Under the pieces are notes generated by a model, which made no database searches, was not told the origin of the DNA, and saw nothing but the letters and a program-made list of their open reading frames with translations. A DNA stretch of 64,000 bases. Origin: an uncultured Algibacter sp. Its GTDB lineage: Bacteria; Bacteroidota; Bacteroidia; Flavobacteriales; Flavobacteriaceae. The stretch is taken from assembly GCF_947490405.1 (NCBI RefSeq), contig NZ_CANLGU010000009.1, positions 1-64,000 on the forward strand, in the 5' to 3' direction. Shown piece by piece: positions 1 to 64,000 of this stretch (positions are counted from its first letter, which is position 1; each line of letters starts with the position of its first letter). The position numbers were made by a program, and so were the translations under genes.

Positions 1-84
1 TGCGGATTTTCCTCTGGTTCGTTCCATTTTTGTTAAGTTAGTTGCTTAACCACGCAACTATCCTTACACGAACCGTTAGCCATA
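1..84 (+). repeat. attC-like element E0, 3' part only (cut by window start)
   Basis: gcttaaccacGCAACTATCCTTACACGAACC then box GTTAGCCATAA; same 3' arm as elements E1-E11. Confidence 0.75.
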
Positions 85-91
85 ATTAAGA

Positions 92-769
92 ATGACCAGA
101 ACTTACATAATATTTTTTCTTCTATTAATCGGATGTAAGTCTGATAAAAAAGAGGACTATTATTCTGAAGAGAAAAACGAAATTGAACGTATCGAATTTA
201 ATCTTCCGAATTTTGAAAAATGGACTGAATCCTACTCAGATGAATCAGTAAAATTATATTTTGATGATTTATCAGTTTCTGATAAAATGAAAACTGTTGG
301 AGTTTTTTTAAATAATTACACGTTTGCAAAAAAGGATAGTCTAGATGTTCTCGATTTTGAAGATTATGCAGTATTCATGATTAACAAAAATGAGCAAAAA
401 TGGAAATTGACTGGAAACGATTTAGAAAGATTATTTAGAGTTCAAAAAAAGAAAACTGGAACTATTAATGTTGACAGATTGGAAGCTCTAAAAAAAGTGT
501 ATTCTGACACAACTTTTTTACATTCTGAAAAGCCGATAGTTATTGAGGAATACAGACCCAATGAAAACATATTATCTGCTTTAAAATTAATAAAGCCTTA
601 CTATGATGACCACGAAATTATAGTGGTGTATGTATACAATTTGATTCTTATAAATAACCATCTTGTTTATGGTGGATATTATTTAGACTTAAATGGAAAT
701 GAATCACTTGAAAAGGCAAAAGAAATGAATGACATAATAATGACTGAATTTCTTGAATCGAATAAATAA
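92..769 (+). CDS. hypothetical lipoprotein (cassette 1)
   Basis: ORF with lipobox-like N-terminus FFLLLIGCKSD; lies between E0 and E1. Confidence 0.75.
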   Translation: MTRTYIIFFLLLIGCKSDKKEDYYSEEKNEIERIEFNLPNFEKWTESYSDESVKLYFDDLSVSDKMKTVGVFLNNYTFAKKDSLDVLDFEDYAVFMINKNEQKWKLTGNDLERLFRVQKKKTGTINVDRLEALKKVYSDTTFLHSEKPIVIEEYRPNENILSALKLIKPYYDDHEIIVVYVYNLILINNHLVYGGYYLDLNGNESLEKAKEMNDIIMTEFLESNK

Positions 770-770
770 C

Positions 771-909
771 TATGGCTAACAATGTATAAAAATAATTGCG
801 GTTTAGTACTTAATCAAAGGTCGTTGCGTGTTTGCTACGTCTGAATTTCCTTCGGAAATTCCTCGCACACAAACCCCCAACTATTTTTATACGAGACCGT
901 TACCCATAA
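771..909 (+). repeat. attC-like element E1
   Basis: TATGGCTAAC-AATGTATAAAAATAATTGC ... hairpin GAATTTCCTTCGGAAATTC ... CAACTATTTTTATACGAGACC-GTTACCCATAA. Confidence 0.85.
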
Positions 910-929
910 TTTAAAAAAATCGAACAAAT

Positions 930-1535
930 ATGAAAAAGACACTTTTGATTGTAGTAATTTTTATAATCAATTTCCAACTACATAGTCAAGAATATATAAC
1001 TGCTGACAATTTTAAATTTAAATTTATTAAAGCTAAAAAAGCTGTTGGTGGAAATTATGTCTATACTATAAAGACAACAAAGGATGTAAAGAAAGTACAA
1101 GTTAGGTATAAAATGAAATCTGTATCTGGAGAAAAAGACGATTTTGATCCAAATAAGTTTTATTTAGTTTCTGATGAATACAAAAAGAGAATTAGACCAT
1201 TAGATGTTAGGCATAATTATGCTGCAGGATGGATATATATTGGATTTGGACATTTAGTTAATTTCCAACCTAAAGATAAGAAATTAAAAGAATGGCTTTC
1301 ATACAAACCTGAAGTAAAGAATACATTTAATGATTATAAAATTGAAGGTTATCAAGATGTTTGTCCTAACATTAATTTTGGAACTAAAAGAAAACCGAAA
1401 ATGGCATCACCTTATTTAGACCATAAGGAATTGAAATCTTGTAAAGTCGACCTGTACTTTTCTTTACCGAAAGAATTAAAAAAATTCCGAATTTATTATG
1501 GAACTGAATTAATTTCTGACAATAAAATAAAATAA
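930..1535 (+). CDS. hypothetical secreted protein (cassette 2)
   Basis: ORF with signal peptide MKKTLLIVVIFIINFQLHSQ. Confidence 0.75.
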   Translation: MKKTLLIVVIFIINFQLHSQEYITADNFKFKFIKAKKAVGGNYVYTIKTTKDVKKVQVRYKMKSVSGEKDDFDPNKFYLVSDEYKKRIRPLDVRHNYAAGWIYIGFGHLVNFQPKDKKLKEWLSYKPEVKNTFNDYKIEGYQDVCPNINFGTKRKPKMASPYLDHKELKSCKVDLYFSLPKELKKFRIYYGTELISDNKIK

Positions 1536-1537
1536 AA

Positions 1538-1676
1538 CTATGGGCAACACCGTATATAATTTATTGCTACTTCTAGCGTACTTACGAAAGTTCTCACGGA
1601 CTTTCTATTCGGTTTGTATTTGCTAAATTAGGTGCTTAAAACACGCAACAAACCATATACAAAAACGTTACCCAAC
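1538..1676 (+). repeat. attC-like element E2
   Basis: CTATGGGCAAC-ACCGTATATAATTTATTGC ... GCAACAAACCATATACAAAAAC-GTTACCCAAC. Confidence 0.85.
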
Positions 1677-1692
1677 ATTTGAGAAAAAAGAT

Positions 1693-2167
1693 ATGAAAAG
1701 AATAATTCTGACTTTAACTTTAACACTTCCTCTTTTTATCTTTTCGCAGGAATTTAAGAAATCAGATTTGATTGGGAATTGGAAATTTAAATCAGCAGAA
1801 AAAAACACTAAAATTAGTAATGACTCATTAAGCAAACTACTAACAAAAGAATACGGAATTGAAGTAATAATAACTGATGAAGAAGTTATTCGAACTGATT
1901 TAAAAATAGCAATCGATTTATATAAATACGATGAGTTTGAATCAGACTTATGGACTATTTCAAATAACGAAATTATTGTTAATTCACCAGTTCGTTCTGA
2001 CAAATTAGAATATTTTAAAAAAAAACACGGTTGGAGTAATAGAAAAACTTGAAAACGGAAAATATTATTTTATCGGACAACAAATTCGAGTGAAAATTTT
2101 ATCATTAAAAGAAAATGAATTAGTAATAGAAGATTTTCCTTATGATTTAACATATACTAAAAGATAA
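1693..2167 (+). pseudogene. secreted small protein, apparent frameshift at an A9 tract (cassette 3)
   Basis: ORF 1693-2052 starts with a signal peptide. A +1 shift at the A9 run 2017-2025 continues the reading frame as TVGVIEKLENGKYYFIGQQIRVKILSLKENELVIEDFPYDLTYTKR* up to the next element. Confidence 0.6.
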
Positions 2168-2169
2168 AA

Positions 2170-2312
2170 AACGTTGGGTAACAATGTATATAAAAAATTG
2201 CTATTTTGTGCTTTACCAATGTGAGTTGCTTTGTTTGCTAGCTTCTGATTTTCCTTCGGAAAATCCTCGCACACAAACACGCAACATTTCATATACGTAA
2301 CCGTTGTGCCTC
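2170..2312 (+). repeat. attC-like element E3
   Basis: AACGTTGGGTAAC-AATGTATATAAAAAATTGC ... GATTTTCCTTCGGAAAATC ... GCAACATTTCATATACGTAACC-GTTGTGCCTC. Confidence 0.85.
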
Positions 2313-2331
2313 ATTTAAGAAACACCATCAA

Positions 2332-3426
2332 ATGAAAGAAAAATCACTGAAAATATTGATACTTTTTCTGTTGACAATCTCATTTACGAGCTGTCACTCA
2401 CAGAAGAAAATTAAAAACCTTGTAGGATTTGAAGTTTCAACCGATTCTATAAATACTTTTCTTAAATCGAGAATGGACTCGTTAAATATCCCTGGACTTT
2501 CAATTGCTATTATAAATGAAAGCGAAGTAGTTTATCGCCAAACATTTGGATTTGCAAATCTAGAAGAACAATTACCAGTAACTGACAAAACGATTTTTGA
2601 AGGTGCTTCAATGTCCAAATCAGTATTTGCTCTTTTCGTAATGAAATTCGTTGAAGAAGGAAAATTAGATTTAGACAAACCATTATACGAATATTTACCA
2701 TATCAAGATATAGCATATGATAAAAGATATAAAAAAATAACAGCAAGAATGGTTTTAAGTCATAGAACTGGTTTTCCTAATTGGAGAGAAAACGAACAAG
2801 ATAAAAAATTAAAGATAAAATTTGAGCCTGATACAGATTATGAGTATTCAGGAGAAGGATATCAATATTTGGCAATGGTTTTAAAACAAATAGAGGGTAC
2901 AGATTGGAATGGTTTAGAATCGATTTTTCAAGAAAAGATTGCAAATCCATTAAAAATGGAACATACAGTTTTCATCCCGACACCCTACACGAATGAACAT
3001 AAAGCAGAACCTTATAACAATCAACGTGAATGGATTGATTTGAAAAACAACTATTGGTTTAAAAAAGATAAAGGTGTATTTGTTTCATCTTCATCTATTC
3101 ATTCTGAACCATTAGACTTTTCAAAATGGATGATTGCGGTAATGAACAAAAAACTGTTATCTAAAGAAAGTTACAATGAATTATTTAAACATCATTCAAC
3201 AATATCAACATCTTCGACTGGTATGAATGTCTATTACACTTTAGGATTTATAACTGCCGATAAACCATATAATACGACATACTTTCACGGAGGAAGTAAT
3301 GACGGTTTTACCTGCTATTATTTGATGGATATTACAAAAAAATGGGGTTACGTACTTTTTACAAATTCAGAAAATGGAGAAAAGCTTGGAAACGACGTAT
3401 GGAATTATTTAGAAAAGGAAAATTGA
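2332..3426 (+). CDS. serine hydrolase, beta-lactamase/DD-peptidase (S12-like) family lipoprotein (cassette 4)
   Basis: lipobox TSCHSQ; SxxK motif GASMSKSVFAL; YSG; C-terminal HGGSNDGF. Confidence 0.85.
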   Translation: MKEKSLKILILFLLTISFTSCHSQKKIKNLVGFEVSTDSINTFLKSRMDSLNIPGLSIAIINESEVVYRQTFGFANLEEQLPVTDKTIFEGASMSKSVFALFVMKFVEEGKLDLDKPLYEYLPYQDIAYDKRYKKITARMVLSHRTGFPNWRENEQDKKLKIKFEPDTDYEYSGEGYQYLAMVLKQIEGTDWNGLESIFQEKIANPLKMEHTVFIPTPYTNEHKAEPYNNQREWIDLKNNYWFKKDKGVFVSSSSIHSEPLDFSKWMIAVMNKKLLSKESYNELFKHHSTISTSSTGMNVYYTLGFITADKPYNTTYFHGGSNDGFTCYYLMDITKKWGYVLFTNSENGEKLGNDVWNYLEKEN

Positions 3427-3445
3427 AAAACCAAACGAAAAAAAC

Positions 3446-3583
3446 GAGGCACAACAACGTATAAAATTAATTGCTAGTTCTAGCCTGTTTACGAAATTCC
3501 TTACAGACTTTCTATCAGTGATTTATTTGCTAACTTTAGTGTTTAAAACACACAACTAATCTTATACAAAACCGTTGGCAAAC
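3446..3583 (+). repeat. attC-like element E4
   Basis: GAGGCACAAC-AACGTATAAAATTAATTGC ... ACAACTAATCTTATACAAAACC-GTTGGCAAAC. Confidence 0.85.
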
Positions 3584-3614
3584 ATTTGAGAAACGAGAAA
3601 AAAAATGAACATTA

Positions 3615-4019
3615 ATGCTACCATTTGAATTTATAGTTGAAGGACCACCAGTTTCTCTTCAAACGAAAAACAGAGCACGATTACAAGCTTGGAAAGCAAA
3701 AGTAAACGCTGCTGCAACTAATGCGTTGACAAATGGAGCTGTTGCAATAACTGATGAAGTTACTTTTAAGGTAACCTATTATTACGAAGGAGATAGTCCA
3801 GATGCGGATAATATAATTAAACCTATGCAAGATGCTTTAGTAGGTGTCGTTTACGTAGATGATGACCAAGTAGTAGAAACTTCAGCGAGAAAAAGAAATA
3901 TAAATGGTGCATATAAAATTAAAGGTGCTTCACCAGTAATTATTGAGGGCTTCTTAAATGGAGTTGATTTTTTACATATCAAAGTAGAGGAATTTCAACA
4001 CAATCAAGAACTTGACTAA
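3615..4019 (+). CDS. RusA-like Holliday junction resolvase family protein (cassette 5, gene 1)
   Basis: PDADNIIKPMQDALVGVVYVDDDQV resembles the RusA family core. Confidence 0.7.
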   Translation: MLPFEFIVEGPPVSLQTKNRARLQAWKAKVNAAATNALTNGAVAITDEVTFKVTYYYEGDSPDADNIIKPMQDALVGVVYVDDDQVVETSARKRNINGAYKIKGASPVIIEGFLNGVDFLHIKVEEFQHNQELD

Positions 4020-4720
4020 TGGAAAGAACAAATAACATACAAAGGGAACAAAGAAGAATCAAGGAACTTGCTCGTGAATATGAAGAAAAGGGATTTCAAG
4101 TATTTATCGAACCAGAAAAAGATTTACTACCTGAATTTTTAAAAGATTATCGACCTGACCTTATCCTTAAAAAAGGAGAAATGAATGTGGTGGTTGAAGT
4201 TAAAACAAGTGAGACAATTAAAAATTCTGAATACCTAAAAGAATTATCTGCAAGAATTAATTCTCTTGAGAATTGGAAGTTTGAGTTAGTAATTACTAAC
4301 CCAAGAGTAAAAGACAATTTAAGAAATAACAGATATCAAGAATACAGTCTTATAGAACTTGAGAATAGACTAAATAAAGTTTCAAACTCAATCGATAAAA
4401 ACTTTTTAGAGCCTCATTTTTTATATGCTTGGTCTTTATTTGAGGCTTCATCAAGAGCAATTTTGAAAGCTGACCAACCAAAGTCTGAAAGAAAACTTAA
4501 TCCAACAGCTAATATTAAACAATTATACAGTTACGGAATAATTGGACGAATTGACTACGAATGGCTGAATAAAATTTCACACATTAGAAATCATATTGTT
4601 CACGGTCATCCTATTCAAAAGAGTGAGATAAAAGAAAAGGATTTGAATAAATTAATCAGAATGACAGAAGACTTCTTAAAGGAAATAAAAACGTTTGCCA
4701 ACAACGTGTATAAAACATAG
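4019..4720 (+). CDS. putative PD-(D/E)XK-like nuclease domain fused to a HEPN-like domain (cassette 5, gene 2)
   Basis: N-terminal PDLILKKGEMNVVVEVKTS (PD...ExK-like); C-terminal RNHIVH (RNxxxH HEPN-type motif); last codons read into element E5. Confidence 0.55.
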   Translation: MERTNNIQREQRRIKELAREYEEKGFQVFIEPEKDLLPEFLKDYRPDLILKKGEMNVVVEVKTSETIKNSEYLKELSARINSLENWKFELVITNPRVKDNLRNNRYQEYSLIELENRLNKVSNSIDKNFLEPHFLYAWSLFEASSRAILKADQPKSERKLNPTANIKQLYSYGIIGRIDYEWLNKISHIRNHIVHGHPIQKSEIKEKDLNKLIRMTEDFLKEIKTFANNVYKT

Positions 4721-4893
4721 CTAGTGAAGGCTTTCCGAATGGTTAGTATTTATTTACAAAGACCGCCAAATTTTTAATTTGGCTTTTAAAATTGACAAGT
4801 TAAAAACAAAATATAAAAATTCGGCTCTGTGTTAATCCGAAAAGTTAGTGTCTTTTTGCATGCTACGTTTCATACATAAGTCCGTTAGGCAAC
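4693..4893 (+). repeat. attC-like element E5, long divergent variant
   Basis: GTTTGCCAAC-AACGTGTATAAAACATAGC ... TGCTACGTTTCATACATAAGTCC-GTTAGGCAAC; arms complementary, interior unlike the others. Confidence 0.75.
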
Positions 4894-4898
4894 ATTAG

Positions 4899-5333
4899 AT
4901 GAAAACCATTCACCAAAAACAAAACTGGATAGGATTTTTTACATATCTGGAAGGGTATGATACTATTGAACAATATAAAAAAGTTGAGTTCGCAATGGAA
5001 ATCACTCTCACGGAAAACTCATTTGTTGGAATATCTACTGACTCTGAATCAAAAAATGCGTTTGAAAGACCTGCATCAGTAAAAGGCTTTATTGAAGATG
5101 GAAAAATGAGTTTTGTAATGAAATATCCTTGCTATTATTTTAAAGACCAAAACGGAAAAATCATTTTAGATCATTCAGCTGAACATCCTGATATACATTA
5201 TCTTGGATTTCTAGATGACGAAAAAGATAAAGTAAGCGGGAATTGGGAAATGACTGTGTATGAGGAAAAATATTCCGACGGTTATCTTGAAGAAATTATA
5301 AACGGAGAATTCGAAATGCAGAAAACGAATTAG
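4899..5333 (+). CDS. hypothetical protein (cassette 6)
   Basis: single ORF between E5 and E6. Confidence 0.7.
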   Translation: MKTIHQKQNWIGFFTYLEGYDTIEQYKKVEFAMEITLTENSFVGISTDSESKNAFERPASVKGFIEDGKMSFVMKYPCYYFKDQNGKIILDHSAEHPDIHYLGFLDDEKDKVSGNWEMTVYEEKYSDGYLEEIINGEFEMQKTN

Positions 5334-5337
5334 AAAC

Positions 5338-5478
5338 GTTGCCTAACACCGTGTATAATTAATTGCTTTGGCAAGTGCTTATTTGGAAAATTCCTTCGGA
5401 ATTTTCTCTGGCAAGTTTTTGTTTACTAAATTAATTGCTTAACCACGCAACTAACCATACACGAACACGTTGTGTACA
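5338..5478 (+). repeat. attC-like element E6
   Basis: GTTGCCTAAC-ACCGTGTATAATTAATTGC ... GGAAAATTCCTTCGGAATTTTC ... GCAACTAACCATACACGAACAC-GTTGTGTACA. Confidence 0.85.
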
Positions 5479-5481
5479 ATT

Positions 5482-6321
5482 ATGAAAAACTTCCTGCTTA
5501 TCATTTTAATTTCGATTTCTACTTCGAGTTTTTCGCAAGTCAAAATTGACACATCTGAAATTAAATCAATAAGATATGAATGGAAACTTAATAAAGAAAA
5601 AAACGACTCGACTCTGAATCAAATACTGACTGAATATAAGAGCGGAATTTACAAAGAGGAATTTCCAAGCTTTAAAAAGGAACATCACGAATACCCTTTT
5701 ATAAATATTTTTGAATCAAAAACTAATTACTTAAACCGAAAAGTAAAACAAACTTTAAAAGTTCATTATTATTCTGCTTTAGGTGGAGAAAGTAAATTTT
5801 ATTACGATAAATACGGAAATTTAGACAGTATTTACCAAAACTATTATAAGGATTCTTTGAAAGAATGGAAATATAATATAAAGAAAGAATATCGAAGAAA
5901 AGGAAAACTAAAGTATTTGATTAATAAATTCGATGAGAAAGAAGTCTATCACTATAACTTTTTCGGTAATTTAAAAAAGATTGAACTTTACAAAGATTCT
6001 GTCCTTTATGAAATAAGCAACTACAAAAAAGGGTTGCTTATTAGTAAGGTTTACCCAACCAGAAAAAAATATAGAAAAAAGTTCACTTATGAATACGACA
6101 AAAAAGGACGGATTATAAAAAGAGATGATAATGATTACGATTTATATCTTTACGAATACAACAAATTTGGATTAAGTAAAATAGAAAAGATATTTAAAAG
6201 TAAAAATATGGTAGTTGAATACACATTGTTCATTTACGATAAAAACGGAATACTTAAAAGAAAAAAAGAATTCGCTCGAAATGATAAATTGAGAGAGGAA
6301 TTTGTTTATGAATATAAATAA
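5482..6321 (+). CDS. secreted protein with RHS/YD-like repeats (cassette 7)
   Basis: signal peptide MKNFLLIILISISTSSFSQ; repeated YDKYGNLDSI / YNFFGNLKKI / YDKKGRIIKR / YNKFGLSKIEK; ATG at 5482 preferred over TTG at 5470, which lies in the element. Confidence 0.65.
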   Translation: MKNFLLIILISISTSSFSQVKIDTSEIKSIRYEWKLNKEKNDSTLNQILTEYKSGIYKEEFPSFKKEHHEYPFINIFESKTNYLNRKVKQTLKVHYYSALGGESKFYYDKYGNLDSIYQNYYKDSLKEWKYNIKKEYRRKGKLKYLINKFDEKEVYHYNFFGNLKKIELYKDSVLYEISNYKKGLLISKVYPTRKKYRKKFTYEYDKKGRIIKRDDNDYDLYLYEYNKFGLSKIEKIFKSKNMVVEYTLFIYDKNGILKRKKEFARNDKLREEFVYEYK

Positions 6322-6322
6322 C

Positions 6323-6459
6323 TGTACACAACACCGTATAAAATTAATTGCTTGATACGAGCCTGCTTACGAAAATCCTCGCGGATTTTCTATTCGGTTT
6401 GTATTTGCTAAATTCGTTGCTAAACCACGCAACTAATCTTATACAAATCCGTTACCAAC
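6323..6459 (+). repeat. attC-like element E7
   Basis: TGTACACAAC-ACCGTATAAAATTAATTGC ... GAAAATCCTCGCGGATTTTC ... GCAACTAATCTTATACAAATCC-GTTACCAAC. Confidence 0.85.
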
Positions 6460-6476
6460 AAGCAAAACCAACTCTC

Positions 6477-7178
6477 GTGGAGACAAGAATATATTCCGAA
6501 AATTTTCTAATTGGAACAACTGAATTAATCGTTGGAGATTTGTCTATGGGAAATTTATTCGGAGAATTTAGACCAACAGAATTATATTTTGAAAAAGTTC
6601 AAAAAAAAGTTTGGGAATTTTGGAAAAATAACAAACCGAATTATGATAAATGGAATTCTTTGAGATTCAATGCACAATTGGAAAATGGTGTTTTTCTGTT
6701 TCCAGAAGGTGGTTATACTTTTAGTGACATAAAAGAATTAACTAATGAACCTATAAGAATTGATTTAACTGGAATAGACTCTAAAATTATAGAAGATTAT
6801 TTTCTGACTAAACCGCAAAAATCATTTGTTGAAAAACCTTGGAATGAAATTGGAATAGAACAGAAAATAGCATTTGAAAATGAGTTAAATAAAGAATTAG
6901 GAAACTATGAAAAATCCTTATTGAAATTTTTTGAAAGAAAACCCAAGAAGCACTTATTGTCTAAAATGGAGTTTTCAGCATTATGTCACGATCAAAGAAA
7001 TGATGACGTTCTATTTGAAATAAGACAAGAGAATGGAAATGAAAAATTTGTAATCTCTCACCTTACTTGGTCTGGAAAAAAAGAACAGGAAGGATATCCA
7101 AAAACTGAATTTTTTAAAGATTTTAACGAATTTAAAATAATGAGAATGAACCCAGATAAAATTGATTACGAATATTGA
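6477..7178 (+). CDS. hypothetical protein (cassette 8)
   Basis: ORF in frame with 6348-7178; GTG at 6477 is the first plausible start after the element. Confidence 0.6.
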   Translation: METRIYSENFLIGTTELIVGDLSMGNLFGEFRPTELYFEKVQKKVWEFWKNNKPNYDKWNSLRFNAQLENGVFLFPEGGYTFSDIKELTNEPIRIDLTGIDSKIIEDYFLTKPQKSFVEKPWNEIGIEQKIAFENELNKELGNYEKSLLKFFERKPKKHLLSKMEFSALCHDQRNDDVLFEIRQENGNEKFVISHLTWSGKKEQEGYPKTEFFKDFNEFKIMRMNPDKIDYEY

Positions 7179-7193
7179 AATGAAAGATAGCCA

Positions 7194-7332
7194 GTTGGTA
7201 ACACCGTATATAATTTATTGCTGGCTTCTTGCCTACTTACGAAAGTCCTCGCGGACTTTCTTTACCTGTAATTATTTACTAAATTAGTTGCTTAAAACAC
7301 GCAACAAATCATATACATAAACGTTGGCAATA
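7194..7332 (+). repeat. attC-like element E8
   Basis: GTTGGTAAC-ACCGTATATAATTTATTGC ... GAAAGTCCTCGCGGACTTTC ... GCAACAAATCATATACATAAAC-GTTGGCAATA. Confidence 0.85.
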
Positions 7333-7354
7333 ATTTGAGAAAACCGAAATCTTA

Positions 7355-7792
7355 ATGAACTTTTACGAATTAATTTATCTGAATATTTATTTATCACTTT
7401 CAAGAACGAACAAATCTATTCCTGAATGGTCAACTTTGTTTTGTCTTTCTATTATATTTTTTTTCAATTTGCTTTCTACATTGCGCTTGTTGAATATTGA
7501 CATAAAAGGGATTGAAAAAAATCTATTTTATGTTATTCTTGGTGGAATTTTTGGAATTCACTACTTATATTTTCAAATGGGAAATCGGATTATAAAAAAA
7601 ATAACGGACTTAAAACCAAAACTAAATCTGATAAGCAGAATTTTGACAATATTTTATCTTTTCGGAACTATTTCTTTATTTTGCTATTTAGGGAACGTTG
7701 GACTTAATAATTCTCTGATTTTGATAATTGGATTAGGCGCAATGGTTATTTTCAGCCAAGTTTTTGGAAAAAAAAACAAACAATTTGAATAA
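7355..7792 (+). CDS. hypothetical membrane protein (cassette 9)
   Basis: several hydrophobic segments (FCLSIIFFFNLLSTL, FYVILGGIFGIHYLYF, LILIIGLGAMVIF). Confidence 0.7.
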   Translation: MNFYELIYLNIYLSLSRTNKSIPEWSTLFCLSIIFFFNLLSTLRLLNIDIKGIEKNLFYVILGGIFGIHYLYFQMGNRIIKKITDLKPKLNLISRILTIFYLFGTISLFCYLGNVGLNNSLILIIGLGAMVIFSQVFGKKNKQFE

Positions 7793-7798
7793 AAAAAC

Positions 7799-7937
7799 TA
7801 TTGCCAACACCGTATATAAAAAATTGCTGGTGTTGTGCTAAAACAAAGGTCGTTGCACGTTTGCTACGTCTGATTTTCCTTCGGAAAATCCTCGCACGCA
7901 AACCCGCAACTTTCCATATACATAAACGTTAGCGATA
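7799..7937 (+). repeat. attC-like element E9
   Basis: TATTGCCAAC-ACCGTATATAAAAAATTGC ... GATTTTCCTTCGGAAAATC ... GCAACTTTCCATATACATAAAC-GTTAGCGATA. Confidence 0.85.
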
Positions 7938-7968
7938 ATTAAAAGAACAATAGATAAAATTAAACCAA

Positions 7969-8682
7969 ATGGATGATAATATTAATGATGAAATAGGAAA
8001 TGACATTCCTTCGTCTGAATCCGATAGTCAATCTGAGGATACAGTTAGAAGTTCATCTGAACAAGCCTATTCTATTTTTGATAGTGGAATAAAGCGAGCT
8101 CAGAATTTATTGGAAATCGACATAGATTCCTCTGGTAATTCTTTAGGAATATCGGAAAATAAATTGCTTGATTCTTATCGTGCTGTTGTTGTTCTTTCCA
8201 TTTCCGCGTTAGATTCATATATAAAGACTTTTCTAATTGTAGAGATAAAGAAAAATCTTAATGAAAGAAGTTTATCAAGTGACCTTAAGAAATACATAAA
8301 AGAAGAACTTTTTAGTAAGGAAGAACTGCATCAAGTAGTATTGGAAAACAACTTTTATGACAAAGTCGTACAAAAATTTGATGCTGATTTTGAAAAACGC
8401 TCATTTCAAGGTCAAAAATCAATTGATAAGTTTATGAAGTTAGCAGGAATGAATCAAATATTTAAACAAATATCTATTAGTGCAGATAAAAGTATAGATA
8501 ACATTTTAAGTTCAATCGAAAACTTCACTCAAAGAAGACACTTAATAGTACATTGTGGAGACCACGATTTAACGCAAACGGAACTAACCGAAATAGACAT
8601 TGATAAAGATTCTGCATCAAAATGCGTTGAATTGGTAAAACTTATTGCAAGTGAAATCCATAAAATAAGCCAAGAGAAATGA
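7969..8682 (+). CDS. HEPN-domain protein, RiboL-PSP-HEPN-like (cassette 10, gene 1)
   Basis: helical protein with RRHLIVHCGD (Rx4H HEPN motif); overlaps the next ORF by ATGA. Confidence 0.6.
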   Translation: MDDNINDEIGNDIPSSESDSQSEDTVRSSSEQAYSIFDSGIKRAQNLLEIDIDSSGNSLGISENKLLDSYRAVVVLSISALDSYIKTFLIVEIKKNLNERSLSSDLKKYIKEELFSKEELHQVVLENNFYDKVVQKFDADFEKRSFQGQKSIDKFMKLAGMNQIFKQISISADKSIDNILSSIENFTQRRHLIVHCGDHDLTQTELTEIDIDKDSASKCVELVKLIASEIHKISQEK

Positions 8683-8957
8683 ATCAGTTAATAATAGTAT
8701 TTGAATTCAAGAATCCTACTCTCGAAAAAAAGAATGCTCTGAAAAACGAGATTCGAGCATATAAGAAATTTGCTTTTCTGATGGATAATGCCTGCATAAT
8801 TTGGACGGAGGACACACCAGCTAACGTTAGAGATAATCTAAAAAAGAACTTGCTAACAGGGGATAAAATTTATGTTGGAACAACAAGCGCACCATCTGCT
8901 TGGTTAACGTCATTTAGTCAAGGTGTAACTGATTATTTAAAGAAAAATCTAAAATAA
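8679..8957 (+). CDS. small Cas2/SinR-like protein (cassette 10, gene 2)
   Basis: 92 aa, MNQLIIVFEF strand start and DKIYVGTTSAPSAWLTSFSQGVTDYLKKNLK end, resembling the SinR/Cas2-like small family; recognition is by eye. Confidence 0.45.
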   Translation: MNQLIIVFEFKNPTLEKKNALKNEIRAYKKFAFLMDNACIIWTEDTPANVRDNLKKNLLTGDKIYVGTTSAPSAWLTSFSQGVTDYLKKNLK

Positions 8958-8961
8958 TAAC

Positions 8962-9096
8962 TATCGCTAACAATGACTATAAGTAATTGCTTGTTCTCGC
9001 CTACTTCTGAAAATCCGTGAGGATTTTCAGTTTGGTGTGTACTTGCAAAGTCAATCGCTAAACCGCGCAACTACTCATAGCCCAACCGTTGGCAAC
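8962..9096 (+). repeat. attC-like element E10
   Basis: TATCGCTAAC-AATGACTATAAGTAATTGC ... GAAAATCCGTGAGGATTTTC ... GCAACTACTCATAGCCCAACC-GTTGGCAAC. Confidence 0.85.
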
Positions 9097-9099
9097 GAT

Positions 9100-9684
9100 A
9101 TGACAAAACGCAGAAATAACAGTAAACGAAGTCGATTTTCGATTTTATTTCCAATATTAACAATAATCGGAATTGGAGTTATAACTGCTATTGTGTCAAA
9201 TTATGAACCGAATTGGAGTTATAATTGGAATGGAATAAGAAAAGAAATAAAAGATTCTTTACAAATTGCGGAATTACGTGGAATTACTAGTGGAATTGGT
9301 GGAATGGGGGCTTCCACAAAGAACGAAGTTGACAGAAGAAGATGGATTATGAAAACCGCAACCGAATCGGAGCTCCTTAAACTGACTGAATACCCAAACG
9401 GAATCGTAAAAGGAATTGCTTATGAGGGACTTTTAAGAAAAAAAGGCTTTTCCAACAAAACAGAATTGACTTTAAAAGCTATTCGTGACACGACTTACCA
9501 AATAGATTATCAATCAGGTTGTTTAGGTTGGAATATGGGCATTGGTGAATATCTTGTGCAAAACGTTTTGTTAATTGATGACGAAATTCCACCACCTGAA
9601 AGATTACCAGATTTTGGTTTAACCGAAATGGATAAAGAAAAGATTCTGACTGAATTTAGAAAATTACAAGTTAAAAAAGAATAA
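9100..9684 (+). CDS. hypothetical membrane-anchored protein (cassette 11)
   Basis: ATG at 9100 directly after the element; N-terminal TM segment FSILFPILTIIGIGVITAIV. Confidence 0.7.
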   Translation: MTKRRNNSKRSRFSILFPILTIIGIGVITAIVSNYEPNWSYNWNGIRKEIKDSLQIAELRGITSGIGGMGASTKNEVDRRRWIMKTATESELLKLTEYPNGIVKGIAYEGLLRKKGFSNKTELTLKAIRDTTYQIDYQSGCLGWNMGIGEYLVQNVLLIDDEIPPPERLPDFGLTEMDKEKILTEFRKLQVKKE

Positions 9685-9690
9685 AATACT

Positions 9691-9828
9691 GTTGCCAACA
9701 ATGTATAAAAATAATTGCTTGTTTAGTTCTTAACCAAGGGTAGTTGCAAGTTTACTACGTCTGATTTTCCTTCGGAAAATCCTCGCACACAAACACGCAG
9801 CTTTTCTCATACATAAACGTTGGCAATA
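9691..9828 (+). repeat. attC-like element E11 (last in array)
   Basis: GTTGCCAAC-AATGTATAAAAATAATTGC ... GATTTTCCTTCGGAAAATC ... GCAGCTTTTCTCATACATAAAC-GTTGGCAATA. Confidence 0.85.
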
Positions 9829-10067
9829 ATTTTGACCCGTCCTGAAATAAAGCTGGTTCTATTTTCGTTTTTTTTTGAATTTTAATAAAGATAATTCAGA
9901 AAAACTATTTTTTCGAAAATTGCAAATTTTAAGGAATTCTAACTCAAAATAGGAATGAATTATAATATCAATAATAAAAGCTAAAAGCCAACAATAGTCA
10001 TCATTTATTATTGCTGAAATACCATATTTTTTTTACTATTTTTTATTTACACCTCTCTTTTAAGCGA

Positions 10068-10180
10068 ATAAGCCACAACAGTAAGCGCATTAGGGATTGT
10101 AGAGGAAAGCCCACAGCCCGACGTAGGAGGTGCGAGGACTTGTAACGGAAAGCCCGACCCCTTGTGGGTAATGCCCAAAT
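10068..10180. other. candidate structured non-coding element of unknown function
   Basis: GC-rich island in AT-rich intergenic DNA; GCATTA (10087-10092) pairs with TAATGC (10169-10174); internal ACCCCTTGTGGGT hairpin; GGAAAGCCC occurs twice. Confidence 0.4.
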
Positions 10181-10330
10181 AATTGAAGTGTTTGTGACTT
10201 TTCTATAATTTAAGCGTCTAATAATTAAGAGATTGAAAATATTTTAATCTTTTTTGTAACAAAATGTAACATTTGTGCGTATAACTATTGAACGACCTAT
10301 TTATTCATAATTAAATTCAGGACACATTAG

Positions 10331-11194
10331 ATGAGACAACTTAAAATTACGAAGCAGGTTACTAATAGAGAAACTGCATCGTTAGATAAATATCTACAGG
10401 AAATTGGTAAGGTTGATTTAATTACAGCCGACGAAGAAGTTGAATTAGCACAACGTATTAAGGCTGGCGATCAGATAGCTTTAGAAAAGTTAACGAAGGC
10501 TAATTTACGTTTCGTTGTATCTGTTGCAAAACAATACCAAAACCAAGGACTTACTTTACCTGATTTAATTAACGAGGGTAATTTAGGTTTAATTAAAGCA
10601 GCACAACGTTTTGATGAAACGCGTGGTTTTAAATTTATATCTTATGCGGTTTGGTGGATTCGTCAATCGATTCTTCAAGCTTTAGCTGAACAATCACGTA
10701 TTGTACGTTTACCATTAAACAAAATTGGTTCTATTAATAAGATTAATAAAACATTTGCTTTTTTAGAGCAAAGTCATGAACGCCCACCTTCTGCTGAAGA
10801 GATAGCAAAAGAGTTGGATATGACTATTAATGATGTTAAGGAATCCATGAAGAATTCTGGACGCCACGTAAGTATGGATGCCCCTTTAGTTGAAGGTGAA
10901 GACTCTAACTTATACGACGTTTTAAATTCTGGTGAATCGCCAAATCCTGATAAGGAATTGCTACACGAGAGTTTACGTACAGAAATTGAACGTGCTTTGG
11001 AAACTTTAACACCTCGTGAGGCTGATGTAATTCGCTTATACTTTGGTTTAGGAAACCAACACCCAATGACACTTGAAGAAATTGGTGAAACATTTGATTT
11101 AACTAGAGAGCGTGTAAGACAAATTAAAGAAAAAGCTATTCGTAGATTAAAACATACGTCTAGAAGTAAAATATTAAAAACATATTTAGGTTAG
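10331..11194 (+). CDS. rpoD: RNA polymerase sigma factor RpoD/SigA
   Basis: sigma-70 regions 2-4: [74 protein letters not shown]. Confidence 0.97.
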
Positions 11195-11275
11195 TAATTT
11201 TTTGATAATAATTACGACTAAATTAAGGTAACAACAGTTACAAAACATAACTGTTCGTTTTTTGATTGATGAAAG

Positions 11276-11307
11276 AACCCGCGGCTGATTACCGCGGGTT
11301 TATTTTT
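11276..11307 (+). terminator. rho-independent terminator after rpoD
   Basis: AACCCGCGG-CTGATTA-CCGCGGGTT followed by TATTTTTT. Confidence 0.85.
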
Positions 11308-11372
11308 TGCTATTTTTAAAATTCTTTTCCTTTAGCTAAAGACTTTAGTATCTTTACCGAAATTATTTTTAT

Positions 11373-12035
11373 ATGTCTTCAAAACTAATTGCTCCTTCTA
11401 TTTTAGCTGCTGATTTTGCTAATTTACAGCGTGATATTGAAATGGTTAACAATAGCGACGCGGATTGGTTTCATATTGATGTTATGGATGGTGTTTTTGT
11501 GCCTAACATATCATTTGGAATGCCTGTGCTAAAGGCTATTAGCAAGCATGCAAAAAAAACGATTGATGTCCATTTAATGATTGTTGATCCTGACAGATAT
11601 ATAAAAACTTTTGCTGAATTGGGCAGCGATATATTAACGGTACATTACGAAGCATGTACTCATTTGCATAGAACTTTACAGGCTATAAAATCTCAAAAGA
11701 TGAAAGCTGGTGTGGCATTAAATCCGCACACCAATGTGAGTGTATTAGAAGATATTATTAATGATATAGATTTAGTGTGCTTGATGAGTGTAAACCCTGG
11801 TTTTGGCGGACAAAGCTTTATTGAAAACACATATAACAAAGTAAAACAATTAAAAGACTTAATTATTAGTAAAGGTGCATCAACAAAAATTGAAATTGAT
11901 GGTGGAGTAACCAATAAAAATGCAAAACAATTGGTTGATGCTGGTGCAGATGTTTTAGTAGCTGGTAGTTATGTATTTAAAAGTGATAACCAAATAGAAA
12001 CTATAAAGGATTTAAGAGGTATAGCTAATTCTTAA
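11373..12035 (+). CDS. rpe: ribulose-phosphate 3-epimerase
   Basis: APSILAADFANL, HIDVMDGVFVPNISFG, VNPGFGGQSFI, IDGGV. Confidence 0.97.
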   Translation: MSSKLIAPSILAADFANLQRDIEMVNNSDADWFHIDVMDGVFVPNISFGMPVLKAISKHAKKTIDVHLMIVDPDRYIKTFAELGSDILTVHYEACTHLHRTLQAIKSQKMKAGVALNPHTNVSVLEDIINDIDLVCLMSVNPGFGGQSFIENTYNKVKQLKDLIISKGASTKIEIDGGVTNKNAKQLVDAGADVLVAGSYVFKSDNQIETIKDLRGIANS

Positions 12036-12089
12036 GCTTTTATGCATTATTTTCTACAGTCTATTTAATATCTGGTTATTACTGAATTA

Positions 12090-12509
12090 TTAAAATTGCT
12101 CCAATAAATACTTTATTAAATCAGTAGTAGTTACAATACCAGTTAATTTATTATTATCAACAACGGGGAGTGCATGAAACTCTCTTGTCGCCAAAATTTC
12201 TGCCACTTCTTTTATTGAATTTGAAGAAGATACAGTTACAATATTTCTTTTCATAACATGCTCAATAGTAAACATATTGTATACCATAACATCTGCATTA
12301 CTATCATTATCATTGGTAACATCTGCAAAACTTAACCGAAGTAAATCAGTATAACTTAACATACCAAGAATAATATTATCATTAACCACGGGAATATGCC
12401 GTATTTTATATTGTTTGAATAATAGTTCTGCAGCTTCTAACTTGTCTGTTTTCTTTAATGTTATGACATCCTCAGTCATTATCATTGAAATTGGTGCTTT
12501 TTGTATCAT
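12090..12509 (-). CDS. CBS domain-containing protein
   Basis: two CBS-like repeats (MTEDVITLKKTDKLEAAELLF...; MKRNIVTVSSSNSIKEVAEIL...). Confidence 0.9.
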   Translation of the reverse strand: MIQKAPISMIMTEDVITLKKTDKLEAAELLFKQYKIRHIPVVNDNIILGMLSYTDLLRLSFADVTNDNDSNADVMVYNMFTIEHVMKRNIVTVSSSNSIKEVAEILATREFHALPVVDNNKLTGIVTTTDLIKYLLEQF

Positions 12510-12584
12510 GACATTTAATGTTTAGTTTTTTAAAACTACTAAACCAATGTCTAAAATTGTATGACAAATGTCATAACCAGATAA

Positions 12585-13454
12585 CTAATAACCCGAAAAA
12601 TTAAAATTAAGCATTTGCTTAACCTTTACGTAAACCTCTGGAAATTGACCTCTAAATAGCTTTGGTGTTTCTATAAATGTCTCAATCACCACTGCCAATA
12701 ACTCAAAATCATTGGTAAAGGCATAACTTCTTATATACTCTGAAGACATTAAATTATCTCTAATTTCTTTATTTAAAGAAATCATTTCTCTCAATTCATT
12801 AAACGTATCAATAAAAATCACAGAACTAATATCTTCTTGATATAAACTATTAAAATGGATGGCATGAGAGAATTCATGAATACCTAAATTTAGTTTATCA
12901 TCTTCTATTTTGTAACCTTCCAAGAAATTATCCCAAGATAGCACCAAAGTCTTAAGGTTTACATTAAATTCACCTTTGTGATACTCCTTATTTAATTCCG
13001 AATAATATTGCTGGGGATAAATTAGAATTGTTTTAACAACATTTATTATAAAGTCTCTAAAACCGAATGTAAGCATTATTGCTGTAGCCGAAACTAAAAC
13101 TTTTACTTCTTCTGTAACTTCAAACTCTTCTTTTCCAATAAAGTGTTTAGCTTTTATGAATGAAGCGACACGGTGCCTAAAATACTTTTGATGTTTAGTA
13201 TTGAGCCTTTTATAAAAAGTAAACTGATTTTTTAAGATATTTTCTTGCTCTTGACTAAGCTTATTTATTAATGGATAGAAATGAACAAAAGCTGGTTTCT
13301 TACTGTAAAATGTATAAATCATTTCCAAGCCATCAACAACACTAGTAACTACTCTTCTGATAAAAATAAGAATTAGAACAATAACTAAACCAATAAGAAC
13401 AGTTAGTATTACAGTTCCAATGTATGAATAATCAGGTTGATTTATGAAGGGCAT
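12585..13454 (-). CDS. MtfA-like zinc-dependent peptidase
   Basis: HEFSHAIHF motif and N-terminal TM segment. Confidence 0.8.
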   Translation of the reverse strand: MPFINQPDYSYIGTVILTVLIGLVIVLILIFIRRVVTSVVDGLEMIYTFYSKKPAFVHFYPLINKLSQEQENILKNQFTFYKRLNTKHQKYFRHRVASFIKAKHFIGKEEFEVTEEVKVLVSATAIMLTFGFRDFIINVVKTILIYPQQYYSELNKEYHKGEFNVNLKTLVLSWDNFLEGYKIEDDKLNLGIHEFSHAIHFNSLYQEDISSVIFIDTFNELREMISLNKEIRDNLMSSEYIRSYAFTNDFELLAVVIETFIETPKLFRGQFPEVYVKVKQMLNFNFSGY

Positions 13455-13539
13455 CTTATTTTTTTAATTATCCAAAAGTAATGTATTATAATTTTTGAAT
13501 AATTAAAATGAAATCAAGTTTAATAAAACTAAGTAATTT

Positions 13540-14553
13540 TTATCTTTTAATATGACCTGAACCTGAACCATTTACTAAACTTGTAACCTCGTCCTCTGAG
13601 ACCATATTCGCATCCCCTTCAACTGTATGTTTTAATGCACAAGCAGCAGCAGCATAATTTAATGCTTCTTTATCTTCTTTATAATTAATCAATCCATATA
13701 TTAACCCTCCAGCATATGCATCTCCTGTACCAACACGATCAATAATATGTGTAACATCATAAAACGGTGTGGTAAGAAACTCTTTTCCGTTCCACATTTT
13801 TCCTTTTATACGGTTATGCGAGGCACTTAAAACCTCTCTATCTTTATCAACTACTTTTTGGATTATTGGGAATTTTTTCTGTAGAGCTATTGAGCTTGTT
13901 TGAAAATCTGAGTTTGATTTTCCTATTCCAAAAATATCATACATATCATACGTACTAGCTATAACAACATTAGTACCAGCTACTAACTCAGGAATTATCT
14001 GCTGTTTTGACAAACCGTATTTCCATAAACTTTTTCGAGAATGTATATCACCAGACACCGTAATCCCCATAGAGTTTGCCACTTCTATAGCCTTTAAACA
14101 AGACTCTGCAGCTCCTTTAGACACTGCGGGAGTTATACCCGTCCAATGAAACCAATCAGCTTCATTTAAAATATCTTCCCACTTAAGCATCTCAGGTTTT
14201 AGTTTTGAAAACGCTGAATCCTCTCTTTCATAAACTACTTCACTGGATCTATGAACAGCTCCTTTTTCCAAGAAGTATAAACCCATTCTAGAATCTCCGT
14301 ACAGAATATGATTAGTATCAACCCAATGCTGCCTTAAGTATTGGGTAGCCGAACGTCCTACAAGGTTATCTGGTAATCGAGTTACATGACTAGCATCAAT
14401 TCCCATATAAGCCAAAGCAATTGCAACATTTGCTTCTCCACCTCCATAATCAATATCCAAAGATTTAGCCTGTGAAAATTTTGCATAACCAGGAGGCGAA
14501 AGCCTCATCATAACTTCACCAAAAGTGACAACTCTTTTTGTTTTCCTTCCCAT
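13540..14553 (-). CDS. kdgK: PfkB family sugar kinase, probable 2-dehydro-3-deoxygluconokinase
   Basis: GEVMMRLSPPGYAKF, GGGEANVAIALA, DRVGTGDAYAGGLIYG; alginate-locus context. Confidence 0.85.
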   Translation of the reverse strand: MGRKTKRVVTFGEVMMRLSPPGYAKFSQAKSLDIDYGGGEANVAIALAYMGIDASHVTRLPDNLVGRSATQYLRQHWVDTNHILYGDSRMGLYFLEKGAVHRSSEVVYEREDSAFSKLKPEMLKWEDILNEADWFHWTGITPAVSKGAAESCLKAIEVANSMGITVSGDIHSRKSLWKYGLSKQQIIPELVAGTNVVIASTYDMYDIFGIGKSNSDFQTSSIALQKKFPIIQKVVDKDREVLSASHNRIKGKMWNGKEFLTTPFYDVTHIIDRVGTGDAYAGGLIYGLINYKEDKEALNYAAAACALKHTVEGDANMVSEDEVTSLVNGSGSGHIKR

Positions 14554-14707
14554 TTTAGTTTTATTTAGTTCTTACATTTCTTACTATATGCAAACATATG
14601 AGCTAAAATACTTTATTATTGGAAATCAATCATATATAGAAAATCAAGAATAATGAGAAATTAAATCTTAATAATAAGCTCTTAAAACACAAAAGTGTCT
14701 TATTTGC

Positions 14708-15472
14708 TTATATCCCTAAACCTTGACCTCCGCCCACTTGTATAGTTTCAGCTGTTAAAAAAGCAGCATCTTCACTAACCAAAAACGAAATAACAGATGC
14801 TACTTCTTGCGGTTGTCCCAATCTTCCTAATAAAATATTATTCTTCCATGAAGCAAAAACTTCAGGTTTAGTCGATTTTATTTGGGCGTGAAAAGGAGTG
14901 TCTATAGTACCAGGAGAAACAGCATTAACTCTAATACCATACTCAGCTAGGTCTTTTGCTAATGCTCTAGTTATTGCATGAACAGCAGCTTTAGAAGTTC
15001 CGTAGATACCTGCTCCAGGACCTCCAGCATTCCAACCTGCTATTGATGTGTAATTAATTATTGATGCGTTATCACTTTTTTTAAGAAAAGGTATTGCCGC
15101 TCTTGACGCAAAAAAAGTAGAATCTAAATTTAGTGCCATTACAAATCTATAAAACTCAGTAGTCATATCTTCAAATCTTGATCTTCCACCTAAACCACCA
15201 GCATTGTTTATAAGCACATCTATTTTGCCATATTTATCTCCAATTGCAGCAATATTTGTACTTACAGCCTCTTCATTAGTAACATCAAATCCGTAATACT
15301 CTGAATTAATTCCTTCAGCTTTAAGTTCTTCAACTCTTTTAACACCAGCTTCATCATCAATACCATTTAGTACAACAGTATACCCGTCTTTTCCTAATCT
15401 TTTTGCTACCTGAAAACCAATACCACCTGTTGCACCAGTTATTACAGCTATTTTTTCATTTGAATTACTCAT
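14708..15472 (-). CDS. SDR family oxidoreductase, probable DEH reductase of alginate catabolism
   Basis: TGATGGIGFQVAKRL, NNAGGLGG, YGTSKAAVHAITRALAKDL; context. Confidence 0.85.
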   Translation of the reverse strand: MSNSNEKIAVITGATGGIGFQVAKRLGKDGYTVVLNGIDDEAGVKRVEELKAEGINSEYYGFDVTNEEAVSTNIAAIGDKYGKIDVLINNAGGLGGRSRFEDMTTEFYRFVMALNLDSTFFASRAAIPFLKKSDNASIINYTSIAGWNAGGPGAGIYGTSKAAVHAITRALAKDLAEYGIRVNAVSPGTIDTPFHAQIKSTKPEVFASWKNNILLGRLGQPQEVASVISFLVSEDAAFLTAETIQVGGGQGLGI

Positions 15473-15477
15473 ATTTT

Positions 15478-16812
15478 TTAATTTTTATTACTTGTTCTTT
15501 TGTTAATTATTTTTTCAACTCCTTTTAATGCCTCTACTTTTGGAATTAGCACCCATACACTAACTATTGTAATAATAGCCAATGCGGCACCAATAATAAA
15601 TGCTGGAGTATAGTTACCCCCAGAGGTTAACCAGGGTACCAACGCAGTTAGCCCAAATGCACCTAATTTAGCTGCCATTCCTGCAAATCCAGAGAGAGTT
15701 CCAACTGTTTTACCTCCAAATAAGTCACTTGGTAACGTTTGTACATTTCCAATTGCCGTTTGAAAACCAAATAAGATAACTGCCATCAATATTACTGCTG
15801 TTTCTGGTCCTCCAGGATTTGCCATAGCTATTAATGTTGGTAGCATAATTAAACATCCAAGAGTAATAACAAACTTGCGCGTTTTATTTACTGTCCAACC
15901 TGCTTTTATGCGATTCTGAGCTAAGAGCCCTCCAAACCAAGCCCCAATCATTGCTCCTACATAAGGCACCCATGCATAAAACCCAATTGATTTAACATCC
16001 ATTCCATAAACTTCATTTAAGTAAATTGGAATCCAAAAAATGAATAACCACCAAATAGGATCTAGAGCTGCAGATGCAATAATAACGCCCCAACTTTCCT
16101 TATGCTTTAACATTTTATCAGTACTAGGATTGTACCCTTCATCAAAATCTCCATCTTGATCTATATCTTGATTTTTTTGTCCAGTTAAGATATATTCACG
16201 CTCTTCATCTGTAATCCATGGATGCTTTGAAGGAGGTGATTTTACTAAAATCCACCATGGAATAAGCCATAACAAACCTACAACGCCAACCAATATAAAA
16301 ATGTATTGCCAATTAAAATAAACTGACAACAATCCTATTGTAGGGAAAGCTACAATTCCTCCAATTGCGGCACCAGAATTGAAGAGACCTTGAGCAAATG
16401 CACGCTCTTTAGTTGGAAACCATTCTGCATTTCCTTTTGCCGCTCCTGGCCAGTTCCCAGCTTCTGAAATACCTAATATAGAACGAAAAACACTTAGACT
16501 AACAACACCTTTAGCAAAAGCGTGTATTGCTGTTGCTATTGACCAAAAACCAATGGACAGTGTAAACCCTATTCTTGTACCTAGCTTATCAAAAATTTTA
16601 CCAAAAATGGCTTGTCCAAATGCATAAGAGAATATAAATATTGTAGAAATAATAGCATATATTTCTTTGCGCTCATCTGATGTTTTATCTGGATATAAAT
16701 CCTTGGCAATATCTGGCCATAAAACAGGTAAGGCTTGCCTATCAATGTAATTGATTACAGTGGCTAAGGCAATTAAACCTATTACCCACCATCTTAGTCC
16801 TTTTATTTTCAT
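15478..16812 (-). CDS. MFS transporter, hexuronate-type
   Basis: 12-TM MFS; NYIDRQALPVLWPDIA, GISEAGNWPGAAKGNAEWFPTKERAFAQGLFNSGAAIG. Confidence 0.9.
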   Translation of the reverse strand: MKIKGLRWWVIGLIALATVINYIDRQALPVLWPDIAKDLYPDKTSDERKEIYAIISTIFIFSYAFGQAIFGKIFDKLGTRIGFTLSIGFWSIATAIHAFAKGVVSLSVFRSILGISEAGNWPGAAKGNAEWFPTKERAFAQGLFNSGAAIGGIVAFPTIGLLSVYFNWQYIFILVGVVGLLWLIPWWILVKSPPSKHPWITDEEREYILTGQKNQDIDQDGDFDEGYNPSTDKMLKHKESWGVIIASAALDPIWWLFIFWIPIYLNEVYGMDVKSIGFYAWVPYVGAMIGAWFGGLLAQNRIKAGWTVNKTRKFVITLGCLIMLPTLIAMANPGGPETAVILMAVILFGFQTAIGNVQTLPSDLFGGKTVGTLSGFAGMAAKLGAFGLTALVPWLTSGGNYTPAFIIGAALAIITIVSVWVLIPKVEALKGVEKIINKRTSNKN

Positions 16813-16998
16813 AATTATTGAATTTTCAAAAATCTAGACACAACATAAAACAGTTGTTCCAATAAGCATATTGTTAGAACTCTAGTATGTTATACAATTT
16901 ATATTTTTGAAGAAATCTTTATTTGAAGAATTTCTTCCCTCCTATTATATTTTTTAAACTGAAAAACAAAAGCGTGCAATTTTATTTTTCAGAACTAT

Positions 16999-17709
16999 TT
17001 ATGCTGATTTGCTCTTATAACAATATTGGTATAAAACATTAAAATGGTCTTTCATCTTTTGTTTTGCCAAATCTGGCCTTTGAGCTTTTATAGCTTGATA
17101 AATTTCGGTATGTTCTCTTATACCCAAAGCTGCTTGATTTTTATCGCAAACATGATATTTTTCAAAATCTATAATTATTTGTGGTGTTATAGTCAACATA
17201 AAAGTATTCATTGTACTATTTCCACTTGCTTTTGCTATAGCTAAATGAAATAATAAATCTTCTTGTACAGCATCTTGTCCTGATAAAACTTTTTCTTCGT
17301 AAGCATCTAGTGCTTCCTTTATCAATTTTAAGTCCTTTTCTGTTCGTCTTAAAGATGCTAGTTTAACCGTTTTAAGTTCTAATAATATCCTTGTCTCTAC
17401 TAAGGATTTAAAATCCGGGGATTCTAACCTTAAAATATCATCAATCATTCCATTCATAGCTATTACACCAATATTAGCTACAAAGGTTCCGCTTTGCGGA
17501 ATAGATTTTAACAAACCATAAAATTCTAGTTTTTGAATAGCCTCCCTGACATTACCACGAGTAACTCCAAACTTTTCAGACAGCATTCTCTCAGAAGGCA
17601 ACTTATCTCCTGGCTCTAAATTTTTATAATTAATAAGTTCTTTAATCTTAGCAATAATCTCGTTTTGTACTTTTTTACTATCACTTATTATTGGTGTTTC
17701 TAATTTCAT
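16999..17709 (-). CDS. GntR family (FadR/FCD subfamily) transcriptional regulator
   Basis: GDKLPSERMLSEKFGVTRGNVREAIQKLEFYGLL wHTH; FCD-like C-terminus; MKLETPI start at 17709 preferred over 17763. Confidence 0.9.
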   Translation of the reverse strand: MKLETPIISDSKKVQNEIIAKIKELINYKNLEPGDKLPSERMLSEKFGVTRGNVREAIQKLEFYGLLKSIPQSGTFVANIGVIAMNGMIDDILRLESPDFKSLVETRILLELKTVKLASLRRTEKDLKLIKEALDAYEEKVLSGQDAVQEDLLFHLAIAKASGNSTMNTFMLTITPQIIIDFEKYHVCDKNQAALGIREHTEIYQAIKAQRPDLAKQKMKDHFNVLYQYCYKSKSA

Positions 17710-17728
17710 ATAATTACTTTTCTTACAA

Positions 17729-17746
17729 CTGGTTAACCAAATATTA
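17729..17746. promoter_or_regulatory. candidate GntR operator upstream of gntR
   Basis: CTGGTTAACCAAATATTA, shared with three other sites in the locus. Confidence 0.55.
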
Positions 17747-17883
17747 GCGCTAAAATTAAACAAAAACGATTAAACTTCTAATTCTTTACACCTAATTTCT
17801 GATAATATTATATTTTATTAATAAAAACGCTAAAACGATTAATAGGTATTACACCTAATAACATTCTTTGATACGATACGATT

Positions 17884-18804
17884 TTAATGACTTACTTCTA
17901 ATTCATAAAATCTTACTTTTGAGTATGCACCTTTATCTCTAGATTGGAAATAATTTCCAGCTTTGAAATAATTTTCAAAAACACCCCATTTACGAATATG
18001 AATATTTTCATAGACCTTATACTCATTACCATTTAACACCACTACCATTTTTCCATCAGAAATTTTTACTTCTAAAATAAATTTTCTAAATCCAACTTCT
18101 TGCTCAAAATTAAACCCTTCATCATCTCCCCACGCATCTTCATGTAACATTTCTTCATAAGTGGCATTTAAATTCTTTAACACCTTGGTTTTAACTCTAA
18201 TTTTACCTTTATCCCAGTATATTTTTAGTATTGGAGGTGCATTATTATCATCTTCCCCAATAATATCTCTCTGCTCATTTGTTAATCTACCATGTATTTG
18301 CATAATAATAGTACGATGGTATTTCCCATCAGAATCTGTGGATGATTCAGCCATAGAAATTTTACCTTTCATATAAGCACCATCAGCAAAAGTCCAGTTT
18401 TTATTATTATTTCCTGGCTCCATTTGCTCTCTTAACTCAGACCTTGTATATTTTGTATTCTTAGTTTTAGATGCAGTTGGCATTGCATGAAACACAATGG
18501 CTCCTCTAGTAGAATCAATATACATGTATGGCTTTGCCTTTTCATTAGTTGCAAATTCAAAAATCTCTGGTGGATTAATCTCATAAGGTTTACCCTTTTC
18601 GTTTGTTACTGGTAACGTTACTTTCCAGTGGCTTAAATCTATATCTGGAAGCCTTATTTTCTTTTTTTTCTTCTTTTTTTTCTTCTTTTCAACTTTTTCA
18701 GTCTCAGAATTCTTAATCTGACCCGATTGTGCAATAGTAATGTTACCACTTAATACAAGCAGAATTAAAAGAGAATTAAGTAAAGTTATTTTTAAATACT
18801 TCAT
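17884..18804 (-). CDS. alginate lyase, polysaccharide lyase family 7
   Basis: RSELREQM, IIMQIHG, YFKAGNYFQS (PL7 motifs). Confidence 0.9.
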   Translation of the reverse strand: MKYLKITLLNSLLILLVLSGNITIAQSGQIKNSETEKVEKKKKKKKKKKIRLPDIDLSHWKVTLPVTNEKGKPYEINPPEIFEFATNEKAKPYMYIDSTRGAIVFHAMPTASKTKNTKYTRSELREQMEPGNNNKNWTFADGAYMKGKISMAESSTDSDGKYHRTIIMQIHGRLTNEQRDIIGEDDNNAPPILKIYWDKGKIRVKTKVLKNLNATYEEMLHEDAWGDDEGFNFEQEVGFRKFILEVKISDGKMVVVLNGNEYKVYENIHIRKWGVFENYFKAGNYFQSRDKGAYSKVRFYELEVSH

Positions 18805-18816
18805 TTTTATTATTTT

Positions 18817-18858
18817 ATTGATTCTTTGGTTTTATAATTATAAAACCAAAGAATCAAT
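18817..18858. promoter_or_regulatory. perfect 42-bp palindrome upstream of PL7 gene
   Basis: ATTGATTCTTTGGTTTTATAA/TTATAAAACCAAAGAATCAAT. Confidence 0.7.
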
Positions 18859-18898
18859 ATTCAACAATTATACCAGTGTAATAGTTAATAAGTGCTAA

Positions 18899-20395
18899 TT
18901 AAAACCCTGGTGTAATTATATCAATGTTATCAATAAACACTTCGTTACTGCTATCAACAGCTTTTAAAGCTCTAACATAGATTACTGCAATATTTGCCGA
19001 AGCCTCAAATGTAAATGTAGTTGTGGTAAAAGTGTCGTTGGAACTTGACGATTTACTACCATTAAAATCATTATCTATCAAAGCATAACCATCTGTATTC
19101 GTTGCACGTTCAGCTTCAGTATTTATAGCATCTTCAGTAGTAATTTCATTATTTAAAATAAAAACTTCCGTATTAATTCCTTCTACTTCAGAACGTGTAT
19201 CAATTGTAAAGGTGTATTCTACACCTGGCTCAACATTAACTAATTGATATAATCGACGACAGCTATTACTTAACTTCACACCTCTACCCCCTCCTGCGTT
19301 AGGTCCAAATTTATTACCATCACTGGTAGACCCTGGTTGTTCGTTGGTGCAGAATGTAGCATCTATATAGGCGTTTAAATCGGTATTTCGCCAAAGTGCT
19401 CTGTATGGACTATCTATAGTTCCTAAATTATCATCAACCACAGTGCTATTTGGTGTCATATCCCATGCATCAGCATTATCACCTGTATTAGATGTATGAT
19501 CGTTACATGTACTGTTTTGCACTATAACCTTAAAGGTAGGCTCTATTCCTCCTACAGGAACAGGTTTAGTAATACTTCTAGATACACCAGCTTCATTTGT
19601 TGTTGTTAATGTAACATTATAAGTTCCAGCTACTGCATATGTATGTGAAGGACTAGTTTCGGTTGATGTATTACCATCTCCAAAATCCCAACTATGAGAT
19701 ACTGCTAAAATTGAAGCATCTGTAAACTGTACATCTAGTGAAGACACATCAAATGTAAAATCTGGAACGGTTGATAATACCAAACCTTCAATATTTTTAG
19801 TAACTGAAACTCCAACTCCCAAATAGTTTGTTGCTATAAGTGTTACTGTAAAAGTTTCTGCAGTTATATATGAGTGTATCGGACTAAAATTTGAATCGGT
19901 TCCTGCGTCTTCAGCATCCCACTCTACTGTGTTACCATCTCCAAAATCCCAAACTAAAGTTTTAGCTCCTGTTGTAAGGTTTTCGAATGTTACCTGAGAA
20001 TCTATTGCACCAAAGTTGAAGTCAACAAAAATAGGTGATACATTTTCAATAGCTTCAGCTGTTAAACCATCAGAGCTTGTAGTAGTCAGCTTTACTGCAT
20101 ACAAACCTCCTGTAGCGTAAGTATAATCTGGATTGGCTTCGGTTGAGGTATTTCCATCACCAAAATCCCAAAAGTATGAAGTTGCGTCTGTGGAATAACT
20201 TCTAAATACAATTGTTAAATTATCACTTGCACTAGTACTTGTTGTAAATAGAGTATTGGGCTGTATATTATTTACATTTCCTGTTGGCGGAACAAACTCT
20301 TCGGAACCACTATCATAACATGATATTAGCCCCAGAAACATAGGCAGTATCAAAAAAACACCTATGTTGTATTTCTTAATTATTTTACAAATCAT
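18899..20395 (-). CDS. PKD-domain lipoprotein, probable glycan-binding protein
   Basis: repeated PKD signature YFWDFGDGNTSTE / LVWDFGDGNTVEW / HSWDFGDGNTSTE; lipobox ISCYDS. Confidence 0.88.
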   Translation of the reverse strand: MICKIIKKYNIGVFLILPMFLGLISCYDSGSEEFVPPTGNVNNIQPNTLFTTSTSASDNLTIVFRSYSTDATSYFWDFGDGNTSTEANPDYTYATGGLYAVKLTTTSSDGLTAEAIENVSPIFVDFNFGAIDSQVTFENLTTGAKTLVWDFGDGNTVEWDAEDAGTDSNFSPIHSYITAETFTVTLIATNYLGVGVSVTKNIEGLVLSTVPDFTFDVSSLDVQFTDASILAVSHSWDFGDGNTSTETSPSHTYAVAGTYNVTLTTTNEAGVSRSITKPVPVGGIEPTFKVIVQNSTCNDHTSNTGDNADAWDMTPNSTVVDDNLGTIDSPYRALWRNTDLNAYIDATFCTNEQPGSTSDGNKFGPNAGGGRGVKLSNSCRRLYQLVNVEPGVEYTFTIDTRSEVEGINTEVFILNNEITTEDAINTEAERATNTDGYALIDNDFNGSKSSSSNDTFTTTTFTFEASANIAVIYVRALKAVDSSNEVFIDNIDIITPGF

Positions 20396-20420
20396 AATAT
20401 TTTGTTTTTAAAAATCTTAT

Positions 20421-21659
20421 TTATTGTTTTACTAAAATCTCGAAAGAATCTAATCTACTTTCATCCCCTGAATTAGTTACAAAAATGATTACAGACTCGT
20501 TTTCACCCGCTTCAAAAGAAAGTGCATGTTGTCTCCATATATTATCAACCCTATCTATATTATTATCTGTTCTAGAAGCAATAATATTGTCTTCTAGCAA
20601 AGATTCAGTATAATTTGATGTTGATGGTTTCAAAATTGAAACTTTAAGTTCTGCAAATTGGGTAACTTCAAAAGCTGAATGATATGTTAGAACATATTCT
20701 GCTCCAGGTGTTACTTCTATTTCTTGGTAAGCTACTCTAGCTCCACCTGCAGGAAACTTAGCGGCTTGTCTTCCATCTGGCAAATTAGGAGGATCTACTG
20801 GATTAGTATCTGTATTAATTTGTATTACTGTAGTACCTCCACCTAATGGGCTCCATGCACTATTACTTGGTACCCGCCATGAATCCCTACCATCTCCTGT
20901 TCCGTCAGGTAAACTATTATCCTCAAAACTTGGCTCTCCAATTTCAGGAACTGGAATAGTCGGTACTGCTTCAACTATAGTAAGATTTTCATCTATAATA
21001 TTACTCCAACCATTGTTATCAGTTACTGTCAAAGCAATTTTGTATGTACCCGGACCAGGGAAAGCAACAATTACATTTTGATCATTAATTGTACCTACTG
21101 GTAAATTAGAAATTTGACTTTCCAAATCTGCTATACTTTCTATAGTATCATTTGTTAAGGCTCCTTTTACAGATTCTAAAGCACTTTCTAAAGCATTAAT
21201 CTCAGCTAAAATTGCATCTATCTTTACTTGATCAGTTTCACAAGGTAACTTTAGTTCAAGCTCTTCGATGTCCTCTTCTATAGTTATAACGTCTACATTT
21301 AAAGCCTGTATAGAAGCCATCAATCGTGTTCTTTCACTATTTATATAATCTACTTCAACTGGTATTTCCTGTTCTTGTTCAGTATTTGGGTTCACAACTT
21401 CTGTAACTTCCCATTCATACTGTGTTCCGTTCACAGATAAGTTAGTTCCCGCTTCGAAATAAATTTCATAATCAGCAAATATTAAAACTTCGTCACAGGT
21501 GAATTGCGATACAGTAATTTCTTCAAAATTAAATGAAGGTGTTGGACCTGTAAGATCCATTAAATCTCCTTCACCAGGCAAATCGTCATTTAAACATGAA
21601 CTTAAGAATACAAATGTTCCTAAGATCATACATTTTAAATTAAACAAATATTTTCTCAT
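20421..21659 (-). CDS. PKD-like surface lipoprotein with internal coiled coil; probable glycan-binding protein
   Basis: lipobox SSCLND; PKD-like GPGTYKIALTVTDNNGWS; follows susD; MRKYLF start at 21659. Confidence 0.7.
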   Translation of the reverse strand: MRKYLFNLKCMILGTFVFLSSCLNDDLPGEGDLMDLTGPTPSFNFEEITVSQFTCDEVLIFADYEIYFEAGTNLSVNGTQYEWEVTEVVNPNTEQEQEIPVEVDYINSERTRLMASIQALNVDVITIEEDIEELELKLPCETDQVKIDAILAEINALESALESVKGALTNDTIESIADLESQISNLPVGTINDQNVIVAFPGPGTYKIALTVTDNNGWSNIIDENLTIVEAVPTIPVPEIGEPSFEDNSLPDGTGDGRDSWRVPSNSAWSPLGGGTTVIQINTDTNPVDPPNLPDGRQAAKFPAGGARVAYQEIEVTPGAEYVLTYHSAFEVTQFAELKVSILKPSTSNYTESLLEDNIIASRTDNNIDRVDNIWRQHALSFEAGENESVIIFVTNSGDESRLDSFEILVKQ

Positions 21660-21675
21660 CGTTACAATTTTTAAT

Positions 21676-23277
21676 TTAGTATCCATTATTTTGTCTATAA
21701 ACACCTGGTAAGTTATCTAATTCTCTTTGTGGAATAGGAAGATAGATTTTATCGCTCGTGTACAAGAATCCATTTCTATCAGAGTGCGCACCTAAGAAAT
21801 TATCTGCCTCATTAAATCTTATTAAATCATATAGACGTTGATTTTCAAACGTAAACTCCATCCTGCGTTCCTCCAATAATTGTTGCTTTGTTAAATTAAC
21901 AACTTCTTCTAGTCCTGCTCTTAACCTTACCTGATTGAATGCTTCAATTGCTCTAGTGTCGGTAGTGGAATCTCCTCCAGCTAATATAGCTTCGGCGTAT
22001 AATAATAATACATCTGCATACCTTAAAACAATCCAATCATTCCCATTAGCTTCACCAGAAGATGGATATTTTGAATTGAATGTGTCATTTAAAAGATCAT
22101 CTGCGATAACTGTAATACTCCGAAAGGTCCCATCAAACCTAACAGGTTGGAGTTCTGGAGTCATTAAAGATAAAAGATCTAAGGTTGCAACATTTACACC
22201 ATTGGACGGACCGCTAGCTGTCATTGCATTACTAAACCCTTCAGCATCAGTTTCGACTTGATCATCTAAACCACTTTGACTACTTACAACGTTATCTGTA
22301 TTAATTGCTTCATAAGAAATAGAGAAAATAATCTCTTCATGAAGTTCTAAACCTTCGTTATTTGTAAACGACCCATCTAATCTTAAATTATCAGATGAAA
22401 ACTCTCCAATGAACTCATTACCAAAAACCTTAGCATAAGTAATGGCCTGATTTGCTCTATATTCTTCTGTGGTAAGAATATTTATAGTAGGATCTGTTGG
22501 ATCTGCATCGAATAAAAAATTCTCTGATTCATCTCTATCGATGGTTAACAAATCGTATCCGAATGCCCCATTATTTTCTACCACTGAGGCTAATAACAAT
22601 TCAGCTTCAGCATAATTAGGGTTAGGTTGACTTAGAAAAGTTTTAGCTAATAAACATATAGCTGCGCCTTCTGAAGGTCGATACCTATTTTGAGGAGCTC
22701 CGTTTAAAAAAGCTATTGATGTTCTAAAGTCTTCAATAATTCTCTCATAAACCTGTGATGGTGGTAATTGAGGAAAGTTCTCGGCTTCATCTGAATTAAT
22801 ATCTAGTACTTCATCTAGATATGGTACATTTTGATAAGCTCTTACCAAATTAAAGTGACACAATGCTCTGAAGAAGTATGCTTCACCGATAGTATATTGA
22901 AATTCTTCTGGTGCTAAAAAACGATTTTCTATAATTGTATTTGCTCTAAAAATAGTTGCATAGTTGTTAGACCAATATGTTGCTGCATCACCATTGTTAG
23001 CATCCATATTATAAGCATCAACATCAGGATAAACACCGTTTTGAGCATTAGCTCTACTATTATCAGACCTTAACTCAATCAACAAAAATTCATTTGCTGG
23101 AATTTTCTGATAGCTATCTATAACTCCAATTGCTAATAACTCAAATCCATCAGCAGTTTGTAATAATTCCTCAAGAGAAAATGCATTTGGGTTATCTAAA
23201 TCTAACTCTTCTTCACAACTAGTAAGAAAAGCAACCATAATTAGGCATACTTTTATGTATTTAAATGTCTTTTTCAT
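21676..23277 (-). CDS. susD: SusD/RagB family nutrient-binding lipoprotein
   Basis: TSCEEELDLDNPNAF, YFFRALCHFNLVRAYQNVPY, WIVLRYADVLLLYAEAI, ERRMEFTFENQRLYDLIRF. Confidence 0.95.
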   Translation of the reverse strand: MKKTFKYIKVCLIMVAFLTSCEEELDLDNPNAFSLEELLQTADGFELLAIGVIDSYQKIPANEFLLIELRSDNSRANAQNGVYPDVDAYNMDANNGDAATYWSNNYATIFRANTIIENRFLAPEEFQYTIGEAYFFRALCHFNLVRAYQNVPYLDEVLDINSDEAENFPQLPPSQVYERIIEDFRTSIAFLNGAPQNRYRPSEGAAICLLAKTFLSQPNPNYAEAELLLASVVENNGAFGYDLLTIDRDESENFLFDADPTDPTINILTTEEYRANQAITYAKVFGNEFIGEFSSDNLRLDGSFTNNEGLELHEEIIFSISYEAINTDNVVSSQSGLDDQVETDAEGFSNAMTASGPSNGVNVATLDLLSLMTPELQPVRFDGTFRSITVIADDLLNDTFNSKYPSSGEANGNDWIVLRYADVLLLYAEAILAGGDSTTDTRAIEAFNQVRLRAGLEEVVNLTKQQLLEERRMEFTFENQRLYDLIRFNEADNFLGAHSDRNGFLYTSDKIYLPIPQRELDNLPGVYRQNNGY

Positions 23278-23283
23278 AGTTAA

Positions 23284-26200
23284 TTAAAATTGAAAGTTAA
23301 TACCAGCTGATATAGTTCTTACCACAGGCCCGTCTCCTCTTTGGTAACCTGCTGTTAAAGGTGTATTTGCATTACTTGATGTTTGTCCTGCAGCTTCTGG
23401 GTTAAATCCTTGGTATCCTTTTGCTGTCCAATACAACAAATTATTTCCTGTTAAATATATTCTCAATCTATCAAAATTTAGTTTGTTAGTTAATCTCTCT
23501 GGAATAGTATAGCCTATAGTAATGTTTCTTAATGTTACAAAAGAAGCATCTTGTATGTGCGCACTAGTAAATCTTCTTGCAACAACCTTATCTCGTTCTA
23601 CTTCAGGTAGTGCTGTAGCTTGGACAGCTCCTTCACTTGCAAAAAGTAATTGATCTAAATCTGCCACCCTAACTTCTCCACCATGAGACCCTTGGAACTG
23701 AAAAGTGAAATCTAAGTTTTTATATGAGATATCGGAATTGAATCCCCAAGTGAAATCTGGATAAGGACTACCTATTTCCGTTCTATCATCTGCATCTATA
23801 ATACCATCTCCATTTAAATCTTTTACATATACTTCAGCAAAATCATTATTAAATCTATTGAATGGGTTTTCGATAAAATCTATATCAATTTCCCTATCAA
23901 AAACATAACCATAGAATGATGTAATAGGCAAACCTATTCCAGCAATAAACTCTGTAGGTCTACTTTCTTGATCTATTCTAGATATTATTTGTTCATTTCC
24001 TCCTAAATCTAATACTTCATTTCTATTTAAGCCAAATTGACCAGAGGCTCTCCAGCTAAAATTCTCATTGGTCCAAATTCTAGAACTTAAAGCAAGTTCA
24101 ACACCTTGGTTCCTTACTTTTCCTATATTTTGCAAAAATGTATCAACACCATAAGTTGCAGAAACTGGAGCAGAAAGTATTAAATCTTCACTAGTCCTTG
24201 TATAGTAATCGGCAGTCAAGCTAAATAGATTTCTTCCGAAAGTTATATCCAGACCAGGGTTAAACTCAACTAATTTCTCCCAACCTAAATTTGAATTTGA
24301 TAACGCAGTATTTTTAACACCCGATTCTCCATTAGCACTTATTACAGCATAGGTTTCTTCAAATCTATATAAGGAATCAAATATGTTATTTGAAATTTGA
24401 TTAGAACCTGAAATACCATAACTAGCTCTTAACTTAAGAAAGGTAATAACATCACTTGAGGCTAAGAACTCTTCACTTGACACATTCCACCCAACAGATG
24501 CAGCTGGAAAAAATCCAAATCTGGTATTAGAGCCAAACCTAGTACTACCATCTGTACGTGCTGAAATTTGCACCAAGTACTTTTCATCATAGTTATAGTC
24601 TAACCTACCAAAATAAGAAACTAATTTATCCGATCCGTTTTGTGTAAATGTTGTACCGCCGTCTGCTAGTGCAATGTTGTTGTTAAAATCATTAGAATAA
24701 ACACCAAAAGCTTCTGATTCTTGTCTAGAAAAGTCTCTATTAGTGAATTCAAAACCTAGAATAGTATTAAAGTTATGGTTGCCAAAACCTCTCTTGTATC
24801 TTAAAACAGATTCAAAAACATACTGATTTACCTCATCTCTTCTTTCTAAACGAAACGCCTCATCGCCGAAGTTTACAATGTTTTCATTTCCAAAAACAAA
24901 ATCCGCGTTATTATTCTTAGTATGTCTAAAAACACCCGAAACAGTCTGCTTAAAGTTAAGACCTTTGGCTAATTTAAAATCTATATAGGCAGAAGCATTT
25001 AAACTAAACCTTCGTTTTATTCTTGATCTTTCAAAATAAGGTACCAGTGGACCAACATTTCTAGTTAGACCTAATGTTAACTGCCCTGGCAAACCTTGTT
25101 GGGTATTAACTACTGGAAGCCCAGTGGCTGGATCTATTAAAAGGCTTCGAGGATTATCTTGATCTTGAAAAAATACTCTATCAAAAAGTCTGGAAAACCC
25201 ATAACTACCAACTTCAAGATTTTCGTATTGAGTTCCTGCAGTACTTAGTTCTCCTCCTGCATCTCTGTATGCATTAAAAATATCTAGATGCTCTTGATTT
25301 AAGCGAAGTGGTATAGCACCGTATTGTCTTAACGCATCAGTAAATCTAGCAGGTAACCTGTCTTGATCATTATAACTAGCACGCAGGTTAACTCCTGCTT
25401 TTATCTTTTCGTTTTTAGACTTAGTATCTATCTTTAAATTAGCATTATATTTTTTAAAATTATCAGCTAAAGCAATCCCTTCATCCTCAAGATATGCCAC
25501 AGATGCAGAATATTTTGTGAGCTTAGATCCCCCTCTTGCCCCAAATGAATGACTTGTTATGTTACCACCAGGTAAAATTTCTTTCTGTAAGTCTAATTCA
25601 CCTCCACTTAAAGATGATAAGTAATCCCAAGCTTCTAATTCAGCATATGCTTGATTGTACCTAAGATTAACTCTATCAAAATTTACAGGATCTACAATAC
25701 CATCAACAGCACTTTGTAAACCGTCCAAACGAGACCTCTCTTCAGCAACTGAAAATGTAAAATTCTCATTGTCGGTTGCAAATTTATAACCTGTAAATGT
25801 ATTATAAGAAAACCTTGTTTTTCCCTCTACCCCCTGTTTGAGCGTAACCAAAATAACGCCATTTGCTCCACGAGACCCATAAATAGCCACTGAAGAAGCA
25901 TCTTTTAAAACACTTATCGATTCAATATTATTGTTATCAATAGAAGATAAAATATCTGCATCAGTTCCTAACACAACCCCATCAACGACAATTAATGGTG
26001 AAGAGGAACCTGTTATTGAACCAGGACCTCTAAGTGTTATTTTTGGATCGCCCCCTGCTTCAGACGCTACAGTTTGTATTCTTAAACCCGCAACTCTACC
26101 TTGAAGTGCATCTTCAACACGAGCAACCGCAATGTCTTGAATCTCTTTAGAGTCAATCTTTGTTAGTGCACTTGTTACATTCTTTTGTTTTTGCTCTCCG

Positions 26201-26532
26201 TATGCTACAACTACGATTTCATCTAGTTCGCTTAAATCTTGCAAAAGCATCACATTAATAGATGTTTGATCTCCAACAATTACTGTTTGAGACTTAAACC
26301 CAATATAGGAGAATTGCAAAACATCTCCTTTGTTAACTTTAATTTCATAACTACCGTCAAAATTAGTAATTACTCCCTTCGTTGTATTTAGCACAACCAC
26401 ATTAACACCAGGAATAGGAAGGTTATCATCTGCTGAAACAACAGAACCTTTTATGGTAATCCCGCTTTGAGCAAACAAAACAATATTAGAAAATAATATT
26501 ACGATTAGAGTTAGCTTAAATTTTAAATTCAT
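23284..26532 (-). CDS. susC: SusC/RagA family TonB-dependent receptor
   Basis: carboxypeptidase-like domain, plug VVDGVVLGTDADILSSIDNNNIESISVLKDASSVAIYGSRGANGVILVTLK. Confidence 0.96.
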   Translation of the reverse strand: MNLKFKLTLIVILFSNIVLFAQSGITIKGSVVSADDNLPIPGVNVVVLNTTKGVITNFDGSYEIKVNKGDVLQFSYIGFKSQTVIVGDQTSINVMLLQDLSELDEIVVVAYGEQKQKNVTSALTKIDSKEIQDIAVARVEDALQGRVAGLRIQTVASEAGGDPKITLRGPGSITGSSSPLIVVDGVVLGTDADILSSIDNNNIESISVLKDASSVAIYGSRGANGVILVTLKQGVEGKTRFSYNTFTGYKFATDNENFTFSVAEERSRLDGLQSAVDGIVDPVNFDRVNLRYNQAYAELEAWDYLSSLSGGELDLQKEILPGGNITSHSFGARGGSKLTKYSASVAYLEDEGIALADNFKKYNANLKIDTKSKNEKIKAGVNLRASYNDQDRLPARFTDALRQYGAIPLRLNQEHLDIFNAYRDAGGELSTAGTQYENLEVGSYGFSRLFDRVFFQDQDNPRSLLIDPATGLPVVNTQQGLPGQLTLGLTRNVGPLVPYFERSRIKRRFSLNASAYIDFKLAKGLNFKQTVSGVFRHTKNNNADFVFGNENIVNFGDEAFRLERRDEVNQYVFESVLRYKRGFGNHNFNTILGFEFTNRDFSRQESEAFGVYSNDFNNNIALADGGTTFTQNGSDKLVSYFGRLDYNYDEKYLVQISARTDGSTRFGSNTRFGFFPAASVGWNVSSEEFLASSDVITFLKLRASYGISGSNQISNNIFDSLYRFEETYAVISANGESGVKNTALSNSNLGWEKLVEFNPGLDITFGRNLFSLTADYYTRTSEDLILSAPVSATYGVDTFLQNIGKVRNQGVELALSSRIWTNENFSWRASGQFGLNRNEVLDLGGNEQIISRIDQESRPTEFIAGIGLPITSFYGYVFDREIDIDFIENPFNRFNNDFAEVYVKDLNGDGIIDADDRTEIGSPYPDFTWGFNSDISYKNLDFTFQFQGSHGGEVRVADLDQLLFASEGAVQATALPEVERDKVVARRFTSAHIQDASFVTLRNITIGYTIPERLTNKLNFDRLRIYLTGNNLLYWTAKGYQGFNPEAAGQTSSNANTPLTAGYQRGDGPVVRTISAGINFQF

Positions 26533-26815
26533 AATCCGTTTTTTTATATAAAATCAATACGTATTTTTTTATTCACATTAATTGAGTTAGTGAATCAAAT
26601 TATATAAACTCCAAATCCAACATTTTTTTTTGTAATTTTGTTAAATACGATGGTATTTATATTACTATAAATACAGTTGTATTTTACTTCCCTCCTAAAA
26701 GAAGTAAATGAATTTTAAAAGGATAGGCGTGCACCTGTCCTTTTTTTATAAAATCCTTTTAGATATTTTAAATTGCTGTGAAGTGTTATACATTTTAGTT
26801 TAAATTGTTTAATTT

Positions 26816-26885
26816 TTGGTTAACATAAAATTGGTTAACCAGATTGGTTATCCAAATATATATTATTTTTTTGTTATAACCAATT
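26816..26885. promoter_or_regulatory. candidate GntR operator cluster upstream of susCD
   Basis: TTGGTTAACAT, TTGGTTAACCAG, TTGGTTATCCAAATATA, TTATAACCAA in tandem. Confidence 0.55.
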
Positions 26886-26951
26886 AAATTTGAGTTTTAA
26901 TACTGATATCTAATAAAACCACAAGAAGCCAGAGTTAGATTGCTTACTCTA

Positions 26952-27326
26952 TTACTTTTTATCCCCAAAATAAGAGACTCCACCACCACTGAGGAAATCC
27001 TCCCTTACCGGACTAAATGTATCAATCAGCATACCTTCTTCCAAGCAAACTGCACTATGTAATAAATTAGGTTCTATGTAAACACCATCTCCAGCCTCAA
27101 CTATTTGCTTTTCGCCATCAATCTCAAATTCAAATTTACCAGAAACACAATACGTAGCTTGGGTATGAAAATGTTGATGTGGAGATCCTAACGCGCCCTT
27201 ATCAAATTTCACTTTTACCATCATGATTTGATTATCATAACCTAAAAATTTTCTTGATACACCTCCACCAAGTTCTTCCCATTCCATGTTCTTTGTGATG
27301 ACATACTTTTCACTAAATCGTTTCAT
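26952..27326 (-). CDS. kdgF: cupin protein, KdgF-like
   Basis: GSPHQHFHTQATYCVSGKFEFEIDGEKQIVEAGDGVYIEPNLLHSAVCLEEG. Confidence 0.85.
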   Translation of the reverse strand: MKRFSEKYVITKNMEWEELGGGVSRKFLGYDNQIMMVKVKFDKGALGSPHQHFHTQATYCVSGKFEFEIDGEKQIVEAGDGVYIEPNLLHSAVCLEEGMLIDTFSPVREDFLSGGGVSYFGDKK

Positions 27327-27342
27327 AATATTTTAATTTGTT

Positions 27343-29634
27343 TTATTTTAATGTAAAAGCACCTTTCCAGATTAGCGCTTTATTATTTATAGTTAATTTA
27401 TGCTCTATTTCTTTATCTGCATTCATATTTGAAATAGCAAATACTTTTGTTTTGCCTTTGGTAGTTTCAAATTGAACAACTGTATAGGCATCAGTATCAA
27501 AAACCACTTTTATAGATTTTATATTACTGTAGGCATTAAGTGCAGATTCTGAGATTGGACTATACGTACCATGTGATTCAATAATTGATGCAAATACCGT
27601 ATTTTGGGTATCTTTTCTTCTAATAATTAAAGATGGTTCTGCCCTTAAATTATACTCAGGGTCATTAGCTCCAATTCTAGCCAAAATAACTTCATCATTA
27701 GCTGTTGCTGTTGCTGAATAAGAGTAAAACGTATTATTTGCTAACCAGGTAAGTTTAATATTATCTTGGTTTGGACTACCTTTTGCTTCTTCATATAAAT
27801 GCTGATAGCCATGTTTTGTTCCTAAAACTTTAGGAGAATCGTACTTACTATAATTGAAATTGGTTTGCACAATCTGACCTAGATAATACAATGGCAAATC
27901 GTACTGATTAGGTGCATTAGATTTTACCCTCATTATATCTAACACGAAAGGATTACTATAATCCTTATCTTCTATCAAAACCATTGTGCGATGTAATTCT
28001 GTTCCCGGGTAAGCATTAGACTCTTTGGCACTAACCACTTGAACAGAGTTATTGGAGTCATCAAAAATGTACTTTTCTGAGTGATGTTTGGATCCTATAT
28101 CATACTTACCTTTAAACTGTGATGCTTCGTTTTGAACAATTGTGTTGTGAGAAATGGTTTGTTTAGACCACGTTTTATTTTCTTCAAGGTAATTTCCCCC
28201 TCCTTTTTGCTCCACATTTACATAGCGTGCCATTCCATAATCCTGCACCACTTCATTTCCTTTTTCAAATAATGAAAATGATAATTTATCAAAATGCCCG
28301 TGACTTAAACCATGCGCTGTGTATTTGTAAACTAATTCTAAATTTTCATTTCTTAGCACGCCAACAGCCCCCTGATTACCATCTGCACCATCAGTTAATT
28401 CAATTGATTTTTTACTAAACGGTTTATCTTTTCCATTTTTTATTCCGAGTGCAACAGCTAATCCAGCATCATCTAAAGTTACATTGTTTTGACTTTTAGC
28501 AATACTTAACAACTCAGGATTATTACCTCCAAAATGATACGCAATATCTACAGCAGATACTAAAGATTTAGTTTGTAAAGACATCCCTTTTTGAGCATCA
28601 TTAAGCACAAAAAAATCTCCATCTGCATCAGATAAATTAATTAATGCATTAACACTTTTTAGTAAAACACTGTCTTTATGATATAAAACATTTAGCTCTG
28701 GTTTTTTATTTTGAAGTGCTTGAGCAAAAATTAAAAATGGATATGATGCATACCTTTGATAATAAGGACCTTCAGTAAAATACCCATCAGGTGAAAAGGG
28801 CTCGTCTAAATTTGCTAAAAAACCCATTTTACCATCTCTATTTATATAACCACCATCATCATCTTTTAATTCAGGGTCAATTTTCCCTTCTTTATAACCA
28901 TACATTGCTCTTTGTAATAAGCTATCATCATCAATAGCTAAAGCAATCATACCAACCGCTGCATTTCCCCAAGTGCTATGATTATGTACGCGATTAAAAA
29001 ACTTTGGATTTTCTTTTGAAATAAAATCTGCAAAGGGTCTAAATAAATCTGTTTCTAATCTGTTGCGCTCTTCTTCTGATAAAAAATCATAAATACAATC
29101 ATAAGCTTGACTTGTGTATACCAACCAGTTTGAATCATTTAAACATTGCCAAAACAGTTTACCTCTAGCGTATGAACGTGGTTTTGGATGAACAGAAAAG
29201 GTTGGATACAAAGCAGCATATTCCAACAACATATCCCTTACATATTTTGCATAGGTTTCATCTTCTAAAATTTGATAAAGCACACCCGCTTTTTGCATTT
29301 TTATATAATTCCTTTTATGACGCTCGTGTGTGTATCCTCCTGAATAGTCCTTTGGAATAGGCACTTCAATGCCATTTTTTATTTCAGCATCAACGTCTGC
29401 TTTAGTTTCAGACAACGATATATCAAAAATGGGTATACTTCCTAAATTAGCTCTAATTTGTTTAACACCTTGCTCTGTTAAAATTAAACTTGGATGCCCC
29501 GATTGAGCAGCTAAATTATTCTTATTGTTGCTATTGTCTTTACATGAAAAGAATATTAAAAAAATAATACATAAGATAGACATATTCCTTTTCATAATGT
29601 GTTTTGTTTTACTCAATTTTATAATGATAAGCAT
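27343..29634 (-). CDS. oligo-alginate lyase, PL17 family (heparinase II/III-like)
   Basis: RVHNHSTWGNAAVGMIALA, TEGPYYQRYASYPFLIFAQAL, HGLSHGHFDKLSFSLF, SHNTIVQN; start may be internal (MKRNMSIL). Confidence 0.9.
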   Translation of the reverse strand: MLIIIKLSKTKHIMKRNMSILCIIFLIFFSCKDNSNNKNNLAAQSGHPSLILTEQGVKQIRANLGSIPIFDISLSETKADVDAEIKNGIEVPIPKDYSGGYTHERHKRNYIKMQKAGVLYQILEDETYAKYVRDMLLEYAALYPTFSVHPKPRSYARGKLFWQCLNDSNWLVYTSQAYDCIYDFLSEEERNRLETDLFRPFADFISKENPKFFNRVHNHSTWGNAAVGMIALAIDDDSLLQRAMYGYKEGKIDPELKDDDGGYINRDGKMGFLANLDEPFSPDGYFTEGPYYQRYASYPFLIFAQALQNKKPELNVLYHKDSVLLKSVNALINLSDADGDFFVLNDAQKGMSLQTKSLVSAVDIAYHFGGNNPELLSIAKSQNNVTLDDAGLAVALGIKNGKDKPFSKKSIELTDGADGNQGAVGVLRNENLELVYKYTAHGLSHGHFDKLSFSLFEKGNEVVQDYGMARYVNVEQKGGGNYLEENKTWSKQTISHNTIVQNEASQFKGKYDIGSKHHSEKYIFDDSNNSVQVVSAKESNAYPGTELHRTMVLIEDKDYSNPFVLDIMRVKSNAPNQYDLPLYYLGQIVQTNFNYSKYDSPKVLGTKHGYQHLYEEAKGSPNQDNIKLTWLANNTFYSYSATATANDEVILARIGANDPEYNLRAEPSLIIRRKDTQNTVFASIIESHGTYSPISESALNAYSNIKSIKVVFDTDAYTVVQFETTKGKTKVFAISNMNADKEIEHKLTINNKALIWKGAFTLK

Positions 29635-29636
29635 TT

Positions 29637-32243
29637 TTAATTTGAAACAACAATTATTCTTGAACCCGCAGTAATACCATCAGAAAAACTAATAATGTAT
29701 GTACCACTACCAATAGATGATATATCTAAACTTAAATTTTGTGTTGCACCCAAAACTTGTTTTTCAAGTAATTTTCTTCCTTCTAAACTATACACTTTAA
29801 TAGTGTTGATAGCATTAGTTAAGTTCTTAATATACAGTAAATTTTTTGCAGGAACTGGGTATAATTTTATACCGTTAACTAAATCGTTATTATTTATTGA
29901 TAAATTACTTTGAGTACCAAAAAATTCTATTTCACTAATAGCAGACCAAACATTTGTTCTAGTATCACCAGCATTATTAAACCTACCGTAACCGACCAAT
30001 TTCACATAACGCGCATTTACCATAATTTCATATTGATTAAAATCAGTAGTACCAGTGGCCGTAAGCAACAAATCTCCTGTTGTTGGTAAAGCCATTGTAA
30101 AATCTGAAACATTTGTTCCAGTTGTAGACACCCAAACTTGATACCCAAAAGAATCAGATTTGTTTGTAGTGTTGAATTGTATTAATTCAAGCTCGTATTC
30201 ACTGCCTAAATCATAAATAATATATTCACCATCACCTTTATAATCTCCAGCAACCACAGCTCCGTCATCTGCAGCCCAATCGGTATCCAAATCTTTATCT
30301 AAAGTGTTTGAGGCATAATTAAATTTTGTAGTGCCATTTACTTCTTCTTTTGAAAATGAATGAATACTGACTTGATCTCCCGCTAAACCTGTATTAATAA
30401 GATCGTACAAATCAGTTAAATTAGCACCTTCTTGTGTTACCGTTAATGTTCTCGCTATATCATTACCTCCAGGATCTTGAGTAAACGTAACAGAACCCGA
30501 TCTACTACTTGTATCTGTATTTTCTGTTACACTAACTGAAACTGTTGCATTACCAGTACCTGAATTTGTATCAATCGATATCCAAGTATCATTTGATATT
30601 GCAGTCCAGCTTACATTTGCATTAACATCTACATCATTACTAGAGGCTTCTGAAGCAAGCGCTGGTAATGTGCCAACCGTTAAATTGTCGACTACTACTA
30701 TGGTACAATCACCATCAGCAATTGCAACTCCTATATTATCTAAAAAACAAGCCCCTATGCCATAACCAACCATATTATCAGTTTTTGGTATGAATGACCC
30801 CATATTTGCCCCTTTACCTGTAGATCCAGTCCCTGAAAATGTAAAGATTTCACCATCTGCCGTTGCTGTAATTCCTGTTTCTTCAGAAAAACCTGTAGTT
30901 GTTGCTCCTAAAGAAGTTCCTGTATAAACATTGCCCGAATAGGTTAGTCCAGTACCCATATTAGCAAAAGCACTGGCACTATCCCCAGAAATAACGTTAG
31001 TTACATTAGGGTCTGAAGTAGTAAAATAAATCAAGTTATCCGAAACTACTCCCAATGGGTCTGTTGATCCTTTATCTTCATTATAATACAAAGGTGCGTT
31101 TGTATTCACAATTGTGTTGTTGGAAAGACTTGTATTTTCTACTTTTTGATATCCATTTGTAAGACCCGAAGCGCTGCAATCAACCGCAGCATTATCACCG
31201 CCTCCGATAAATGTAATACCATTGTTCCATTTGGCTTGACTAACAACAGTAATACAATCTTGAATATAATTATTTGTAATACTATGGTTGCTATCCGAAA
31301 TCCTAATACCTCCTGTACCATCTACATCTTCTCCCAAAAAATAATTTCCATTAACAATAGCATCAGAACCATGACGTAATACTAAAGAACCTCTACACCT
31401 CCTAAAAGTATTATTTGTGTAGATATTATTTTTACTTTTATTCGTAATAATTTCGTTTTCACCATCCGCCTCTACAAAATAATTGTTTGTAACTGTAACA
31501 TTAGCGTTTACGTTTTGGGTATTGCTAGAACCAATACGTATGGTTTCACTATCTCCTGCATTGGATAATGCAGTATCTATTTTTTCATATTTATAGAAAT
31601 AATTATTGCTAATGGTATGGCCAACTGTAGCACAACGACCAGCATCAGCATTATACGAAAGTTCAACCAATACCGTAGCACCAGCATTTGTTTTATTCAT
31701 AAACGAACAGTTGGTAACCGTGTTATACGTTCCATATAATACAATCCACCTATGCTTTACGCTTGTGCCAGCCTCTTGATCACTTGGATCAACAGTTAAA
31801 CCATTAATAGCACAATTTTGAATGATACTATAATTGGCGTAATCTGTACCATCTCTAAACTGAATAAAATTACTAGCACCATAACCGCCCTGCCAATAAA
31901 AACCATCAACAACCACGTAGTCTCCTCCGATATCCATCCTTAAACCACCAGTAAAAACAACACCACCTGGTGTTTCTGCTCTAAATATAATAGGATTTGT
32001 TGACGTACCATTACCAACAAAATTTATTCGCGCATCCGTATTATAGGTGCCATTTGCTAGTATGATAACATCTCCTGGTATGTAGGTTTGATTTTCTAAA
32101 TCCTCGGGGTCTGTAATATTATATGTGGTTTGAGAAAACATAGTTAACGAGCAAAACAAAAACAGCAACATAAAACTATGTTTTTGTAACACAATCAAAA
32201 TAGTATTTGAAATTTTTGAATATTGCAAAATAGTTTTCTTCAT
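29637..32243 (-). CDS. PL6 alginate lyase with BACON-like, discoidin-like and T9SS sorting domains
   Basis: PL6 N-terminus (PGDVIILANGTYNTDARINF, NTFRRCRGSLVLRHGSDAIVNGNYFLGE); C-terminal NGIKLYPVPAKNLLYIKNL type A T9SS domain. Confidence 0.88.
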   Translation of the reverse strand: MKKTILQYSKISNTILIVLQKHSFMLLFLFCSLTMFSQTTYNITDPEDLENQTYIPGDVIILANGTYNTDARINFVGNGTSTNPIIFRAETPGGVVFTGGLRMDIGGDYVVVDGFYWQGGYGASNFIQFRDGTDYANYSIIQNCAINGLTVDPSDQEAGTSVKHRWIVLYGTYNTVTNCSFMNKTNAGATVLVELSYNADAGRCATVGHTISNNYFYKYEKIDTALSNAGDSETIRIGSSNTQNVNANVTVTNNYFVEADGENEIITNKSKNNIYTNNTFRRCRGSLVLRHGSDAIVNGNYFLGEDVDGTGGIRISDSNHSITNNYIQDCITVVSQAKWNNGITFIGGGDNAAVDCSASGLTNGYQKVENTSLSNNTIVNTNAPLYYNEDKGSTDPLGVVSDNLIYFTTSDPNVTNVISGDSASAFANMGTGLTYSGNVYTGTSLGATTTGFSEETGITATADGEIFTFSGTGSTGKGANMGSFIPKTDNMVGYGIGACFLDNIGVAIADGDCTIVVVDNLTVGTLPALASEASSNDVDVNANVSWTAISNDTWISIDTNSGTGNATVSVSVTENTDTSSRSGSVTFTQDPGGNDIARTLTVTQEGANLTDLYDLINTGLAGDQVSIHSFSKEEVNGTTKFNYASNTLDKDLDTDWAADDGAVVAGDYKGDGEYIIYDLGSEYELELIQFNTTNKSDSFGYQVWVSTTGTNVSDFTMALPTTGDLLLTATGTTDFNQYEIMVNARYVKLVGYGRFNNAGDTRTNVWSAISEIEFFGTQSNLSINNNDLVNGIKLYPVPAKNLLYIKNLTNAINTIKVYSLEGRKLLEKQVLGATQNLSLDISSIGSGTYIISFSDGITAGSRIIVVSN

Positions 32244-32265
32244 TTTAAAGATTATTTAATTTGAA

Positions 32266-33330
32266 TCATTTAACCATTAATCTTTCAACACCAACAGTAA
32301 AAGAATCTTTACGAAATACAATAAAGTATAGACCTGGGTTGAGCTTGGAAATGTTAATATTCTTAGAAAGTGGTTTTAATTGATTTACAAGACGACCTAA
32401 ACTATCATATATATCCAATTGATTAAAAGTGTTAGCTGTTGCTTCTAGTATTGAAACTTGATTTGAAGCCGGGTTAGGCACAATCCTAATCGATTTTTTT
32501 TTTAAGTTAGAATCATTCACCGATAAAGCATCTACCTCTTCTATACTAAAACCAGAAAACAACGCTTGTTCGTCTCTTAAATCTGCAGCATTAAGTAAAC
32601 TTCTATAAATACCCCATTTTGGTCTTACAAATTCTGCTCCTGATCTCCAATTGACAATAGCATTATTAGAATAACTAAATAATTCGCTACCATCGCTAAC
32701 CTTATTTATTTCAATGGCATATGTGCCAGCTGTTCCGTAGGTAATAGTTTCTATTACCTCAAGCCAAATTCCTGTAAATGGTAACAAGTCTGTTTTTTTT
32801 AATGTGATTTGACTATTGGTTTCTGCATAGCGAAGTTCCAACTGATCAGGAGCTCCTTTTCTTGTGGTTAAGGTATACATAGGCATACTTGCCAAATCCC
32901 CACCTACAGATTTTAATTGATGTATGTGCGTAAAATTTGGAGACGACTGAAAACCTACATCCAATTTAAATTTCCATTTATAAACAACAATTTCTCCCTC
33001 AATACCCTTTAGGTTATCTGGAGATTTATCATAGGCTTTTATTTCGTTACGCTGTCTGTCAAAATTTATACAGCGATCATTATCTGGCGTAACATGAATT
33101 TGAAATCGAAACACATTTGTATTTAATTCAGCATTAAAAACCTCATCAATGTGTCTCCCAAAAGCTGAATGATTACAATCTGGGGATTCAATAACGTTAT
33201 GTCCTGGTGCTAATACAGAATTAATTAACTCATATGTATTTCCTGACCCATCGGCATCCAACAAGACTTGAGCATTTACAATCTGAAAATAGAATAACAG
33301 TGTAAAACTAAATATGATCGAGAATTTCAT
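32266..33330 (-). CDS. secreted jelly-roll-like protein with T9SS sorting domain, possible polysaccharide lyase of uncertain family
   Basis: FTHIHQLKSVGGD, signal peptide, C-terminal RIVPNPASNQVSI...GLYFIVF; alginate-locus context. Confidence 0.6.
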   Translation of the reverse strand: MKFSIIFSFTLLFYFQIVNAQVLLDADGSGNTYELINSVLAPGHNVIESPDCNHSAFGRHIDEVFNAELNTNVFRFQIHVTPDNDRCINFDRQRNEIKAYDKSPDNLKGIEGEIVVYKWKFKLDVGFQSSPNFTHIHQLKSVGGDLASMPMYTLTTRKGAPDQLELRYAETNSQITLKKTDLLPFTGIWLEVIETITYGTAGTYAIEINKVSDGSELFSYSNNAIVNWRSGAEFVRPKWGIYRSLLNAADLRDEQALFSGFSIEEVDALSVNDSNLKKKSIRIVPNPASNQVSILEATANTFNQLDIYDSLGRLVNQLKPLSKNINISKLNPGLYFIVFRKDSFTVGVERLMVK

Positions 33331-33337
33331 TTTAAAA

Positions 33338-33367
33338 TTGGTTAACCAGTTTGGTTTACCAAATATA
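33338..33367. promoter_or_regulatory. candidate GntR operator pair
   Basis: TTGGTTAACCAG TTTGGTTTACCAAATATA immediately upstream of the 33330 start. Confidence 0.55.
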
Positions 33368-33438
33368 CATATATTTGTAAGTTATGCAAAATAAAACGTG
33401 TTAAATTCAGACTGAAATGTAATAAGCTAAAGGAAGCT

Positions 33439-34455
33439 TTATAATGGAGGCGTGCTTAACCCAACAGATGCTTCTTTAAACCAGACTTCAGCATAACTTC
33501 CGTTCTCATACTGTTTGGCTATATCACCTTTATAAGTTTCAGATTTAGTAGATTTTTCGTTAGCTTGATTATATGCTCCTTGTTTAAAAAATTGTTTCTC
33601 TCCAGCATAAGCATTTTCCTGTTCAACACCATTTCGTCCTCTTAAAGTATATATTTCTGTAACTTGTTGAGGTCTGTAAGATCTTTTTGAAAAATCTGAT
33701 TTTAATAAATTTTTAGTGAATTTAACCGATTCATGACCTCCTCTTGTAAAAGTGAGATACATAATTCCTTTATAAACATTTACTTTATAAGTAAACACTT
33801 CACCTAAAGCTATGCCATCTTCTGGTTCTTTGGGATAGGTATCTGAATCTGCTCCAACTACTGAAAAATCATAACCCCAAACTGATGTAGAAAAGTCCCA
33901 TCTACCCGAATTATTGCCTTTAGTATTTATTTCGTAATTCCAAAATACAGAGCCTTTAGTATGTCCAGGGAATTTTTTAAAATATATTTTTAATGGCTCA
34001 TTTTTGTGTCCTTCATCACTGTGTATTTGTCCAACCACTACCGAAAATGAAGAAGAGACTGTAGCATCTCCTGTAGTTGATACATGCTCCACTTTTAAAG
34101 TCCCTGTTAGTTTACCTCCTATTTCTGGTATCCAACGTTTCTTTTCTCCTAATTCTGTTCTTGTATTACTTGAATTTGGTGACGTAATACCAGCATTTGG
34201 AGTTTTATATACAACCCAATTCGTTTCACCATCATTTTCAACATAAAAAAAACCTTTCTTTTTATATTTCAAAAGCGCATCTGTTTTACTACCATCACCT
34301 AAAAGGATTTTCCATTTATCCATAAAAGGAATAACATCACTTGGAAATATTATAACATCGTCTGTTTTAGTTGTTGTTTCTATAGTAGTTTTAGAACTGT
34401 TTTTACAAGAAAACACTACAAAAAGCACAACAAATACGAATAACCACTTTTCCAT
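33439..34455 (-). CDS. alginate lyase, PL7 family lipoprotein
   Basis: NTRTELGEKKRW, VVVGQIHS, FFKQGAYNQ; lipobox FSCKNS. Confidence 0.88.
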   Translation of the reverse strand: MEKWLFVFVVLFVVFSCKNSSKTTIETTTKTDDVIIFPSDVIPFMDKWKILLGDGSKTDALLKYKKKGFFYVENDGETNWVVYKTPNAGITSPNSSNTRTELGEKKRWIPEIGGKLTGTLKVEHVSTTGDATVSSSFSVVVGQIHSDEGHKNEPLKIYFKKFPGHTKGSVFWNYEINTKGNNSGRWDFSTSVWGYDFSVVGADSDTYPKEPEDGIALGEVFTYKVNVYKGIMYLTFTRGGHESVKFTKNLLKSDFSKRSYRPQQVTEIYTLRGRNGVEQENAYAGEKQFFKQGAYNQANEKSTKSETYKGDIAKQYENGSYAEVWFKEASVGLSTPPL

Positions 34456-34471
34456 TTTAGTTATGGAATTT

Positions 34472-36781
34472 TTAATACATTAATGTTAATTTCAAATTTT
34501 CTTCTACACGTATTTTACCTGAATTCGTAATTGTATTGTCAGCATGCGAATTATTTTTAGCACCCCACAATAAAGCTACAAGCTTTACTGAATTATTTTT
34601 AAAGGTATTATCTGAAATATCTACATTTATAATACCTCTTGTATTTATTAAAATACCGTTTTTTTCTTTGCCTCCACAATTGCTGAAAACACTATTAGAT
34701 AGAATTAGATTTCCACCAATAGTAGACTCATCATAACCACCTCTGTAATAATCAATAACATTTTGTTTTACATTATTAAACTGGCAATTATCAACGGTTA
34801 AATATTCTGTATTATAATCACCTCTATCATTAGTTTCTTCAGATAATTCTAAACCATTTTCACAGTTTGAAATAGACGTATTTTTAAAAGTTATTCTTTC
34901 AGCAAATGACTGCTTATAAACTTTTAATACGTAGTTAAAATCACTTATATCACAATTTGTAACCGATAACCCAAAGTGTGTATACATATCATCTTTTAAT
35001 GAAGCAAATGCATGTTGTGTTCCCGTGCCTTTTAAAATTACAGCATCTAAACTCAAAAACCCTTTTGGATGCAATTGAAATAAAGGTGTATTGGGTTCAC
35101 CTGAATAATACAAAACAGTTTTTGATGCATCTAAAGCTTTAATGCTTAAATGCTTTTTAATATTAATGGACTGTTTTATCAAGTGCTTTCCAGTTTTTAA
35201 AACAATTATATCTCCATTTTCTGCTTCATCTATTTTAGATTGAAGATTATCACTAGCAGCAACTTCAATAGTTTTAGGTGCTTTAGCTTCAACTGTATCG
35301 GAAAACCAACTTGGTCCGTATTGAGATTTATCTAAAATTGAAGGATTATTAGCATCGGTGTTTACGACTGCTCCTATACTATTATTTGAGCTTCTTGAAT
35401 TACCAAATAGATCTTTAGAAATTTTTTCAAACTCAAACCCTTTATAAGGTTGAACATTGATACTTAAAGCAGGCAAGGAGATATGTTCTGATACTTTTTT
35501 TAACTCAAAATCTAGTTGCTCTATCCCTTCAAACGTCTTAAATGCAACGTCTTGATTATTAATTATGTTATTCTTGAATGCAACCCCATCAGCTTTATCA
35601 TGTTCTACAACGGGAGATTTATCTCCTGTTTCATTGTAAAGCACATTGTTTGCTATTATAGATCGAACGGGTCTTGCTGAACGAATTTCGGAAGCTGGCA
35701 ATACATCCTTTTGAGCCAGATTTTGTCCAACTCCAAATTGCCAAGGTGAATTACAATTAATATAAGTATTATAAGCAACCACTAAATCTGTTACTTGATT
35801 ATACCTGTTTAGAGGTGATTTTGGGATGCCATTCATGACAGCCAAAGGACTTCTAAAACTCTTACCTTTTAAATTATAAAAATAGTTATTAGTTACCCAA
35901 TGCCCCGTATTAATAATTCTGATGCCTCCAATATTTTCATTTACGCCATCACCAATAAAATAGTTACCATCAATGGTACAGTAATTCCCATGTCTAGTAA
36001 CCAAAGAGCCTTCACTTTTATAAAATACATTGTTTCTAAATTCGTTAAAATTGGTCTTACTAGATATAATTTCTACTTCACCGTTACACTCCTCAAATAA
36101 ATTATTAGCAACCATAGTATAACTTGGAGACATAGATGAGTAACTATCGCCTATTTGAATAGTTTCACCACTTGCACCACCTTTTGGTGGCCTAGGTCCA
36201 AAATGGTTGTTAACAATTTGGTGGTAGTTATTAATGTGTTCATTTCCTTTTAAATCAACACGAATAGTTGGTCCGCGATTAGTTTTCCCAGCGATATAGC
36301 AGTTACTTAAGGTGTTGTGTCTTCCCCAAAATTGCACCCATCTATCTGCATCATCGCGTGTCATTTTATTAAAATCTTCAATAACGCTATTAGTTAAAGT
36401 ACAATGATTAGCTATTGTTTCTTTATCTGTTCTAAATACCACAACTGCCTCATCCGGAGAATAACCATTTCTAAAATGAAGTCCATCTACTACTAAATAT
36501 TTACCTCCAAATTTTAAGCTAGACACACCTTCAATAAAAACTTCACCAGCTGTTTCAGCTTTAATGGTAATAGGTTTACTCTCGCTACCTTCTGCTTCAA
36601 ACTTTATTTCAACATCTTTCCATGTACCATTTGCCAGAACAATTACATCTCCTGGTTTAACTTTATTAATAGACTCTTCTAATTCAGAAACAGTAGTAAC
36701 CAAAACACCTAAATCAGTAGAAACCCTATTACATGAAAAACTCAAAAAACTTAGAAAAGCGATAAACAAAAACCTTCTCAT
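34472..36781 (-). CDS. PL6 alginate lyase / chondroitinase-B-like lipoprotein, two beta-helix modules
   Basis: KPGDVIVLANGTWKDVEIKF, NVFYKSEGSLVTRHGNYCTIDGNYFIGDG; second module ENGDIIVLKTGKHLIKQ; MRRFLF start at 36781. Confidence 0.9.
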   Translation of the reverse strand: MRRFLFIAFLSFLSFSCNRVSTDLGVLVTTVSELEESINKVKPGDVIVLANGTWKDVEIKFEAEGSESKPITIKAETAGEVFIEGVSSLKFGGKYLVVDGLHFRNGYSPDEAVVVFRTDKETIANHCTLTNSVIEDFNKMTRDDADRWVQFWGRHNTLSNCYIAGKTNRGPTIRVDLKGNEHINNYHQIVNNHFGPRPPKGGASGETIQIGDSYSSMSPSYTMVANNLFEECNGEVEIISSKTNFNEFRNNVFYKSEGSLVTRHGNYCTIDGNYFIGDGVNENIGGIRIINTGHWVTNNYFYNLKGKSFRSPLAVMNGIPKSPLNRYNQVTDLVVAYNTYINCNSPWQFGVGQNLAQKDVLPASEIRSARPVRSIIANNVLYNETGDKSPVVEHDKADGVAFKNNIINNQDVAFKTFEGIEQLDFELKKVSEHISLPALSINVQPYKGFEFEKISKDLFGNSRSSNNSIGAVVNTDANNPSILDKSQYGPSWFSDTVEAKAPKTIEVAASDNLQSKIDEAENGDIIVLKTGKHLIKQSINIKKHLSIKALDASKTVLYYSGEPNTPLFQLHPKGFLSLDAVILKGTGTQHAFASLKDDMYTHFGLSVTNCDISDFNYVLKVYKQSFAERITFKNTSISNCENGLELSEETNDRGDYNTEYLTVDNCQFNNVKQNVIDYYRGGYDESTIGGNLILSNSVFSNCGGKEKNGILINTRGIINVDISDNTFKNNSVKLVALLWGAKNNSHADNTITNSGKIRVEENLKLTLMY

Positions 36782-36804
36782 AAATGATGATATTAAAAAT
36801 GTAA

Positions 36805-36842
36805 GATAAAAAAAAGTCTTTATTTTAAGGAATAAAGACTTT
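36805..36842 (-). terminator. rho-independent terminator between the 36866 gene and PL6
   Basis: minus strand AAAGTCTTTATT-ccttaa-AATAAAGACTTT followed by TTTTT. Confidence 0.75.
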
Positions 36843-36865
36843 CCAACTCTAAAAATCAAACTAAA

Positions 36866-38230
36866 TTACTCAACTATTATTTTCTTATTAACAGCACCTT
36901 CAAGAGTATCAATCTTTAACAAATACAACCCTGAATTTAAGCTAGAAATATTTAATGCGTTATTCTCTAATCCGTTTTGAGAAAAAACTTGTTTTCCTAA
37001 CAAATCATAAATTTTGATAGAAGACACCTCAATAGTATTTGAATCTATATACAATAGATCTTTTGCTGGGTTAGGATAAATATTGAAGTTTGACACTAAA
37101 TTACCTTCTACAGAAAGCGTCTGAAAACTCACATTAATTTCGCCATATGTTAACCCCCCAAAATCGCTTAAATTCATACTTGTTAATTCTGTACTAGGCA
37201 CATTTCTAGTTCCTGTACTACTAAACCTCCAATCAGGATATGATACAGAATTTACACGTCCAGCCATCCAATCGTCATTATTAACAGCATCTACAGTACA
37301 AGCAAAACCAGTAGAAGTACCTTGTCTTGCTACATAATTAGGATACTGATTAAGTGTAACTATTGTAGGAGATAGGGAACTATCAAAACGAAGTAAAGGG
37401 TCTGTAGAAAGAAGTTGTTCAACAAAAATTATTTTACCATAACCAAATTCACCTACTTCTCCATTACCAGTAGTAATGTCATCATCATCTAATATACTGA
37501 CAGAATCGTATATCGTCCAAGTTAAGGCAGCTCCATCAAGAACCCCATCTTCATTAGTATCTACAATCTCATCCTTTGGATCTGTAGCAGATTGCACTAT
37601 CATATATGTAGCACTTTGATCATTAAAAGTTCCATCATATCCGATATCTGGGGTAATTGATGAAATATTGTAGTTATTTAAAGTTTCGTTATTTCCATCT
37701 GAAGGACTTTCATCTGTCCAATCTATGGTATCAGCAACTAATTGTATAGTTACTACATTAGCATCTGAAGTAGCTAAATCAGTAGCAAAAGGATTAATAA
37801 ATTTTGTACCACTTATATCTGCACCAAGTAAATCAACTGCACCAGTTCCTGTATTCATAGTAATATCAGCAACAATAGCTAAAATCCCATTACTACCAAA
37901 TTGCAAGCCGCTTAAGTTTATAGATTCTCTAACTTTACCAATGTTTGATGAAACATCACTATCATCACCATCTCCATCTACTACAATAAAATATACATTA
38001 GCTGGAATAGTGGCATTTGCTGGCCCTCTAAATTCAAAGTATTCAATACCTGCATCTGTATCCGTTTGATAAGGCTCCATGGAGGAATTATCAGAATCAT
38101 TAAAAAAGGCAGTACTACTATTAGGAGGGCTTGGAACTATTTCACTAATAAAATAGGAGGTATGATCATAAGTTTGGGAGTACCCCAAAGTATATACACA
38201 TAGTAATAATAAAAGTAGTTTTGTTTTCAT
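36866..38230 (-). CDS. secreted lamin-tail-like protein with T9SS sorting domain
   Basis: FEFRGPANATIPANVYFIVVDGDGDDSDV; C-terminal NFNIYPNPAKDLLYIDSN. Confidence 0.6.
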   Translation of the reverse strand: MKTKLLLLLLCVYTLGYSQTYDHTSYFISEIVPSPPNSSTAFFNDSDNSSMEPYQTDTDAGIEYFEFRGPANATIPANVYFIVVDGDGDDSDVSSNIGKVRESINLSGLQFGSNGILAIVADITMNTGTGAVDLLGADISGTKFINPFATDLATSDANVVTIQLVADTIDWTDESPSDGNNETLNNYNISSITPDIGYDGTFNDQSATYMIVQSATDPKDEIVDTNEDGVLDGAALTWTIYDSVSILDDDDITTGNGEVGEFGYGKIIFVEQLLSTDPLLRFDSSLSPTIVTLNQYPNYVARQGTSTGFACTVDAVNNDDWMAGRVNSVSYPDWRFSSTGTRNVPSTELTSMNLSDFGGLTYGEINVSFQTLSVEGNLVSNFNIYPNPAKDLLYIDSNTIEVSSIKIYDLLGKQVFSQNGLENNALNISSLNSGLYLLKIDTLEGAVNKKIIVE

Positions 38231-38273
38231 AATATCTAGTTTAGAAAAGTTAAAAATCAGTCTACCATACTTT

Positions 38274-38316
38274 TTGGAAAACCAAATTGGTTAACCAGAT
38301 TGGTTTTCCAAATATA
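38274..38316. promoter_or_regulatory. candidate triple GntR operator
   Basis: TTGGAAAACCAA A TTGGTTAACCAG A TTGGTTTTCCAAATATA. Confidence 0.6.
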
Positions 38317-38583
38317 TTGCTTTTTTTTTAGGAAACAAATTTTTTAACACAAATACAAAGGGATTAATTGACAACTATGTTAGAAAAATTAGTTTACAAC
38401 AAAACATTAACTTCTTTAAAGGTATGATTCAAAAAAAAAATCAGGAGATAGATAAATTAAAATAAACACAAAACAATAGTGCAAATTAATTTAATACTAA
38501 AGAGCTTTTAATCTATGTTATAGGGAGAAATAAAAAACTCTGTATACAAATATATTGATACAGAGATGTTTTCTATTTATTCG

Positions 38584-38657
38584 TGACCCCGACAGGATTC
38601 AAACCTGTAACCCTCAGAGCCGAAATCTGATGCGCTATTCAGTTGCGCCACGGGGCC
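38584..38657 (-). tRNA. tRNA-Arg (anticodon TCG)
   Basis: GGCCCCG acceptor pairs with CGGGGTC; anticodon arm TCAGA-TTTCGGC-TCTGA; T arm ACAGG-TTTGAAT-CCTGT. Confidence 0.95.
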
Positions 38658-38685
38658 GTTTTCTGCGTAAAGCAGATATATTATT

Positions 38686-39135
38686 TTATGATAACTTTGC
38701 TTTTACAATATTAGAAATAGTTTTTCCATCGGCTTGTCCAGCTAGTTCTTTACTTACCATACCCATAACTTTTCCCATATCTTTCATACCTTCTGCTCCT
38801 GTTTGCTCTATTACGGCTACAACAACTTTCTCAATCTCTTCTTCACTTAATGCTTCTGGTAAAAATTGACTAATAACTTCTGCTTCGTCAATTTCTGGTA
38901 AGGCTAAATCTTTTCTATCTTGATTTAAATAGATTGCAGCACTATCCTTTCTTTGTTTTACTAATTTTTGAAGTATTTTGAGTTCTTGCTCTTCTGTTAA
39001 ATCTTCTTTTGCTCCACTTTCAGTTTGCGCTAATAAAATGGCTGATTTCACAGCTCTCAATGCGGTTAAAGCGGTTTGATCTTTAGATTTCATAGCTTCT
39101 TTCAAAGCTATCATTATGTCTTGTTGTAAACTCAT
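38686..39135 (-). CDS. GatB/YqeY domain protein
   Basis: MKSKDQTALTALRAVKSAIL...QLLPEALSEEEIE-like; family pattern. Confidence 0.92.
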   Translation of the reverse strand: MSLQQDIMIALKEAMKSKDQTALTALRAVKSAILLAQTESGAKEDLTEEQELKILQKLVKQRKDSAAIYLNQDRKDLALPEIDEAEVISQFLPEALSEEEIEKVVVAVIEQTGAEGMKDMGKVMGMVSKELAGQADGKTISNIVKAKLS

Positions 39136-39200
39136 AATTTCAAATATTTACTGAATGCGAATATAGAAAATAGATTTCTGCATTTACAGGAATAACAATA

Positions 39201-39240
39201 AAAAAACCCGAAAAAAGGAGGGAATCTTTTCGGGTTTTTA
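39201..39240 (-). terminator. rho-independent terminator after ftsZ
   Basis: AAAAACCCGAAAA...TTTTCGGGTTTTT. Confidence 0.8.
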
Positions 39241-39268
39241 AATAACACACTAAGTTTAATTCTAATAA

Positions 39269-41263
39269 TTAATCTACATTATCATGCAAAAACGAATTAT
39301 TATTTCTTAATTGTATATCATCATTATCATCTAATCCAATACTTGTTCTTGATAAATCATTACTTTCAGAAGAGTGCTTAGTTTCATCTAAATCAACTCC
39401 TTGGCGTTTATAAGCTGGCACCTTTTCTATATCATCAATTTTAGCATTATTGAATTTATAATTAAAGTCTTTCATCTTACGTCTGCGTTCTTCTGCTCGC
39501 TCTTTCAATAATTCTGAAATCGGGCTATTCATCGGATCAATTTCCTCAACTTCATCATCAATAACGAGTTCATTTAATACCTTCTTTTCAAAAACAACTT
39601 CTTCATCAACTTCTTCTAATACCTCTTTTGTTGTCTGTTGTGTTTGATTAATCGAAGATTCTACTTCAACATAATCATCTAAAGCATAACGTATATCTCC
39701 TTCTTCATTAGTTTCATTAACTGTAATCAATTCAACATAATCATTTACTTCAATATCATTCACATCATCAGTTGAATCATCAGTTAAGTCATAAGAAATA
39801 ATATCTTCCATAGGCTCTTCCATTTCCTCGTTTGAAGAAGATAGTGGTAAGTCAAAAGTCAATGTTATTTGTTGCTCTTCTTCAATATTATCTGATATCA
39901 CTTCAACATCCTGAACATCTTCAATATCTGTTGCCATTCTAGTAACTGGCTTAATAATGAAATCTTCATCCTCTTCGAGAGTATTAATGTTAGCACTTAC
40001 TTGATCATAAACCACATCCATATTCTTAATAATTTCCGAAGTAGGAATTAAGTCAATATTTTCAGGTACGTGCTGTATGTCTTCCTTTTTCACAAAAGAA
40101 ACTTCCTCTTCTTCTATCTCTAAAGTATGACGCACTAATGGTGTTTCTTTCTTTTCTTCAAGCTCAATAATTGGCTCAATGATTACTGGCTCTTTTTCTT
40201 TAGAATCTAGCTCCTGCTCTTCTCCTAAAGCATGAACTACCTTTTTGGTTTCAGTATTAGAAATTTCGTCTTGTTGCTCAATATCGAAACCAGTAGCTAT
40301 GATAGTAACAGCTATAGATTCCTCCAAAGCTTCATCTTCACCAACACCCATGATAATATTAGCCCCATGGCCTGCTTCATTTTGAATATGATCATTGATT
40401 TCTCCAATTTCATCAATTGTAATTTCTTGAGATCCAGAAACTATAAGTAATAATACGTTTTTAGCTCCTGTAATTTTATTATCGTTTAATAATGGAGAGT
40501 CAAGTGCCTTACGAATAGCATCTTGAGCACGATTTTGACCTGATGCTAATGCTGACCCCATAATAGCTGTACCACTATTACTTAAAACGGTTTTAGCATC
40601 ACGTAAATCGATGTTTTGAGTGTAGTGATGTGTAATAACTTCTGCTATTCCACGAGCAGCTGTGGACAACACTTCATCTGCTTTAGAAAACCCAGCTTTA
40701 AAACCAAGGTTTCCATATACTTCGCGAAGTTTATTATTGTTTATAACAATTAACGAATCAACCACATCTCTTAATTTCTCAATCCCTTTTTGAGATTGCT
40801 CGATACGCATTCTACCTTCAAATTGAAATGGCATAGTAACGATACCTACTGTTAGGATATCTAAGTCCTTTGCCATTTTAGCAATTATAGGAGCAGCACC
40901 AGTTCCTGTTCCCCCTCCCATTCCAGCAGTAATAAATACCATTTTAGTATTGGTATCTAGCATTTGAGAAATATCATCAAAACTTTCTACAGCAGATTGT
41001 TCGCCTATATCTGGATTTGCTCCAGCACCTAATCCTTCAGTTAAGTTAACGCCTAATTGGATTTTATTAGGAACACCACTGTTTTGTAGGGCTTGCGCAT
41101 CTGTATTACAAATGTAAAAATCTACGCCTTTGATACCTTGCTGAAACATGTGGTTAATGGCATTACTACCACCGCCACCTACACCAATGACTTTAATAAC
41201 ATTTGACTGATTTTTAGGTAAGTCAAATGAAATACTTGTTTCGAATTCTTTTTTGCTGCTCAT
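39269..41263 (-). CDS. ftsZ: cell division protein FtsZ with long acidic C-terminal region
   Basis: [36 protein letters not shown] start at 41263. Confidence 0.97.
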
Positions 41264-41317
41264 AAAATTCTGTTTTTCTGGGGTTTTGTACTTAATATTT
41301 TGATTCAATGGATTTAA

Positions 41318-42631
41318 TTACTCAGCGTTATCTAAAAAATCTTTAACGCGCTCTGTTAACTTATCAAGAAATGAGCGTCTTTCCTTGATAGGCTTTTCTT
41401 TAATCTCTTCTTCAACTAGCGGTATTTCTTCTTCATTTACAACTTGCTCTTGTTGCTCAATCTTCTTTCTTTCTTGACGTTTTAAACCATCTAAAACCAA
41501 ACCAACTGCTGTGGCAAATAAAGGGCTTGTAATATCATCATCACTATCACCAGCAAGGTGTTCATTAGGATAACCAATTCTGGTATCCATTCCTGTAATA
41601 TATTCTACTAATTGTTTTAAATGTTTAAGCTGACTGCCACCACCTGTTAAAACAATACCTGCAATTAATTTTTTCTTTTGCTCTTCGTGCCCGTAATTTT
41701 TAATCTCGACATAAACCTGTTCTACAATTTCAACAACACGAGCATGTATAATTTTAGACAAGTTTTTTAATGTAATTTCTTTGGGCTCTCTACCTCTTAA
41801 ACCAGGAATGGAAACAATCTCGTTATCTTTATTTTCCCCTGGCCACGCAGAACCAAATTTTATTTTTAATAATTCTGCTTGTTTCTCAATAATTGAGCAT
41901 CCTTCTTTTATATCTTCAGTAATCACATTTCCTCCAAAAGGAATAACGGCTGTATGACGAATTATACCATCTCTAAAAATAGCTAAATCAGTCGTTCCAC
42001 CTCCTATATCAATCAAAGCAACACCTGCTTCTTTTTCTTCTTGACTTAATACAGCATTTGCTGATGCTAAAGGCTCTAGCGTAATCCCTTCAAGATTTAA
42101 TCCTGAACTTTGAACACAACGACCTATATTCCTGATAGAGGATACTTGACCAACTACGACATGAAAATTTGCTTCAAGGCGACCGCCATACATTCCTATA
42201 GGCTCTTTTATTTCAGCTTGACCATCAACTTTATACTCCTGGGGTAAGACATGAATAATTTCTTCACCTGGAAGCATAACCAACTTATGAACTTGATTGA
42301 TTAGCCTATCAATATCATCATCATCAATAACCGTTTCGGAATTTGAACGGGTTATGTAATCACTATGTTGTAAACTACGAATATGCTGTCCTGCTATACC
42401 AACAGTGACTTCATCAATTTTCATTTCCGCAGCGGCTTCAGCTTCTTGAACTGCTTGTTGAATAGACTGGATAGTTTGTGTAATGTTATTAACCACACCA
42501 CGATGCACACCTAAACTTTTAGATTTACCAATGCCTAAAATTTCAACCTTGCCGTATTCATTTTTACGACCAATCATAGCTACTATCTTGGTAGTTCCTA
42601 TGTCTAACCCTACTGATAAATTATGCTCCAT
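41318..42631 (-). CDS. ftsA: cell division protein FtsA
   Basis: VGLDIGTTKIVAMIG, ALIDIGGGTTDLAIF. Confidence 0.97.
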   Translation of the reverse strand: MEHNLSVGLDIGTTKIVAMIGRKNEYGKVEILGIGKSKSLGVHRGVVNNITQTIQSIQQAVQEAEAAAEMKIDEVTVGIAGQHIRSLQHSDYITRSNSETVIDDDDIDRLINQVHKLVMLPGEEIIHVLPQEYKVDGQAEIKEPIGMYGGRLEANFHVVVGQVSSIRNIGRCVQSSGLNLEGITLEPLASANAVLSQEEKEAGVALIDIGGGTTDLAIFRDGIIRHTAVIPFGGNVITEDIKEGCSIIEKQAELLKIKFGSAWPGENKDNEIVSIPGLRGREPKEITLKNLSKIIHARVVEIVEQVYVEIKNYGHEEQKKKLIAGIVLTGGGSQLKHLKQLVEYITGMDTRIGYPNEHLAGDSDDDITSPLFATAVGLVLDGLKRQERKKIEQQEQVVNEEEIPLVEEEIKEKPIKERRSFLDKLTERVKDFLDNAE

Positions 42632-42634
42632 AGC

Positions 42635-43354
42635 TTATATTTTGGTACATATTACTTGGTTCTCAAACTGTAAATTCACTTTACTATAATTATTAAGTGT
42701 CTTATCCTTTTGATTCTTTTTATAAAATGCTTTTAGATTATTTATTTTTTTATCCAAAAATTTATCATCTCCTAATTGCACTAAAAAACCACACTTTCTA
42801 AGTCTTAAATAAAGACTTTTATTAATATCTTGATGAATCTCAAAAACATGCTTTTCCAAAAAATCATCAGTTTTAATTTTACGTGCTATTTTATAGACGC
42901 TTTTTAAATTATTTTTTTCAACAAAACCAGTAACCAGTGGCACTCTAGCGGAATAACTTTTTGATAATGGCATGAATGAACCGTCATCATCAATGTAATA
43001 AGACGCATTTGTACTTACTCTTGCAATAGGCGTTTTCTGTTCAATATCAGCATTAAGTGTACCATTTACAGCAACATACACTTCTGCAGTTTTTATCATA
43101 GGATTAGATTTGAGGGCATTTTCTAATTCATTCAAATCTAAAGTTTCTTTAGGCACGTTTTTAAAGCCGTCATAATTTTGTATTAACAATTTACTAACAG
43201 TTTCATTGGTAATAAAAAGGTTGTTTTCCCCAATAAATTTCACTTGAGGTTGGGATAAATTTCTATTAGCATTTCTCTGAGACGAGAACGCAAATAAAAA
43301 CACCACCAATGCTAATAAAACAACTAATTTTATGTAACCCCAATTAACTCGCAA
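42635..43354 (-). CDS. ftsQ: cell division protein FtsQ
   Basis: position between murC and ftsA, single TM, POTRA-like region. Confidence 0.88.
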   Translation of the reverse strand: MRVNWGYIKLVVLLALVVFLFAFSSQRNANRNLSQPQVKFIGENNLFITNETVSKLLIQNYDGFKNVPKETLDLNELENALKSNPMIKTAEVYVAVNGTLNADIEQKTPIARVSTNASYYIDDDGSFMPLSKSYSARVPLVTGFVEKNNLKSVYKIARKIKTDDFLEKHVFEIHQDINKSLYLRLRKCGFLVQLGDDKFLDKKINNLKAFYKKNQKDKTLNNYSKVNLQFENQVICTKI

Positions 43355-44696
43355 TACTGAATTCTTTTTTTATATATTTCACTTCTTCCCCAATATCCCC
43401 AGCACCTATAGTTAATATGACTTTAGCACTGCTTTGACGGATTTTATTTATTATCTCGTTTTTTCTAACCAACTGCTTATTTTTATTATCTATTTTATTC
43501 ATTAACCATGATGATGTAACACCTTCAATTGGCAACTCTCTTGCTGGGTAAATATCCAACAACATCAACTCATCAAACTGAGATAAGCTTTCTGCAAAAG
43601 CATCAGCAAAATCTTTAGTTCGACTATACAAATGCGGTTGAAAAATAGCAAGCACATCTTTATCAGGATACATTTCTCGTACCGCCTGATATACAGCATT
43701 TATCTCTTCTGGATGATGCGCATAATCATCAATAAACACAAACTCTTCTGTTTTTATGTGATACGTAAATCGTCTTTTAACCCCCTTATAAGATGCTAAA
43801 GCTTTGGCGAGCTGTTGGTGCGGGCAACCATATTCCACAGCCATCGCCAAGGCTATTAATGCATTCGACAAATTGTGTCTACCAGGTAGGTTAAATTGTA
43901 TATTTTTAAGCACAGTTTTTGGCATTTTTACATCAAAAACATATGCTCCGTTTTCTATTTTTATATTTTGAATGGTATAATCTGAATCGTCTTCAATCCC
44001 ATAAGTAATTCCTTTTAAGGGTAATCCATTTTTAACAAATAGCTTCCCATTAGGTTTAATTCTTTTTGAAAACTCTTCAAATGTTTTTTTTAATTCTGAA
44101 GCATCTCCATAAATATCCAAATGATCTGCATCCATTGACGTAATACAAGCCAAATCTGGAGATAATGTCAAGAATGAACGGTCAAATTCATCAGCTTCAA
44201 CTACAGAAACCTCAGCGCCATTAAGAATTAAATTAGAATTATAATTTTCACTAATACCTCCTAAGAAAGCAGTTACAGGCTCATTACAAACCTTCATAAT
44301 ATGCCCTAAAATACTTGTTGTTGTCGTTTTTCCATGAGTTCCAGCTACAGCTAAACAAAATGTGTGTTCTGTTATTAAACCTAAAACCTCAGAACGTTTT
44401 AAAACACTAAAACCATTATCTTTAAAATAACTTAACTCGTTATGATTTTTTGGTATGGCAGGTGTGTAAATTACTAACGTGTCTTCAGGGTTCTTAAAAT
44501 CTAAATTTATATTTTGAATAGCATCGTTAAAATGAACTTCAACACCTAACTCTGTTAAGCTATCTGTAACTTCTGTTTGTGTCTTATCATAGCCAGCAAC
44601 ATGTTTTTTATTAGCATAAAAATAGCGTGCTAGAGCACTCATGCCTATACCACCAATACCAATAAAATAGATATTATTTACGTCTTCTAAATTCAT
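43344..44696 (-). CDS. murC: UDP-N-acetylmuramate--L-alanine ligase
   Basis: [39 protein letters not shown]. Confidence 0.97.
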
Positions 44697-45796
44697 TTAT
44701 TATTCTTCAAAAGTTTTTCAACCTCGTCTACGATATCTTTTGTTGCATTTACTAATGCTAGTTTTTTAATATTATCTCCTAATTGTTTTTGTTTTTCTAC
44801 AGAACCTACAAGCTGAGAAAATTTATTTTCAAAATCCGCTTCTAAATCCTCCTCTTTAATCATTATTGCAGCATCTTCATTTACAATAGACATAGCGTTT
44901 TTGGTTTGATGATCTTCAGCAACATTTGGAGACGGAATAAATAGTACTGGCTTACCAACAATACACAATTCTGAAACCGAACCAGCTCCTGCTCTAGAAA
45001 TCACAATATCTGCTGCTGCGTATGCAAAATCCATGTTGTTTAGAAACTCATAAACCTGAACATCTTTTGTATTCTTGTATATCTTATATCGTTGATAATA
45101 CAACTTTCCACATTGCCAGATAATTTGAATGTTTTGTGTATCAAAAAAATCTAATTCTTTTTCTATTAGCTCATTAATCCTTCTAGAACCTAAACTACCA
45201 CCTATAACAAGTAGTGTATATTTACCGTGTTTTAAATCAAAAAAATCTTTTGCCTCAACAGTTTTTGTTTTAATATCCAATAAACTTTGCCGTACAGGAT
45301 TCCCTGTTTTAATAATTTTATCTTCTGGAAAAAACCGCTCTAAACCATCATAAGCAACACATATTTTTTTTGCTTTTTTTGATAACAATTTATTTGTAAT
45401 TCCAGGATAAGAATTCTGTTCTTGAATTAATGTTGGAATATTATTTGAAGCAGCAACTTGCAATAATGGACCACTCGCAAAACCACCTGTACCTATAGCC
45501 ACATCGGGCTTAAAGGATTTTACGATTTTACGAGCTTTCCAAATGCTACTAATCACTTTAAAAGGAAAACTTAAATTTTTCAAGGTTAACTTACGCTGAA
45601 TACCAGAAATCCACAAACCTTTAATATCGTACCCCGCCTGAGGAACTTTTTCCATTTCCATTCTATCTTTAGCACCAACAAATAAAAAATCGGCATCAGG
45701 AAAACGAGATTTTAATTCGTTTGCAATAGCTATAGCAGGATAAATATGACCTCCTGTTCCACCTCCAGATAATATGATTTTATATTTTTGATTCAT
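44693..45796 (-). CDS. murG: UDP-GlcNAc transferase MurG
   Basis: [40 protein letters not shown]. Confidence 0.97.
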
Positions 45797-46990
45797 TTAA
45801 ATTGTTTCTGAAAGAATTTCTAATGGGTTTTCTTCGTTTATTTCTTTCTCTTTTATTTCTTCTCGCTTAGCACTTACACTAAGTATAATACCAATAGCTA
45901 AACAGGTCATCCAAATTGACGTACCTCCACTACTTATTAATGGCAATGTTTGACCAGTAACCGGAAACAACTCAACAGCTACAGCCATGTTAATTAGAGC
46001 TTGAAATACAATAGGAAGGCCAACGCCTAATACTAACAACTTTCCAAATATCGTATCTGACTTTTGAGCTACTATAACAACACGGAATAGCAACCACAAA
46101 TACAAAGTCATAATCACAAAACCTCCTACCAACCCATACTCTTCTATAATAATAGCAAAAATGAAATCTGATGACGATTGAGGTAAAAAATTCTTTTGCA
46201 TACTTTTCCCCGGGCCAACACCTTTAATCCCTCCTGTTGCAATTGCAATTTTTGCTTTTTCTATTTGATAATCTGCCTCTGTATCTTCTGGATTTGCAAA
46301 GCTTTCAATCCTTCCCATCCAAGTATCAACCCTATTAGGCATAGCATCTGGAAAAGCTTTAGCAACCAAAATAAACAAGGTTAATACCAAAATACCTGAA
46401 CCTACAATTACCGCCAAATAACGCAAAGGATAACCCCCTAAAAACACAAGCATTACTACCATTAAGAACATAATCGCTGCTGTAGAAAAATTTGCTGGCA
46501 GTATAAGGATTAAGACTAAAAAAACAGGAATCCAAAGCGGCAAAATAGTGGCTTTAAATGTTATAATTTCATCCTTAATCTTCGACATGTATCTTGCTAC
46601 ATATACCATAAGCACGACAGCTGCTAACGTGGATGTTTGAAAAGACATACCCACAAATGGAATTTGAATCCATCGACTAGCGTTAGCCCCATCTATAGTT
46701 TTACCTTGAAGCATTGTTAAGCCTAACAAAACCAGCACAACGGGAATCATTATCAAAGACAAGCCTTTAAAATATCTGTAAGGGATTTTATGTACGCCAT
46801 ACATAATAGCAAAACCCAGCAATAAATGCACAAAATGTTTAACAAAAAAAGTGAACGTACTACTACCTGCGCCCTTGTAAGCTAAATTACTAGCAGCACT
46901 GTAAACAGGCAAAAACGACAGTATTGCCAATAAAGCAACTATTGCCCAAATTAACCGATCTCCTTTTATGTTTTTAAATACTGCTTGCAC
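45797..46990 (-). CDS. ftsW: FtsW/RodA/SpoVE family protein
   Basis: polytopic; GIKGVGPGKSMQKNFLPQSSSDFIFAIIIEEYGLVGG. Confidence 0.95.
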   Translation of the reverse strand: MQAVFKNIKGDRLIWAIVALLAILSFLPVYSAASNLAYKGAGSSTFTFFVKHFVHLLLGFAIMYGVHKIPYRYFKGLSLIMIPVVLVLLGLTMLQGKTIDGANASRWIQIPFVGMSFQTSTLAAVVLMVYVARYMSKIKDEIITFKATILPLWIPVFLVLILILPANFSTAAIMFLMVVMLVFLGGYPLRYLAVIVGSGILVLTLFILVAKAFPDAMPNRVDTWMGRIESFANPEDTEADYQIEKAKIAIATGGIKGVGPGKSMQKNFLPQSSSDFIFAIIIEEYGLVGGFVIMTLYLWLLFRVVIVAQKSDTIFGKLLVLGVGLPIVFQALINMAVAVELFPVTGQTLPLISSGGTSIWMTCLAIGIILSVSAKREEIKEKEINEENPLEILSETI

Positions 46991-47000
46991 CTATATTTTT

Positions 47001-48332
47001 TTACAGATTCCTTACTGCATCTTTAAATTGACGTCCACGATCTTCATAATTTTCAAACAAATCGAAACTCGCACATGCTGGAGACAACAAAACAGCATCT
47101 CCTGCATCAGCTACTTTATATGCAATCTTTACGGCTTCGCTCATAAACTGTGTTTCAACAATAACATCAACCATATTTCCAAAAGTGTTCATCAATTTTT
47201 CATTATCAACACCCAAACAAATAATAGCCTTTACCTTTTCATTTATAAACGGAAATAACTCTTCATAATTATTACCCTTATCAACACCTCCAACAATCCA
47301 AACTGTTGGAGTATCCATACTTTCTAGAGCATAATACGTAGCATTTACATTCGTTGCTTTTGAATCGTTTACGTATTGCACTTTATTTATTTTCAGCACT
47401 TGCTCTAAACGATGTTCTACACCTTGAAAGTTCTCTAAACTCTCTCTAATGGTTTGCTTTCTTATTTTAAGTAAATGCGCCACAGTAGAAGCAGCCATGG
47501 CATTTTTTATATTGTGCTTTCCTTCTAGGGTTAAGTTTGATGTTGGCATAGTTATTTTGCTGTTATTTATTGTTAGTTTAATATTTTCTTTATCTAAATA
47601 CGCGCCATTTTCAATAGCCTTTTTTAATGAAAATGGCAATAATGTGGATTGAACTGGATTGTTTTTTAAATGGTCAACTATTACTTCATCATCAGCGTCA
47701 TATATCAAATAGTCAGCTTTAGTTTGATTCATAGCTATTCTGAATTTAGAATGGATATAGTTCTCAAATTTGTAATCATATCTATCTAAATGATCGGGAG
47801 TAATATTCAACAGCACCGCTATATTCGGCTTGAAATCAATAACATCGTCTAATTGAAAACTACTAATTTCAAGAACATAGTTTTTAAAATCTGATTCTAA
47901 AATCTGTTTAGCAAAACTATCCCCAATATTTCCTGCCAACCCTACATTTAATTCTTGTTTTAAAATGTGATGCGCTAACGTTGCCGTAGTTGTTTTCCCA
48001 TTACTTCCTGTAATACCAATAATCGTGGCATCAGTAAATTTTGAAGCAAATTCAATTTCTGAAACAACTAAAATCCCTTGTTTTCTGATTTGTTTTATCA
48101 AATCAATCTTGTCAGGAATCCCAGGACTTTTCATGATGATATCTGCATTTAAAATCTTAGATATTGTATGCATTTCATCTTCCCATTCAATCTCATTATG
48201 TATAAGAACTTGTTTGTACTTTTCTTTTATTTTTCCTTTATCGGAAACAAAAACTTGATACCCTTTTACCTTTCCCAAAAGTGCTGTTCCAACACCACTT
48301 TCTCCTCCACCAAGAATAACCAGCCTTTTCAT
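47001..48332 (-). CDS. murD: UDP-N-acetylmuramoylalanine--D-glutamate ligase
   Basis: GITGSNGKTTTATL, NITPDHLDRYDYKFENYIHSKFRI. Confidence 0.96.
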   Translation of the reverse strand: MKRLVILGGGESGVGTALLGKVKGYQVFVSDKGKIKEKYKQVLIHNEIEWEDEMHTISKILNADIIMKSPGIPDKIDLIKQIRKQGILVVSEIEFASKFTDATIIGITGSNGKTTTATLAHHILKQELNVGLAGNIGDSFAKQILESDFKNYVLEISSFQLDDVIDFKPNIAVLLNITPDHLDRYDYKFENYIHSKFRIAMNQTKADYLIYDADDEVIVDHLKNNPVQSTLLPFSLKKAIENGAYLDKENIKLTINNSKITMPTSNLTLEGKHNIKNAMAASTVAHLLKIRKQTIRESLENFQGVEHRLEQVLKINKVQYVNDSKATNVNATYYALESMDTPTVWIVGGVDKGNNYEELFPFINEKVKAIICLGVDNEKLMNTFGNMVDVIVETQFMSEAVKIAYKVADAGDAVLLSPACASFDLFENYEDRGRQFKDAVRNL

Positions 48333-49574
48333 CTATCTAATTTTCAACGTTACGATTGAAAGAATAGCGAGCAATATCCCAACAATCCAAAATCGTGTAA
48401 CTATTTTACTTTCGTGATATCCAGATTTCTGATAGTGATGATGTAGTGGAGACATTTTAAATATTCGCCGTCCTTCTCCATATTTTTTTTTGGTATACTT
48501 AAACCAACTTACCTGCATAATGACAGATAAATTTTCTGCAACAAAAATTCCGCATAATACAGGAATCAACCATTCTTTACGAACCGCAATAGCTATAACA
48601 GCTATAATTCCGCCTATGGTTAAACTCCCCGTATCACCCATAAATACTTGAGCTGGAAAAGTGTTATACCATAAAAAACCTATAAGTGCTCCTACAAAAG
48701 CCGCTATATAAATTGTGATTTCCTCAACTCTTGGGATATACATGATATTTAGGTATTCTGAGAAAATAATATTACCAGATACCCAAGCAAAAATTCCTAA
48801 CGTAAGCACTATAATTGCCGAAGTTCCAGCAGCCAAACCATCAATACCATCTGTTAAATTAGCTCCATTTGAAACTCCTGTAATGATGATTATAATTATC
48901 AGAATAAAAATTACCCATGCATATTTTTTTAAATCTGGACTTATCCAAGTAATTAAATCTGCATAATCAAACTCATTCCCTTTAACAAAAGGAATTGTAG
49001 TTTTTGTTGACTTCATTTCTTCTTGAAATAATTTTGAAGCCTCTATATCTGGATTTTCAGCTAACAAAACACGCTGTTGCTCAATAGGTAATTTTTCTTT
49101 CATCGTTACATCCTGATGAAAAAACAAGGTTGCACCTACTATGATTCCTAAACCAATTTGCCCTAAAACTTTAAATCTGCCTTTTAATCCCTCTTTGTCG
49201 TTTTTAAACTTCTTTAAATAGTCATCAATAAAACCAATAACTCCCATCCAAATGGTTGTTACAATTAAAAGTAAGATGTAAATATTTTCTAGTTTAGCCA
49301 ATAACAATACCGGAATTAGAGTAGCTAGTATGATTATAATTCCACCCATAGTTGGTGTACCCGCTTTTTCTTTTTGCCCTTCTAAGCCTAAATCTCTAAT
49401 GGTTTCACCCATTTGTTTTTTTTGTAGAAAACGAATAATTCGTTTACCATAAATAGTAGAAATTAACAACGACAAAATCATAGCTAAAGCTGCTCTAAAG
49501 GTTAAAAACCCAAAAAGTGTGGCCCCTGGAAGCTGAAACTGTTTTTCCAAATACTCGAATAGGTAGTACAACAT
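48333..49574 (-). CDS. mraY: phospho-N-acetylmuramoyl-pentapeptide-transferase
   Basis: [46 protein letters not shown]. Confidence 0.97.
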
Positions 49575-49629
49575 TTAATTCTCTACTTTTATTAACCCCT
49601 CGACTGCCCTTGGGGAGACATTTTGTTTA

Positions 49630-51093
49630 TTATTTTTGTAATTGTTTTAAAAATTCCTTTACTATTTTAAGGTCATCAAAATCAAATCGCTCTCCCTTTA
49701 TTTCTTGATAGGTTTCATGTCCTTTTCCAGCAATCAAAATAATATCATTAGGTTGCGCCATTTGACACGCCGCCTTAATCGCTTGCTTTCTATCTTGTAT
49801 GGTTAATGCTTTTTTGAAATTTTGTGGCTCAACCCCAGCCTCAATGTCATTTAAAATATCCTCTGGATTTTCACTTCTAGGGTTATCATTCGTAAAAATC
49901 ACCTTATTACTTAAAGTTGTTGCTATATGCCCCATTTTAGGTCGCTTGGTTTTATCCCTATCTCCACCACAACCAACTACAGTAATAAGTACTTCATTTT
50001 TAGTCCTAATATTATTTACAGTCTCTAATACATTTTTTAGTGCATCAGGCGTATGCGCATAATCAACAATAGCAGTGATTTTATCATCAGAAACCACATA
50101 TTGAAAACGCCCACTAACACTCTCTAAATCACTTATCAATCGAAGAATTTCTACTTTTTCAAGACCTAATAATTCCGCAGTAGCATAAATTGCAAGAACA
50201 TTATACGCGTTAAAGTTTCCAATAAGCTTAGTCCATACTTCACTATCGTTAACTTTTAACAACAAGCCTCCAAACTGATTCTCTAAAATCTGAGTTTTAT
50301 AATCAGCATACTGCTTTAAAGCGTAGGTGTATTTTTTAGCGTTTGTGTTTTGTAACATCACCAAGCCATTTTTATCATCTACATTTGAAAGTGCAAATGC
50401 TTGACTTGAAAGCTCATCGAAGAATTTCTTTTTTACATCTCTATATTCAGCAAATGTTTTATGATAATCCAAATGATCATGAGACAAATTCGTGAAAATA
50501 CCGCCCTCAAAATGCAAACCTTCCGTTCTATGTTGGTGAATTCCGTGAGAACTCACTTCCATAAAACAAAACTCTACACCTTCAGTATTCATTTTACTTA
50601 AATACTTGTTTATAGTTAAAGAATCTGGTGTAGTATGGGTTGCTTTATATTCAGTTTCATCCACCATAATTTTCACAGTAGATAACAACCCTACTTTGTA
50701 ACCAGCTTTTTTAAATAGCTGATATAATAAACTTGTTACTGTAGTTTTTCCATTTGTACCAGTAACACCAACAAGTCTTAAGTTTTGTGATGGGTTATGA
50801 TAAAAATTCGAAGCTATAATAGCCAGTGCTTTACTAGAATTATCAACTTCAACATAAGCAACACCATCTATTAGTTTTTTTGGTATGGTTTCACACACAA
50901 TACTTGTTGCGCCTTTGTCAATAGCCAAATCAATGTAATCGTGCCCATCTGAAACCAAACCACGAATAGCAACAAACAAATTGCCTTTTTCAATTTTACG
51001 TGAATCAAAATTAACAGCATCAACCCCTATACTTGTGCTTCCAACTACAGCATTTAAAGTAACCTTGTACAATATGTCCTTGAGAGCTATCAT
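49630..51093 (-). CDS. murE: UDP-MurNAc-tripeptide synthetase MurE
   Basis: GVTGTNGKTTVTSLLYQLF, DYAHTPDALKNVL, TNDNPRSENPEDI. Confidence 0.97.
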   Translation of the reverse strand: MIALKDILYKVTLNAVVGSTSIGVDAVNFDSRKIEKGNLFVAIRGLVSDGHDYIDLAIDKGATSIVCETIPKKLIDGVAYVEVDNSSKALAIIASNFYHNPSQNLRLVGVTGTNGKTTVTSLLYQLFKKAGYKVGLLSTVKIMVDETEYKATHTTPDSLTINKYLSKMNTEGVEFCFMEVSSHGIHQHRTEGLHFEGGIFTNLSHDHLDYHKTFAEYRDVKKKFFDELSSQAFALSNVDDKNGLVMLQNTNAKKYTYALKQYADYKTQILENQFGGLLLKVNDSEVWTKLIGNFNAYNVLAIYATAELLGLEKVEILRLISDLESVSGRFQYVVSDDKITAIVDYAHTPDALKNVLETVNNIRTKNEVLITVVGCGGDRDKTKRPKMGHIATTLSNKVIFTNDNPRSENPEDILNDIEAGVEPQNFKKALTIQDRKQAIKAACQMAQPNDIILIAGKGHETYQEIKGERFDFDDLKIVKEFLKQLQK

Positions 51094-53105
51094 GATGCTT
51101 TTAAAACTACTGTTTGATTATTCTTTAATTTGGTATTCTTGTTTATGGATTGGGCTTTCACTAAGCCATTACCTTCTAACCGCACCTTTACATTAACCTG
51201 CATATTTTCTAACAAAACCAAAGCATCCATAGCAGGCATCCCTACTACATTGGGCATAATTGTTTTATATTTTTGCGCTTTTTCATAGAAGCTTTCATAA
51301 TCCTTTTCTACCGCACCCATTTTCACATCTAACGATTCAACCTCATCAACAATAGGTGTATCTGTAAAAATCTTTTGCGCCACCCTTTTAAACACAGGAC
51401 CAGAGACATCAGCCCCATAATATCCTACACTTTTATCAGGCTCGTGAATAACTACAATACATGAGTATTTAGGATTATCTGCAGGAAAATAACCAGCAAA
51501 TGATGAGATATAATTCAACTTTTCTTTATCGCGATAATCTTTTTGACAAGTACCTGTTTTACCTGCCATAGAAAAGTTTTTAGAATATAATCGATGGCCT
51601 GTACCATGTTCCTTTTCAACTACATTTTTAAGTAATGCTTGTAATTTTGAAATGGTTTCTTTTGAGCAGATTTGATTGTTTATCACTTCCTTTTCAAAAG
51701 GCTCAATGACTTTATCAAATTCTTTTACCTCTTTTAAAAATCTAGGCTTTACCATAACACCATCATTCGCAACGGCATTATAAAACGCAAGTGTTTGCAA
51801 TGGCGTAAAAGACACTCCATAACCATAAGCCATCCACTGTAGAGCAATTCCACTCCAACGACCGTTCTTTACTCTTGGATCTGGAATAATTGGTTTTGGC
51901 TCACCTATAATTGGTAAGTGCAAATCGTTATTTAGGTTCATGTCGTACAACCTATCAACAAACTTTTCAGGCTGTTTTCTATAAGCCTGATCAATAGCCT
52001 TGACAATTCCTGTATTAGAAGACACCTCAAAAGCTTTTGAAACCGTTATTTTTCCGTAACCGCCATGTTTTGAATCTCGAACTTTTTTACCATAGAAACT
52101 CAAAATTCCTTTTTCAGTATCAACAACATCACTTGTATCAACCACTTTATCTTCAAAAGCAGCAGCTAACGCCATCAATTTAAATGTAGAGCCTGATTCA
52201 TGACTTTCACCTACCGCATAATTCAATCGCTCATAATAATGTCCATTTTTATTCCTTCCTAAATTTGAAATAGCGCGAATCTCTCCAGTTTTGGTTTCCA
52301 TAACCACCACACATCCATGGTCTGCTTTATACTTTTCTAACTGTGCTAAAAGCGCATGATGTGCAATGTCTTGAATATTAACATCTATGGTAGTATAAAC
52401 ATCATACCCATCTTGTGGTTCAATTTCATTAGCATCACTCAACGGTTTCCACTGGCCTTTTCCTATTTGTTGCTTTTTACGTTGCCCATCTACACCGCGT
52501 AAATATTTTACCCCAAAAGCACCATCAATCCCAGGTCTTGTAACATTTCCTTTATCATCAATACGCTCATAACCTATTGTTCTTTGCGCAATACCACCCA
52601 TTGGATGTTCACGTTTAGTAGTTTGCTCAACAATTAAACCACCTTTAAATGCCCCTAACTCTAATAATGGAAAATTTCTTAATCGGATATAATCTGAATA
52701 TCCAATGTTTCTAGCCAATAAAAAATACCTGTTTCTGTTTGCTCGTGCCCGTCTTAAGTCTTTTTCTAATGCGTTTGAAGATTTACCAGAATATTTTGAA
52801 AGCGAATCACAAAGTGGCTTGATATACTTCTCAAAAGTTTTAGCTTTTGGCGTTAACGCATCAAAACGAATATCATACTTAGGAATTGAGGTAGCTAGTA
52901 AATTCCCATTTACAGAATACACATTACCTCTATTTGCAGGAATCACAACATTTTTAACAACACGCTCTGTAGCTTTTGCTCTATACACATCACCTTGAAG
53001 AAATTGAACACTTAAAAGCTTAAATACCACAGCAAGCCCGAAGATGAACATACATCCAGCTATAAAGTACAAACGGTTTAATATGTTTCTTTCGTTTACT
53101 GCCAA
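51090..53105 (-). CDS. ftsI: penicillin-binding transpeptidase (FtsI/PBP3) with C-terminal PASTA domain
   Basis: ESGSTFKLMALAAAFE, SSNTG, AGKTGTCQK; PASTA-like MPNVVGMPAMDALVLLE. Confidence 0.95.
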   Translation of the reverse strand: MAVNERNILNRLYFIAGCMFIFGLAVVFKLLSVQFLQGDVYRAKATERVVKNVVIPANRGNVYSVNGNLLATSIPKYDIRFDALTPKAKTFEKYIKPLCDSLSKYSGKSSNALEKDLRRARANRNRYFLLARNIGYSDYIRLRNFPLLELGAFKGGLIVEQTTKREHPMGGIAQRTIGYERIDDKGNVTRPGIDGAFGVKYLRGVDGQRKKQQIGKGQWKPLSDANEIEPQDGYDVYTTIDVNIQDIAHHALLAQLEKYKADHGCVVVMETKTGEIRAISNLGRNKNGHYYERLNYAVGESHESGSTFKLMALAAAFEDKVVDTSDVVDTEKGILSFYGKKVRDSKHGGYGKITVSKAFEVSSNTGIVKAIDQAYRKQPEKFVDRLYDMNLNNDLHLPIIGEPKPIIPDPRVKNGRWSGIALQWMAYGYGVSFTPLQTLAFYNAVANDGVMVKPRFLKEVKEFDKVIEPFEKEVINNQICSKETISKLQALLKNVVEKEHGTGHRLYSKNFSMAGKTGTCQKDYRDKEKLNYISSFAGYFPADNPKYSCIVVIHEPDKSVGYYGADVSGPVFKRVAQKIFTDTPIVDEVESLDVKMGAVEKDYESFYEKAQKYKTIMPNVVGMPAMDALVLLENMQVNVKVRLEGNGLVKAQSINKNTKLKNNQTVVLKAS

Positions 53106-53115
53106 GGTTGTTTTA

Positions 53116-53433
53116 TCAATTTTTAGCTTTTACTTTTATTTTTTTTGGTGGAATTACCGAAGACGCTAATCCTTTTTCTTTCATTACTATTACAACATGA
53201 GATTCCATTTTGAGCCTCATGAGTTTGGAGCGACCATCAACAAAAGCAGATCGCATTTCTTTTACTTCATTTTTTAATCTTGCAATTTCATAGACCTTTT
53301 TATCAGCACTATGCGAACTTGCAATCATTATTATAGCTAACACGGAAACGAATAAAATAAATCGCCAATTCTTAAATGAATCATCACTTACTAAAAATGT
53401 TCCTTTTAATATGTTATAGATATTTTTCTTCAT
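53116..53433 (-). CDS. ftsL: FtsL-like cell division protein
   Basis: small single-TM protein between rsmH and ftsI. Confidence 0.85.
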   Translation of the reverse strand: MKKNIYNILKGTFLVSDDSFKNWRFILFVSVLAIIMIASSHSADKKVYEIARLKNEVKEMRSAFVDGRSKLMRLKMESHVVIVMKEKGLASSVIPPKKIKVKAKN

Positions 53434-53475
53434 TCTGATAATTTTGTAGTTTCGATTTCTCTCAACTCCTAAAAA

Positions 53476-54381
53476 TTATATTTTTTCAGCTATTCTAAGT
53501 TTTGCACTTCTTGCCCTATTATTTGTTTTTATTTCTTCTGCCGTTGGAACAATCAGTCCGTTCACTTTTTTTAGTGGCACTTCAAAATTTCCGAACATAT
53601 CCCTTTCTGGCTCCCCTTCAAACATCCCATTTCTTATAAAACGTTTCACCAACCTATCTTCAAGCGAGTGGTAGGATATAAAACTAAGCCGCCCTCCAAC
53701 TTTCAACACTTCTGGAGTTTGCAATAAAAACTCTTTTAAAACCTCAATTTCTTGGTTTACCTCAATTCTAATCGCTTGATAAATTTGAGCTAACACTTTA
53801 TTTTCATGTCTTGGTGGCAAAAACTTCCTTAAGACCCCTTTTAATTGTTCACTTGTAATAATTGATTCATTCCTTCGAAACTCTACAATTAATCTTGCCA
53901 TAGCTGGAGCTGCACGCAATTCACCGTATTGCAAAAAAACCTGTTTTAACCTTTCTTCTTCATATTCATTAACTACGTGAAAAGCAGACAGTTCATTTTC
54001 TTGATTCATCCGCATATCTAAATCCGCTTCAAAACGTGTAGAAAAACCACGTTCAGCTACATCAAATTGATGAGATGACACACCAAAATCAGCCAAAATC
54101 CCATCCACTTGCTTCACACCATGGAATCTCAAAAACCGCTTTACATACCTAAAATTCTCATGAATCAGTGTAAACCTATCATCATCTATTGTATTTTTAA
54201 GAGCGTCTGAATCTTGATCGAAAGCAAAAAGCTTCCCCTTGTCACCAAGGCGTTTTAATATTTCTCTACTATGCCCGCCACCACCAAAGGTTACATCTAC
54301 ATAAATACCGTCTGAATTAATATTTAACCCATCAACCGTTTCTTTGAGAAGCACTGGGTTATGATATTCCATAATCGTCAT
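53476..54381 (-). CDS. rsmH: 16S rRNA m4C1402 methyltransferase RsmH
   Basis: YHNPVLLKETVDGL, DVTFGGGGHSREIL, ADFGVSSHQFD, FISYHSLEDRLVKRFI. Confidence 0.97.
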   Translation of the reverse strand: MTIMEYHNPVLLKETVDGLNINSDGIYVDVTFGGGGHSREILKRLGDKGKLFAFDQDSDALKNTIDDDRFTLIHENFRYVKRFLRFHGVKQVDGILADFGVSSHQFDVAERGFSTRFEADLDMRMNQENELSAFHVVNEYEEERLKQVFLQYGELRAAPAMARLIVEFRRNESIITSEQLKGVLRKFLPPRHENKVLAQIYQAIRIEVNQEIEVLKEFLLQTPEVLKVGGRLSFISYHSLEDRLVKRFIRNGMFEGEPERDMFGNFEVPLKKVNGLIVPTAEEIKTNNRARSAKLRIAEKI

Positions 54382-54829
54382 CGTCTTGCCCCATTACCTC
54401 TTCTGCTAAATCAGCAAAATCAACAGTTGCGTCATCAATAGCTTGTTCGTATAAATCCTTATCCCAAATCTCAATAATATTGATTGCAGAAGCCACCACT
54501 ATATTTTTTGAAATATTCGCAAAAACCGTCAAATCCTTTGGTATCAAAACTCTACCATTCACATCTACCTCAACCATTTTTGCTCCAGCTGTAAATCGCC
54601 TAATAAAATCGTTATTCTTCTTTTTAAACTTATTAAGCCCATTCATCTTTTGCATAAGCATCTTCCATTCTCCCATAGGATAAAGCTCTAAACATTGCTG
54701 AAACACTGAACGACGAATAACAAAACCATCTTGCAAAATCGCAGAAAGTTGCTTTTTGATTGCAGCTGGCATCATCAATCTGCCTTTTGCATCAACTTTA
54801 CAATCGTATGTTCCTGTGATTAAATCCAA
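54359..54829 (-). CDS. mraZ: transcriptional regulator MraZ
   Basis: GTYDCKVDAKGRLMMPAAIKKQL; second AbrB-like repeat VDVNGRVLIPKDL. Confidence 0.96.
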   Translation of the reverse strand: MDLITGTYDCKVDAKGRLMMPAAIKKQLSAILQDGFVIRRSVFQQCLELYPMGEWKMLMQKMNGLNKFKKKNNDFIRRFTAGAKMVEVDVNGRVLIPKDLTVFANISKNIVVASAINIIEIWDKDLYEQAIDDATVDFADLAEEVMGQDDDDYGIS

Positions 54830-55156
54830 AGTGATTTACTGACTTTTAAACGTTTAAGTTTCAAATATATTGAAAAATATCCCACTTTCTACCACTAAAT
54901 ACCACTTTGTTAATAAATTTTAAATCTAGGTTGTTTTTTATCGAACATTAAAGCTTACAACCCCCTACAAATAAACACGAAAGACAAGTTTGCCCTTTAA
55001 ACTTTCAAATATCAAAACTGTTGATATTTCAGTTTTGATATTTTAAAAATTAGCACCCCAATAAACATGTGCTTTTACCTGAAAAGAATTATTAATAGGG
55101 GAAATATGAATGAAATAACTATATTTGTTTTTAACGAATGAATGACTAACTGATTA

Positions 55157-55921
55157 ATGACGCATCGTTTAAAAAAAGAAAAAAACTACAGCTATATTGA
55201 AGCAGGAGAAGGCACACCTATAATTGTGCTACACGGATTAATGGGCGGATTAAGTAATTTTGACGCTGTTACCGATTTCTTTAGCCGTAAAGACTATAAA
55301 GTAATTATACCTGAACTCCCTATTTACGGCATGTCTTTAATCAAAACAAACGTAAAGCATTTTGCTAAATACTTACACGAGTTTATAAAATTTAAAGGCT
55401 TTGAAGAAGTTATTTTACTCGGTAATTCTTTGGGCGGACATATTGGGCTATATCACACTAAACTTTACCCAGAAAGTGTAAAAGCATTAATCATCACTGG
55501 AAGTTCTGGATTATATGAAAATGCAATGGGTGGCGGATACACAAAGCGTAGTGATTATGAAGTAATTAAAAAGAAAGCACAAGATGTTTTTTATGACCCA
55601 GAAGTTGCCACTAAAGAAATAGTAGATGAAGTCTACGAAACTGTTAACGACCGCAACAAACTTATAAAAACACTTGCCATTGCAAAAAGTGCAATTAGGC
55701 ACAATATGTCTAAAGATTTACCTAATATAAAAACTCCAACATGTATCATTTGGGGTAGGAATGATAATGTTACACCTCCTGAAGTTGCTGAAGAATTCAG
55801 TGAATTACTACCTGATTCTGAACTTTATTGGATTGACAAATGTGGACATGCCGCCATGATGGAACATCCTCAAGAATTTAATAAAATTCTTGATACATGG
55901 TTAAAAAAAAGAGGCTTTTAA
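55157..55921 (+). CDS. alpha/beta hydrolase
   Basis: VLHGLMGGLSNF, LLGNSLGGHIGL nucleophile elbow, CGHAAMMEHP. Confidence 0.95.
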   Translation: MTHRLKKEKNYSYIEAGEGTPIIVLHGLMGGLSNFDAVTDFFSRKDYKVIIPELPIYGMSLIKTNVKHFAKYLHEFIKFKGFEEVILLGNSLGGHIGLYHTKLYPESVKALIITGSSGLYENAMGGGYTKRSDYEVIKKKAQDVFYDPEVATKEIVDEVYETVNDRNKLIKTLAIAKSAIRHNMSKDLPNIKTPTCIIWGRNDNVTPPEVAEEFSELLPDSELYWIDKCGHAAMMEHPQEFNKILDTWLKKRGF

Positions 55922-56012
55922 AATTTATTAAAAAATAAAAAATCTAATCTAAAAGCACTTAATTCCTTTAATGAGATTCCCTCCTTAGAGGTAATAACAA
56001 AAAAACACTTGT

Positions 56013-56615
56013 ATGAAAATAAAGTCTGCTGAATTTGTTATGAGCAACTCTGATGTTACTAAGTGTCCAAAAAGCAGATTGCCAGAATATGCTTTTATAG
56101 GAAGAAGTAATGTTGGCAAGTCTTCTCTAATCAATATGCTTACAAGCCGAAAAAGTTTAGCTAAAACCTCTGGCAGACCCGGTAAAACACAACTCATTAA
56201 TCATTTTTTAATTAACAAAAATTGGCATTTGGTAGATTTACCTGGCTATGGTTATGCACGTGTTTCAAAAAGTTCAAAAAAAGTATTTCAAAAATTTATT
56301 ACGCAATATTTCGCCCTAAGAGAACAATTAGTTACCGCTTTTGTTTTGGTAGATATAAGGCACAAGCCCCAACCCATAGATCTAGAATTTATGCAATGGC
56401 TTGGAGAAAATGGCATTCCATTTTCTATTATTTTCACTAAAGCTGATAAATTAAAACCCAAGGCAATAGAAAATCATGTTAAAGATTACCAAACCATCCT
56501 TTTAGAAACTTGGGAGGATATGCCAAATTACTTTATAACATCATCTTCAAAAAATATAGGAAAAGACAAGGTTTTAGGATATGTTGATGAATTAAATCTA
56601 AACATGGAAACTTGA
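56013..56615 (+). CDS. engB: ribosome biogenesis GTPase YihA/EngB
   Basis: FIGRSNVGKSSLINML, DLPGYGYARV, TKADK. Confidence 0.96.
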   Translation: MKIKSAEFVMSNSDVTKCPKSRLPEYAFIGRSNVGKSSLINMLTSRKSLAKTSGRPGKTQLINHFLINKNWHLVDLPGYGYARVSKSSKKVFQKFITQYFALREQLVTAFVLVDIRHKPQPIDLEFMQWLGENGIPFSIIFTKADKLKPKAIENHVKDYQTILLETWEDMPNYFITSSSKNIGKDKVLGYVDELNLNMET

Positions 56616-56675
56616 TTTAAATAATTATAATTTCAGCCAAATTAATTACTTTCAACAAAACCTTTTTGGAAATTC

Positions 56676-57692
56676 ATGAAACAAGCAAAAATAGTTTCTC
56701 AAGAACTTATGTCAAAAACGCTTTTTGATATTTTTGTGAAATATAAGTTTACTAATGAAAAAGCAAACCTACTATCTGAAGTTTTTACAGAAAATTCATT
56801 ATGCGGGGTTACTTCTCACGGCATAAATAGAGTCCCTGTTCTACTTGATTTTATTAATAAAGATTTAGTTGATATAAACGCTGAAGTTGAAAAAGCAGAA
56901 ACTTTTGGAAATATTGAAAGATGGGATGGCAATAATGGAGTTGGAATTATTAACGCAGTTAAATGTACTAATCGAGCTATTGAATTAGCTAAAGACCACG
57001 GCATGGGCATTGTAGCCCTTAGAAATACGAATCATTGGATGCGTGGAGGTTATTATGGGTGGCAAGCTGCGAAAAAAGACTGTATAAGCATACTTTTTAC
57101 CAATACAAAACCCAATATGCCAGCTTGGGGCGGAAAAGAATTGAGACTTGGCAACAATCCCTTTATCATTTCTATACCTAGAAAAAAAGGGCATATTGTT
57201 TTAGATATGGCAATCTCTCAATTTTCATTTGGAAAAATAAACGATTATAAATTAAATAATAAAATGCTTCCCTACGAAGGCGGATGGGACAACAACAATA
57301 ATTTAACTAAAGACCCAGATGCTATATTAAAGAGTGAACGTAGCTTACCTATTGGACTTTGGAAAGGCTCTGCACTCTCAATGGTTTTGGATATGCTAGC
57401 TACAATTTTATCAGCAGGCAAATCAACCTATAAATTAGGGTTAGACGAATATGAAACGGGGGTTTCTCAAGTTTATATGTGTATACATCAAAAGACTTTT
57501 AACGATTCTAATCTTCAAGAAAACCTGTTAAATGAAATTATAAATTTCACGCACAACATCACTCCAACCGAAACTGGACAAAAAACGTTTTACCCGGGAG
57601 AACGCACTTTGCAGGTTAGACAAAATAATTTAGAAAAAGGGATACCTGTAGACTTTCGAATTTGGAATACCGTTTTAGAGTTTTTAAAATAA
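56676..57692 (+). CDS. Ldh family (malate/lactate dehydrogenase type) oxidoreductase
   Basis: CGVTSHGINRVP, NTNHWMRGGYYGWQAA, GWKGSALSMVLDM-like. Confidence 0.92.
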   Translation: MKQAKIVSQELMSKTLFDIFVKYKFTNEKANLLSEVFTENSLCGVTSHGINRVPVLLDFINKDLVDINAEVEKAETFGNIERWDGNNGVGIINAVKCTNRAIELAKDHGMGIVALRNTNHWMRGGYYGWQAAKKDCISILFTNTKPNMPAWGGKELRLGNNPFIISIPRKKGHIVLDMAISQFSFGKINDYKLNNKMLPYEGGWDNNNNLTKDPDAILKSERSLPIGLWKGSALSMVLDMLATILSAGKSTYKLGLDEYETGVSQVYMCIHQKTFNDSNLQENLLNEIINFTHNITPTETGQKTFYPGERTLQVRQNNLEKGIPVDFRIWNTVLEFLK

Positions 57693-57698
57693 GACTAT

Positions 57699-58793
57699 TT
57701 AACTCTTAACATCTAGAGCATCTCTAAGCGCATTACCTATAAGCATAAAAGCCATAACTAAACTCATAATACAAAGCCCCGGAATTATAGCTAAATAAGG
57801 TTTTCCAAGAATAATATAATTATAATGATCCTTAATCATTGCTCCCCAACTTGCCATTGGTGGTTGTGCTCCTATACCTAAAAAACTTAAACCACTTTCA
57901 ATTAAAATAGCAGCTGCAAAATTAGCTGCCGAAATAACAATAACAGGTGCCATTATGTTTGGTAATATATGCTTAGTTATTATCCTAAAATCATTATACC
58001 CTAAAGCTCTTGCCGCCGTAACATATTGCATTTCTTTTGCACTAATAATTTGCCCACGTACTACCCTTGCCACTTCTACCCACATGGTTAAACCTACCGC
58101 TATAAAGACTTGCCAAAACCCTTTCCCTAAAGCTAAAGTAATAGCAATTACTAATAATAATGTTGGTATAGACCATGTTACATTAATTATCCACATGATG
58201 ATAGCATCAACTCTTCCTCCAAAATAGCCAGCAATACTTCCCATAAAAATTCCAATAATTAACGAAATTAGAACCGCCACAAAACCAATAAAAAAAGATA
58301 TTCTTGCTCCTACTAAAATTCTACTAAGTAAATCACGACCATATTTATCTGTTCCAAAAAGAAAGGTTCTTTCAGTAATATAACCCGTGAATACATGATC
58401 AGGTAAGACATTTAATTTTATAATTTTCTCCGCACCTTCTAATCCGTCAGAAGCATATTCTTTATAGGCCAGAATACCATCCTCCATTGTATAATCTGAA
58501 ATTGGAACTTCTGTATCAGCGTTTTTCTTTCCAAAAAACAGTTTATCAAAACCATTTTGCTTTGTTGAAATTTCTGAAGGTATTATTAACATATTTACCT
58601 TAAAACCTGGTTTCTTAGAATGAATTGCCAGATGCATTTGATTCGCATATTGAGAATCATCTGGAGCCAACACATAAGCAAAAACAGAAACCACCCCAAC
58701 CAATATGATAAAACAAAAACTAAAAACGCCCCAAAAGTTGCTTTTAAACTTTTGGAGCGCTAATTGTTTTAGTGAGTTTGATTTATGACTCAT
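57699..58793 (-). CDS. ABC transporter permease (OppC/DppC type)
   Basis: FGTDKYGRDLLSRILVGARISFFIGF; AARALGYNDFRIITKHILPNIMAPV EAA loop. Confidence 0.95.
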   Translation of the reverse strand: MSHKSNSLKQLALQKFKSNFWGVFSFCFIILVGVVSVFAYVLAPDDSQYANQMHLAIHSKKPGFKVNMLIIPSEISTKQNGFDKLFFGKKNADTEVPISDYTMEDGILAYKEYASDGLEGAEKIIKLNVLPDHVFTGYITERTFLFGTDKYGRDLLSRILVGARISFFIGFVAVLISLIIGIFMGSIAGYFGGRVDAIIMWIINVTWSIPTLLLVIAITLALGKGFWQVFIAVGLTMWVEVARVVRGQIISAKEMQYVTAARALGYNDFRIITKHILPNIMAPVIVISAANFAAAILIESGLSFLGIGAQPPMASWGAMIKDHYNYIILGKPYLAIIPGLCIMSLVMAFMLIGNALRDALDVKS

Positions 58794-58802
58794 AAACGTT
58801 TA

Positions 58803-60953
58803 TTAATTCTTTACTGTAGAAGCCACTTTTTTAATTGGATATGCTGTTTTTAAATCGTCTAAAACATTTAGTGCCTCTTCAATATAAACATCTTTACTCA
58901 AGCTTTGATGCCAACGTTTGCGTTTCTCTTTTAAATCAGTCGTATCTTTTGCGATAAGTTCCTTTTCATAACTTGAAGAGTCAAAGGTTAAATTTGTATC
59001 ATAATCACTAATTGCATCATACTTTTTTGATTCTATTTCATTGGCTTTTAATTGCGCCTTGTACTTATTATAATTAAGCGAATAAACCGTCTCATCAATT
59101 TTAGTTTTCACCCATTTAGCATTTTCCTCAATAAGCTTTAATTGCTCATTATTACTCATACGCTTTTGGCTTTTTTGAATAGTTGCATCATAATCAAAAT
59201 AATACTCCCAAACCGTGAATTGCGCTTCATCAATCTCATCATAAGGTAATGGATTTTCTTTATCTTTTTCACCTACATCAATAAAGCTAAAGCGACCTGG
59301 CACTTTAATATCACTTTTAACACCCTCTAACTGCACAGAGCCACCATTAATTCTGTAATACTTTTGTCTGGTTAGCGCTAAAGCTCCCATATCGCCACTT
59401 GTATTATTCCTCAACATGTTATTTAAGTCTATAACATTTTGCACTGTTCCTTTACCATAAGTTTGCTTGCTACCTATAATAATTGCGCGCTTATAATCTT
59501 GCATTGCAGCTGCTAATATCTCTGAAGCTGAAGCCGAAATTTCGTTTACCAAAATAACTAACGGACCATCCCATGCTATAGATTTATCTCTATCTTTCAA
59601 AACTTCTTTGGGCGTATCTGTTGAGCGTACTTGAACAATAGGACCATCTTTTATAAATAAACCTGCCATCTCAACAACTGTAGGCAAGGATCCTCCTCCA
59701 TTATTTCGCAAATCCAGTACAAGCCCCTCAATGCCATCTTCTTTCAATCTTTCAATTTCCTTTTTTACATCTTTGGCTGCGTTAATATTTTTATAATCAT
59801 TAAAATCAGCATAAAACGCAGGTAAGTTTATAACACCAAAAATTTTGTCATCTTTTTTTACTACAGACGATTTAGCATAGGTATCAAAAACCTCAACAAC
59901 ATCTCTTGTAATGGTAATATCCTTTACGGTACCATCTACTTTTTTAACAGTAAGGGTTACTTTGGTACCTTTTGGACCTTTTATATACTTGATAGCGTCA
60001 TTAATACGCATACCAACAATATCCACAGGAAACTCTTCATCCTCCTGCTTAACTTTAAGAATTAAATCTTCAACTTCTAGCTCGTTACCTCTCCAAGCGG
60101 GGCCCCCAGAAATAAGCTCTACAACTTTTATGTAATCCATACGCTTCTGAAGTCTTGCTCCTATACCTTCTAACTTACCAGACATACGGGTATCGAAATC
60201 TTCTTTTCCTTTTGGAGCTAGATAATATGTATGAGGATCAAACTCTTCAACTATTGTATTTACATAAACAGCAAACCAATCTTCACGTCTTTGATCATCA
60301 ATGTAATCTTGAAAATATATATCTAAAGATCGTAATGTAGCCTCACGCGCTTCTTTTTCAATTTCTTTCTCAGACTTCATTACATAATTTGGATTTTTTT
60401 CTTTGGCTCTTTTTTCATCCTCATAAAGATCATCATAGTTAGAAATTGTAGAAAACTTTAGTTGTTTCCTCCAACGTTCTTTCATTTCTTTTTTATTCTT
60501 AGGAAAGGCGATTTTATCATAATCTGTATCAAAAGTTTCATCTATGGTGTAATCAAAAGGCTCAGCTAAAATAGCTTTATAAAGCTCTTTGGACTCCTCT
60601 ATTCGTTTAACAAAACGTTCATGAACTACATTAAAAAACGTAATATCTGTTATTTTAAGTTGATCATCAATAGTCAATTTATATTTCTCGAAATCCTTAT
60701 AATCAGACTGATAAAAATATCTTTTAACTGGATCCATCACTTCAACAAAATCTGAAAATAATTCTTCAGAAAACGCATCATCCATGGCAATCGGGTCAAA
60801 ATGACCTTGCTCGATAACAAATGTGATGATTTGAATTAGAAGTTTATCTTTGTCTGGATTACTGAATTTATTTGATGTAAAACTGCAAGACGCAAACGCC
60901 AACAACAATAAAAGAGAGAGTACTTTATAATTCCTTTTCATAATATTCTTCAT
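58803..60953 (-). CDS. prc: carboxy-terminal processing (tail-specific) protease
   Basis: PDZ region, DLRNNGGGSLPTVVEMAGLF, NEISASASEILAAAMQDYKRAIIIGSKQTYGKGTVQ. Confidence 0.95.
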   Translation of the reverse strand: MKNIMKRNYKVLSLLLLLAFASCSFTSNKFSNPDKDKLLIQIITFVIEQGHFDPIAMDDAFSEELFSDFVEVMDPVKRYFYQSDYKDFEKYKLTIDDQLKITDITFFNVVHERFVKRIEESKELYKAILAEPFDYTIDETFDTDYDKIAFPKNKKEMKERWRKQLKFSTISNYDDLYEDEKRAKEKNPNYVMKSEKEIEKEAREATLRSLDIYFQDYIDDQRREDWFAVYVNTIVEEFDPHTYYLAPKGKEDFDTRMSGKLEGIGARLQKRMDYIKVVELISGGPAWRGNELEVEDLILKVKQEDEEFPVDIVGMRINDAIKYIKGPKGTKVTLTVKKVDGTVKDITITRDVVEVFDTYAKSSVVKKDDKIFGVINLPAFYADFNDYKNINAAKDVKKEIERLKEDGIEGLVLDLRNNGGGSLPTVVEMAGLFIKDGPIVQVRSTDTPKEVLKDRDKSIAWDGPLVILVNEISASASEILAAAMQDYKRAIIIGSKQTYGKGTVQNVIDLNNMLRNNTSGDMGALALTRQKYYRINGGSVQLEGVKSDIKVPGRFSFIDVGEKDKENPLPYDEIDEAQFTVWEYYFDYDATIQKSQKRMSNNEQLKLIEENAKWVKTKIDETVYSLNYNKYKAQLKANEIESKKYDAISDYDTNLTFDSSSYEKELIAKDTTDLKEKRKRWHQSLSKDVYIEEALNVLDDLKTAYPIKKVASTVKN

Positions 60954-61115
60954 GTTTTATTCTTTTTTGCTTCTAAAAAGCACAGCATATTTTTCACTAA
61001 AATAAAGAAAAAACCATGCCAATACTTCGAATCGCTACTAATTTTTTGTTAAACCAAAGAAATTAGGTGTTTACTAACGAAATTATGTATTTTAGCGATG
61101 ATTTTTAGCACTAAA

Positions 61116-61886
61116 ATGAGTAAAAAACCGCTTATACTTGTAACAAACGATGATGGCATTAATGCTCCAGGAATACGATCATTAATTTCTGTAATGAATA
61201 CCATTGGAGATGTGGTAGTTGTAGCACCTGACAGCCCACAAAGTGGCATGGGACACGCCATTACTTTAAACTCCACTTTACACGCTAAAGACGTCCATTT
61301 AGACGAAGGACCACAAAAAGAGTTTAGCTGTTCTGGAACACCTGCTGATTGCGTGAAACTTGCCATCAGAGAGCTCGCTGACAGAGTTCCTGATATTTGT
61401 GTTTCAGGAATTAATCATGGCTCAAACTCTTCAATAAACGTTATTTATTCTGGAACAATGAGTGCTGCAATTGAAGCTGGAATAGAGGGCATTCCAGCCA
61501 TTGGTTTTTCTTTATTAGATTATGGATGGGATGCTAATTTTGAAGCTTCAAAACCTTTTGTAAAGGTTATTACAGAAGAAGTTTTGAGACATGGCTTACC
61601 AAATGGTGTGGTTTTAAATGTTAATATCCCCAATATTTCTGAAGACGCCATTAAAGGCATAAAAATTTGTAGACAAGCTAAAGCGAATTGGGTTGAAGAA
61701 TTTGACAAACGTAAAACACCACAAGGCAAAGATTACTATTGGCTTACAGGTAAGTTTGTTAATTTAGATGGCGGTGAAGATACTGACGAATGGGCACTTG
61801 AAAACGGTTATATTTCTGTAGTTCCAGCGCAATTCGATTTAACTGCTCATCATTTTATAAAAGATTTAAATAGTTGGAATCTATAA
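61116..61886 (+). CDS. surE: 5'-nucleotidase SurE
   Basis: LVTNDDGINAPGIRSL, APDSPQSGMGHAIT, SGINHGSNSSINVIYSGTMSAAIEA. Confidence 0.97.
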   Translation: MSKKPLILVTNDDGINAPGIRSLISVMNTIGDVVVVAPDSPQSGMGHAITLNSTLHAKDVHLDEGPQKEFSCSGTPADCVKLAIRELADRVPDICVSGINHGSNSSINVIYSGTMSAAIEAGIEGIPAIGFSLLDYGWDANFEASKPFVKVITEEVLRHGLPNGVVLNVNIPNISEDAIKGIKICRQAKANWVEEFDKRKTPQGKDYYWLTGKFVNLDGGEDTDEWALENGYISVVPAQFDLTAHHFIKDLNSWNL

Positions 61887-61908
61887 TACTAAAACACCAA
61901 AGTAACAC

Positions 61909-62190
61909 ATGAAGAAAGACATTTTTATAGGTATGCTTATTGGTTTAATAGCTAATGCCATTGGCTTATTTTTAGCTGCTAATTTATTAGGAAAAGGAGA
62001 TGATTTTACTGTTGTAATAGATGCTGCTGCTAAAGAAGGATTTTTAGGCAAACTTATTAGTCTAGGCGCAATTTTAAACCTTATTGCTTTTTTCATCTTT
62101 ATAAAAAAAAGGCAAGACTATCGTGCTAGGGGCGTATTGCTAATTACGGTTTTTATTGCTGTTTTTACTTTTGTTTTTAAACTCTTCTAA
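61909..62190 (+). CDS. hypothetical small membrane protein
   Basis: ORF with 3 hydrophobic segments between surE and lpxB. Confidence 0.8.
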   Translation: MKKDIFIGMLIGLIANAIGLFLAANLLGKGDDFTVVIDAAAKEGFLGKLISLGAILNLIAFFIFIKKRQDYRARGVLLITVFIAVFTFVFKLF

Positions 62191-63303
62191 ATGAAGTATT
62201 ACATTGTAGCTGGAGAAGCATCTGGTGATTTACATGGCTCAAACTTAATGAAAGCACTGCATAGGGTTGATGCTAAAGCTGAGATTAGGTTTTGGGGTGG
62301 TGATCTCATGCAAGCTACTGGGGGTAAATTAGTTAAGCACTACAAAGAACGTGCTTTTATGGGGTTTATTGAAGTGGTCATGAACTTGAATAAAATTTTC
62401 AAAGATATTTCTTTTTGCAAAAAGGATATTGAAAATTTTAAACCAGATGCTATTATTTTTATTGACAACTCTGGTTTCAATTTACGAATTGCAAAATGGG
62501 CAAAACAGGAAGGCTATAGAACCAACTATTATATATCTCCACAGGTTTGGGCATCAAGAGCTAGCAGAGTAAAAGCTATAAAGCGTGATATTGATGCCAT
62601 GTATGTTATACTCCCTTTTGTAAAACCTTTTTACAAAAAATACGGTTATGAGGTTACTTTTGTTGGCCACCCTTTAATTGATGAGATAACAAATAGGGAA
62701 CAGGTTGATGAATTTAAATTTAGAGAAACACATAAATTAGGAAACAAACCAATAATAGCTTTACTTCCAGGAAGCAGGAAACAAGAAATAACAAAGATGC
62801 TCTCTGTGATGTTGAATATAGCTGACAACTACCCAAGATACCAGTTTATTATTGCAGGAGCACCAAGTCAGGATTATAGTTTTTACAATACATTTATAAA
62901 ATCGAGTAACGTAAAATTTATTTCTAACAAAACATACGATTTACTAAGTATATCCACTGCTGCATTGGTTACATCTGGAACAGCTACTTTAGAAACAGCT
63001 TTGTTTAAAGTTCCTCAAGTTGTTTGTTACAAAGGAAGCAATATTTCTTACCAGATAGCGAAACGTATAATAACTTTGAAATTTATTTCGTTAGTAAATT
63101 TGGTAATGGACAGAGAGGTGGTTACTGAACTTATCCAAAATGACTTCAATAAAAAAAGACTTAAAAAAGAGTTAGATAACATACTAAACCCTGAAACTCG
63201 TAAACATCTGTTTTTAGATTATTATGAATTAGAAAAAACCTTAGGAGGCAAAGGCGCTAGTGAAAAAACTGCTAAATTGATTTATGAATCCATTAAATCT
63301 TAA
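62191..63303 (+). CDS. lpxB: lipid-A-disaccharide synthase
   Basis: VAGEASGDLHGSNLMKAL, FWGGDLMQATGGKLV, LLPGSRKQEI. Confidence 0.97.
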   Translation: MKYYIVAGEASGDLHGSNLMKALHRVDAKAEIRFWGGDLMQATGGKLVKHYKERAFMGFIEVVMNLNKIFKDISFCKKDIENFKPDAIIFIDNSGFNLRIAKWAKQEGYRTNYYISPQVWASRASRVKAIKRDIDAMYVILPFVKPFYKKYGYEVTFVGHPLIDEITNREQVDEFKFRETHKLGNKPIIALLPGSRKQEITKMLSVMLNIADNYPRYQFIIAGAPSQDYSFYNTFIKSSNVKFISNKTYDLLSISTAALVTSGTATLETALFKVPQVVCYKGSNISYQIAKRIITLKFISLVNLVMDREVVTELIQNDFNKKRLKKELDNILNPETRKHLFLDYYELEKTLGGKGASEKTAKLIYESIKS

Positions 63304-63868
63304 AATAACTCGAGTACTTTTAATCCTTTTAGTCATTACAAGTCTTAGTAATTGTAAATCTTCTAAACGCTCTAAAGCTAGAAAACCCAACAAAATCGTT
63401 ACCAAGAAACGCGAAAAAAGCCCATCATCAGACAATAACACAACTGTAGCAACAATTCCTGTTGAGAAAGGTACCTCAACTAAATACAAAGCAGATTTTA
63501 TTATTGATTATGCTAAACAGTTTGAGGGTGTACGCTACAAATGGGGAGGAACAACAAAATCAGGAGTAGATTGTTCTGGCTTAGTTTATGAATCTTTTAA
63601 AACTCAAGATATTTTGCTACCAAGAATTTCAAGAGATATGGCAAAAAAAGGGGCTCGAATTAAACTTAGCAAAGCCCTTAAAGGTGACCTTCTTTTTTTT
63701 AAAACTGGAAACAGGCGAAACTCTATAAACCACGTTGGCTTAATAGTAGATATTAAAGGTAACGATATTAAGTTTATTCATGCTACAACCAGTAAAGGCG
63801 TTATTATTTCTGGGCTTAACGAAACTTATTGGTTAAAAGCCTTTCATGAGGTACGTCGTATTTTATAG
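63284..63868 (+). CDS. C40 (NlpC/P60) family peptidase lipoprotein
   Basis: GVRYKWGGTTKSGVDCSGLVYESF; NHVGLIV; lipobox SLSNCKS. Confidence 0.95.
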   Translation: MNPLNLKITRVLLILLVITSLSNCKSSKRSKARKPNKIVTKKREKSPSSDNNTTVATIPVEKGTSTKYKADFIIDYAKQFEGVRYKWGGTTKSGVDCSGLVYESFKTQDILLPRISRDMAKKGARIKLSKALKGDLLFFKTGNRRNSINHVGLIVDIKGNDIKFIHATTSKGVIISGLNETYWLKAFHEVRRIL

Positions 63869-63891
63869 GATATTTTATATCTTTAAAAAGT

Positions 63892-64000
63892 ATGCGATTA
63901 CTTAATTTTACAATAATTAAACTTAGTATATGCCTGGTTCTAGGCATTATTATAGGCTATGTATTCAATTTACCTTTAAATGTTTCAGTACTCTTAACTA
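63892..64000 (+). CDS. start of a ComEC/Rec2-like membrane protein (truncated by window)
   Basis: MRLLNFTIIKLSICLVLGIIIGYVFNLPLNVSVLLT; resembles the ComEC N-terminus. Confidence 0.45.
   Translation, partial: MRLLNFTIIKLSICLVLGIIIGYVFNLPLNVSVLLT

Follow-up and report, generated by a model that had tools for sequence, protein, structure and literature searches.

What are the repeated elements that follow successive short genes at the start of this 64,000-nucleotide stretch of DNA (the window; positions 1-64000 of contig C9 in genome G000), and which enzyme might have placed them there? The original prediction described an integron-like mobile cassette system at positions 1-9830, and in outline this was right: the window carries one end of a real gene-capture array, or integron. 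A recombinase that is not the standard integron integrase lies at the other end of the array, on a different contig, and the same arrangement is found across most of the family Flavobacteriaceae.

Extent and reality of the array

The predicted location stands, with two refinements: the last R' box lies at 9819, and the array is truncated at window position 1, where the contig starts. All 12 related elements (E0, partial, and E1 to E11), each behind one gene or gene pair on the + strand, are present where they had been placed; the predicted element length of about 140 bp is generally correct, but not for E5, which spans about 200 bp. The gap between the array end and rpoD is 512 bp. The features of the window are as follows.

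75-9828, +, integron array of 11 co-oriented cassettes
1-84, +, E0, partial attC junction within which the contig starts; R' box at 75-84
92-769, +, cassette 1 gene, 225 aa, lipoprotein-like, no Pfam match
771-908, +, E1 attC junction, made up of cassette 1's R'', the L''/L' arms and cassette 2's R'
930-1535, +, cassette 2 gene, 201 aa
1539-1676, +, E2 attC junction
1693-2052, +, cassette 3 gene, 119 aa ORF with a probable frameshift at the A-tract near 2018-2028
2173-2312, +, E3 attC junction
2332-3426, +, cassette 4 gene, 364 aa, beta-lactamase-fold serine hydrolase family (PF00144)
3446-3583, +, E4 attC junction
3615-4720, +, cassette 5 gene pair (two ORFs)
3615-4019, +, first gene of cassette 5, RusA-like (PF05866)
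4019-4720, +, second gene of cassette 5, AHJR-like REase/DUF4145 (PF18743)
4693-4893, +, E5 attC junction, long form
4899-5333, +, cassette 6 gene, 144 aa
5338-5478, +, E6 attC junction
5485-6321, +, cassette 7 gene, 278 aa
6323-6460, +, E7 attC junction
6480-7178, +, cassette 8 gene, 232 aa
7193-7332, +, E8 attC junction
7355-7792, +, cassette 9 gene, 145 aa
7799-7937, +, E9 attC junction
7969-8957, +, cassette 10 gene pair (two ORFs)
7969-8682, +, first gene of cassette 10, HEPN_RiboL-PSP protein (PF18735)
8679-8957, +, second gene of cassette 10, 92 aa
8962-9097, +, E10 attC junction
9100-9684, +, cassette 11 gene, 194 aa
9690-9828, +, E11, final attC of the array; its R' starts at 9819, where homology to the congeneric genome G044 resumes
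9829-10330, +, right flank, non-cassette, common to G044 as far as rpoD
10331-11194, +, rpoD-type sigma factor, which anchors the insertion site on the right

Most of the window's cassette genes were left without a name by Pfam, a PADLOC search among them returned no convincing defence genes and one weak match, and nothing in the array was accounted for by Rfam and tRNA scans.

The array is far from chance. A chaining detector, which matches the 5' and 3' ten-mers of each cassette, gave a score of 19 for window positions 1-10000, against a maximum of 6 in shuffled sequence (n = 200) and scores of 3-6 over the remainder of the window. The pairing of each window cassette's start with its own end exceeded random pairing in 100,000 of 100,000 permutations, in a test where E8 was framed one base off and the observed score is therefore too low. 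Whereas the original prediction compared only the bodies of the elements, it is pairing across each gene that gives the strongest signal.

attC sites and cassette structure

Each cassette opens with ~10 nt (GTTRNNNNNN) whose reverse complement forms its last ~10 nt before the next element; in cassette 1, the R' box at 75 (GTTAGCCATA) and the R'' box that ends at 780 (TATGGCTAAC) form such a pair. Because its ends are mutually complementary, each cassette is a linearised circle with one complete attC. The sites have the matching R''/R' ends, split at G^TT, and the L''/L' helix of attC, and the cassettes run in tandem and in one orientation, each with one or two ORFs and then an attC; the longest ORF is on the + strand in 208 of 218 cassettes. 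The boxes had been said to deviate from the GTTRRRY consensus, and only 13 of the 218 cassette starts match it, while GTTR is present in 200. The L helix is 93% paired, with two-sided changes in 11 of 16 pairs, and covariation of the arms was 0.458, against at most 0.10 when slid. Fixed G-U pairs sit on the bottom strand, which is also the more stable fold in 123 of 130 sites, as in attC. When extrahelical bases were looked for, the L helix had a one-base bulge in some attC types and only a wobble or mismatch in others.

Many single attC sites are scattered away from the recombinase in the window's own genome, and at these isolated sites the matching cassette start is mostly absent. Such single copies, together with the fact that every element is a hairpin behind a gene, would be expected of immobile repeats dispersed through the genome (MITE, REP-like or terminator hairpins) which happen to follow genes. 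Repeats of this kind, however, would not pair the first 10 nt of a gene unit with its own last 10 nt, as the R'/R'' data require, and would have no reason to be exchanged precisely at GTT or to adjoin a recombinase and an attI site, as described below; this explanation was rejected, with next to no probability left to it.

The linked recombinase and its distribution

The original prediction proposed looking to the left of position 1 for a tyrosine recombinase, and one is present at the opposite end of the array. The end of contig C7 carries, in order, pnp, a 372-aa tyrosine recombinase directly downstream of it and in the orientation of the cassettes, an attI-like site, and further cassettes with matching R boxes.

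L009 3638-5908 (contig C7), minus strand, pnp, left anchor
L009 2421-3539 (contig C7), minus strand, recombinase gene
L009 about 2286 (contig C7), minus strand, attI-like site

In the congeneric genome G044, pnp, recombinase, array and rpoD are all on one contig, with the recombinase copy broken; the C7 and C9 ends thus appear to belong to one array, joined by synteny with G044 rather than by reads. Between the two genomes homology stops at GTT on both sides and every cassette differs, so that precise cassette gain and loss, which the original prediction proposed to look for, is seen as cassette-precise replacement at GTT, and relatives do not simply keep the same genes in the same order. Cassettes are likewise duplicated, or common end to end, within and between genomes. 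The distance from the recombinase stop codon to the first R' is 27-134 bp in about 20 genomes, where the arrays are downstream and not upstream of the gene, and the putative attI is recognised by this position next to the integrase gene together with its G^TT insertion boundary. Between the recombinase and the first cassette, 8 of the 19 arrays carry the Bacteroidetes-type promoter motif TANNTTTG, where shuffled sequence gives 1.3, but the copy in the window's own genome lacks it; this is a hint of a promoter ahead of the first cassette.

Judging from these sequences, a sedentary chromosomal integron very probably lies between pnp and rpoD, with the array as its distal part and the non-IntI tyrosine recombinase as its most likely integrase. 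The bottom strand of attC would fold into a hairpin with an R''/R' stem, an unpaired spacer, an L''/L' stem and a variable loop; the recombinase would cleave at G^TT and cassettes would leave as circles, while incoming circles would enter at the attI-like site just past the recombinase stop codon. Repeated capture would then build long co-oriented arrays with fast turnover between species. The cassette structure, R'/R'' matching, attC covariation and strand bias are read from sequence, and so are the linkage, the position of attI, the cassette-precise turnover and the co-occurrence throughout the family; it is from these that we infer recombination itself and judge the system to be, mechanistically, an integron whose integrase is not IntI. 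The adjacent recombinase presumably performs the reaction, the substrate is probably single-stranded, and the enzyme's extra N-terminal domain may aid recognition of the folded site.

Relatives of the recombinase were found in 103 of 151 Flavobacteriaceae genomes, and the covariance-model search suggested by the original prediction finds sites family-wide, with attC in 56 of 61 genomes. Within this set of 61, attC occurs in all 48 recombinase-positive genomes, and the recombinase is absent from all five attC-free genomes; attC is still present in 8 of the 13 recombinase-negative genomes, so in its absence sites either remain or are acted on in trans. The complete genome G040 has about 80 co-oriented attC sites over 68 kb. 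In a Chryseobacterium plasmid region the chaining score was no higher than in shuffled sequence, so no array is claimed there, and at several named loci with short downstream stretches chaining was no better than in the control.

The genomes with attC and no recombinase match, and the attC-like sites distant from the recombinase, could also be expected of a CALIN on which a canonical IntI acts in trans, the adjoining recombinase being a bystander. This was rejected as very improbable: canonical IntI exceeded the cut-off in none of the 151 Flavobacteriaceae genomes, while the same model finds IntI in 84 of 297 genomes across the Bacteroidota phylum, nearly all in other classes, and the recombinase is immediately upstream of the first cassette in the roughly 20 genomes above. 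Homologues of both XerC and XerD are present in the window's genome and might be thought to move the cassettes, the attC-like sites then being dif-like. dif sites are ~28 bp long, whereas these sites are long hairpins of two domains, divided at GTT and with ends that match each other; the arrays follow a dedicated recombinase, and in the tree Xer stands apart as a clade of its own with full support. This proposal was rejected as still more improbable.

Ancestry of the likely integrase and comparison with known systems

The non-IntI character of the putative integrase was not visible to the original prediction. Against TIGR02249 (IntI) the recombinase scores 191.9 bits, below the curated cut-off of 265 bits; its match to the profile skips positions 179-239, and about 40 residues of the IntI-specific domain are missing from the alignment. 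The additional domain around patch III is described as IntI-specific (Messier and Roy 2001, cited in PMC2426708; PMC9668308). Against the XerA profile NF040815 the window genome's copy scores 210.7 bits, also below the curated cut-off (220).

The same mechanism could have another ancestry: the integrase may descend from IntI, having diverged and secondarily shed the additional domain, which would make the system an offshoot of ordinary integrons and not a separate invention. The nearest PDB fold is indeed IntI4 (2a3v), the SPFD-like C-terminal motif is closer to IntI than to Xer, and a joint clade is not rejected by the tree (p 0.07), forced unions with IntI giving AU p values of about 0.07-0.08 that fall short of firm rejection. 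The IntI clade (100/100), however, leaves out the recombinase and all its relatives, XerA structures outscore IntI by profile, and the extra N-terminal domain of ~95 aa has no counterpart in IntI1, whose match starts at residue 89 of the recombinase. A diverged IntI is a possible but rather unlikely origin. We put at an even chance the fuller proposal of a second, IntI-independent integron lineage, in which a XerA-like recombinase, equipped with an N-terminal domain of HARP-like type (fork or single-strand binding), acquired hairpin attC recombination in Bacteroidota, this domain substituting for the IntI additional domain, and, across Flavobacteriaceae, gave rise to superintegrons with as many as about 80 cassettes.

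Integrons are in practice recognised by IntI. With the arrangement spread through most Flavobacteriaceae, bacteria thought nearly integron-free appear to have a large overlooked version. A literature search, with preprints and many subscription journals outside its coverage, found no description of the system; the standard survey, IntegronFinder 2.0, gives Salinibacter ruber as the complete integron that it detected in Bacteroidetes proper (PMC9024848). If the reading is true, a large, mostly marine family bears long cassette arrays missed by IntI-based searches, a large unread pool of cassette genes is opened, and two questions become testable: is the additional domain of IntI truly required for hairpin recombination, and did integrons have more than one origin?

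The known role of XerA is chromosome resolution at dif. By profile, the catalytic core comes closest to tyrosine recombinases of the XerA type (NCBIfam NF040815; PDB 5hxy, 4a8e), but the flavobacterial enzyme heads a cassette array and carries an added N-terminal domain. The window alone resembles a CALIN, an attC cluster without an integrase inside it; unlike a CALIN, the array appears, by synteny with the unbroken G044 copy of the locus, to continue into contig C7, where a recombinase and attI are linked to it. Archaeal integrons were likewise found in a group once believed integron-free, but archaeal IntI retain the IntI-specific domain (PMC9668308) that the flavobacterial recombinase lacks. 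The closest likeness is to the sedentary chromosomal integrons of IntI, such as the Vibrio superintegron, which share short co-oriented cassettes in tens, rapid turnover, attC with R and L arms, a G^TT cut, a bottom-strand fold and an attI beside the integrase. Unlike theirs, the flavobacterial recombinase lies outside the IntI clade without the additional domain, has the extra N-terminal domain, and is co-directional with its cassettes; its R' boxes are seldom GTTRRRY, and the system occurs where IntI is absent.

The array, its insertion site and cassette turnover

Because the window opens contig C9 of a genome of 3.69 Mb in 23 contigs, its cassette array is truncated at position 1. The features of this end are as follows:

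1-9828, + strand for every gene: 11 cassettes and 12 related elements, ending 512 bp before the rpoD-type gene
1693-2180, + strand: cassette 3 gene, with an apparent frameshift in the A-tract around 2018-2028
10060-10200: conserved non-coding sequence upstream of rpoD, containing GAGGAAAG and without a match in Rfam; a CCCGATAGCTATCGGG palindrome is inserted at its counterpart in the congeneric genome G044
10331: rpoD-type gene

At the left end of contig C7 of the same genome, cassettes read off the contig; the order from pnp outward is a tyrosine recombinase (372 aa), an attI-like site that ends in ATATAAACAA|GTT, and cassettes with matched ends. It is very likely that C7 and C9 carry opposite ends of a single integron, since G044 holds pnp, recombinase (a copy split into two frames), array and rpoD on a single contig. 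In another relative, G122, pnp and rpoD lie about 0.9 kb apart, in keeping with an empty site. Perfect palindromes such as AAACGCACCGGTGCGTTT were seen in the attI region between recombinase and first cassette (loci L064, L065, L066 and L059) and are possible candidates for binding sites of the recombinase or a regulator.

Most cassette genes have no known family. Matches were obtained, among others, for a serine hydrolase (PF00144), a nuclease pair (RusA-like plus AHJR-like) and a HEPN protein among the window's cassettes, and for MORN and TIMP-like proteins among those of C7. Compared with G044, the window's genome matches through attI as far as GTTGCCA (96.6%), and the match resumes at the last R' (the box that starts a cassette), at 90.7% on to rpoD; between these points only the attC elements are alike and all genes are different. 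End-to-end cassette duplicates at 93-100% identity occur within three comparison genomes (G040, G014 and G119), and one 679-bp cassette is common to two genera at 93% identity.

attC sites and paired cassette ends

In 25 diverse sites, the helix of the inner arms L'' and L' was 93% paired, with two-sided changes in 11 of 16 pairs and a covariation score of 0.458, against at most 0.10 with the partner slid. At two positions of this helix the bottom strand mostly has G-U pairs, for which the top strand would have A-C mismatches. Among 130 reconstituted sites, the bottom strand gave the better fold in 123 (mean folding energy -28.3 versus -24.6 kcal/mol for the top). The canonical GTTRRRY fits only 13 of the 218 R' boxes, which may be one reason that surveys miss such sites.

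Each cassette opens with GTTRNNNNNN and closes with its reverse complement directly before the next element (for example, GTTGTGCCTC ... GAGGCACAAC), while the two ends within one element match each other more poorly. This is the pattern that would be expected of an array of linearised circles, each with one attC and opened at G^TT. The observed pairing score was reached in none of 100,000 permutations with random pairing, even with one boundary placed 1 base off, which lowered the observed score. A chain detector, itself built on the rule of matching cassette start and end, gave 19 on the array, no more than 6 over 200 shuffles, and between 3 and 6 across the remaining window.

Distribution in Flavobacteriaceae

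Of 151 Flavobacteriaceae genomes, 103 have relatives of the recombinase, which often lie at the end of a contig, a point at which arrays interrupt assembly; the canonical IntI model, whose positive control was its matches elsewhere in the phylum, found none in the 151. In about 20 genomes the array starts 27-134 bp past the recombinase stop codon, and none of these has an array upstream. The attC model found sites in 56 of 61 genomes, including all 48 recombinase-positive ones; the five without sites all lack the recombinase. In the complete genome G040, about 80 co-oriented sites span 68 kb immediately downstream of the recombinase. Arrays scored above control in, among other named carriers, Algibacter onchidii, Winogradskyella ursingii, Seonamhaeicola aphaedonensis, Arenibacter arenosicollis, an Aquimarina and Flavobacterium enshiense.

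Further loci were observed. The window's genome has about 70 attC sites in total, with two further clusters (C1:608-8748 and C3:195377-201797) and many singles at about 30 scattered places, several of the singles being followed by a common sequence, GTTAAACGAAC. Its contig C5 has, near 261337 (L015:6337), an attI-like ATTATATAACGA|GTT and then cassettes, perhaps a decayed integron. A second, related recombinase of this genome adjoins secA (C4:1733-2884; L010) without a downstream array, and groups with the F. enshiense enzyme in the tree; the same contig has an attC site at 76-199. G040 also has a second recombinase with adjoining attC sites (C1:1555772-1568038), and a Chryseobacterium plasmid (NZ_CP041688.1; L095:14974-16017) encodes a related recombinase with small genes in one orientation after it, where no array was confirmed.

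The recombinase and known integrons

The IntI model gave the recombinase 191.9 against a cut-off of 265, and the model of XerA, a related recombinase type, gave it 210.7 against a cut-off of 220. It lacks the roughly 40 residues forming the IntI-specific additional domain, described as needed for activity (Messier and Roy, 2001, cited in PMC2426708; PMC9668308). In the tree, 13 IntI form one clade (support 100/100), and the window genome's enzyme lies outside it, in a 23-member Bacteroidota group (93/87). Forced unions with IntI were not firmly rejected (p 0.07-0.08), nor was a single clade of all these Bacteroidota recombinases (p 0.17). For the predicted model of an Algibacter homologue (pLDDT 85.9, pTM 0.59), the nearest solved structure is IntI4 (2a3v), then XerA. 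A separate domain, beta-beta-alpha-beta-beta-alpha, makes up the N-terminal ~95 residues; in a few members it matches HARP and DUF5710 weakly. That it helps to bind the folded site is a guess.

Judged from its sequence, the system passes the structural tests of an integron, and its integrase fails those of IntI. No description of such a system was found in the papers searched, which included no preprints, and the claim of novelty is limited to those papers. The complete integron named for Bacteroidetes is that of Salinibacter ruber (PMC9024848); we file the present system as a new variant of integron, outside the IntI family.
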